Notes under the pieces: generated by a model
The model's database searches: none
Told to the model about the DNA's origin: nothing
The model's input: the letters and a program-made list of their open reading frames with translations, nothing else
NCBI GenBank assembly: GCA_903889245.1
Contig: CAISWQ010000113.1
Coordinates: forward strand, 1 to 33,326
From: an uncultured Lentisphaerota bacterium
Lineage (GTDB): Bacteria > Verrucomicrobiota > Kiritimatiellia > CAIQIC01
Length of the DNA: 33,326 nucleotides
Direction: 5' to 3'
Made by a program: the position numbers and the translations under genes
In this document: positions 1 through 33,326 of the stretch, piece by piece
Layout of the letters: each line of letters opens with the position of its first letter
Numbering within the stretch: the first letter of the stretch is position 1

Positions 1-96
1 CACCCCGAACGCTTTGTCAAAGGACTGCCGGTGCCCAGGCGGGTGCCGGATCAGGTCTGGATCAATCCACCCCAGCCAAACACGACTAAATCATGA
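1..96 (+). CDS. IS3-family transposase, C-terminal end (partial)
   Basis: The window opens inside an open frame read from base 1 that ends with TGA at 94-96. Its last residues run HPERFVKGLPVPRR, then VWINPP. This is the characteristic tail of IS3-family (rve integrase, OrfB) transposases, in which HPERFVKG and WINPP follow the DDE catalytic core. Only about 31 residues are inside the window, so the catalytic residues cannot be seen and I cannot tell whether the element is intact. The family call rests on recognition of this tail; confidence is good but not complete. Confidence 0.75.
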   Translation, partial: HPERFVKGLPVPRRVPDQVWINPPQPNTTKS

Positions 97-124
97 TGGA
101 AAATGTGTCTCACTTTCATTGACA
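97..124 (+). mobile_element. Probable right end of the IS3-type element
   Basis: Right after the transposase stop lies GTGTCTCACTTTCATTGACA (about 105-124). A GTGTCTCA...TTGACA arrangement is typical of the terminal inverted repeat of this IS group. The left end is outside the window, so the inverted repeat and any target duplication cannot be confirmed. Confidence 0.4.
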
Positions 125-262
125 ACCAGCGTCCTTGGAAACCTTTGTGATCTTTGCGCCCTTTTGTGGCTGGTCCCTCTGCGAACCTCTGCGTCCTCTG
201 CGGTTAATGCTTCCGCTTGGTGCCTGCGTGTCTTGGTGGTGTTTCTTTCCCACTGCCACCGT
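125..262. repeat. Interspersed TTTGCGCC / CTCTGCG-type repeat
   Basis: This stretch holds no gene I can support. It is made of short imperfect direct repeats: CTTTGTGATCTTTGCGCC, then CTCTGCGAACCTCTGCG, then TCCTCTGCGGTTAATGC. Sequences of this kind are scattered between genes in many unrelated environmental bacterial genomes. No coding capacity is apparent on either strand. Confidence 0.4.
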
Positions 263-264
263 AC

Positions 265-274
265 TTGCTATAAA
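265..274 (+). promoter_or_regulatory. Probable extended -10 promoter of the PIG-L gene
   Basis: TTGCTATAAA lies 34 bases upstream of the PIG-L start codon. TATAAA at 269-274 is a good -10 hexamer and the preceding TGC gives extended -10 character. No convincing -35 hexamer is seen. Similar TGNTATAA or TATAAC boxes lie upstream of the MBL gene (9635-9643) and of the sulfatase that starts at 12909. Confidence 0.4.
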
Positions 275-307
275 GGGGCCGTGGCGAAACTGGCGCGGAG
301 ATGACGC

Positions 308-1120
308 ATGAAAAAATCTGGCCGGCGGGTGGTGATGGCGATTGGCGCGCATCCGGACGATATCGAGTTCATGATGGCGGGGACGCTGCTGCTGTTGGTG
401 CAAGCGGGCTGGGAGGCGCATTACATGTCGCTCGCCAACGGCTCGTGCGGCAGCCAGGTATATCCGCCGGCCAGGCTGCGCGTCATCCGCAGGCGCGAGG
501 GGCAGAACGCCGCGCGCCTGCTCGGCGCAACGTTCCACCCAGGCCTCGTCGAGGACATGGAAATCTATTACGACGACCGCACGCTGCGGCGGCTGGTCGC
601 GGTTGTGCGCGAGGTCGGGCCGGCGGTCATGCTGGTGCCCTCGCCGCAGGACTACATGGAGGACCACACGAACGCGTGCCGGCTCGCGGTCTCGGCGGCG
701 TTCGTGCGCGGCATGAACAACTACCGCCCCACCCCGCGCCGCGCGCCGGCCGCGGGCGATGTGACGCTCTACCACGCGATGCCCGCCGGCCTGCGCGACC
801 CGCTGCGCAGACGCATCATCCCCGGCGCGTTCGTCAACACCAGCGCCGTCATCGAGAGAAAGCGCGCGGCGCTGGCGGCGCACCGCAGCCAGCAGGACTG
901 GCTCGCCGAGACGCAGAAGATGAACCAGTACCTCGCGACGATGGAAGGCTACTCGCTGGCGGTGGGGAAGATGTCGCGCCGGTTCCAGCACGCCGAGGGC
1001 TGGCGGCGGCACCTGCATTGGGGTTATTGCGCCGAGGACGCCGACCCGTTGCGCGATGCGCTCGGTAAAAATTATCTCATCAACCGCCGCTACGAGGCCG
1101 CGCTCGAGCGCGGGGGATGA
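308..1120 (+). CDS. PIG-L family deacetylase
   Basis: A 270-residue cytoplasmic protein of the PIG-L/LmbE family, zinc hydrolases that remove N-acetyl groups from amino-sugar conjugates. The family signature AHPDD is at residues 14-18. A second ligand-type motif, EDH followed by TNA, is at about 118-122, and the R-x2-E-x3-AA-x2-LG helix is at 61-73. The length matches the family. ATG at 308 is chosen because GGAG at 297-300 sits at correct spacing; an ATG at 301 is in another frame. No signal peptide is seen. The substrate is unknown. The NagB-like gene downstream suggests amino-sugar metabolism, but REP arrays and a RAYT gene separate them, so co-transcription is uncertain. Confidence 0.88.
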   Translation: MKKSGRRVVMAIGAHPDDIEFMMAGTLLLLVQAGWEAHYMSLANGSCGSQVYPPARLRVIRRREGQNAARLLGATFHPGLVEDMEIYYDDRTLRRLVAVVREVGPAVMLVPSPQDYMEDHTNACRLAVSAAFVRGMNNYRPTPRRAPAAGDVTLYHAMPAGLRDPLRRRIIPGAFVNTSAVIERKRAALAAHRSQQDWLAETQKMNQYLATMEGYSLAVGKMSRRFQHAEGWRRHLHWGYCAEDADPLRDALGKNYLINRRYEAALERGG

Positions 1121-1124
1121 GGAC

Positions 1125-1275
1125 GCCGGGTGAGGTCACCCGGCCTGCCGTTGTAGGCCACGTGACCTCACGTGGCGAATAGACCGCCGGGTCAGGTGAC
1201 CCGGCCTACAGCGGCGAAAGAAAAACTTTGCGATTCATGAGTGATCGAGCTGTAGGCCGCGTGACCTCACGCGGC
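1125..1275. repeat. REP array: four alternating copies upstream of the RAYT gene
   Basis: There are four copies of a 24-base REP made of a GTAGGCC head followed by a hairpin (for example CGTGACCTCACG). They lie at 1125-1148 (minus), 1153-1176 (plus), 1186-1209 (minus) and 1252-1275 (plus), so they alternate and form two inverted pairs, the arrangement known as a REPIN. Stem changes are compensated: GCGTG/CACGC, ACGTG/CACGT and GGGTG/CACCC all keep pairing. This indicates that the hairpin is under selection or is the mobilised form. Confidence 0.9.
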
Positions 1276-1286
1276 GAACCTTGGCA

Positions 1287-1778
1287 ATGGAAAACAACCC
1301 GTCATTACCGAAACGTTTGCGGCGATTGAATACGGTGTGGCTGGATGATGGCCATCCGATGTATTTCATCACCGTGTGCGTGGCTGATCGAAAACCGTGT
1401 CTGGCAAACGCGAGCGTTCATGATCGCTGGCAGACCTTTATCACGGGCAGCGTGGATCGTTATGGCTGGTGGGTTGCGTGTTATGTCCTGATGCCAGACC
1501 ATGTGCATCTGTTTGCTCGGCCGAATGCCACGGCGGTAGCGTTGGGCGCTTGGATCAAGGCAATGAAGGCTTTCGTGGCGCAGCGGGAGTTCCAGTGGCA
1601 GGCGGGATTTTTCGACCATGCGTTGAGGAGTGTGGAAAGTTTCGCCGAAAAATGGGATTACATCCGCATGAATCCCGTGCGGAAAGGATGGGTCAAGGCG
1701 GCAGAGGATTGGCCCTATTGGGGCGGATTCCATCCGCAACACGGCCGCCCGTTGCCAAACGCTGGGAACGCCGGGTGA
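1287..1778 (+). CDS. REP-associated tyrosine transposase (RAYT, Y1_Tnp)
   Basis: A 163-residue single-strand DNA transposase of the IS200/IS605-like Y1 family, RAYT branch. The metal-binding HUH motif is DHVH at 71-74 in the usual YVLMPDHVHL context. The catalytic tyrosine is probably Y125 in WDYIRMNPVRKG. Proteins of this family bind and process REP hairpins and are thought to spread REPIN elements. The gene is flanked by REPs (1125-1275 and 1770-1897), as expected for a REP-cognate RAYT. ATG at 1287 is preferred over TTG at 1281; no strong ribosome-binding site is visible. The TGA stop (1776-1778) lies inside the downstream REP, so the last codons are REP sequence. The protein appears complete and could be active. 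Confidence 0.9.
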   Translation: MENNPSLPKRLRRLNTVWLDDGHPMYFITVCVADRKPCLANASVHDRWQTFITGSVDRYGWWVACYVLMPDHVHLFARPNATAVALGAWIKAMKAFVAQREFQWQAGFFDHALRSVESFAEKWDYIRMNPVRKGWVKAAEDWPYWGGFHPQHGRPLPNAGNAG

Positions 1779-1897
1779 GGTCACCCGGCCTACCACGTGG
1801 AAGCGCTTGGTCGGGGAACCCGGCCTACCACGCTTGAATCTGTAGGCCCGGTGACCTCACCGGGCGATAAACTGTAGGCCGCGTGACCTCACGCGGC
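1770..1897. repeat. REP array downstream of the RAYT gene
   Basis: Full REP copies lie at 1770-1793 (minus), 1842-1865 (plus) and 1874-1897 (plus). A decayed copy, retaining CCCGGCCTACC, lies near 1810-1830. They share the GTAGGCC head and GTGACCTCAC hairpin core with the copies upstream of the RAYT gene. The first copy supplies the RAYT stop codon. The last ends 22 bases before the start codon of the NagB-like gene. Confidence 0.88.
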
Positions 1898-1919
1898 GGA
1901 AAGAAGAAAGGAAAACATC

Positions 1920-2852
1920 ATGCCTCGCAAACTCAGCTCCATCTCGCCCGACTGGTGGGACTACACCACGCTCGACGCCGGTCTCATCGAGGAGGTCGCC
2001 CGCCTGACACCGCGTGATCTCGAACGCCTCTCGCGCCCCGGCTTCAAGGTCGTCATGTTCGATTCGCTGGCGGAGTTCTACCTCGCCGAGGCGCTCGAAT
2101 ATGTGGAGGCGTGGCGGCAGAGCACGGCGGATAATCCCGTCGGCATCTGCGGACCGATCGGCCCGACCGAGCAACTGCCGCTGGTCGCGCGCATCGTCAA
2201 CGCGCTCGGGCTCGATGTGCGCGCGGGGCATTTCTGGGGCATGGACGAGTGGTTCCTCGACGGCCGCGAGATGCCACCCACGCACCCGCTCTCGTTCGAG
2301 CGCGCCGACCGCGAGCTGTGCTTCAGCCGCATCGAGAAAAAACTGCGCATGCCCGACGCGAACCTGCACTTCCCCAAAGCCAACACCGCGCCCTACCGCC
2401 AAAGCTGGGGCGCCGGAATCCGCTGCGCCGTGATGCAGGGCGGACAGGGCGACGTGAAGCACTGGGCGTTCAACGATCCGCCGCAGCGCACCGGGAAATG
2501 GAAGGACGCGCCGACGACGACGACGGAATATCTCAAGCTGACGACGCGCGTCGTGAAGCTGCATCCGCTGACCGTGGCGCAGAACGCGCGCACCAGCGGC
2601 GGCGGCAACATCGCGCTCGTGCCGACGATGGCGATCAGCGTGGGCCCGGTGGAAACGTGGCAGGCGGAGAAGGTTTCCATCTGGCAGGCGGGCCAGCACG
2701 ACAACCCGTTCGGCCAGCGCCTGACCGCCTACATGATCGCCAAGCGCCTGCCCGACTCCGCCGTGCCGATGAGCCTGCTCGCGCTGCATCCGAACGTCCA
2801 GTTCAACTACTACCGCGGCGGCCTCGGCTCCTGCGCCGTGGAAATGCACTGA
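1920..2852 (+). CDS. NagB-like glucosamine-6-phosphate isomerase/deaminase family protein
   Basis: A 310-residue cytoplasmic protein resembling the glucosamine/galactosamine-6-phosphate isomerase (NagB/SugP) fold. The phosphate-loop-like [12 protein letters not shown] is at about 74-85. HFWGMDEWF at 104-112 corresponds to the FNMDEY catalytic-loop region of NagB, and a glycine-rich TSGGG plus VGP segment follows in the C-terminal half. It is longer than E. coli NagB (266 residues) and clearly divergent, so the sugar substrate cannot be stated; several PVC paralogues are annotated only as glucosamine-6-phosphate deaminase-like. A strong AAGGAAAA ribosome-binding site precedes ATG 1920. No export signal is seen. 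Together with the PIG-L gene it hints at uptake and catabolism of amino sugars. Confidence 0.75.
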
Positions 2853-2857
2853 CCAAA

Positions 2858-2876
2858 AGTTCCAAGGCTTGGAAAA
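2858..2876. repeat. Single TTCCAA-N3-TTGGAA palindrome
   Basis: TTCCAAGGCTTGGAA (core 2860-2874) lies eight bases after the stop of the NagB-like gene. It is the only solitary copy in the window of the palindrome family that elsewhere forms doublets. Confidence 0.85.
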
Positions 2877-2879
2877 GAG

Positions 2880-2957
2880 TTAGACGCAGATGTGCGCCGA
2901 TGGCCGCAGATTTTTTCGCTGCCTGCATCTGCGACATCTGCGTTGATCAGCGTCTAA
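2880..2957. repeat. Inverted repeat of ATCTGCG-type units between convergent genes
   Basis: The left arm begins TTAGACGCAGATG and the right arm is its inverse, ending ATCAGCGTCTAA. Inside both arms are repeated ATCTGCG/CGCAGAT units. The element sits between two convergent genes. It could fold into a long stem and help transcription end in both directions, but there is no clean U-run. ATCTGCG repeats of this sort are scattered in many genomes. Confidence 0.6.
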
Positions 2958-2961
2958 AATC

Positions 2962-5337
2962 TTATTTGAGCTGCAGCCAGCCGGCCTGGTCCACGCGCCA
3001 GTTTTCGGCGAGGGTGCCTTCGAGGCAGCGCCACGAACCGGCTTCGCTGCGGTAGGCGGCGATGTTGCAGGCGATTTTCAGTCCGGCCACCGGCTTCAAC
3101 CCGAGCGCGCTCCACGGAATCATCCACTCGCCGCGCCAGCCGCCGTGATACTTGCCGAATTTCTTCGCGGCAAACTGCACCGCCTGCCCGAGCCGCGCGG
3201 CGTCCGCGGCGGAGGCGCCGCCCTCGCTCACGCTCTGCACCGCGCCGCCCGCGAAACCGCGCACGACGAACGTCACCGGCTGGCCGGCGGCGGCTTTCCC
3301 GGCGAGACAGATTTCCGCGCCATCGTCCTGCCCCACCGCCGCGCCGGTGCGCAGCTTCTCCGGCTCGAACACCGCGACGGTCAGCGCCACGTAGAGGTGC
3401 GCATCGTCGTAGCCCACCTTGATGAACACCGGCGCGCCGCTGCCGGGGTCGCGCGAGGGCTCGCGGTCGAGGCCCTGGTAGCGACCGGGCCACTCGTCGC
3501 CGCCGATTTCGCCATCGAGCTTGGGCGGCTGCGCAAGGCGTCCGGCCCAGAGCACGTTCGCCTTGCGCTCCGGCTTGGGCGCGGCCGGCTTCGGGTCATC
3601 GCGTCCCGCCACAGCCACCGCGCCGGACGCGGGCGGCGCGTCTTTGATGATCGCGTTGCCGGCCCACGCCCGGACCGCGCTCGGCGGCGTGAGCGAGAGC
3701 TGACCCGGCACATAGAGCGTGTTGTTGGAGAAGGCGCAGTTGGCCGAGCGCTGGAAACTCAACACCATGTTCGTCGCGGCGCAGAAGATGTTGTCGCGAA
3801 TGACCAGGTTGCGCGCGATGTGGTTGTGCACCGGCCGCTCGACGCCGATGGAAATGTTTTTCTCGACGATGCAGTCCTGCGCGCCTTCGTCGAGGTAGTA
3901 GGACGAAACGCCGTAGCCCTCGCCGATCTTCACCACGTCGCGGACAATGTTGCTGCGCAGGATGCAGCCGGACATGCCGCCGTAGATGGCGCCGCCATCG
4001 TGCAGCTCGCGCATGACGCGGCTGATCACGTTGCCCTCAAAGAGATGGTTGCCGCCGCTGCCGATCATGCCGCTATAGGGCGTGTCGTGGACCTCGTTGC
4101 GCAGCACCTGGAAACCTTTCGTCCCCGGTGTACGCCATGCGTGCGTCGAGACGCTCAAGGCGACCGCACTCGGATAGTAACGGCCGATGTCGTGGATGCG
4201 ATTATCTGCGATCGTCGTGGCGGTGCCATCGGCTTTGATGCCGCAAGCGCCGGTGTCGTGGATGTGGCTGCCTGCAATCCGGCAGTCGTTGACCTGCGAA
4301 GCGACGATGCCCTGCCCGCCGACGTTGCAGACCTCCAGCTTCTCCAGCACACACTGCCGCGCACGTTCCAGCCGCAACGCGCCATCGAAGGCATACGCGC
4401 CGAACCCGCCGGACTTCAGCGGTGGCGTGGTCGCCTGCAAAACCAGCCCGCGCAGCGTGACCCGCTCCACCGCCGCCTTCGCGGTGCCGGCGATCTTGAT
4501 GATGCGTTCCAGCCGCGGCGCGACGACCTCCGCCTTGGTCATGTCCTCGCCCGGCAGCGGCCAGTAGACGACGCGGCCGGCGGCGCGGTCGAGATACCAC
4601 TGACCCGGCTGCGTCATGCCCTCGCGCGTGTTGAAGATCACAAACTTCTTCACGCCGAACGCGCCCGCCGGATGCGCCGCTTCCGATGCGAACGTCAGTT
4701 GGTGTTTTTGGGTATCGTTGCCGGTGACGCCGACCAGCGACTCGTCCCACATGTGATAGACGCGCACCTCGGCGTTCTTCGGCTCGAGCGTCGCGGGGAC
4801 ATCCTTGGGATCATAGAGCATCGTTGTCAGTTCCTCCTTCGTCGGCTTGCGCTCCCAGCCGCCGCCGACCGAGGAAAGCCAGCGCACATCGAAGACGCTC
4901 TTGTGGGTAAAGGTGCCGGACTCCGGCAAACGCGCGCGCGGCGGCAGGCGGCCGTTGACCACCAGCGCGCGGAAATCCAGCGTCCCTTCCTTCACGCCGG
5001 CGACGTCGGCGCACCAAAACTTTTCGCCGTCACGCCGCCAGCCGGTGACCGGCAACCCGCCATAGAGCACCGCCTTGCCCGGCTGGGCCGCCTCGATGGT
5101 CAGGCCGTTATCGCGCGCATCCAGTTCCAGCGTCTGCGTCAGATAGTAGGCGCCCGGTTGCACCACGATGCGGTGCGGTCCCGCTCCGGCTTTGCGCGCG
5201 GCATCGCGCGCCGCCGTCAGCGAGGCAAACGGCTGGCCGGTGGCGTCGTTGCCCTTCGGCGCCACGGTGAACGTGGCCGCGCCCGCGAACCCGCCCAGTG
5301 CGAGCGTACCAGCCATCAGACGGAATAGTGCGTGCAT
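2962..5337 (-). CDS. Secreted right-handed beta-helix protein with C-terminal CBM9-like domain
   Basis: A 791-residue exported protein. ATG at 5337 is chosen because AGGAAA lies at correct spacing and a Sec signal peptide (MHALFRLMAGTLALGGFAGA) follows; an upstream start at 5400 lacks these. The middle has the repeated N-x-I, G-I and H-x-G pattern of a parallel beta-helix, for example ADNRIHDIG and LRSNIVRDV, as in polysaccharide lyases, pectinases and alginate epimerases. About 604-791 resembles a family 9-like carbohydrate-binding module, with a PPKLDGEI start, a VGYDDAHLYVALTV strand pair and a W-M-I-P-W-S segment. The catalytic specificity is not evident. It is the first of a run of minus-strand exported proteins and probably binds or cuts the same polysaccharide as the sulfatases. 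Confidence 0.82.
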   Translation of the reverse strand: MHALFRLMAGTLALGGFAGAATFTVAPKGNDATGQPFASLTAARDAARKAGAGPHRIVVQPGAYYLTQTLELDARDNGLTIEAAQPGKAVLYGGLPVTGWRRDGEKFWCADVAGVKEGTLDFRALVVNGRLPPRARLPESGTFTHKSVFDVRWLSSVGGGWERKPTKEELTTMLYDPKDVPATLEPKNAEVRVYHMWDESLVGVTGNDTQKHQLTFASEAAHPAGAFGVKKFVIFNTREGMTQPGQWYLDRAAGRVVYWPLPGEDMTKAEVVAPRLERIIKIAGTAKAAVERVTLRGLVLQATTPPLKSGGFGAYAFDGALRLERARQCVLEKLEVCNVGGQGIVASQVNDCRIAGSHIHDTGACGIKADGTATTIADNRIHDIGRYYPSAVALSVSTHAWRTPGTKGFQVLRNEVHDTPYSGMIGSGGNHLFEGNVISRVMRELHDGGAIYGGMSGCILRSNIVRDVVKIGEGYGVSSYYLDEGAQDCIVEKNISIGVERPVHNHIARNLVIRDNIFCAATNMVLSFQRSANCAFSNNTLYVPGQLSLTPPSAVRAWAGNAIIKDAPPASGAVAVAGRDDPKPAAPKPERKANVLWAGRLAQPPKLDGEIGGDEWPGRYQGLDREPSRDPGSGAPVFIKVGYDDAHLYVALTVAVFEPEKLRTGAAVGQDDGAEICLAGKAAAGQPVTFVVRGFAGGAVQSVSEGGASAADAARLGQAVQFAAKKFGKYHGGWRGEWMIPWSALGLKPVAGLKIACNIAAYRSEAGSWRCLEGTLAENWRVDQAGWLQLK

Positions 5338-5397
5338 GAAAATATTTCCTTTCGTGAACCTTGCCGCTACCGGATCGCAGGAGAGAACGCAGGCGCA

Positions 5398-5456
5398 CAC
5401 AAAATCATGTGAACAAAATCAGGCGGAAGAAGCCCATCCGCTCTTATGATTTTGTG
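5398..5456. repeat. Inverted CACAAAATCAT repeat upstream of the beta-helix gene
   Basis: CACAAAATCAT at 5398-5408 is matched by its inverse ATGATTTTGTG at 5446-5456. A further GAACAAAATC lies between them. The stretch is conspicuously AT-rich against its surroundings and lies upstream of the beta-helix gene (read on the minus strand), so it may include promoter or operator sequence. No specific -35/-10 pair is convincing. Confidence 0.45.
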
Positions 5457-5466
5457 AACTCACTTT

Positions 5467-5541
5467 TCGGGGCGCCCTGGCGGGCGCGCTACAAACGGCG
5501 CTGGATGGTTTCTGTGCCGTTGGTAGCCCCGCCGCCAGGCG
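5467..5541. repeat. REPIN-like inverted pair, CGCCCTGGCGGGCG type
   Basis: The segment GCGCCCTGGCGGGCGCGCTAC is mirrored about 35 bases on by GTAGCCCCGCCGCCAGGCGGG. Both units are small hairpins with a GTAGC head facing inward. This is a second REP-like family, distinct from GTAGGCC. The right unit abuts the TTCCAA doublet at 5544. Confidence 0.55.
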
Positions 5542-5543
5542 GG

Positions 5544-5593
5544 TTTTCCAAGGCTTGGAAAATTTCCCGCGCTTTTTTCCAAGCCTTGGAAGA
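5544..5593. repeat. Intergenic TTCCAA-N3-TTGGAA doublet (31-bp spacing)
   Basis: Two palindromes have cores at 5546-5560 (TTCCAAGGCTTGGAA) and 5577-5591 (TTCCAAGCCTTGGAA), with centres 31 bp apart. They are downstream of the sulfatase stop codon at 5602. A 6-base T-run precedes the second copy, but no T-run follows a stem in the direction of transcription, so this does not look like a standard terminator. Confidence 0.88.
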
Positions 5594-5601
5594 TTGCGCC
5601 C

Positions 5602-7422
5602 CTACCGCTTCTCCTCCAGCGTCAGCACGATCTGCCGCACGTCCATCACCTGTGCGCCGGGCTTGGTCAGCGCATGCAGCGTCAGCAACCCGCGGCCCTG
5701 TTTGAGGTCCAGCGGGCCGATACGCAGCGGCTTGAAATCCTTGACGTAGGATTCGCCCTTGCGCGGCACGCGGTCGTGCTCGGCGCCGCGCAGCGGCGGG
5801 TTGAACGCCTCGGTCACCTTGGCCGTGGCGCGACTCTCGCCGAGGCCGAGTTCCACCTCCGCGCCGACATCGGCGGCGGCGCAGGTGTAGTAGACCTCGG
5901 CGGTGTAGCGACCGGGCGTCTCGACCGCGACATCCCACGTGATGAACCCAGCGGTGCTCTTCCAGTTCGTGAAGTAGGAGCAGTTCGGCGCGTGCGCGCT
6001 GCGCTCGACGTCGCCGTGCGCCACGCCGTCGCGCGCGGGCAGCGTCGTCAGCGGGAAGTCGGGATAGCCGACGGTGAACGGGCGGTCGGTTTCCTTGACA
6101 CCGGCGAGCACTTCCTTGCGCCACTGCGCCACGGCGGCGCGCAGGCGCGCGGCCTCTGCCGGCTGCGCGGCGGCAATGTCCTGCTTCTGGCCGGGATCGT
6201 TCTGCATGTCAAAGAGCTTGCCGTCGTTGTCGAGGCGGTACTTCTGTGTGCGCACGCTGACCTTGCCGGCCCAGTGCGAGAAGATCATGCGGTCGGGCCA
6301 TTCAGCATCGAGATCGTGCCGCAACAGCGGCTTGAGGCTGCGGCCATCGAGCGGCTTGCGGCTCTGGACCGGCACGCCGGCGAGATCGGCGAGCGTCGGC
6401 AACAGATCGATCGCGCCCGCGATCTGCGGGATATGCACGCCGGCGGCGATATGGCCGGGCCAGCGGATGAGGAAGGGCACGCGCACGCCGCCTTCATCGG
6501 TCGAGCCTTTGGTGCCTTTCATCCCATCGTTCCAGCGCTGGCCGTTCGGCCCGTTGTCGCTGAAGTAGACGACGATGGTGTTGTCGCGCAGGCCGAGCTC
6601 CTCGACGCGCTTGAGCACGCGGCCGATGTTGGCATCCATGCAAGCGCACATCGCGAGTGCCGCGCGCGTGTGCTCGAGGTCCTCCGCCGCGGCCTTGGTG
6701 CCGCGCAGCTTCAACTCGCGCCCGGCATACTGTGCCCAGAAGTTGTCCGGCACCTGCATCGGCGAGTGCGGCACATTGAACGGCACGTAGCAGAGGAACG
6801 GCCGCGCCTTGTGCTTCTCGATGAACTCGATCGCGTGGTTCGCGAGGTCGTCGGTGATGTAGCCGCGGCCCTGCGCCGGCCGGCCGTTGTGCTCCAGCGG
6901 CGGATCGAAGTAGGTGCCCCAGTGACCGGAGCAGAAGCCGTAGTACTCATCGAACCCGCGCGCGTTCGGGTGATAGGGCCACTGCGTACCGTTGTGCCAC
7001 TTGCCGAACGCGCCGGTCGCGTAGCCGGCGGCCTTGAAAAACTGCGCGATGGTCTGCTCGTCGAGGTTCAGCCGCTCCTGGCCGGTCGAGACGCCGCTGA
7101 CGCCGCCGCGCGGATGGTAGCGGCCGGTCAGAAACTCCGCGCGCGTCGGCGAGCAGACCGGGCAGACGTAGAACCGGTCGAACCGCGCGCCGTCGCGCGC
7201 GAGCGTGTCGATCTGCGGCGTGGCGAGATTCTTGTTGCCGTGACAGCTCAAGTCGCCCCAGCCCTGATCATCGGCGAGAAAGATCAGGATGTTGGGCCGG
7301 GACTTTTCCAAGGGTTGGAAAGTCGCAGGGGCAGTATTTCCAACCATTGGAAAAAATATGAACACGCCGATTACTCCGCAGCGCAGAGAGCGCCACCATT
7401 GGAATCGCACATTATTAATCAT
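5602..7422 (-). CDS. Arylsulfatase, Sec-exported, with C-terminal beta-sandwich domain
   Basis: A 606-residue type I sulfatase, which hydrolyses sulfate esters using formylglycine and calcium. The formylglycine motif is CSPTR at 90-94, with the first metal-binding pair DD at 51-52 in LADDQGWGD. The later motifs GKWH and YFSDNGP are present. ATG 7422 is preferred because AGGAAAGGAAC precedes it; the hydrophobic segment at 14-24 acts as a Sec signal. Residues 24-40 (FPMVGNTAPATFQPLEK) are encoded by the palindrome doublet. After the sulfatase fold, roughly the last 150 residues form an extra domain resembling a carbohydrate-binding beta-sandwich (YTAEVYYTC and related strands). It ends in TAG, showing that UAG is a normal stop in this organism. 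The substrate is unknown. Confidence 0.93.
   Translation of the reverse strand: MINNVRFQWWRSLRCGVIGVFIFFPMVGNTAPATFQPLEKSRPNILIFLADDQGWGDLSCHGNKNLATPQIDTLARDGARFDRFYVCPVCSPTRAEFLTGRYHPRGGVSGVSTGQERLNLDEQTIAQFFKAAGYATGAFGKWHNGTQWPYHPNARGFDEYYGFCSGHWGTYFDPPLEHNGRPAQGRGYITDDLANHAIEFIEKHKARPFLCYVPFNVPHSPMQVPDNFWAQYAGRELKLRGTKAAAEDLEHTRAALAMCACMDANIGRVLKRVEELGLRDNTIVVYFSDNGPNGQRWNDGMKGTKGSTDEGGVRVPFLIRWPGHIAAGVHIPQIAGAIDLLPTLADLAGVPVQSRKPLDGRSLKPLLRHDLDAEWPDRMIFSHWAGKVSVRTQKYRLDNDGKLFDMQNDPGQKQDIAAAQPAEAARLRAAVAQWRKEVLAGVKETDRPFTVGYPDFPLTTLPARDGVAHGDVERSAHAPNCSYFTNWKSTAGFITWDVAVETPGRYTAEVYYTCAAADVGAEVELGLGESRATAKVTEAFNPPLRGAEHDRVPRKGESYVKDFKPLRIGPLDLKQGRGLLTLHALTKPGAQVMDVRQIVLTLEEKR
7304..7354 (-). 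repeat. In-frame palindrome doublet in the sulfatase gene (17 codons)
   Basis: Two TTCCAA-N3-TTGGAA units (cores from 7306 and 7338, centres 32 bp apart) lie inside the coding sequence just after the signal peptide. On the gene strand the first is read F-P-M-V-G-N and the second F-Q-P-L-E-K, so the two arms are read in different frames. The whole unit is 51 bases. Confidence 0.9.
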
Positions 7423-7467
7423 GGTTCTGTTCCTTTCCTGATAAATCCGCCAAAAGTCACGGCAGAC

Positions 7468-7543
7468 GCCGCGTGAGGTCACGCGGCCTACAAAATGCCC
7501 AGAAAATCAGGCTCTTTTTGTAGGCCGGGTCACCCGACCCGGC
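7468..7543. repeat. REPIN pair of the RAYT-type REP
   Basis: A REP on the minus strand at 7468-7491 and one on the plus strand at 7520-7543 form an inverted pair separated by 28 bases. Both have the GTAGGCC head. The hairpins are GCGTGAGGTCACGC and GGGTCACCCGACCC. They fill the gap between the propeller gene stop (7582) and the sulfatase start (7422). Confidence 0.88.
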
Positions 7544-7581
7544 GAAACAGATTTTTGGCGGTTCCGTCATACTTGGTTTAG

Positions 7582-9114
7582 TCACGGCGCGAACTGGAGC
7601 GCGAAGACATCGGCATCCTTCATCACGAAACGCAGGCGCACGGCCTGGCCGGCGAGCGCGCCGACATCCCCGCCGCCTTTCCACGCCACCGGCCACTCGA
7701 TCCGGTTGCCCAAAATTTCGCGGCAGTCGGCGGCGGCAAAACCGGGCAGGGGTTTCCCGGCGGCGTCCTGGATTTCCACGCGGACGCTGCCCGCGGCCGA
7801 GGTGGCGAAGTTGAGCTGCAGCTTGCGGCCCGCGAAGCGCAACGGCTTCGTGACGAACTCGCCGCCCTCGTAGGGCGCGTTCACGGAGGCGAAGCCATCG
7901 AGGCGCAGCGCGTAGCGGCGCAGGTGCGCGGTGGGCTGCGTGTAGTCCTGGTTCACGAAGAGCGACATCTCCTGCGGCCCGGTTGGCACCACGTTGAGCG
8001 CCGGGTAGCCCGTGCGCGAGACCCACGAGTTCGGACGCAGGTCGGGCCGGATGAGCGCCTCGCGGAACGTCTGCTGGTAGGTGCGGCCGTCGCGCGAGGT
8101 CAGCAGCACCGCATCGGACGCGTCCTTGAAGTAGGCCGCGCCGGCCTGGATCTGCCGGGCCTCGGCCTCGGTGAGCGCCTGGCGGCCGGGCATGAAGCGC
8201 GCGGCGGTGGCGATGAGCAGGTGCGGCGCGCGGAAGTAGGGATGCGTCTGCGTGGTGTAGAGGTTGACCTCCTGCGCCGGCTCGAACCGCATCGGCTCCG
8301 GCTCGGTCCAGTGGATGAAGTCGGCCGAGGTCGTCCGCGCCACGGTGCGCAGGCTCGGCGGCTTCTTGCCCGGCTGCGCGGGGCCGGGCGCGAAGATGCG
8401 CAGGCAGCAGATATAGCGCTGCTCGGCCGCGGACCAGAACGCGACGTTCTGCGAATCGAACGCGCCGCGCGTGATGACGGCGCCGGGCTGGAGCAGATGC
8501 CAATGGATGCCATCGCCCGAGGCGTAGGCGAAGAGCCCGCTCTCCGGCTGGTTCTTTTCCTTCACGCCGCCGAGCGCCTTGAAGCGCTCGGCCGGCGATA
8601 CGCCGGGCCGGGCATCGAGGAACGGGCTGAAGTTGTGCGTCACGCCCGGCGTCGTCAATACGATGTTGTTCTCGCGCGTGCCGGCGGCCTCGAACAGACC
8701 CAGCTTCGGCTTGGTCCAGTGCTGGCCGTCCTTGCTCTCGGCGTAGCAGGTGACCTCGCCGACCCCATCGCGCGCATTGAGGACCTTGCCGCGATAGTAG
8801 AGACGGTAGAGCTCGCCATCGTGGATCACCGTGTTGTAGGCGCAGTAAGGGCCTTCCCACGGCTGGTCGTAGCGCAGCACCTCGCCCTCGTCGCGCGGCT
8901 CGTGCAGTTTCAGGCGCACACCATCGAGCCGGTCGATGAGGTAGCGATCCACCAATAGCTCGCGCCGCGACGCAATGTCCAGCGGCGCCTCGGCCCCGCT
9001 ACTGCTGCCGACGGCCAGCAACAGCAAACCGGCCAACGCACACTTCCCAAACCAAGCCGCCGTCACGCCCCCGCCTATATGCTTCAGACAAGTAAGCCGT
9101 GTTGAAGTCGTCAT
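7582..9114 (-). CDS. Secreted five-bladed beta-propeller glycosidase-like protein
   Basis: A 510-residue exported protein. The mature part begins RELLVDRYLIDRLDGVRLKLHEP and continues with PWEGPYCAYNTV, LYRLYYRG, CYAESKDGQHWTKP and ASGDGIHWH. This pattern of repeated S-x-D-G-x-x-W blades is typical of the GH43/GH32-like propeller proteins common in planctomycetes, Verrucomicrobiota and Lentisphaerota. The usual catalytic triad cannot be assigned with confidence, so the activity is left open. ATG 9114 is chosen because AGGAGC precedes it; an upstream GTG at 9132 is less likely. The N-terminal hydrophobic segment at about 30-42, followed by SSSGAEA, fits a Sec signal. This gene lacks the palindrome-encoded module that seven other exported-protein genes in the window carry. 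Confidence 0.75.
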   Translation of the reverse strand: MTTSTRLTCLKHIGGGVTAAWFGKCALAGLLLLAVGSSSGAEAPLDIASRRELLVDRYLIDRLDGVRLKLHEPRDEGEVLRYDQPWEGPYCAYNTVIHDGELYRLYYRGKVLNARDGVGEVTCYAESKDGQHWTKPKLGLFEAAGTRENNIVLTTPGVTHNFSPFLDARPGVSPAERFKALGGVKEKNQPESGLFAYASGDGIHWHLLQPGAVITRGAFDSQNVAFWSAAEQRYICCLRIFAPGPAQPGKKPPSLRTVARTTSADFIHWTEPEPMRFEPAQEVNLYTTQTHPYFRAPHLLIATAARFMPGRQALTEAEARQIQAGAAYFKDASDAVLLTSRDGRTYQQTFREALIRPDLRPNSWVSRTGYPALNVVPTGPQEMSLFVNQDYTQPTAHLRRYALRLDGFASVNAPYEGGEFVTKPLRFAGRKLQLNFATSAAGSVRVEIQDAAGKPLPGFAAADCREILGNRIEWPVAWKGGGDVGALAGQAVRLRFVMKDADVFALQFAP

Positions 9115-9145
9115 GTTGCCTGCTCCTGCCACCCGGAGCGTACCA

Positions 9146-9182
9146 GCGCACCAACGGCGAAAGCGACAGCTTTATTGCAGCA
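9146..9182 (-). promoter_or_regulatory. Upstream region of the propeller gene with TGCAATAAA box, duplicated at 9428-9461
   Basis: Read on the minus strand, TTGCTGCAATAAAGC is followed by GCCGTTGGTGCGC and then the AGGAGC ribosome-binding site. The same elements recur at 9428-9461. A looser version (TACAATAAACCGCACGG...GTTGGGTGCGC) lies upstream of the sulfatase that starts at 26251. This points to a shared promoter or leader segment, but no good -35 hexamer is seen. Confidence 0.4.
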
Positions 9183-9220
9183 ACCCGGCCCCACGAACCG
9201 CCCAGCACAACAGCCGGATC

Positions 9221-9287
9221 GCCGGGTCAGGTGACCCGGCCTACAACGCGAATCTCCTGTCCGTGTAGGCCCGGTGACCACACCGGG
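9221..9287. repeat. REPIN pair of the RAYT-type REP
   Basis: A REP on the minus strand at 9221-9244 and one on the plus strand at 9264-9287 form an inverted pair with a 19-base spacer. They have the same GTAGGCC head as the copies around the RAYT gene. The second ends 10 bases before the RhuM-like gene fragment begins. Confidence 0.88.
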
Positions 9288-9297
9288 CGTCCCCCTG

Positions 9298-9414
9298 CAC
9301 CTCACGACCATCTTCACCGAGGGCGAACTCGTGGAAGCGACAACCTGTAAGGATTACTTACAAGTTCGGATCGAGGGTGGCCGCGAGGTATCGCGGACGC
9401 TCCGGCATTACCGC
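9298..9414 (+). pseudogene. RhuM-family gene fragment
   Basis: One frame reads HLTTIFTEGELVEATT, then CKDYLQVRIEGGREVSRTLRHY. This matches in order the segment of RhuM-family proteins (Virulence_RhuM domain) with I-F-x-EGEL, a variable K-x-Y-L-Q-V stretch, EG-R-x-V-x-R and HYNLD. The family continues with NLDxIIAVGYRV, but here the frame turns into RSRRSR instead. The segment before it is REP sequence. It therefore looks like a short internal remnant bounded by a REPIN on one side. RhuM genes often travel in mobile or defence islands, consistent with the neighbouring MBL/membrane module. Recognition is by eye only. Confidence 0.5.
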
Positions 9415-9630
9415 AGCCGAAGAAGCCGCGCACCAACGGCGCGCGCGAAAGCTTTATTGCACCCTTTCTCCCACACCTCCACCCTGCCCATGAACCAGCC
9501 GCGACGGGCAGCCTAACGGCAACCTTGGCCGCCAGCGAAAAGCCACCCGCCCGCCTGCTCCAAGCCAATCGTTTTATCCGCTTGCCTAGCCCGTGCGCCC
9601 TCCCTATCCTGCCGCCAAGAGGAAAATTTA
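9415..9630. other. Intergenic stretch with a duplicated leader segment
   Basis: No gene can be supported here. At 9428-9461, GCACCAACGGCG...GAAAGCTTTATTGCA repeats the leader of the propeller gene (9150-9180), in the same orientation. The rest shows no recognisable coding or structural signal. Confidence 0.4.
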
Positions 9631-9634
9631 CGGC

Positions 9635-9643
9635 TGTATAAAG
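9635..9643 (+). promoter_or_regulatory. Probable -10 promoter element of the MBL/membrane operon
   Basis: TGTATAAAG is an extended -10 box (TATAAA at 9637-9642) 52 bases upstream of the MBL start. It resembles the TTGCTATAAA box of the PIG-L gene. No clear -35 is present. Confidence 0.4.
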
Positions 9644-9693
9644 TCAACTTTTTGTGCGTTCAAGAATACTGTTCAAGCAGAAGGAGGAAAAAT

Positions 9694-10461
9694 ATGGGCG
9701 ATCTACATTGTCTTAACGTTGGATGCGCCGATGCCAGCGTCATCATAACGGCGACGGCGACCTTTCTCGTGGATTGTCACAATATCGGCGAATACACGAG
9801 CTTGCTCCCAGCGAGCAAGCGTCTTCGCGGGGTCTTTGTGACACACCAGCATTCCGATCACTACTCTGGACTGGGATTTCTGAAGGACAACGGTTACACA
9901 ATCGACCACCTCGTTTACTCCCCTTACGACCGGCGACGCGGTGACGCCAGCGTGACCATCGAGGAATGGAATGAGTTCGCCAGCTTCCGAGATCATTTTG
10001 CCCAGAAGGGCACAAATCTGCACGCCCCCTATCGGCAAGCGGAATGGGGCAAACCCTGGTGGGATACAGATGGGGTGCAGTTTGAGATCATCGGTCCTCA
10101 CAGTAGTGTGGCGGACAGCGAAACGAGGCAACTGCACGACGCGTGCCTTGTCGTTAAAGCCATCCTTGGCACCCGCAATTGCCTTTTTGCAGGCGACGCC
10201 TCCGACGCGAACCTTGAGTACATAGCCGACAACACCAAGAACTACTGCAACGACATTCTCCACGCCAGCCACCACGGCAGTATTGAGGGCGCCCATCTGG
10301 ATTTCATCAAGAAGTGCAATGCGAAGTACACGCTCATCTCCACCGCGACTGGCAAGTATGAGAACGTGCCTCACCCGACAGCATTGCGGCGATACAAAGA
10401 GAACACAGCTCATGATGTCCGGCGAACGGATGTTGACGGATCATGGAAGTGGAGCTTCTGA
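9694..10461 (+). CDS. MBL-fold metallohydrolase, ComEC/Rec2-like
   Basis: A 255-residue protein with the metallo-beta-lactamase fold. LNVGCADASVI at 7-17 matches the LDVGxGDxxLI opening of the ComEC-like branch. The zinc motif is HQHSDH at 51-56. The third ligand region is FAGDAS, and ASHHGS gives the last histidines. All metal ligands appear intact. Members cleave phosphodiester or other hydrolysable bonds; the substrate here is unknown. ATG 9694 has a near-perfect AAGGAGG site. No signal peptide is present, so it should be cytoplasmic. The membrane protein gene starts 16 bases after its stop, so the two almost certainly form an operon. Base composition is visibly less GC-rich than the flanking sulfatase genes, which suggests transfer. 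Confidence 0.88.
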   Translation: MGDLHCLNVGCADASVIITATATFLVDCHNIGEYTSLLPASKRLRGVFVTHQHSDHYSGLGFLKDNGYTIDHLVYSPYDRRRGDASVTIEEWNEFASFRDHFAQKGTNLHAPYRQAEWGKPWWDTDGVQFEIIGPHSSVADSETRQLHDACLVVKAILGTRNCLFAGDASDANLEYIADNTKNYCNDILHASHHGSIEGAHLDFIKKCNAKYTLISTATGKYENVPHPTALRRYKENTAHDVRRTDVDGSWKWSF

Positions 10462-10477
10462 CCAAGGGAGACAGGAT

Positions 10478-11068
10478 ATGCCTTCAGAATTTCTCATGAA
10501 GGAATACGAGATGTGTTTTGAGCAGCTTAGGTTCTACGACACGCGACAGGAGGAACTGCTGAAGTACATGTTTACGCTGACAAGCGCTGCTGCCGCTGCG
10601 CAGTTTGCGGTTCTTCAGTTTCTTGGTAAGGCATCGACGATTTTCTTCAACGCCCAGGGGTTCTTTTGCCTGGTAGTTTTCATCGCGACGCTGCTCCTGT
10701 ATCTCATGATGTTGCAGAATCGCCTCTACTTCGTCTTTGTCACCCGGCAAGTGAATGCCGTGCGCAAGCATCTGCTGGAGACGGACGCACCGGCGTTCGG
10801 CGACAACCGCATGTGGCTTGCGAGCGATTTCCCGGCGTTCAAGTGGAGGAGTGTGCATACATTCCAGATGGTCGGCGCGGTCATGATTTCCGCTTTGTTT
10901 GCTGCGGCCGCCGCATTCGGCTGTCTCCGAGCGGTCTCCTGTGGTTGTGCATCTGTGGCTGCCGCAATTGTGTTCATTGTCGTGGGAATCACGGAAGCGC
11001 TAGGTGGTGCTCTGCATCTGACGCGTAAGGGCGCCTGGAGTGCTGACGAGGCCACACATCAGAAATGA
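10478..11068 (+). CDS. Four-helix membrane protein paired with the MBL hydrolase
   Basis: A 196-residue protein I do not recognise as a named family. It has a charged N-terminal helix (MPSEFLMKEYEMCFEQLRFYD), then two hydrophobic segments at about 34-55 and 62-85, a soluble loop of about 50 residues, and two more hydrophobic segments near 130-150 and 155-180. The tail is short and polar. The layout resembles small four-TM proteins that act as membrane effectors in some defence operons (SLATT-like), but I see no specific motif that proves it. ATG 10478 has an AGGGAGAC site 16 bases after the MBL stop. The low GC matches the MBL gene, supporting acquisition as one module. Confidence 0.7.
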   Translation: MPSEFLMKEYEMCFEQLRFYDTRQEELLKYMFTLTSAAAAAQFAVLQFLGKASTIFFNAQGFFCLVVFIATLLLYLMMLQNRLYFVFVTRQVNAVRKHLLETDAPAFGDNRMWLASDFPAFKWRSVHTFQMVGAVMISALFAAAAAFGCLRAVSCGCASVAAAIVFIVVGITEALGGALHLTRKGAWSADEATHQK

Positions 11069-11217
11069 CACAGAAACGAAAGCCCGAACAACCGTCTGGA
11101 ACGCTACGCCCGTTCCGCTGCGCTTCACCGGCAGGTTCAGACGGGGCTCCACCGTAACCAGCAGCACCCACACTTGCGGGTAGCAGAGAATCACGGCTTT
11201 GGGAAGTTGGCGGCTGA

Positions 11218-12909
11218 TCAATCTTCGCGCTTGGGGGTGCCCTTTTGCTTTTTCTTGCCTTTGCCGCCGGCGGGGGACGGGCCGGCCTGCTTGCGGAAGT
11301 CGGCTTCGAGCTGCTCCCAGCGCGCTACGAGTTCCTTGACTTTCCCCGGCTGTGCCGCCGCGAGGTTGTGCTGCTCGCCGCGGTCGGTGGCGAGGTCATA
11401 GAGTTCCCACGGCTCGTCCTTGCCGGCGCGCACCAGCTTGAGGTCGCCGATACGCAGCGCGCTGTTATCCATGTGATGGAAGTAGATGTAGTCGCGCGGC
11501 ACGGGGCAGTCCCGCCCCAGCGCGGCGGCAAAGCTGCGGCCCGGCAGCGGCGGCGTATCGGGCGCGTTGAGCACGGCCTCCGGCTTGCCGCCGGCGAGTT
11601 CAACCACGGTCGGGAGCACATCCACGAAATGGCCGGGCGCGTGGCGCAGCTCGCCGCGCGCGGCGATGCCGCGCGGCCAGTGGACGATCAGCGGCGAGGC
11701 GACCCCACCCTCGTGGACCCACGACTTGTGCTTGCGGAACGGCGTATTCGCGGCGCTCGACCAACCGGGGCCGAGGCACAGGAAGGTGCGCGCCGAGCCG
11801 GGCGCGGCGGCCTTGTCGTGCTTGTCGCCGCGGATGATCTGCTCCGCGCTCGCGCCGTTGTCGGAGACGAACATGATGACGGTGTTTTCCAGCACGCCCA
11901 TCTGCTTGAGCCGCTCGATCACGCGGCCGATTTCGCGATCCATGCGGTCAATCATCGCGGCGTGGATTTCCATCTTCGTCGCCTGGAAGCTGCGCTGCTC
12001 GTCGGTCAGAACTTTCCACGGTACGGCGCGGCCGGCCTCGCCAGTGCCGATCTGGTTCTTAAGCTCCTCGGGCTTGAGGTTCCACGGCGGCACGCAGTCG
12101 GTCTCCAGCGGCGCGAGCGCGCAGTTGATGAGGCCGGCCTGCTTCAGCCGCTGCCAGCGCGCGTCGCGTGCTCCGTCCCAGCCGCCGGCGAACTTGCCGC
12201 GGTAGCGCGCGATATCCTCCGCCGGCGCCTGCAGCGGGAAGTGCGGCACGGTGAACGCGAGGTAGAGGCAGAAGGGCGCGGCCTTGTGCTGCGCGGTGTG
12301 CTCACCGAGGAATTCCAGCGCGCGGTCGGCGAACGCGGTCGCCGTGTAATAGCCGGCGTCGGGCGCGACCGGCGGCAGCGGCTGGTCATCGAGCTCATGC
12401 CGGTGCGGATAGAAGTTGCGGTCGTGATCGTGCAGCACGTAGGAGTGGTCAAAGCCGCCATCGGCGCAAACCTTGGGCGCGCCATTCAAATGCCACTTGC
12501 CGGAATGATAGCAACGGTAGCCGAGCGGCTTGAGGTGATGCGGCAGCACGCGCGCCCACTTGGGGAACGGGCCCTGCGGCGGGTCCGCGCGCAGTTGCTG
12601 GGCATAGTAGCCGGTCATCAGGCACGTCCGCGACGGCCAGCAGCGGCCGGTGGAATAGAACTGCGAAAAGCGCAGGCCGTTCGCCGCGAGCGCATCGAGG
12701 TTCGGCGTGTTGATCTCGCCGCCGTAGCAGCCGGCGTCAGAGTAGCCCATGTCGTCGGCGACGATGATGACGAAGTTGGGCTTGCCGCCCTTTTCCAAGC
12801 CTTGGAAAGTTGACTCGGCACTTTTTCCAAGCCTTGGAAAAGCCAGCGTCAGGCCGGCTGCGCCGAGGCCGATGCGTTTGAGGAAATCCCGCCGCGAGGT
12901 CGTTTGCAT
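11218..12909 (-). CDS. Tat-exported sulfatase
   Basis: A 563-residue type I sulfatase. The N-terminus TTSRRDFLKR is a twin-arginine signal followed by a weakly hydrophobic segment to about residue 23. Residues 24-40 (FPRLGKSAESTFQGLEK) are the palindrome-encoded module. DD at 52-53 is the metal pair and the formylglycine motif is CWPSR at 90-94. SGKWH and FVSDNGA are the later catalytic motifs. The C-terminus ends in a lysine-rich tail (GGKGKKKQKG). ATG 12909 is chosen because AGGAGC sits just upstream; an ATG 18 bases earlier would place the ribosome-binding site inside the gene. It has its own promoter candidate between 12940 and 12968 and lies downstream of another sulfatase. The substrate is unknown. 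Confidence 0.93.
   Translation of the reverse strand: MQTTSRRDFLKRIGLGAAGLTLAFPRLGKSAESTFQGLEKGGKPNFVIIVADDMGYSDAGCYGGEINTPNLDALAANGLRFSQFYSTGRCWPSRTCLMTGYYAQQLRADPPQGPFPKWARVLPHHLKPLGYRCYHSGKWHLNGAPKVCADGGFDHSYVLHDHDRNFYPHRHELDDQPLPPVAPDAGYYTATAFADRALEFLGEHTAQHKAAPFCLYLAFTVPHFPLQAPAEDIARYRGKFAGGWDGARDARWQRLKQAGLINCALAPLETDCVPPWNLKPEELKNQIGTGEAGRAVPWKVLTDEQRSFQATKMEIHAAMIDRMDREIGRVIERLKQMGVLENTVIMFVSDNGASAEQIIRGDKHDKAAAPGSARTFLCLGPGWSSAANTPFRKHKSWVHEGGVASPLIVHWPRGIAARGELRHAPGHFVDVLPTVVELAGGKPEAVLNAPDTPPLPGRSFAAALGRDCPVPRDYIYFHHMDNSALRIGDLKLVRAGKDEPWELYDLATDRGEQHNLAAAQPGKVKELVARWEQLEADFRKQAGPSPAGGKGKKKQKGTPKRED
12791..12841 (-). repeat. In-frame palindrome doublet (17 codons)
   Basis: Two perfect TTCCAA-N3-TTGGAA palindromes (TTCC at 12793 and 12825, 32 bp apart) are read on the gene strand as F-P-R-L-G-K and F-Q-G-L-E-K. 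They sit directly after the hydrophobic part of the Tat signal. Confidence 0.92.
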
Positions 12910-12939
12910 GGTTGTGCTCCTGTTCATCTGGACGGTGCG

Positions 12940-12968
12940 GTTATAGCAAGTGCCGCCGCGCGACTCAA
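12940..12968 (-). promoter_or_regulatory. Sigma-70-type promoter of the sulfatase starting at 12909
   Basis: On the minus strand, TTGAGT (12968-12963) and TATAAC (12945-12940) are separated by exactly 17 bases. The -10 is preceded by TGC, giving extended -10 character. The -35 overlaps the stop codon of the upstream sulfatase. Confidence 0.55.
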
Positions 12969-14359
12969 CGCGCCGGCGCCTGCCACGGCACGACCGCGCC
13001 GCGCTGGATCTGCTTGCGCAGGCCGGCGGCCATGTCCAAAAACTGTTTGCGGCTATGCGCGACGAGGTTGGTCGCCTCGAGCGGGTCGCTCTTGAGGTCA
13101 TAGAGCTCCAGCGGCGTGAACGGCGTGTCCTGCAAAATTTTCAGGTCGCCGCGCCGCAGCGCCTCGATCGTCTTGCCGCCGTAGCCCGGCCCGCCCTCGC
13201 GGCGGACGAAGTAGTATTCGCGCCCGCTGTCCGGCTCGGCCGCGCCGCGCAGCGTGGGCAGGAAGCTGACGCCATCGATGCCCGCGGGCGCGGCGACGCC
13301 GGCGGCGGCGCACGCGGTCGCGAAGATATCCATCGTCAGCGTGAAGCGCGGCGTGTGGCCGCCGGGCTGGATGACGCCGGGCCAGCGCGCGGCGCCGGGG
13401 ACGCGCAGGCCGCCCTCATACATGTGGCCTTTGTCGCTGCGCCACGGCCCGCAGTTCGCGCCGAAGGCGAGCACGCCGCCGTTATCGCTGGTGAAGATGA
13501 CGAGCGTGTTCTGTGCGAGCCCGGTGCTGTCGAGCTTGGCGAGCACCTGGCCGATGCCGTCATCGAGGTGCTCGATCAGCGCGACGATCTTCGCACGCAC
13601 CGGCGACATCTTCGGCTCGCGCTGCTGCACCTTCTCCAGCCAGTCGGGCTTCGGCTGGATCGGGTTGTGCGGCGCGTTGTAGGCGAGGTAGAGGAGGAAC
13701 GGCTGGTCCTTGTGCTGCGCGCGCCCGGCCAGGTAGTCGCACGCCCAGCCGGTGAAGAGGTCCGTCGCGTGGCCCTGTGGCTCAATGACCTCGCCGTTGT
13801 GGCGCATGAAGTTGAAGCCGTTGCGCCGGTGCGTCCAGTAATCGTCCATCATGTCGCCGAGGAAGCCGTGGAAGAGATCGAAGCCGCGCTCGTTCGGCGT
13901 GTTGGGCGCGGCCAGCCCGAGATGCCATTTGCCGATGATGGCGGAGTGATAGCCGGCGGGCTTGAGCACCTGCGGCAGCAGCTTCGCGTTGGGCGCGAGC
14001 CAGCCCCACGAGTCCTGCGGGTGTTCGTCGCGGATCACGCCGGGCACGCCAACGCGGTCGGGATGACAGCCGGTCAGCAACGCCGCGCGCGTCGGCGAGC
14101 AGACGCAACTGTTCGCGAAGAAATTGTCGAACGTCAGGCCCTCGCGGCAAAGGCGATCAATGTGCGGCGTGCGGATATCCGGCGTGCCGAACGCGCTGTA
14201 GTCGCCGCGCCCGAGGTCATCGGCGAGGATCACGACGATGTTGGGCTTGGACTTTTCCAAGGTTGGTCCCGACGCGCCGCGCGTCGGGATTCCAAGCATT
14301 GGAAAAGTCAGCGCGGCCAGCGCGAGGCCGGCGAGGGCACGAGAGGTCAAACGTTTCAT
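12965..14359 (-). CDS. Sec-exported sulfatase
   Basis: A 464-residue type I sulfatase of the arylsulfatase A-like kind. A Sec signal (MKRLTSRALAGLALAALT) is followed by residues 19-36, an unusual version of the palindrome module in which the linker is itself a palindrome (FPMLGIPTRGASGPTLEK). DD is at 47-48 and the formylglycine motif is CSPTR at 87-91. GKWHLG and FTSDNGG follow. AAGGAAAG precedes ATG 14359. The GH127 gene stop (14374) lies only 14 bases upstream, so the SGNH, GH127 and sulfatase genes probably form one transcript. The substrate is unknown; linkage with GH127 suggests a sulfated arabinose-containing glycan. Confidence 0.93.
   Translation of the reverse strand: MKRLTSRALAGLALAALTFPMLGIPTRGASGPTLEKSKPNIVVILADDLGRGDYSAFGTPDIRTPHIDRLCREGLTFDNFFANSCVCSPTRAALLTGCHPDRVGVPGVIRDEHPQDSWGWLAPNAKLLPQVLKPAGYHSAIIGKWHLGLAAPNTPNERGFDLFHGFLGDMMDDYWTHRRNGFNFMRHNGEVIEPQGHATDLFTGWACDYLAGRAQHKDQPFLLYLAYNAPHNPIQPKPDWLEKVQQREPKMSPVRAKIVALIEHLDDGIGQVLAKLDSTGLAQNTLVIFTSDNGGVLAFGANCGPWRSDKGHMYEGGLRVPGAARWPGVIQPGGHTPRFTLTMDIFATACAAAGVAAPAGIDGVSFLPTLRGAAEPDSGREYYFVRREGGPGYGGKTIEALRRGDLKILQDTPFTPLELYDLKSDPLEATNLVAHSRKQFLDMAAGLRKQIQRGAVVPWQAPAR
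14253..14306 (-). repeat. In-frame palindrome doublet with a second palindrome as linker (18 codons)
   Basis: The outer arms are TTCCAAGCATTGGAA (14290-14304) and a damaged TTTTCCAAGGTTGG (14253-14266). Between them, at 14267-14289, is a 23-base palindrome with arms TCCCGACGCG / CGCGTCGGGA. The reading frame is kept: the unit is 54 bases instead of 51. Confidence 0.85.
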
Positions 14360-14373
14360 GATCGCTTTCCTTT

Positions 14374-16326
14374 TCAGGGACCACCCGGGATGGCGGGGCG
14401 GTCCTTGGCTCCGGGATACATCAGCTTCCACGTATCGGGCACGAACGCCTGCCGCAGGAACAGCGGCTGGGGCAGCCAGACGCGGTAAAGATTTTGCTCG
14501 CTCCAGCCGTTGCCCGCGGAGGCGTAGTCGCAGAGCGTGAGCTTGAGCTGGTGATGGTTGAAGAAATGCGAGGGCCGCACCTGGGCCGGCACCTCGAACG
14601 CCATCCAGACCTGCGCGGGCTTGTTCGTCGCCACCGCGAGCGGAATGCAGCCCTCGGCATCGGGCACCAGCCGCACCGCGATATCCTGCGGTTGCGTGAG
14701 CCGGTTATCGAGCGCGAGCACGACCGGGCCGCGCATCACCGCGAGCTGTGGCGCGCTGCTGGGCGCGGTGACAACGCGGCCGCGCAGGTCGAGGCGCAGG
14801 ATGATCTTGTCGCCGGGCGACCACTCGCGGTCCAGCCGCGCGTAGGTGCCGGGCTGGCAGGCGACGGCCTCGCCGTTCACGGTGAGCTGCGTCTGCCGGC
14901 TCCACGCGGGGATGCGCAGCGCGAGCGTGAAGCGGCGCTTCTGGTCGGGGAAAATTTTCAGAGTCACATGATCGCCGACGGGATAGGTGGTCTCCTGCAT
15001 GATCCGCACCGGCGCGCCATCGGCCAGCTTGGTGTTGGCAGTGCCCATGGCGTAGAGGTTCACGACCGGGCCGGCCGCGGAGGTCATCACGGCCCACGCG
15101 GGCGTAAGCAGCAGGCCGCGCGGGCCGTTGGCGACGCAGCAACTCAAGCCGACGTCCTTGTGCTGCTCGGTGCTCGGCACGCGCTGGCCGGTCAGCGGCG
15201 AGAAGTAGGACCACCAGTTGCCAGTCGGCGTCATCGCGCCGAGCAGCGCGTTATAGAGCGAGAGCTCGAGCTCGTCGGCCCACTGCGGGTCGCCGGTGAG
15301 CCGCAGCAGTTGCAGGCAGAGCTTCATCCATGTGACTGTGACGCAGGTTTCCAGCGGCTGCTCGAGCACCTCGGTCTGCGTGCGCGCGCCGTCGCACCAG
15401 AGTTCCTGGTTGGAGCCGGAGCCGACGAGCATGCGCTCGGTCTGGCGGATGCTTTGCCCGAATTTCACGGCGGCATCGAGATAGCGCCGCTCGCCGGTGA
15501 CGCGGTAGAGTTCGCAGAGGCCCTCGAAGCAGGACATCATCTCGTAGGCCTTGGGCGCGCCGATCTGCAGCGGCGGCACATCCGCGAGCGCGCTTTCCAC
15601 GAGCCGCAGGCCGTGCGGCAGGAACGGATTCGGCCGCTCCCAGTCGGCCACGATCTGTTTGGCGCAGGCCAGATACTTCGGCTCGCCGGTGCGCTGATAG
15701 AGCACCACCAGCGGTTCGAGGATGGAGCTGGGCGCGAGGCCCTTGAGCACATCAATGCCCGTCGCCGTGAGGTTCACCTTGCCGGGCGGCGCCTCGGCCA
15801 GCAGGTGCTCGGCGACGCGGCGCGCGGCGGCCAGCGCGGCCGGGTCGCCCAGCCGCTCGTGCGCCGCGAGCAGGCCGAGCAGCACATACTTGCGGCCCCA
15901 CACATCCCAGATGCCAAGGTGGCAGTCGTCGCGATAGGTGCCGATGTAGCCATCGGCCGTCTGCGTTGCCAGCAGCGCGCGCACCGCCTGTTCCAGCAGC
16001 GCGCGCCGCTCGGCCGTCGGCTGATAGCCGTAGCCGAGCGCCGCGGAGGTGAACCACTTGCCCCAATACTCGCAGCGCCAGCCGGAGCCATCCTTCTCCT
16101 GCCGCGCCTGGAACGGCTGCACGAGCCGGGCGACGTCCTGCGCCATGACGCGGTTGGAAAGGCAGAGGTCCAGCCTATCGCCCAGCCAGCCCTGCAACTG
16201 GACGGCGCCGGGCGGCGCCGGCGAGAGGGCATCCTCGGCGGCCGGGGCCAGCGCCACGAACAGGACGGCGCTGCATGCGGTGCACGCGAGCCGCCTGCCC
16301 AGACGGCGATGGCCGGGGAGCTTCAC
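14374..16326 (-). CDS. GH127-family beta-L-arabinofuranosidase-like (DUF1680)
   Basis: A 650-residue exported protein of glycoside hydrolase family 127, whose founding member removes beta-L-arabinofuranosyl residues using a zinc-cysteine centre. The (alpha/alpha)6 barrel signatures TQTADGYIGTY (about 121-131) and YEMMSCFEGLCELY are present. The zinc set is visible as E326-x-C328 (LETCVT) and C396-C397 (SCCVANGPRG). A beta-sandwich C-terminal half follows. The start is GTG at 16326, 13 bases after the SGNH stop, without a good ribosome-binding site, so translational coupling is likely. A hydrophobic segment at about 14-30 with Ala-rich cleavage region fits Sec export. It acts with the adjacent sulfatase and SGNH gene. 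Confidence 0.9.
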   Translation of the reverse strand: MKLPGHRRLGRRLACTACSAVLFVALAPAAEDALSPAPPGAVQLQGWLGDRLDLCLSNRVMAQDVARLVQPFQARQEKDGSGWRCEYWGKWFTSAALGYGYQPTAERRALLEQAVRALLATQTADGYIGTYRDDCHLGIWDVWGRKYVLLGLLAAHERLGDPAALAAARRVAEHLLAEAPPGKVNLTATGIDVLKGLAPSSILEPLVVLYQRTGEPKYLACAKQIVADWERPNPFLPHGLRLVESALADVPPLQIGAPKAYEMMSCFEGLCELYRVTGERRYLDAAVKFGQSIRQTERMLVGSGSNQELWCDGARTQTEVLEQPLETCVTVTWMKLCLQLLRLTGDPQWADELELSLYNALLGAMTPTGNWWSYFSPLTGQRVPSTEQHKDVGLSCCVANGPRGLLLTPAWAVMTSAAGPVVNLYAMGTANTKLADGAPVRIMQETTYPVGDHVTLKIFPDQKRRFTLALRIPAWSRQTQLTVNGEAVACQPGTYARLDREWSPGDKIILRLDLRGRVVTAPSSAPQLAVMRGPVVLALDNRLTQPQDIAVRLVPDAEGCIPLAVATNKPAQVWMAFEVPAQVRPSHFFNHHQLKLTLCDYASAGNGWSEQNLYRVWLPQPLFLRQAFVPDTWKLMYPGAKDRPAIPGGP

Positions 16327-16339
16327 GGGAAGACGAGCC

Positions 16340-17155
16340 TTACTTCAGCATTTCGGCGAGCAGCGGCTGCATCGCCTCGGCCCAGATCTGGTAGCCCTTC
16401 GCGTTCGGGTGGAGCTGGTCGGGCATCACATCGTTCGGAATCTTGCCATCGGCGCCGAGGAACTTCGGGTTGATGTCCAGATAGCGGACGGTCTTGCCAT
16501 CGTCGAGCTTGGCCAGCTCCTTGTTGATGGCGTTGATGATCGCCATGCGCTTGGCGGCGTCCTCCGCCATCGCCTGCGCCGAGACGACGGGCTTGGGCGC
16601 GGGCTTGGCGCCGGGCGCGGCCTTGGGCGCGGTGGGCGGACGCGGGCCGCGCGGGAAGACCGCGAGCACGAGCACCTTGGTGTCCGGCAGCTTGGCGCGG
16701 ATTTCCTTCACGATCTTCTTATCGGCCGCGGCGATGGAGTCGGCATCGTTGCTGCCAGTGTTGTTGGTGCCGATCATCAGGACGACCACCTTCGGGTGGA
16801 GGCCATCGAGCTCGCCGTTGGCGATGCGCCAGAGCACGTGCTCGGTGCGGTCGCCGCCGATGCCGAAGTTCGCCGCGTCATACGGCTTGTAGAATTTCTC
16901 CCAGACTTCCGGCGCCTTGCCCCACCCCTCGGTGATCGAGTCGCCGAGGAAGAGCACGCCGATCGGCCCCGCCTTGCCGCGCTGGAGGAACGACTCGTGC
17001 ATCTTCATGAATTTGCCCGTGTCCTTTTTCTGCGCGGGCTCGCACGGATTGCTCGGCGCGGCCGGGGCCTTCGCCTTGGCCGGCGCCGCCTGCGCCGCGC
17101 CCAACGTACCCACCATCATCGCCAACGCCACTAACAACGCTCTACAGCTCTTCAT
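16340..17155 (-). CDS. Secreted SGNH/GDSL hydrolase
   Basis: A 271-residue exported esterase/lipase-like hydrolase, of the PAF-acetylhydrolase-like SGNH type. Block I is GDSITEGW with the nucleophile S73. Block II glycine is in NFGIGGD (about 97-102), block III is GTNNTG with N131, and block V is DQLHPN with D246 and H249. All four catalytic blocks are present. A Sec signal (MKSCRALLVALAMMVGTLGAAQA) precedes an Ala/Lys/Pro-rich linker. A second Pro/Ala/Lys-rich insert lies after VLAVFPRGPRPP. An AAGGAG site precedes ATG 17155. It probably removes acetyl or other acyl groups from the polysaccharide. It is the first gene of a likely operon with GH127 and a sulfatase. Confidence 0.92.
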   Translation of the reverse strand: MKSCRALLVALAMMVGTLGAAQAAPAKAKAPAAPSNPCEPAQKKDTGKFMKMHESFLQRGKAGPIGVLFLGDSITEGWGKAPEVWEKFYKPYDAANFGIGGDRTEHVLWRIANGELDGLHPKVVVLMIGTNNTGSNDADSIAAADKKIVKEIRAKLPDTKVLVLAVFPRGPRPPTAPKAAPGAKPAPKPVVSAQAMAEDAAKRMAIINAINKELAKLDDGKTVRYLDINPKFLGADGKIPNDVMPDQLHPNAKGYQIWAEAMQPLLAEMLK

Positions 17156-17177
17156 GGTTTTCTCCTTTTGGTTTCCC

Positions 17178-17212
17178 GCCGGGTCGGTGACCCGGCCTTC
17201 TACATTTTTTTT
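17178..17212. terminator. REP hairpin followed by T-run
   Basis: A single variant REP, GCCGGGTCGGTGACCCGGC with a slightly changed tail (CTTCTAC), is followed on the plus strand by ATTTTTTTT. It sits just upstream of the SGNH start on the opposite strand. It has terminator shape for plus-strand transcription, although no plus-strand gene ends there. Confidence 0.4.
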
Positions 17213-17313
17213 GATCCAATTCTGACGGCTCGCGAGCCGCAAACCATGTTCAAAACGTTCCGGCGGCGGTTTTCGTGTAGATTCCCTTTCGACCGCCAGG
17301 CACCCCGACCTGA

Positions 17314-17342
17314 TTGGCGTACCCCAAGTATTCTGCTATTCT
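17314..17342 (+). promoter_or_regulatory. Promoter of the PIN gene, likely leaderless
   Basis: TTGGCG (17314-17319) and TATTCT (17337-17342) are separated by exactly 17 bases, with TGC before the -10. Only seven bases separate the -10 from ATG 17350 and there is no ribosome-binding site, so transcription would start at or next to the start codon. The same geometry is seen upstream of the gene that starts at 29820. Confidence 0.5.
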
Positions 17343-17349
17343 CCCGGCC

Positions 17350-17835
17350 ATGAAACGGCCGCGCATATATCTCGATACGTCCATCATAAATTTCCTGTTC
17401 GCGGATGATGCGCCGGATTTCCGCCGTGTCACCGAGGAGTTTTTCGCTGTTTATTCCACCCATTATGACCTGTTCATCAGCGACATCGTTCTGGCTGAAA
17501 TCCTGCGCGACCCCGATCAGCTACATCGGTCAAAACTGACGGCCGTACTCGCCACACACGAGATCACGATGCTGCCAGCAGAACGTCGCGACGAAGTACG
17601 CCTGTTGGCAGAGCGTTATCTGGAAGCCGGCGTCATCCCCGCGAAGAAAGCCGAGGATGCCTTGCACGTCGCCTATGCCACGATTTTCGAAATGGACTTC
17701 CTGCTCTCGTGGAACTTCAAACATCTGGCGAACGTGCGTCGTGAGGCGCGCTTTCTCGCCATCAACGAGGCTCTAGGCTATCGCTATCCGCTGCGGTTGC
17801 TCTCGCCGCTGGAGGTGGAAGATGACGACACCTGA
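17350..17835 (+). CDS. PIN-domain protein (VapC-like)
   Basis: A 161-residue PIN-like ribonuclease. The acidic residues expected of the active site are visible: D9 in IYLDTS, E50 in SDIVLAEIL, D103 in AEDALHVAYA, and the SWNFKHL segment at 120-126 in place of the last acidic/Asn position. Such proteins usually act as RNases in type II toxin-antitoxin modules. ATG 17350 is chosen because MKRPRIYLDTS matches the family start; the upstream extension has no support. The stop overlaps the next gene by 14 bases. No antitoxin precedes it, so the partner, if any, would be the downstream small protein. Its GC content is lower than that of the enzymes around it. Confidence 0.82.
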   Translation: MKRPRIYLDTSIINFLFADDAPDFRRVTEEFFAVYSTHYDLFISDIVLAEILRDPDQLHRSKLTAVLATHEITMLPAERRDEVRLLAERYLEAGVIPAKKAEDALHVAYATIFEMDFLLSWNFKHLANVRREARFLAINEALGYRYPLRLLSPLEVEDDDT

Positions 17836-18043
17836 AAAAAACACCCCACGTGCGCTGCGGGAAGTCTGGGCCTGGAAAGATGCCCTCTTTCAGGAAGTGA
17901 AACATCTGCCGCGCGATCAAATGCTGGGAGCCCTGCTGGACAACGCTCACAAAGCCGCCCTTGCCTTCGGCATGGCTTATGGTCAGCCCAGTCAAGCGCG
18001 CAAAGTCGCCGAGTCACCGGCTCACTACGGCGACAAAGCCTAA
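17822..18043 (+). CDS. Small protein overlapping the PIN gene, candidate antitoxin
   Basis: A 73-residue protein I do not recognise. It starts inside the end of the PIN gene, so the two must be co-translated. It has W-A-W-K-D and LPRDQMLGALLDNAHKAA in a predicted helical region and ends with AHYGDKA. No DNA-binding domain such as ribbon-helix-helix or AbrB is obvious. In type II modules the antitoxin normally comes first; here the order would be reversed. It could instead be an accessory protein. The start follows the ATG with AGGTGGAAG (17813-17821) as a possible ribosome-binding site. Confidence 0.6.
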   Translation: MTTPEKNTPRALREVWAWKDALFQEVKHLPRDQMLGALLDNAHKAALAFGMAYGQPSQARKVAESPAHYGDKA

Positions 18044-18082
18044 CGTCGAATCAAACCCGTATCGTGGGATTGGACTCCGCCG

Positions 18083-19126
18083 TCATTTCTTTTCGGCGAC
18101 CGGCTCCAGCAGGCCGAGCCGCCACGGGAATTGGCCGTACTTCCTGCCGGCGCGCTCCTGCGCTGTGCAGCCCTGGAACAGAAACCGCAGATGGTCGCCA
18201 TCCACGGTCAGCGTCTCGTCGCAGCCCTCGCGCAGCAGTTCGCCGTGACTGATCGAATCGGTCCACGGCGCGACGCCCTGACCGAAGCGGATGTTCTGCG
18301 ACGACGCGAACGGCTGCGCCCACGTCGTGGCCAGCGGCCGCCACGCGCCATCGAGTGCGTCGGCGAGCCACGCCTTGTAGTAGCGCGCGCCACCGGGACC
18401 AATCGCCTCGATCAGCGTCAGGTATTGCTCGCGTCCCTTGAGCCGATAGGTGTGGCTGGCCTCGAAGAGTTCGTCGCGCGACGCCTGCAGCACCAGCTCC
18501 GGCTGGCTCCAGGCGAGCGGAAAATCCGCGAGCGCCGTACGGCTGCGCCAGAAGCGGCCGTCGTCGCCGGTGAAGAAGAGGTAGGCGTGCCGCGCATCGC
18601 AGATCACCCAGAAGTCAATCCAGTGCGGCACGTTCGCCGGTTTCCGCGGGAACATCATCTTCGGCGGCGTCAGCGTTTCCGGACGGCCGGGATCGGCGAG
18701 CGTCGAGAAGGCCGGGCCGAAGAAACCCGTCTGCGGCGTGGCGTCGGCCCACTGATAGATGAGATACCACTTCTGCTGCGGCCGGAAGAAGAAGACCTGC
18801 GGCGCGCAGTGGTAGTTGGTGACAAGGTTGATCACGTGGCGCGGCGCGGCATCGGCCCCACCCCAGTCCGCGAAGCTCACCTGTTCCATGATCGTCGCCT
18901 TTGACTGCTTGATGGTCGCGAACAGATGCCAGCGCTTACCCCAGAAGACCACGCTCGGGTCCTTGATGGCGCAACTTTGATCGGTCGCCGGCGCCGCCGC
19001 CAGCAGCGGCGCGCTCGCCTCCCACTGGAAGCGGCCGGTGCGCAGGGCATCTTCCGCTCCCAACACCCCGCCACTGCAAAAAACCGCCGCTGTAAACAGG
19101 CTGATCAACGCAGGCCGAACACTCAT
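18083..19126 (-). CDS. GH62 alpha-L-arabinofuranosidase
   Basis: A 347-residue exported enzyme of glycoside hydrolase family 62, which removes alpha-L-arabinofuranosyl side chains. Family landmarks in order are IKDPSVVFWGKRWHLFAT (D56 as a catalytic acid), YHCAPQVFFFRPQQKWYLIYQ, FEASHTYRLKGREQYLTLIEAIG (E as general acid), and SHGELLREG plus D-E-T-L near the end. A Sec signal is present at 1-23. ATG 19126 is chosen because GGGGAAAC precedes it; a longer frame to 19285 would only translate the REPIN-like repeat at 19149-19276. The sulfatase stop at 19317 lies upstream, so it may be the last gene of that operon if transcription reads through the repeat. Confidence 0.9.
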   Translation of the reverse strand: MSVRPALISLFTAAVFCSGGVLGAEDALRTGRFQWEASAPLLAAAPATDQSCAIKDPSVVFWGKRWHLFATIKQSKATIMEQVSFADWGGADAAPRHVINLVTNYHCAPQVFFFRPQQKWYLIYQWADATPQTGFFGPAFSTLADPGRPETLTPPKMMFPRKPANVPHWIDFWVICDARHAYLFFTGDDGRFWRSRTALADFPLAWSQPELVLQASRDELFEASHTYRLKGREQYLTLIEAIGPGGARYYKAWLADALDGAWRPLATTWAQPFASSQNIRFGQGVAPWTDSISHGELLREGCDETLTVDGDHLRFLFQGCTAQERAGRKYGQFPWRLGLLEPVAEKK

Positions 19127-19148
19127 GTTGTTTCCCCTTCCCTTCCGC

Positions 19149-19276
19149 CTGACTGGGAGGGGCGGTGTCTCACCGCCCCAAGAACAACCATGGTTCGCTT
19201 TCATTAGATTGCCGAGGTTGCAACGGCTACACGCGGCTTTTTCTGCGGCGGCTGGAAAGCCGCCGCTCCCAGTCAG
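19149..19276. repeat. REPIN-like inverted pair, CTGACTGGGAG type (copy 1)
   Basis: The left unit begins CTGACTGGGAGGGGCGGTGT and continues CTCACCGCCCC. The right unit, inverted, begins CTGACTGGGAGCGGCGGC and continues TTTCCAGCCGCC. Each unit is a hairpin. The segment after the left unit reads AAGAACAACCATGG. A second copy of the whole arrangement, including an AGAACAAACCGTGG segment, lies inverted at 26570-26735. Confidence 0.75.
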
Positions 19277-19316
19277 ACTGAACACACCTGCACCTACGCG
19301 GGCTGCTCGTGAACGC

Positions 19317-20753
19317 TCATTTCTTGTTCTTACGCTTCTGCCGCGGGCTTTTGACGCCGCCGGGCGGCGGCGTCCACTGCGCCGGCTGCGGATTGGGCAC
19401 GGTCAGCGGCGCCTCGTCGCCATAGAAGTGCTGCTGCGCCGCGAGCAGCGCGAGCATCTCCTTGAGCTTCGCGGCGTACTCCGGTTGCTCCGCGAGGTTG
19501 TTCAGCTCGTGCGGATCTTTTTCGAGATCGAAAAGCTGCGTCTTGTTCACCAGCGGATAGCGGATCACCTTCCACCGTTCGTCGCGGACGGCGCGCTGGC
19601 ACTGGCGGTAGGCGGTGAAGGCGTAGTCACGCACCTTCTGCGCCTTACCGGTGATGACCCCCGCGAGGCTCTTGCTCTCGACCTCCGGCGGCACCGGCGT
19701 GCCGGTCAGCTCGCAGACCGTCGGGTAGATGTCGAAGAGATAGGCGAACGCGCTGCTCGTGCCGTGCGGGACGCCGGGGCCGGCGATGACCAGCGGGACG
19801 TGCAGGCCGCCGAACTCGTAGAGGTTCTGCTTGCCCATCAGCCCGTGGTCGCCGAGCGAGAGGCCGTTATCGGCGGCGAAGATGATGAGGGTGTTCGCGA
19901 ACTGGCCCGACGCCTTGAGCTGCTCCACGATGCGGCCGATGTGGTGGTCGAAACAGGTGATGCAGGCGTAGTCATCGGCGAGGTGCCGCCTGATCACCGC
20001 CTCCGTACGCGGCCACGGCGCGAGGCACTCGTCGCGTACGGTCATCTCGCCGTTGTCGAACGGATGCACCGGCAGGTAGCTCGGCGGCAGCGGGATCTTC
20101 GCCGGGTCATAGCGGTCCATGAACTCCTTGGGCGCTACGCGCGGATCGTGCGGCACCGGCGGCGCCAGGTAGATGAAGAACGGCTTGTCTTGCTTCCGGC
20201 CACGCAGGAACGCGAGGACGCGGTCGGCGCTCTTCTGGCTGGAAACCTCGTGGTCGTCGGCGCCGATCTCGCCGGTGAAGAGGCACGTCTCGAACGCTTG
20301 CATGCCCGGCAGGAACGAATTGCCCTTCTTGCCGAGATGAAACGTCTCGTAGCCGCCGGCCTTCATCGCATCGGCCCAGAGCACCGCGCTGCCCTTGTCC
20401 GGCTTGGCGAAGCCGCCGTTACTGAAGTGGAAGACGCTGCGCCCGGTCAGCAGCATCGTGCGGCTCGGCGTGCAGACCGCGCCGCTGTTCGCGCCCTGCA
20501 CATAGGTCCGCGTGAAGGCCATGCCGCGCCCGACGAGTTCATCGAGATGCGGCGTCTGGATGTGCGGGTTGCCGAGCGCGCCGATGCAGTCCGGCCGCAT
20601 ATCGTCGGCGAGGATGAAAAGGACGTTCGGCTTTTTGCCGGACGCTTTTTCCAAGGCTTGGAAACCGGCGGGGGCTGTTTTTCCAAGCCTTGGAAAAGCC
20701 AGCGCGCCGAGTGCGGCGCGCCGGAGAAAATCACGACGGTTGAGTGAGGTCAT
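19317..20753 (-). CDS. Tat-exported sulfatase
   Basis: A 478-residue type I sulfatase resembling the iduronate-2-sulfatase-like branch (ADDMRPDCIGALG, then DGDHG-type motif as LSLGDHGLMGKQNLYEFG). The twin-arginine signal is NRRDFLRR at 5-12. Residues 20-36 (FPRLGKTAPAGFQALEK) are the palindrome module. DD is at 50-51 and the formylglycine motif is CTPSR at 94-98. The ATG at 20753 comes two bases after the TGA of the coiled-coil gene (TGACCATG), so the two are translationally coupled. No independent ribosome-binding site is needed. The lysine/arginine-rich C-terminus ends SPRQKRKNKK. The substrate is not known. Confidence 0.92.
   Translation of the reverse strand: MTSLNRRDFLRRAALGALAFPRLGKTAPAGFQALEKASGKKPNVLFILADDMRPDCIGALGNPHIQTPHLDELVGRGMAFTRTYVQGANSGAVCTPSRTMLLTGRSVFHFSNGGFAKPDKGSAVLWADAMKAGGYETFHLGKKGNSFLPGMQAFETCLFTGEIGADDHEVSSQKSADRVLAFLRGRKQDKPFFIYLAPPVPHDPRVAPKEFMDRYDPAKIPLPPSYLPVHPFDNGEMTVRDECLAPWPRTEAVIRRHLADDYACITCFDHHIGRIVEQLKASGQFANTLIIFAADNGLSLGDHGLMGKQNLYEFGGLHVPLVIAGPGVPHGTSSAFAYLFDIYPTVCELTGTPVPPEVESKSLAGVITGKAQKVRDYAFTAYRQCQRAVRDERWKVIRYPLVNKTQLFDLEKDPHELNNLAEQPEYAAKLKEMLALLAAQQHFYGDEAPLTVPNPQPAQWTPPPGGVKSPRQKRKNKK
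20647..20697 (-). repeat. In-frame palindrome doublet (17 codons)
   Basis: TTCC begins at 20649 and 20681 (32 bp apart). On the gene strand the arms are read F-P-R-L-G-K and F-Q-A-L-E-K, after the Tat hydrophobic segment. Both palindromes are perfect except for the central base. Confidence 0.92.
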
Positions 20754-20755
20754 GG

Positions 20756-21658
20756 TCAACGCTGGTCGTGTTTCTGCTCGAGGCGTTCGTTCAGCCGGCG
20801 GACCTGCTGCTGTAATTCGCGGACTTCCGCGTGCAGCCGCTCGACATCGGCGCCGCCGCCCTGCTGCTGCATCCGCATCTGCTGCTGCATGTGCTCGGCC
20901 TCCTGCGCCAGCTTCTCGGCCGGCTCATGAAGCCCCGCCGCGTGCAGATGGCCGACAGCCTCGCGCAGATGCTGCAGCCGCTGCTCCGGTTGAGCCTGCT
21001 CCGGTTGCGGGCCGCGCTCGCGGTGTTGCATCTGGGCACGCCGCTCATCGCCACCGGCTTGATCGCCATGGCGTTCCCTGGCCATGTGCCCCGCCTTCTC
21101 GCGCAGTTCCTGCATCTCGCGCATGACGGCGCGGGCCTGATCCTCCTGGCCCGCCGCCTTCAGTTCCTTCGCCTTCTGTTCCAACTTCTGCATCTGCGCG
21201 CGCAACTGTTCCGGCTGCGACCGGTCGCCACGCTCACGATCCTGCTGCTTGGACTGGGCGGCCGCCTCTTCCAATTGATGGATACCGCGTTGCAGCTCCG
21301 CCGCACGCTCCTCGTTGCCATTCTCGCGCGCCTCTTTCAGTTCGGCTCGCGCGTGCTCCAGCTTCTTCATGAGCGCGGCGCGCCGCTCGTCGCCCGCAGG
21401 CTGATCGCCCTCGCGCTTCTTCGTCATATGCGCGGCCTTCTCGCGCAATTCCTTCATCTCGCGGATGACGGCCTGGGCCTGCTCTTCCTTGCCATCGGCC
21501 TTCAGTTCCTTCGCCTTCTGTTCGAGTTTGCGCATCTGCTCGCGCAGCTGTTCCGGGCGCGGCTCATCGGCGCGCGCCGCGGTAACGCACAGCACCAACC
21601 CGGCGGCAACCACGCCCAGCCACAACCGCTGACAGTTCACCAGCTTGTTCATCTTCAT
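20756..21658 (-). CDS. Exported coiled-coil protein with internal duplication
   Basis: A 300-residue protein of no recognised family. A Sec signal (to about residue 30, VTAARA) is followed by a highly charged, almost all-helical region rich in Glu, Gln, Lys and Arg. Residues 34-78 and 148-192 are clear duplicates: both contain PEQLR-x-QM-x-KLEQKAKELKA and end with RE-M-x-ELREKA-x-HM. The repeat offset is 114 residues. The C-terminal part has Gln-rich MQQQMRMQQQGGG and a further coiled coil. It starts after AGGAGC (ATG at 21658, or 21652). Its stop is two bases before a sulfatase start, so it is co-expressed with secreted sulfatases. A periplasmic scaffold, chaperone or envelope role is possible but unproven. 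Confidence 0.78.
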   Translation of the reverse strand: MKMNKLVNCQRLWLGVVAAGLVLCVTAARADEPRPEQLREQMRKLEQKAKELKADGKEEQAQAVIREMKELREKAAHMTKKREGDQPAGDERRAALMKKLEHARAELKEARENGNEERAAELQRGIHQLEEAAAQSKQQDRERGDRSQPEQLRAQMQKLEQKAKELKAAGQEDQARAVMREMQELREKAGHMARERHGDQAGGDERRAQMQHRERGPQPEQAQPEQRLQHLREAVGHLHAAGLHEPAEKLAQEAEHMQQQMRMQQQGGGADVERLHAEVRELQQQVRRLNERLEQKHDQR

Positions 21659-21725
21659 GTGCTCCTCTCTTTCGTAATTTCAACGCCAGTCTCCCACAGC
21701 AGGGAGGCTGCACACAGCGCCGCTT

Positions 21726-23060
21726 TTACTCCGGCTTCCACCACGCGTCCAGCTTGTGCTTCAGCTCGGCGACGGCCTCCGCCTGCTGCGCGGCCAGATT
21801 GGTTTGCTCATGCGGGTCGGCGGCGAGGTCGTAGAGCTCCGGCTCGCCCTTGCGCTGCGGCACAATCAGCTTCCGGTTCCCGTCAATGAGCCAGCGCTGC
21901 TCGAGGTTCTTGGCCGGGTTGTTGAGGTCCACCGCGGTGTGGACAAAGCACTCGCCGTAGATCGTCTTGCGCTTGGCGACGGCTTCGGCATCCAGAAGGT
22001 TGAGGCCCTGCATAGCGCTCGTGGGTTTCGCGCCGACGGCCGCGAGCGCGGTGGGCACGAGGTCAATGGACATCGCGAGGTCGTCGCTCATCTTCGGCTG
22101 CACCTTGCCCGGCCAGCGTACCATGATGGGCGTGCGCAACCCGGAGTCGTAGGGCGAAAGCTTGGAGCGCAGATGCCGCGGCGTGGTGGGCGACTGGACC
22201 CAGCCGTTGTCCGTCACATAGATGACGAGGGTGTTCTCCGCGAGGCCTTCCTTCTCAAGATGGTCGAGCACCTGCCCGCAGGTTTCATCGAACCACTCGA
22301 CCATCGCCCAGTACTTGGCGACGTGGGGCGAGTCGGTCCTGCCCTTGTACTTTTCGAGAAGGCGCTCCGGCGGCGTGTGCGGGTCGTGCGGCATCATCGG
22401 CGCATACCAGACGAACCACGGCTTCTGCTCCTTGCGCGCGGCGGCGATGAAGTCGTAGATCGGCTGCAGCGTCTTGCGGCCGATGTCGAGGCCCTCATCG
22501 CCGTGACGCTGACCCTTGGTCATGCCGTGCGTGAAGCCGCCGCTGGAGAAATGCCCTTGCCACCACTTGCCGGTCTGGAGGCTCACATAGCCCTGCTGCG
22601 CGAGCAGGCGCGGCAGCGTCGCCGCCGCCTCCATGTGCTTCGTCATCACCGCGCGGCCGGCGACGAACTCCTGCTGCTCCTGCGGCGTCCGTTTCCTGGC
22701 CGGCGGCGGGCCCGGCGGATCGTTGCACGTGATCAGATTCTGGTGCGGATAGAGGCCGGTGATGATCGCGCCGAGGCTCGGACAGCACAGCGACGACGGC
22801 ACATAGCCGCGCCGGAACGTCAGCGACTGCGCCGCCAGCTTGTCGAGGTGCGGCGTCTTGATCTGCGGATGGCCCATGAACCCGTAGTCGGTCCAGCCGT
22901 GATCATCGGAGATGATGAACAGGATGTTCGGCTGGGACTTTTCCAAGGCTTGGAAACCGGACCCGGCACTTTTTCCAGGCCTTGGAAAAGCCAGTGCGGC
23001 GCCGGCCACACCCAAACCCGTTCGCTTCAAAAATTCACGTCGCCCGATGGTTGTGCTCAT
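21726..23060 (-). CDS. Tat-exported sulfatase-like protein with CCPSL instead of CxPxR
   Basis: A 444-residue protein with the type I sulfatase fold. The twin-arginine signal is GRREFLKR at 6-13. Residues 25-41 (FPRPGKSAGSGFQALEK) are the palindrome module. DD is at 52-53 (SDDHGWTDYG). Where the formylglycine motif C-x-P-x-R is expected it has C92-C-P-S-L96: the cysteine, proline and serine are present but the arginine is leucine (codon CTC). GLYPHQN follows. YVTDNGW and TGKWWQG (GKWW instead of GKWH) also depart from the usual motifs. ATG 23060 overlaps the stop of the upstream sulfatase (ATGA), so expression is coupled. It may be an inactive relative, or a branch with altered maturation. 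Confidence 0.88.
   Translation of the reverse strand: MSTTIGRREFLKRTGLGVAGAALAFPRPGKSAGSGFQALEKSQPNILFIISDDHGWTDYGFMGHPQIKTPHLDKLAAQSLTFRRGYVPSSLCCPSLGAIITGLYPHQNLITCNDPPGPPPARKRTPQEQQEFVAGRAVMTKHMEAAATLPRLLAQQGYVSLQTGKWWQGHFSSGGFTHGMTKGQRHGDEGLDIGRKTLQPIYDFIAAARKEQKPWFVWYAPMMPHDPHTPPERLLEKYKGRTDSPHVAKYWAMVEWFDETCGQVLDHLEKEGLAENTLVIYVTDNGWVQSPTTPRHLRSKLSPYDSGLRTPIMVRWPGKVQPKMSDDLAMSIDLVPTALAAVGAKPTSAMQGLNLLDAEAVAKRKTIYGECFVHTAVDLNNPAKNLEQRWLIDGNRKLIVPQRKGEPELYDLAADPHEQTNLAAQQAEAVAELKHKLDAWWKPE
22939..22989 (-). repeat. In-frame palindrome doublet (17 codons)
   Basis: TTCC begins at 22941 and 22973 (32 bp apart). On the gene strand the arms are read F-P-R-P-G-K and F-Q-A-L-E-K. One arm has CCAGGCCTTGG, which changes L to P and weakens one base pair. 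Confidence 0.9.
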
Positions 23061-24571
23061 GGTGTCGCCTTCGTCTTTTGTTTCGCCGCCTTGTTCTGAC
23101 GTTTGGCGCCACTGACGGCCTCGTTCATGCCCTTGCGCCAGTCCCAGATCTGCTGCCAGCCGGCGGCATCGGCCAGCGCCGGCGCGAAGCGGCTCGCGTC
23201 CACGTCCTGGTAGAGCGCGCGGTATTTCGCCGCATCGAAATCCGGGTTCGGCCGGTTGCCTTGCGCGGCGTTCGCCGTGCGCCACGCGGCCAGCGCGGCG
23301 CGCAGCTTCGCGACGCGCTCCGGTTGTTGCGCAGCGAGGTCGCGCGTCTCGCCGATGTCGTCGGCGAGGTTGAACAGCTCGGCCTTCGCCTCGTCAAAGA
23401 ACTCGACCAGCAGCCACGGGCCGTCGCGCATTGCGCCGCTGGGCCGGCCGCCCTGGTTGTTGTAGTGCGGGAAGTGCCAGCAGAACTGGCGCTGCGGATA
23501 CGCGCCGCGCCCGGTCAGGCCGGCGGCGAAGCTGACGCCATCGAGGCCCGCCGCCGCGGGCAGCCCGGCGAGTTCGAGCAGCGTCGGAATCCAGTCGGTG
23601 TTGAGCACGGGCTCGTCGCTGACCCGGCCCGCGGGCACGCGGCCCGGCCAGCGCACGAGCAGCGGGATGCGCAGGCCGCCCTCATAGACGTAGCCCTTGC
23701 CAGCGCGGAACGGCGAGTTGTGCGTGATGCGCTGGTGCGGGCCTTCCGGCACATGCAGCCCGCCGTTGTCGCTGGTGAAAATCACGATGGTGTTTTCAAC
23801 CAGCTTCAGCTCTTCCAGTTTGGTCAGCAGTTTGCCGATGGTGTCGTCGAGCGTCTCGATCACGCCGGCATAGACGGGCTCGAACGCGCCCTTGTTGTTG
23901 GCGATCCGCGCGGCCTGCGCGTCGTAGGGGATGTGCGGCGTGTTGTGCGCGAGATACACCAGAAACGGCTGGTCACGCTTCGCCTCGATGAACTGCATGG
24001 CCGCGGCGGTCAGGTCATACTCGCCCTTGCCGCCCTCGGTCGCCGTGGGCGGCGTGTTCGCCTTGCCCGGGTGATAGGAGTCGAAGCCGTGCTCCACCGG
24101 GCCGAAGCCCTTGCCGCCGATATGCCACTTGCCGAATGCGCCGCAGGCGTAACCCGCCTCCTTGAAGTAGCGCGGCAGGGCCTTCTCCGTCAGCGGCACC
24201 TGCATCTCGATTTCCGGATGCAGGACCTTCTGCGCCGCGCAGTCGGCGCGGCCGGGCAGGTACGTGGTCAGGTGCAGCCGCGCCGGATTTTTCCCGGTGA
24301 GCAGCGCCGCGCGCGAGGGCGAGCAGATCGGCTGCGCGCAGTAGGCCGAAGTGAAACGCGTGCCCTGCCCCGCCAGCTTGTCGAGATGCGGCGTGCGGTG
24401 ATCCTGCCGCCCGTAGCAGTGCAGATCGTTGACACCGAGGTCATCACACAGGATGAAGACCACGTTGGGTTTGGCCGCGACCGCTGCGCTGCCCGGCAGG
24501 GGCAGCAGTGCTGCGCCCATCACGCATCCCATGCCGAGCGCCATCCAACTCCAGCGTCTTGTCTTGTTCAT
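23057..24571 (-). CDS. Sec-exported sulfatase (no palindrome module)
   Basis: A 504-residue type I sulfatase. A Sec signal covers about residues 1-33 (MALGMGCVMGAALLPLPGSAAVAA). The mature protein begins KPNVVFILCDDLG with DD at 43-44; the formylglycine motif is CSPSR at 83-87. GKWHIGGKG and FTSDNGG follow. AGGAGC precedes ATG 24571 at good spacing. Its stop overlaps the next sulfatase start in ATGA, so the two are translated together. It is the only sulfatase of the seven without the palindrome-encoded module, and its signal peptide runs straight into the catalytic domain, which gives a useful comparison. The substrate is unknown. Confidence 0.93.
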   Translation of the reverse strand: MNKTRRWSWMALGMGCVMGAALLPLPGSAAVAAKPNVVFILCDDLGVNDLHCYGRQDHRTPHLDKLAGQGTRFTSAYCAQPICSPSRAALLTGKNPARLHLTTYLPGRADCAAQKVLHPEIEMQVPLTEKALPRYFKEAGYACGAFGKWHIGGKGFGPVEHGFDSYHPGKANTPPTATEGGKGEYDLTAAAMQFIEAKRDQPFLVYLAHNTPHIPYDAQAARIANNKGAFEPVYAGVIETLDDTIGKLLTKLEELKLVENTIVIFTSDNGGLHVPEGPHQRITHNSPFRAGKGYVYEGGLRIPLLVRWPGRVPAGRVSDEPVLNTDWIPTLLELAGLPAAAGLDGVSFAAGLTGRGAYPQRQFCWHFPHYNNQGGRPSGAMRDGPWLLVEFFDEAKAELFNLADDIGETRDLAAQQPERVAKLRAALAAWRTANAAQGNRPNPDFDAAKYRALYQDVDASRFAPALADAAGWQQIWDWRKGMNEAVSGAKRQNKAAKQKTKATP

Positions 24572-24601
24572 CGCATGTGCTCCTTTGTGGCCACGGCGCG
24601 T

Positions 24602-24630
24602 CTTGTCGCAGAAGCCGGCGGCGGAATCAA
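24602..24630 (-). promoter_or_regulatory. Possible promoter of the sulfatase operon starting at 24571
   Basis: On the minus strand, TTGATT (24630-24625) is followed after exactly 17 bases by GACAAG (24607-24602). The -35 is good, the -10 weak. This is a candidate only. Confidence 0.3.
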
Positions 24631-24660
24631 GCCGTCGCCGAGGCATTCATGCCGCCCTCC

Positions 24661-24688
24661 AATCGCACACTTGTACAAGTGTGCGATT
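24661..24688. repeat. Perfect 28-bp palindrome with TTGTACAA core
   Basis: The left half is AATCGCACACTTGT and the right half is its exact inverse. It lies six bases after the stop of the sulfatase gene that ends at 24695 (minus strand). It is related to the 32-bp palindrome at 26353-26384, which flanks the same gene on the other side. Confidence 0.9.
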
Positions 24689-24694
24689 CGGCCT

Positions 24695-26251
24695 TCAGTC
24701 CTGATAGCCCTTGCGCTTGCGCTCGATGACAAACTCGCGCGTCTTCCCGAACAGCGCCATCGCGCCGGTACCGCGCGGATCCTGCGTCGCCCGCTGATAG
24801 GCATCGAGCCGCGCGCGCAGCTTTTCCTTCACCGCCGCGAACTCGGTTTTGTCAGCGAGGTTGTTGAGTTCAAAGGGATCGGCGACGCAGTCATAGAGTT
24901 CTTCGCGCGGCCGCGGGCCTTGCACCAGCGGGACGAAGCGCTTGACTGCCGGATGTTCAGGGTGCGCGGCGAGCAGCGGGGCGACATCGAGCGTCGCCGC
25001 GCTCTGTTCATATTCGCTGTCGGGCCGCGGTCCCTTGCTGCTCAACGCAAACCGCGGGCCGGCGTCATAGTTGATGATGTACTGAAAACGCTCGTCGCGG
25101 ATCATGCGCGAGGACTGGTTGCAGGGCGGCAATTCGCCGTGCCACTCCAGGCCGGCGACGGCAAAGTCGCGCGCGGGGTCCACGCGGCCCGAACCCGCGG
25201 CGAGCAGGACCTTCAGCGCGCTGCGTCCGCTCATTTCGCGCGGCACGGGGACGCCCGCCGCCTCGAGGAGGGTCGGCGCGAAGTCGGCGAAGCCGATGAA
25301 ATCATCCACCTTGCGTCCCGCCTTGATGCGGGCGGGCCACATCATCGCCAGCGGCAGCCGCACGCCCCAGTCATAGACGTTGGCCTTGGCGCGCGGCGCG
25401 GGCGTGCCGTTGTCGGCCGTCACCAGCACCAGCGTGTTCGCCAGCTCGCCGCTCTCCTCGAGCACCTTGAGTAGCGCGCCGAGCGTGCCATCGGCGTGGC
25501 GGACTTCCCAGAGGTAGTTCGTGCGGAAGCGGCGCACGCCCGGCGTATCCGGCAAAAAGCCCGGCACCTTGATGGCGGCGGGGTCCATGCCCGGCTGCTG
25601 GTAGTTGTCGCGACCGTGCGGATGATGCGGCTCGAGCAGTCCGGCCCAAAAATAGAACGGCTGCCCCTTGGGCCGCGCATCGAGGAACTTCGCAAAGTTG
25701 GCCGCGTAGTCGAAAGCGCTGACGCCCTCCGGCGGCGACTTGACCTTGGCGGTATTGAACACATTCCCCGCCGGATTGCGCTTCCGCCCAGACTCTGGCA
25801 GCAGGCCCGGCCCCCAGCCCTTGCCGGTGTAGCCCGCGTGATAGCCGGCGGCCTCGAGCAGATCCGGCAGCACGGGGAATTTCGCCGGCAGCCACGCCTG
25901 GATGAACGCGCCCTGCTCCAGTTCCCAGAAGTTGCGCCCGGTCAGCAGCGCCGCGCGCGAGGGCGCGCACGACGGCGCCGAGCAGTAGGCGAAGTTGAAC
26001 AGCACGCCCTCGCGCGCCACGCGATCGAAGTTGGGCGTTGGCACCGACGACCGGCCGTACGCGCTGCACTCGCACCAGCTCTGGTCGTCGTAGATCACCA
26101 GCAGGATGTTGGGCCGGTTTTGCGCGGGCTTTTTTTCCAGGGCTTGGACTGCGGGGGCCTCGCTTTTCCCAACGCTGGGAAACGCCAGCGTGGCGCCCGC
26201 CGCGCCCAGCCCCGCCCGCCGCAGAAATTCCCGCCGTGATGTGGTGCGCAT
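24695..26251 (-). CDS. Tat-exported sulfatase
   Basis: A 518-residue type I sulfatase of a heparan-N-sulfatase-like appearance (YDDQSWCECSAYGRSSVPTPNFDRVAREG). The twin-arginine signal is SRREFLRR at 5-12. Residues 24-40 (FPSVGKSEAPAVQALEK) are a diverged version of the palindrome module. DD is at 55-56 and the formylglycine motif is CAPSR at 95-99. GKGWGPG and VTADNGTP follow. ATG 26251 has AGAGGAAAAT just upstream; a longer frame to 26380 would translate the intergenic palindrome. The gene is flanked by TTGTACAA palindromes on both sides. It appears to be a separate transcription unit from the following sulfatase pair. The substrate is unknown. Confidence 0.92.
   Translation of the reverse strand: MRTTSRREFLRRAGLGAAGATLAFPSVGKSEAPAVQALEKKPAQNRPNILLVIYDDQSWCECSAYGRSSVPTPNFDRVAREGVLFNFAYCSAPSCAPSRAALLTGRNFWELEQGAFIQAWLPAKFPVLPDLLEAAGYHAGYTGKGWGPGLLPESGRKRNPAGNVFNTAKVKSPPEGVSAFDYAANFAKFLDARPKGQPFYFWAGLLEPHHPHGRDNYQQPGMDPAAIKVPGFLPDTPGVRRFRTNYLWEVRHADGTLGALLKVLEESGELANTLVLVTADNGTPAPRAKANVYDWGVRLPLAMMWPARIKAGRKVDDFIGFADFAPTLLEAAGVPVPREMSGRSALKVLLAAGSGRVDPARDFAVAGLEWHGELPPCNQSSRMIRDERFQYIINYDAGPRFALSSKGPRPDSEYEQSAATLDVAPLLAAHPEHPAVKRFVPLVQGPRPREELYDCVADPFELNNLADKTEFAAVKEKLRARLDAYQRATQDPRGTGAMALFGKTREFVIERKRKGYQD
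26133..26182 (-). repeat. Decayed in-frame palindrome doublet (17 codons)
   Basis: The arms are TTTTCCAGGGCTTGGA and CTTTTCCCAACGCTGGGAAA. Several bases have drifted, but the second arm remains palindromic in a shifted register (CCCA/TGGG) and the 32-bp spacing and 17-codon frame are kept. The gene strand reads F-P-S-V-G-K and V-Q-A-L-E-K. Confidence 0.75.
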
Positions 26252-26293
26252 ATTTTCCTCTCCGCAAGCCGTCAACAGCCGCGCACCCAACGA

Positions 26294-26314
26294 ACCGCCC
26301 GTGCGGTTTATTGT
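26294..26314 (-). promoter_or_regulatory. Promoter candidate of the sulfatase starting at 26251
   Basis: On the minus strand, TACAAT (26314-26309) is a near-consensus -10, continuing AAACCGCACGG. The AAACCGCAC portion resembles the sequence after the -10 of the sulfatase at 12909 (AACCGCACCG). No convincing -35 is seen at 17 bases. Confidence 0.4.
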
Positions 26315-26352
26315 AGCGCGGCGGGCGCCCCCGCCCCAAACGCCGGGTGGGG

Positions 26353-26384
26353 ATAATTGCAGAGTTGTACAACTCTGCAATTAT
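26353..26384. repeat. Perfect 32-bp palindrome with TTGTACAA core
   Basis: The left half is ATAATTGCAGAGTTGT, matched base for base by its inverse. It shares the pattern ATT-GCA/CGCA-x-A-x-TTGTACAA with the 28-bp palindrome at 24661-24688. It lies upstream of the sulfatase that starts at 26251. Confidence 0.9.
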
Positions 26385-26423
26385 GATTTTGCGCTTTTCC
26401 GCGGCCGCCCGCGGGTCGCCGTG

Positions 26424-26473
26424 TTTTCCAAACCTTGGAAAATATCCGGCGTGCTTTTCCAAGGCTCCTGAAA
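26424..26473. repeat. Intergenic TTCCAA-N3-TTGGAA doublet (31-bp spacing), second arm altered
   Basis: The first unit is TTCCAAACCTTGGAA from 26426. The second begins TTCCAAGG at 26457 (31 bp later) but then continues CTCCTGAAAACCGAAGTTG in place of the second half-site. The same junction recurs, inverted, at 26910-26937. Confidence 0.8.
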
Positions 26474-26569
26474 ACCGAAGTTGCAACCGAGTTTCCAGCT
26501 TGTTCGCCCCATCTGTACGCGCTGCGCAACCGCGCATGTAAAGTCAGGCCACACGCACAGCACTGTGCC

Positions 26570-26735
26570 ATCCGAGTAACTGGGAGCGGCGGCTTGCCAG
26601 CCGCCGCAAGGCCAGCCTCACGCCAGACCCTTGCACGCCAGGTTTGTGAAGCTGTCCCGCACCCATCACGCTGCCAGGTGGTGGCCACGGTTTGTTCTGC
26701 AGCGGTGAGACACCGCCGCTCCCAGTTAGTCGGAT
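26570..26735. repeat. REPIN-like inverted pair, AACTGGGAG type (copy 2)
   Basis: The outer ends are ATCCGAGTAACTGGGAG and the inverse of ATCCGACTAACTGGGAG. The left unit is GCGGCGGCTTGCCAGCCGCC; the right, inverted, is GCGGCGGTGTCTCACCGC followed by AGAACAAACCGTGG. This is the element at 19149-19276 in inverted orientation, with the same two hairpin types and related interior. Confidence 0.75.
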
Positions 26736-26812
26736 TTTCAAACCCGTTACCTGTATCCCCAGTCCAACTTCGGCTTTGATTCGAGGACGCCTGTCTTCTT
26801 GCTCATGGTCTT

Positions 26813-26863
26813 CTGTAGCGGCGACCTGCGGTCGCCGTCGGCGGCCATAGGCCGCTGCTACAG
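26813..26863. repeat. REPIN-like inverted pair, CTGTAGC type
   Basis: CTGTAGCGGCGACCTGCGGT is followed by CGCCG, then GGCGGCCATAGGCCGC and finally TGCTACAG. Two hairpins thus face each other with CTGTAGC at both outer ends. It is distinct in sequence from the other two REP-like families. Confidence 0.6.
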
Positions 26864-26991
26864 CAGCAGCGCAAACCACGCGGATGGAGTTCCGCCGGCA
26901 AGGGATGTTCAACTTCGGTTTTCAGGAACCTTGGAAACGGCGCGGCGGATGCCGCGCCCGACATCTGACCATCCGGGATGGCCCGCACCGG

Positions 26992-29820
26992 TTACGGTTC
27001 GAGCAGCGCTTCCAGCCAGATCAGCGTCTGCGGTCCGCCCTGCGTGAGTTGCACCTCGATCATGTTGTAGCCGCGCGCGACCGCCGCCAGCGGCGCCTCG
27101 AACTGCAGCAGGCGCGGCGCGACCTCGCAGGTGTGCTGCCGCGGCAGTTCCAGCCGCGGCTCCGGCTTCGCGGGCACGGGCATGTCCGCCAGCGCGCGGC
27201 ACGCGCTGCCGTTGAGCTTCACGGCCAGCTTCGCGGCGGCGAGATCGGCGGACTGGTCGAGACCGATGCGCAGGACGTAGCGGCCCGTCGCGGGCTTCGG
27301 GCCCGTGTGCAGTCGGAAGCACCGCACCTGTTCCTGCGTGAGCGCGAAGGGCAGCGGCGGTTGGTGGTCGCTCTTGTCGGGAATCTGGTCGTGGATCGCG
27401 AGCGCATGGACGCGCGGTGCGGCGACCGCGCCCGCCGGATCGCCGGCGGCGCGCAGGAGGTCGCCCTGCGTACACTCGTTGAACGCCTTGCCCTCCGGCG
27501 TGCGGGCCTTGATGTTGAAATACACCGGCGCGAAATGGTTGAAGAGATAGAGGCCATCCGCGCCGCGGTCGAACATCGCCGCGACGAAGCCGCGCATCGC
27601 GGCCAGGTTCCGCTCCATCATGAAGCCCTTCTTTGTGCACGCATAGGTGCAGGCGGTGCCGGGGACCACCTGGCATTTACCGGCGGCGGGCCCGAGCGCG
27701 GCGCGCCAATCCTCGATGGGAATATCCTCGAAACCGTTCCACCAGCCGTGCGGGATGATCATATCGATGAGCCCCTCGCGCCCCCAGCCGGCGGCATCGA
27801 AGCCCATGCCGAGCGCGAACTCCGGCGTATCCGGCACGCGCACCGCGAGCCGCACCGGGTGGCCGCGGCGCTCAGCGGCCGCCGTCGTCTCGCGCCGCGC
27901 CGCGCGCACGAACTCCGTCAGGCAGGCGCGGCCGCGCTCGCGCTCGGCGGGCTCGAACCGCGGCGGCGTGCGGACCCAGTCGAGTTCGATGCCATCCACG
28001 TCGTAGCGCTGCAACACCTCGACGAGGAGCTTGAGGTAGAACTCACGCACTTCCGGCCGCGTGTAGTCCCACAGGCCCTTGCCCTTGTTCGTGCGCAGCT
28101 CGGGATGCGTGCGGAACAGGTCGCTGACGCAGGTGGGATCGCTCGTGTAGTGATGATCGTTCATCCGCAGCGAGACCCACGGCGAGATGCCGCGCTCGCG
28201 GCAGTGCGGGATGACCACGCCAAAGATGTCATCGATGCCGAGTTGATGCAGCTCATGGTAGGAGCGCGGCCAGCTCTTGATCTGCGCGGGATCCTCCACG
28301 TCCCAGTAGCTCGGCCAGACCGCGCTGCGGTAGCCGACGCGCTGGTAGTTCACGTTCCAGAAAATGTGCGTGACGCCGAGCCCCTGATACTGGTCCACCA
28401 GCAACGGCATCGCCGCCTCCACCATCTCCCGCGTCGCGCCCTTGCCCAGCGGTTTCTCCAGCTTGAGGTAGTTGACCACCGCGTCCGCCGCCTGGTTGAG
28501 GATCACCGGCTTCCGGCCCACCAGCGTGCCATCCAGCATGACCAGCCGCCACCACGCGGACTCGACCGGGAAGAATTGCGAGAGATAGAGGCGATCGTAG
28601 CGATAGTGCGTGATGACGGCGCTGATCGCGGCGCGGTGCTGCGCGACGAACGCGGCGTCGGGACAGAGCGCAACCACCCACGCGGCGAAGCACGGCTCGC
28701 GCATCCAATCTTTTTCCAGATGCATCCGCGGCGAGACGCGGTGCTGGACGCGCAGCCCCGCATTCGCGACGGCGACGGTCTCGGCCTCGCTGTTCTGCGG
28801 CTGCCACGCCTCGTTCATCAGCCGCCAGTTGTGCTCGAAATGTTCCGTGCCGTTGACCTCGAACTGCTGGCAGAGCGGCAGGCTCCTGGCCGAAAGCTCC
28901 GCGCTCGCGCGCAGGCCCTGCGCATACGCCGCGCGCAACTCCGGGTCGGTTTCCATCTCCCACAGCGCGCGCAGGCAGATCACGCCTTCCGAGCCGGTCC
29001 ACGAATGCCGCGCGCCCTGGCCGGGATCGAACACCATGCCCGTGCGGCAGATGTCCAGCCGGCTGCGTTGCTCCTTGCCGCCGCGCTCCTGCAACGCCTC
29101 GCGATAACGCTGCGCCCAGCGCGCCTCGCCGGTGAACTGGTGCATCGCCTTCAGCACAAAAACCAGCCGCGGCGCGCCCTCCCACGTGAACCTGGCGAAA
29201 CCGCCGCGATACTTCGAGGGCCCGCCGTCGCACGGCATATTCCATCCGTTCTGGTCGAGTACGGCGACCACCTCGCAGAAGCGCTTCACCAGCTTCGCGC
29301 GTTCCGCCGGCGTGGCGAGGCCGTCCTGCACATAACGCCAGAGGCCGTAGAGCCACGGTGTCGTCTGGTCGTTGGAGCCCATCGGGTAGGTCGTCTTGCC
29401 ATCGGTGGCGACGCCGCGCGCGATGAAGCCCGGCGTGTGGCCGAGCGAGGCGAGGAAGAGCAGGCCCTCGGTCAGCCGGCGCGCCTTGGCGCGGATGGCC
29501 TCGTCGCCGGTCACCCGCCAGCGCGTGCAGAGGCCGTCGAGGTAGAGGCCGTTGAACATCGGGCCATCCTCGACCGGCACGCCCCACGAGAGCGCGCTGG
29601 GCTTGTGCGCGCGACAATCCTCCGGCGTCGGGCGGATGAATTTGCCGTCGAGGTCGGTGTAGTCGAGCACCACGTTGTGCTCATCCACGAACCGCCGCCA
29701 GATTTCCGCGTGCGCCTTCTCTGCCGCGGCCTTCGCGTTTTCCAAGGATTGGAAAGCCGCACCCTCACTTTTTCCAACCATTGGAAAAGTCAGCGCCGCG
29801 AGCAGCAGGAGTTTTTTCAT
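26992..29820 (-). CDS. Large exported two-domain protein: helical domain plus GH-like TIM barrel
   Basis: A 942-residue protein. The N-terminus MKKLLLLAALTFPMVGKSE is a short Sec signal running into the palindrome module at 12-28 (FPMVGKSEGAAFQSLEN). Residues about 40-440 look like an (alpha/alpha) toroid, with repeated LYGLWRYV, WTGSEGVICLRALWEM and FEHNWRLMNEAW. Residues about 480-760 look like a glycosidase-type (beta/alpha)8 barrel of the GHL10/DUF type: THIFWNVNYQRVGY, GISPWVSLRMNDHHY and DVDGIELDWVRTPPRF, where the E-x-D pair could be catalytic. The last 150 residues form a beta-sandwich (TGRYVLRIGLDQS). No specific family can be assigned. ATG 29820 has no ribosome-binding site but a well-spaced promoter close by, so the mRNA may be leaderless. 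Confidence 0.8.
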   Translation of the reverse strand: MKKLLLLAALTFPMVGKSEGAAFQSLENAKAAAEKAHAEIWRRFVDEHNVVLDYTDLDGKFIRPTPEDCRAHKPSALSWGVPVEDGPMFNGLYLDGLCTRWRVTGDEAIRAKARRLTEGLLFLASLGHTPGFIARGVATDGKTTYPMGSNDQTTPWLYGLWRYVQDGLATPAERAKLVKRFCEVVAVLDQNGWNMPCDGGPSKYRGGFARFTWEGAPRLVFVLKAMHQFTGEARWAQRYREALQERGGKEQRSRLDICRTGMVFDPGQGARHSWTGSEGVICLRALWEMETDPELRAAYAQGLRASAELSARSLPLCQQFEVNGTEHFEHNWRLMNEAWQPQNSEAETVAVANAGLRVQHRVSPRMHLEKDWMREPCFAAWVVALCPDAAFVAQHRAAISAVITHYRYDRLYLSQFFPVESAWWRLVMLDGTLVGRKPVILNQAADAVVNYLKLEKPLGKGATREMVEAAMPLLVDQYQGLGVTHIFWNVNYQRVGYRSAVWPSYWDVEDPAQIKSWPRSYHELHQLGIDDIFGVVIPHCRERGISPWVSLRMNDHHYTSDPTCVSDLFRTHPELRTNKGKGLWDYTRPEVREFYLKLLVEVLQRYDVDGIELDWVRTPPRFEPAERERGRACLTEFVRAARRETTAAAERRGHPVRLAVRVPDTPEFALGMGFDAAGWGREGLIDMIIPHGWWNGFEDIPIEDWRAALGPAAGKCQVVPGTACTYACTKKGFMMERNLAAMRGFVAAMFDRGADGLYLFNHFAPVYFNIKARTPEGKAFNECTQGDLLRAAGDPAGAVAAPRVHALAIHDQIPDKSDHQPPLPFALTQEQVRCFRLHTGPKPATGRYVLRIGLDQSADLAAAKLAVKLNGSACRALADMPVPAKPEPRLELPRQHTCEVAPRLLQFEAPLAAVARGYNMIEVQLTQGGPQTLIWLEALLEP
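29738..29788 (-). repeat. In-frame palindrome doublet (17 codons) in a non-sulfatase gene
   Basis: TTCC begins at 29740 and 29772 (32 bp apart). On the gene strand the arms are read F-P-M-V-G-K and F-Q-S-L-E-N. The central triplets differ from the other copies, but TTCCAA and TTGGAA are intact in both. Confidence 0.9.
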
Positions 29821-29827
29821 GGGCGCG

Positions 29828-29856
29828 AGTATCCCGACCGCAACCTGCCGACGCAA
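29828..29856 (-). promoter_or_regulatory. Promoter of the 942-residue protein gene, likely leaderless
   Basis: On the minus strand, TTGCGT (29856-29851) and GATACT (29833-29828) are separated by exactly 17 bases, and the -10 ends seven bases before ATG 29820. This is the same geometry as the PIN-gene promoter at 17314-17342. There is no ribosome-binding site. Confidence 0.5.
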
Positions 29857-29874
29857 GAGAAGAAGCGCTGGAGG

Positions 29875-30025
29875 AGTCAGTAGTCAGTTGCTCGTGGTCA
29901 GTGGTTGGACGTGACTTAACGCAGGCCGCTGGGGACAGAGTGGCCGGATACCCCGGCTCTCTCTGCGCACAACGCTTATGCTTTCGCGCTGGCGACAACT
30001 GACAACGGACAACTGACCACTGACC
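29875..30025. repeat. Inverted TCAGTTG heptamer repeats flanking an intergenic segment
   Basis: The left part reads AGTCAGTAGTCAGTTG, then GTGGTCAGTGGTTGG. The right part is its rough inverse: GACAACTGACAACGGACAAC and then TGACCACTGACC. Such TCAGTTG/CAACTGA repeats occur between genes in many unrelated genomes. The middle (about 29925-29985) shows no gene. Confidence 0.55.
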
Positions 30026-31774
30026 TCACTTCCCCCGCCACTCCAAAATCTGCCCATCCTGCTTCAGGCGGGCGGCGAGCTTGGCGTAGTCGAGCTGCTG
30101 CACCGGCACCTGCGTATCGTGCGCGAGGCACGCGGCGGTCGCGGCCGATTGGCTCACGACCATGAACACCGGCTCCATGCGGATGCTGCTGAACGCGGTG
30201 TGGCTCGCGGAGAGCGCGAAGGTGACGAACAGGTTTTCGCATTCGGCCGCCTTGGGCACGATCGCGCCGTAGCCGATGGCATAGGGCGGCGCGCCATCGC
30301 GCCCGCCGGCGGTCTTGCCCTCGCGCGCGACGACGCCATCCTTGACGATGCGCCGGATTTCGTGCGTGTCGGTGCCGTAGGACCCGAGGCCCACCGACTG
30401 CGGCGCGACCTTGCGGCCAAAGGTGTGGTGCTCGGTCAGCACGAGGTCGCTGACCATGCGGCGCGCCTCGCGGATATAGAGCTGATGCGGCCAGCCGCCG
30501 TTATCGGTGAACTCGTCGCGCGGCAGGCCGAAGCGCCGCATGTCGGCGCGCACTTTTTCCGGCACGCGCGGATCGGTGGCGAGGAAGTGGAGCAGGCCAC
30601 GGTGATAGTGCTCGTGCTCCTTCGCGATCTCGGCGCGGCGCGCATAATCCGCCTCCGGCCACGCCCAGCTCGCGCCCGGCAAATTGCCGCCAAACGTCGC
30701 GGTGTTGAAGTCCCACTTCCCGTTCGGCAGCGGATCGTGCTTGGAGAACCAACGCAGGTCCATGTCGTCGCCCAGCGCGAGGCAACCGGCGATGAAGCGC
30801 GCGACAAGCTCGTAGCGCCGCGGGTCGTAGTCCGGCGGCGGCGCGATGGCGAGGCGGTCGGCGTTCGTCGTCAGGCAAAGCCGGTAGCAATAGGCCTGCA
30901 CGCCGGGCGCGGGCTCGCCCTGCACGCCGGGTTCGCCGGCCTGCACCAGCGCCAGCAGCCCGCTCGCCGGGTCGCCGGGCTTCAAGTAGGGATCCAGCGG
31001 CAGGTCGCGGTCCCACACGCCCTGCCCGCCGGGCACGCGCCCGCTCGGCCCCGGCTTCTGGTGATTCGTGCGCGGCCGGTACTTCTCGGTGTAGTGGATG
31101 CCGTTATAGGTCTCGCCGTATTTCGCGTTGCCCTCGCGCGTCAGCGTGTAGCTCACGCCCGCCTTGGCCATCAGGTCGCCCTCGTAGGTCGCGTCAATGA
31201 ATATCCCGGCGCGGAAAATCGGACCGGCCTCGGTCCACAGCTCGGCGATACGCGCGCCCTGCTTGCGCACCTTGGCCAGCCGCATTTCGAGATGCACCAC
31301 CACGCCAGCTTGCTCTGCCATATCATTGAAAAGCTGCTCCGCCGAGTGTGGCTCGATGGCGAACGCGCCGCCGGTCGCCGGGCCGCCGCCCTTGCTGACA
31401 AACGCCTTGTCCCACGCGAGCTGCTTGCCGACCGTCGCCGCGAGCCGCGTGAAGTAGTCGCGCGCCAGCCCGCCGACCGAGCGCGGGTCGCCGATATCCA
31501 CCGCGCTCAAGCCGCCGGAGGTCATGCCGCCCAGATGCCGGCCCGGCTCCAGCAGCACCACACGCTTGCCCATCTTGGCCGCCTGTACCGCCGCGATCAC
31601 TCCGCCGGACGTGCCGCCGAAAACACAGACATCGGCAGTGACCACCGGCCGCGCGCTGCCGGAGGATTGCGCCACAGCCTCGGCCGCTGTGGCCGCGCCC
31701 CGCCCCAGCAGCGGCGCGCCCACCGCCGCGCCGCCGAGCAACTTCAGAAAATCCCGCCGTGCTGTTTTGTTCAT
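30026..31774 (-). CDS. Tat-exported FAD-dependent oxidoreductase (FAD_oxidored type)
   Basis: A 582-residue protein of the family annotated FAD-dependent oxidoreductase (PF12831-like), often next to glycan-degradation genes in PVC and Bacteroidota. The twin-arginine signal is ARRDFLKLLGG at 5-15. The nucleotide-binding Rossmann motif is VCVFGGTSGGVIAA at 49-62, then E76 in VVLLEPGRHLGGMTSGG. FIDATYEGDLMAKAG is the conserved second FAD motif. ATG 31774 is preferred because it starts the Tat signal; the ribosome-binding site is weak (GGTGAT). It lacks the palindrome module inside the gene, although three copies lie in its upstream region. The substrate is unknown; oxidation of a sugar is a plausible guess. 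Confidence 0.88.
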   Translation of the reverse strand: MNKTARRDFLKLLGGAAVGAPLLGRGAATAAEAVAQSSGSARPVVTADVCVFGGTSGGVIAAVQAAKMGKRVVLLEPGRHLGGMTSGGLSAVDIGDPRSVGGLARDYFTRLAATVGKQLAWDKAFVSKGGGPATGGAFAIEPHSAEQLFNDMAEQAGVVVHLEMRLAKVRKQGARIAELWTEAGPIFRAGIFIDATYEGDLMAKAGVSYTLTREGNAKYGETYNGIHYTEKYRPRTNHQKPGPSGRVPGGQGVWDRDLPLDPYLKPGDPASGLLALVQAGEPGVQGEPAPGVQAYCYRLCLTTNADRLAIAPPPDYDPRRYELVARFIAGCLALGDDMDLRWFSKHDPLPNGKWDFNTATFGGNLPGASWAWPEADYARRAEIAKEHEHYHRGLLHFLATDPRVPEKVRADMRRFGLPRDEFTDNGGWPHQLYIREARRMVSDLVLTEHHTFGRKVAPQSVGLGSYGTDTHEIRRIVKDGVVAREGKTAGGRDGAPPYAIGYGAIVPKAAECENLFVTFALSASHTAFSSIRMEPVFMVVSQSAATAACLAHDTQVPVQQLDYAKLAARLKQDGQILEWRGK

Positions 31775-31836
31775 GGCATCACCGGGCGCAGTGTGGCAGC
31801 CGCAGGCTGCCGAGGCAAGGGAGGAGGTCGGGAGTA

Positions 31837-31907
31837 TTTCCAAGGCTTGGAAAATCCAACGCGAAATTTTCCGAGGCTTGGAAGCCGGACGCCGCCGGTT
31901 TCCAAGG
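31837..31907. repeat. Intergenic TTCCAA palindrome triplet, third copy cut by an insertion sequence
   Basis: Copies begin (TTCC) at 31838, 31869 and 31900, so both intervals are 31 bp. The second is TTCCGAGGCTTGGAA. The third stops after TTTCCAAGG where the IS110-type element begins. At the other end of the element the window closes with GCCTTGGA, the missing half. Confidence 0.85.
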
Positions 31908-32001
31908 TAAGATGAGAAGGCTGATCGCCCCGAGCTGTGATAGACACGCTCAAGAAACTAACGCAGTCCCAGTAAGGCTGCAGAAAGGCAGGCGATCAGC
32001 C

Positions 32002-33033
32002 GTGAAAGAAAATAACATCATCGGTATGGACCTGGGAGATAAAAAACATGTGGTGTGCGTGCTCAACGCCGCCGGCGCGGTGGTTGAGCAGACCTCCGTG
32101 GCCGCGACGCCGGAGGCGGTGGCGAAGTTCTTCCAACGCTTTCGCGGTGCCGTGGTGGCGATGGAAACGGGCACGCATTCGCGCTGGGTCAGCCGGCTCG
32201 CCACAGCGGCAGGCCTGGAGGCGCTGGTCGGGAACGCGCGTAAGCTGCGGGCGATCTGGGCCAATGAAAAGAAATCGGATGTGCGCGACGCGGAGATGCT
32301 GGCGCGGATTGCGCGTCTGGATCGCCAGCTGCTCTATCCGGTCCATCACCGTGACGAGGCGACGCAGGCGCAGTTGGTCTTGATCCAAGCCCGCGACGGT
32401 TTGGTCGGCGCGCGCAGCGCCTTGATCAATCAGGTGCACAGCCTGGTCAAGGGCTTCGGGGCGCGGCTCCGTAAGTGCAGCGCGGAATGTTTCCATAACG
32501 AAAAGTTGCCGGACGCCGTGGCCGCTGCCTTGGCTCCGGTCATGGAGACCATCGCACAACTCACCGCGCAGCTTCGTCACTATGATCGGGCAGTCACAGC
32601 ACAGGCCGCGACGCAGCCCGCCGTCCAGCGGTTGACTCAGGTGCCGGGCGTCGGCGACCTGACCGCGCTGGCGTTCGTGCTCACCCTCGACGAGGTGGGC
32701 CGCTTTGACAAGAGCCGGAGCGTCGGGGCTTTTCTGGGGCTGGTGCCACGGCGTGACCAATCCGGGCAGACGGACAAGCAGTTGCGCCTCACCAAGACGG
32801 GCGACCCGTAGGTGCGGCGCCTGCTCGTGGGCAGCGCCCATTATATCCTCGGCCCGTTCGGGCCGCCGTGCGACCTGCGCGCCCATGGCGCACGGATCGC
32901 CGCGCGCGGCGGCAAGAACGCCAAGAAGCGGGCGGTCGTGGCCGTCGCCCGCAAACTGGCGGTGCTCCTGCATGCTTTATGGAAACACGCGACGGACTAT
33001 CAACCGCAGCGGGTGCGGCCGTCCGCCGCGTAA
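32002..33033 (+). pseudogene. IS110-family transposase interrupted by UAG codon
   Basis: A 343-codon DEDD recombinase frame from GTG 32002 (AGGCAGG upstream) that carries TAG at 32809-32811 (codon 270). The RuvC-like part is intact: D10 in GMDLGDKKH, E55 in METGTHSRW, D93 and D96 in KKSDVRDAEM. The C-terminal Transposase_20 part has QVPGVGDLTALAF and VPRRDQSGQ with the family's catalytic serine (S254). The stop lies between TKTGDP and VRRLLVGSAHY, where relatives have a residue such as Tyr, so a single base change explains it. The frame continues cleanly to TAA at 33031-33033. The product would lack its last 74 residues. UAG is used as a true stop in the sulfatase gene at 5602, so reassignment is unlikely. 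Confidence 0.85.
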
Positions 33034-33303
33034 CGGAACACAACGGGCTTATAAGGTGAAACAGCGAAGGGGTAAGGCATGACCACCGTGTAACGACAGC
33101 GCGCGCACCGCGCGCAGAGCACGTCCCGTCCGGGCGACGACGATCCAAGGCTGGCACCGTAGAGTGCGTTTCCGAGGTGGTCGCGCCCACGACGGACCTT
33201 CCCGTGCACCGGAGTCCACGCTGACTCCCTCGAGAGTGCGAATGGAAGCCTGACGAGTGCTCACGCCTGATGCTGCGGTGTCCGCCACGGCGGACGCTTG
33301 ACT
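33034..33303 (+). ncRNA. Candidate guide RNA (bridge RNA / seekRNA) region of the IS1111-type element
   Basis: This 270-base stretch between the transposase stop and the right inverted repeat contains no gene. IS110-family elements encode a guide RNA in their non-coding end; in the IS1111 group it follows the transposase. Three pieces match the insertion site: CCAAGGCTGG at 33145-33154 and TTTCCGAGG at 33169-33177 resemble the palindrome target, and ATGGAAGCCT at 33242-33251 is identical to the right junction at 33313-33322. GC-rich hairpins such as TCCGCCACGGCGGA (33281-33294) are present. The boundaries of the RNA are not determined. Confidence 0.5.
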
Positions 33304-33326
33304 AGCCTTCTCATGGAAGCCTTGGA

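What the first reader, a model, noticed from the sequence alone, without database searches (positions are those of the whole stretch)
33034..33322. Guide-like matches to the target in the IS non-coding end
The 270 bases after the transposase contain CCAAGGCTGG (33145-33154), TTTCCGAGG (33169-33177) and ATGGAAGCCT (33242-33251). The last is identical to the right element-target junction (33313-33322), and the first two match target half-sites, including the TTCCGAGG variant seen in the neighbouring palindrome at 31869. This is what a bispecific bridge RNA/seekRNA should show and would make it possible to read target choice directly.
Basis: partly seen in the sequence, partly recalled or inferred. 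Interest (0 to 1): 0.62.

Follow-up and report, generated by a model that had tools for sequence, protein, structure and literature searches.

The report
Mobile element's target-reading guide RNA
A jumping gene in this bacterium carries a small RNA whose short segments pair with the DNA repeat it inserts into and with its own ends, and comparing it with 46 relatives shows the target segments change in step with the target; this is a new member of the recently described IS1111 'seekRNA/bridge RNA' family.

Summary
The element is an IS1111-group insertion sequence (31905-33317): DEDD transposase, 11-bp subterminal inverted repeats, 7/3-bp end extensions, and a promoter formed at the circle junction. 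It sits in a TTCCA^AGCCTTGGAA palindrome repeated through the host genome (about 900 near-exact sites, about 2,100 within two mismatches). A covariance model built from 31 relatives without the window finds the guide RNA at 33117-33253 (82.5 bits, E 1.3e-23). Segment 1 (33144-33152) is the exact complement of the right target. Segment 2 (33168-33176) copies the left target, with one G:T wobble. They lie in the order reported for IS1111 seekRNAs. Across 42-46 relatives both track each element's own target (0 of 20,000 permutations, also within clades). Segment 3 is different: its ATGGAAG/ATAGAAG core is in 47 of 48 relatives whatever their target and copies the element's right end plus core. 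It is the donor guide; its trailing CCT is only weakly supported as target-reading. A second donor guide (33198-33204) tracks the left-end extension. The transposase has an in-frame TAG, so this copy is probably not autonomous. New member of a known kind; covariation evidence for an IS1111 donor loop is the more interesting part.

The parts
31905..33317 (+). IS1111-group insertion sequence, 1413 bp
   Evidence: 7-bp/3-bp extension rule around subterminal inverted repeats; same layout in 52 other elements
31899..31904 (+). left target half TTTCCA
   Evidence: second copy has TTCCA at the same place
31905..31911 (+). left-end extension AGGTAAG (begins with core AG)
31912..31922 (+). left subterminal inverted repeat ATGAGAAGGCT
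   Evidence: exact inverted repeat with 33304-33314
31908..31913 (+). -10 (TAAGAT) of the circle-junction promoter
   Evidence: 17 bp from TTGACT once the ends are joined
32002..33033 (+). DEDD transposase gene (GTG start), interrupted by an in-frame TAG
   Evidence: PF01548 2.3e-21 and PF02371 5.2e-15 on residues 1-269
32809..32811 (+). in-frame TAG after residue 269
   Evidence: reading frame continues to 33033
33117..33253 (+). guide RNA (seekRNA/bridge RNA), target loop plus donor loop
   Evidence: covariance model built from 31 relatives without the window: 82.5 bits, E 1.3e-23
33132..33141 (+). 5' side of target-loop stem (GGGCGACGAC), pairs with 33180-33188
   Evidence: window changes UGC/GCA, invariant in the 31 relatives, to GAC/GUC, keeping the pairs
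33180..33188 (+). 3' side of target-loop stem (GTCGCGCCC)
33144..33152 (+). target guide 1, TCCAAGGCT, complement of right target AGCCTTGGA (top strand)
   Evidence: 9 of 9 Watson-Crick; tracks target in 42 elements
33168..33176 (+). target guide 2, GTTTCCGAG, same sense as left target GTTTCCAAG (pairs bottom strand)
   Evidence: 8 of 9 plus one G:T wobble; tracks target in 46 elements
33177..33178 (+). putative handshake nucleotides GT, equal to LE bases 3-4
   Evidence: position 1 tracks LE base 3 in 46 elements
33198..33204 (+). donor guide for the left end, CTTCCCG (reverse complement of AGGTAAG is CTTACCT), 5 of 7
   Evidence: this register tracks LE bases 4-7 in 43 elements
33242..33248 (+). 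donor guide for the right end, ATGGAAG = RE end plus core AG
   Evidence: ATGGAAG/ATAGAAG found in 47 of 48 elements examined whatever the target
33249..33251 (+). CCT, matches target bases next to the core; possible donor-loop handshake
   Evidence: weak: 0.8-3% of permutations
33280..33295 (+). short hairpin GTCCGCCACGGCGGAC near the right end
   Evidence: fold; role not tested
33298..33303 (+). -35 (TTGACT) of the circle-junction promoter
   Evidence: TTGAC in 38 of 47 elements
33304..33314 (+). right subterminal inverted repeat AGCCTTCTCAT
33315..33317 (+). right-end extension GGA
33318..33326 (+). right target half AGCCTTGGA(A), starts with core AG
31838..31883 (.). two more palindromes (31838, 31869) of the host repeat, 31 bp apart; the inserted one starts at 31900

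Best explanation
The right non-coding end of an IS1111-group element encodes a roughly 137-nt guide RNA with a target loop (33117 to about 33197) and a donor loop (about 33198-33253). In the target loop, TCCAAGGCT pairs with the top strand of the right target and GTTTCCGAG pairs with the bottom strand of the left target, both overlapping the core AG. In the donor loop, CTTCCCG faces the left end and ATGGAAG pairs with the bottom strand of the right end plus core. The transposase, guided by the RNA, would recombine the circular element (junction ...CATGGA-AG-GTAAG...) into TTCCA-AG-CCTTGGAA, a palindrome repeated through the host genome. Shown: ends, target, RNA structure, guide-target and guide-donor covariation. 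Inferred: transcription from the junction promoter, RNA-protein complex, strand exchange. This copy is probably non-autonomous because of the TAG.
For: Ends and 7/3 extensions as in IS1111 elements (PMC11187229). Order of guides (top-strand complement first) is the reported IS1111 order. Covariance model from other elements finds the RNA; stem supported by compensatory changes in 10 of 20 pairs and by two more in the window. Guides track targets: unconstrained scan 0 of 20,000 permutations for both sides, fixed register 0 of 20,000, within clades 0 of 20,000. Near-identical RNAs L105, L110 and L113 carry 10/10 complements of three different right targets. Left donor guide tracks LE bases 4-7, 0 of 20,000 within clades. 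The experimentally studied ISEc11 shows the same order by inspection: CAGTATT, GTGAAAAT, TACAT (left end), AATAAA (right end). Junction promoter TTGACT-17-TAAGAT.
Against: The transposase frame is broken by a TAG. No expression or transposition data. The left target guide has a wobble at the base next to the core, where 96% of relatives match exactly. The left donor guide is only 5 of 7. A reported short seekRNA (82 nt) suffices for ISEc11 transposition (PMC11187229), which seems to cover mainly the target loop, so the donor loop's necessity is not established. Permutation tests do not fully remove shared ancestry.
Confidence: 0.93

Rival explanations
1. The three matches are chance, or reflect base composition of a GC-rich stretch next to a common repeat.
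For: The segments are short (7-10 bases), and a repeat with thousands of copies offers many partners.
Against: 0 of 2,000 shuffles have both target matches in order; 42-46 relatives show the same relation with their own, different targets.
Confidence: 0.01
2. The matching segments are remnants of the host palindrome captured by the element (homology of descent), not guides; the transposase alone reads the target.
For: The genome is full of this palindrome, and the neighbouring copy at 31869 has the TTCCGAGG variant.
Against: The two segments lie at the fixed guide positions of a conserved RNA whose guides match unrelated targets in other phyla. Fragments of one palindrome would not fall either side of a hairpin in a defined register with opposite strand sense.
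Confidence: 0.03
3. The RNA reads only the target; the donor matches (ATGGAAG and CTTCCCG) are structural sequence, and the transposase recognises the ends through the inverted repeats.
For: ATGGAAG hardly varies, so it cannot show covariation. The short seekRNA suffices for ISEc11. Long inverted repeats could serve end recognition.
Against: The opposite donor-loop segment tracks LE bases 4-7 in one register, 0 of 20,000 within clades. ISEc11 carries comparable matches to its own different ends. Potential donor-binding nucleotides in IS1111 RNAs were already noted (PMC11208160).
Confidence: 0.2
4. The element is a dead relic and its guide RNA no longer acts.
For: In-frame TAG removes the last 74 residues; no other transposase of this family found in the assembly.
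Against: At least two copies share ends and flanks exactly; the non-coding region keeps compensatory changes. The assembly collapses copies, so an intact one may be hidden.
Confidence: 0.4

Closest known systems
IS1111-family insertion sequences with seekRNA (ISEc11, ISKpn4, ISPst6, ISPa11; PMC11187229)
   Same: Downstream non-coding region, subterminal inverted repeats, 7/3 extensions, DEDD transposase, guide order top-strand complement then bottom-strand match, junction promoter
   Different: A close viral-contig relative of this transposase is only 28% identical to ISEc11 over the aligned part; RNA too diverged for the model to find ISEc11 or IS4321; broken transposase; here a donor loop is supported by covariation
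IS110-group bridge RNA (IS621; PMC11208160, PMC11208158)
   Same: Bispecific RNA with target and donor loops, two-base core shared by target and donor, handshake-like bases
   Different: RNA is in the right end instead of the left, guide order reversed, long inverted repeats, core AG instead of CT
ISPa11 and IS621 targeting of REP palindromes
   Same: Uses a high-copy genomic palindrome as a landing site
   Different: Different palindrome (TTCCAAGGCTTGGAA), Kiritimatiellia host, copies spaced 31-32 bp

Membership tests
IS1111 group | DEDD transposase with PF01548 and PF02371 | tested here: met
   D10, E55, D93, D96 and SG at 254-255 invariant in A1
IS1111 group | Subterminal inverted repeats of about 11-13 bp | tested here: met
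   11 bp exact
IS1111 group | 7-bp left and 3-bp right extensions | tested here: met
   AGGTAAG / GGA; joined flanks restore TTTCCAAGCCTTGGAA. No sequenced empty site was available
IS1111 group | Long non-coding region downstream of tnp | tested here: met
   270 bases, 33034-33303
IS1111 group | Guide order: top-strand complement 5' of bottom-strand match | tested here: met
   33144-33152 then 33168-33176
IS1111 group | Promoter formed at the circle junction | tested here: met
   TTGACT-17 bp-TAAGAT, by sequence only
IS1111 group | Complete transposase reading frame | tested here: not met
   TAG at 32809-32811; this lowers 'active element', not membership by descent
IS1111 group | RNA co-purifies with transposase and is needed for movement | not testable with these tools
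   needs experiment
Bridge RNA (bispecific) | Separate donor loop matching both element ends | tested here: met
   right end ATGGAAG near-invariant; left-end guide tracks LE in 43 elements; 5 of 7 in the window itself
Bridge RNA (bispecific) | Handshake guide positions | tested here: inconclusive
   target loop: 0.91 versus 0.58-0.71, 0 of 20,000 within clades, but only 2-4 independent pairs on the tree; donor loop weak
Rfam families | Match to any curated RNA family | tested here: not met
   no meaningful match

The most novel reading that the evidence does not exclude
IS1111 guide RNAs are bispecific across the group: the 3' half of the long seekRNA is a donor loop that covaries with the left-end extension, and the target loop carries a handshake position on the opposite side of the core from IS621, consistent with the reversed guide order. 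This would give a function to the long seekRNA, which its discoverers left open.
Probability: 0.6. Interest if true: 0.55.

Novelty: new member of a known kind. Interest (0 to 1): 0.42.

Why it matters
The target of an uncultured bacterium's element can be read directly from its guide RNA, and the 47-element comparison gives covariation support for a donor loop in IS1111 RNAs. The seekRNA paper did not assign the long seekRNA a role, and the bridge RNA paper only noted potential donor-binding bases. The set also supplies natural reprogramming examples (L105/L110/L113) for programmable DNA insertion.

Tried and rejected
Rfam search gave only a sub-threshold hit. The exact 15-mer GAGTGCGAATGGAAG in viral contigs gave 22 stretches, of which only two (near-identical) are real elements. 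Guide regions of the multi-copy elements in G069 and G078 could not be recovered by pattern and only in fragments by model, so that within-genus comparison is incomplete. The model from this clade does not find ISEc11 or IS4321, so ISEc11 was compared by eye only. In the fixed-register 5'-guide test, five elements without a correct anchor were left out after inspection; the unconstrained test without that exclusion agrees. Reading segment 3 as a target guide was rejected: its core hardly varies. A literature search found no description of the palindrome, in open-access papers only.

Full report
Observation. In shuffles of the non-coding stretch, the right-target match was never reached in 2,000 trials, the left-target match in 5, and both in order never.

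The element. Ends follow the IS1111 rule: TTTCCA | AGGTAAG-ATGAGAAGGCT ... AGCCTTCTCAT-GGA | AGCCTTGGAA. The transposase has both family domains but a TAG at codon 270. The contig ends inside the right target; C61 continues it, and C111 gives a second left junction with the same target half. The 141-base overlap with C61 is what a branching assembly graph leaves, so at least two copies are collapsed (inference). Joining the ends gives TTGACT-17-TAAGAT, a promoter layout also seen in relatives, matching the junction promoter reported for the family (PMC11187229).

The target. TTCCAAGGCTTGGAA within two mismatches occurs about 2,100 times in 5.26 Mb against 7-9 for the reversed control; TTCC(A/G)AGCCTTGGAA occurs 909 times exactly, counting both strands. 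Copies often lie 31-32 bp apart, and the element occupies the third member of such a trio, starts 31838, 31869 and 31900. The palindrome is abundant in the genus (542-2,123 counts) and less so across the order and class. The sister species G002 has an 82%-identical, truncated relative with the same left target half. The host class is taken to be Kiritimatiellia, because G067 (same class) carries the same insertion as Kiritimatiellaeota bacterium B1221.

The RNA. Relatives were collected from genomes, viral contigs and related genomes; 53 elements, the window included, have clean ends, all beginning LF|AG and ending GGA|AG or AGA|AG (the search pattern required this form, so elements with other ends were skipped). 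Their non-coding regions share GACTGCG-[guide]-hairpin-[guide]-AG-ATTGCAGC, then TGCACC...GAGTGCG-ATGGAAG. A model from 31 of them, without the window, finds 33117-33253 with 82.5 bits, E 1.3e-23 and also finds the RNA in relatives left out of the model. Ten of 20 pairs show compensatory change. The window changes pairs that are invariant in the 31 relatives and keeps them paired.

Target guides. Scanning the whole non-coding region, complementarity to the element's own right and left targets exceeds that to other elements' targets in every one of 20,000 permutations (48 targets). In fixed register the left guide matches 4.13 of 5 bases and the right guide 7.93 of 10 (4.33 for others). Permuting only within clades changes nothing. 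L105, L110 and L113, nearly identical RNAs, have 10/10 complements of AGGGAAAGTC, AGACATAGTC and AGGGATAGTC. In the window the right guide is 9/9 and the left guide 8/9 plus one wobble. The order is that of IS1111 seekRNAs.

Donor guides. The three bases after it are CAT or CGT in 20 of 47 elements, and CCT in the window and five relatives with other targets; agreement with the target is slight (0.8-3% of permutations). Seven bases before TGCACC match the reverse complement of the left end at LE bases 4-7, best in that register, also within clades. The base after the core in the target loop tracks LE base 3, resembling the handshake guides of IS621 (PMC11208158) but on the other side of the core; independent changes are too few for a tree-based test. 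ISEc11 shows the same four segments in the same order by inspection of the sequence. A donor loop as part of IS1111 RNAs was suggested before (PMC11208160); the role of the long seekRNA was left open (PMC11187229).

Verdict. A new member of the IS1111 guide-RNA kind, probably non-autonomous here, with family-wide covariation that supports bispecific reading. Shown: sequence anatomy and covariation. Inferred: expression, complex formation and recombination.

Noticed in passing
window 5546/5577, 12793/12825, 20649/20681, 22941/22973, 31838/31869/31900; genome-wide: A 15-bp palindrome TTCCAAGGCTTGGAA with about 2,100 copies in 5.26 Mb, often in pairs or trios 31-32 bp apart and flanked by T and A runs; abundant in the genus and present across the order. 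Function unknown; no description found in the open library.
   Followed up: partly
window 32809-32811: In-frame TAG in the transposase; the frame continues to 33033. Seven of 38 long open stretches in the window end in TAG, so TAG appears to act as a stop here.
   Followed up: partly
L145, L147, L158, L160: Several Acidobacteriota elements share the right-target start AGGCSATTAC or AGGCGATAGC with TAACC/AAC left flanks, which looks like a common repeat or recombination site.
   Followed up: no
L177-L194: G069 and G078 (one genus) each hold 8-9 right ends of a related element; G069 copies sit before NACACAAA-type repeats and G078 copies before GCGGCTA, with very similar right ends.
   Followed up: partly
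L037 4026-5759 and L038: A relative lies in contigs classed as viral (IMG/VR), target ...GCACCGG|AGTGATCAAT with matching guides.
   Followed up: partly
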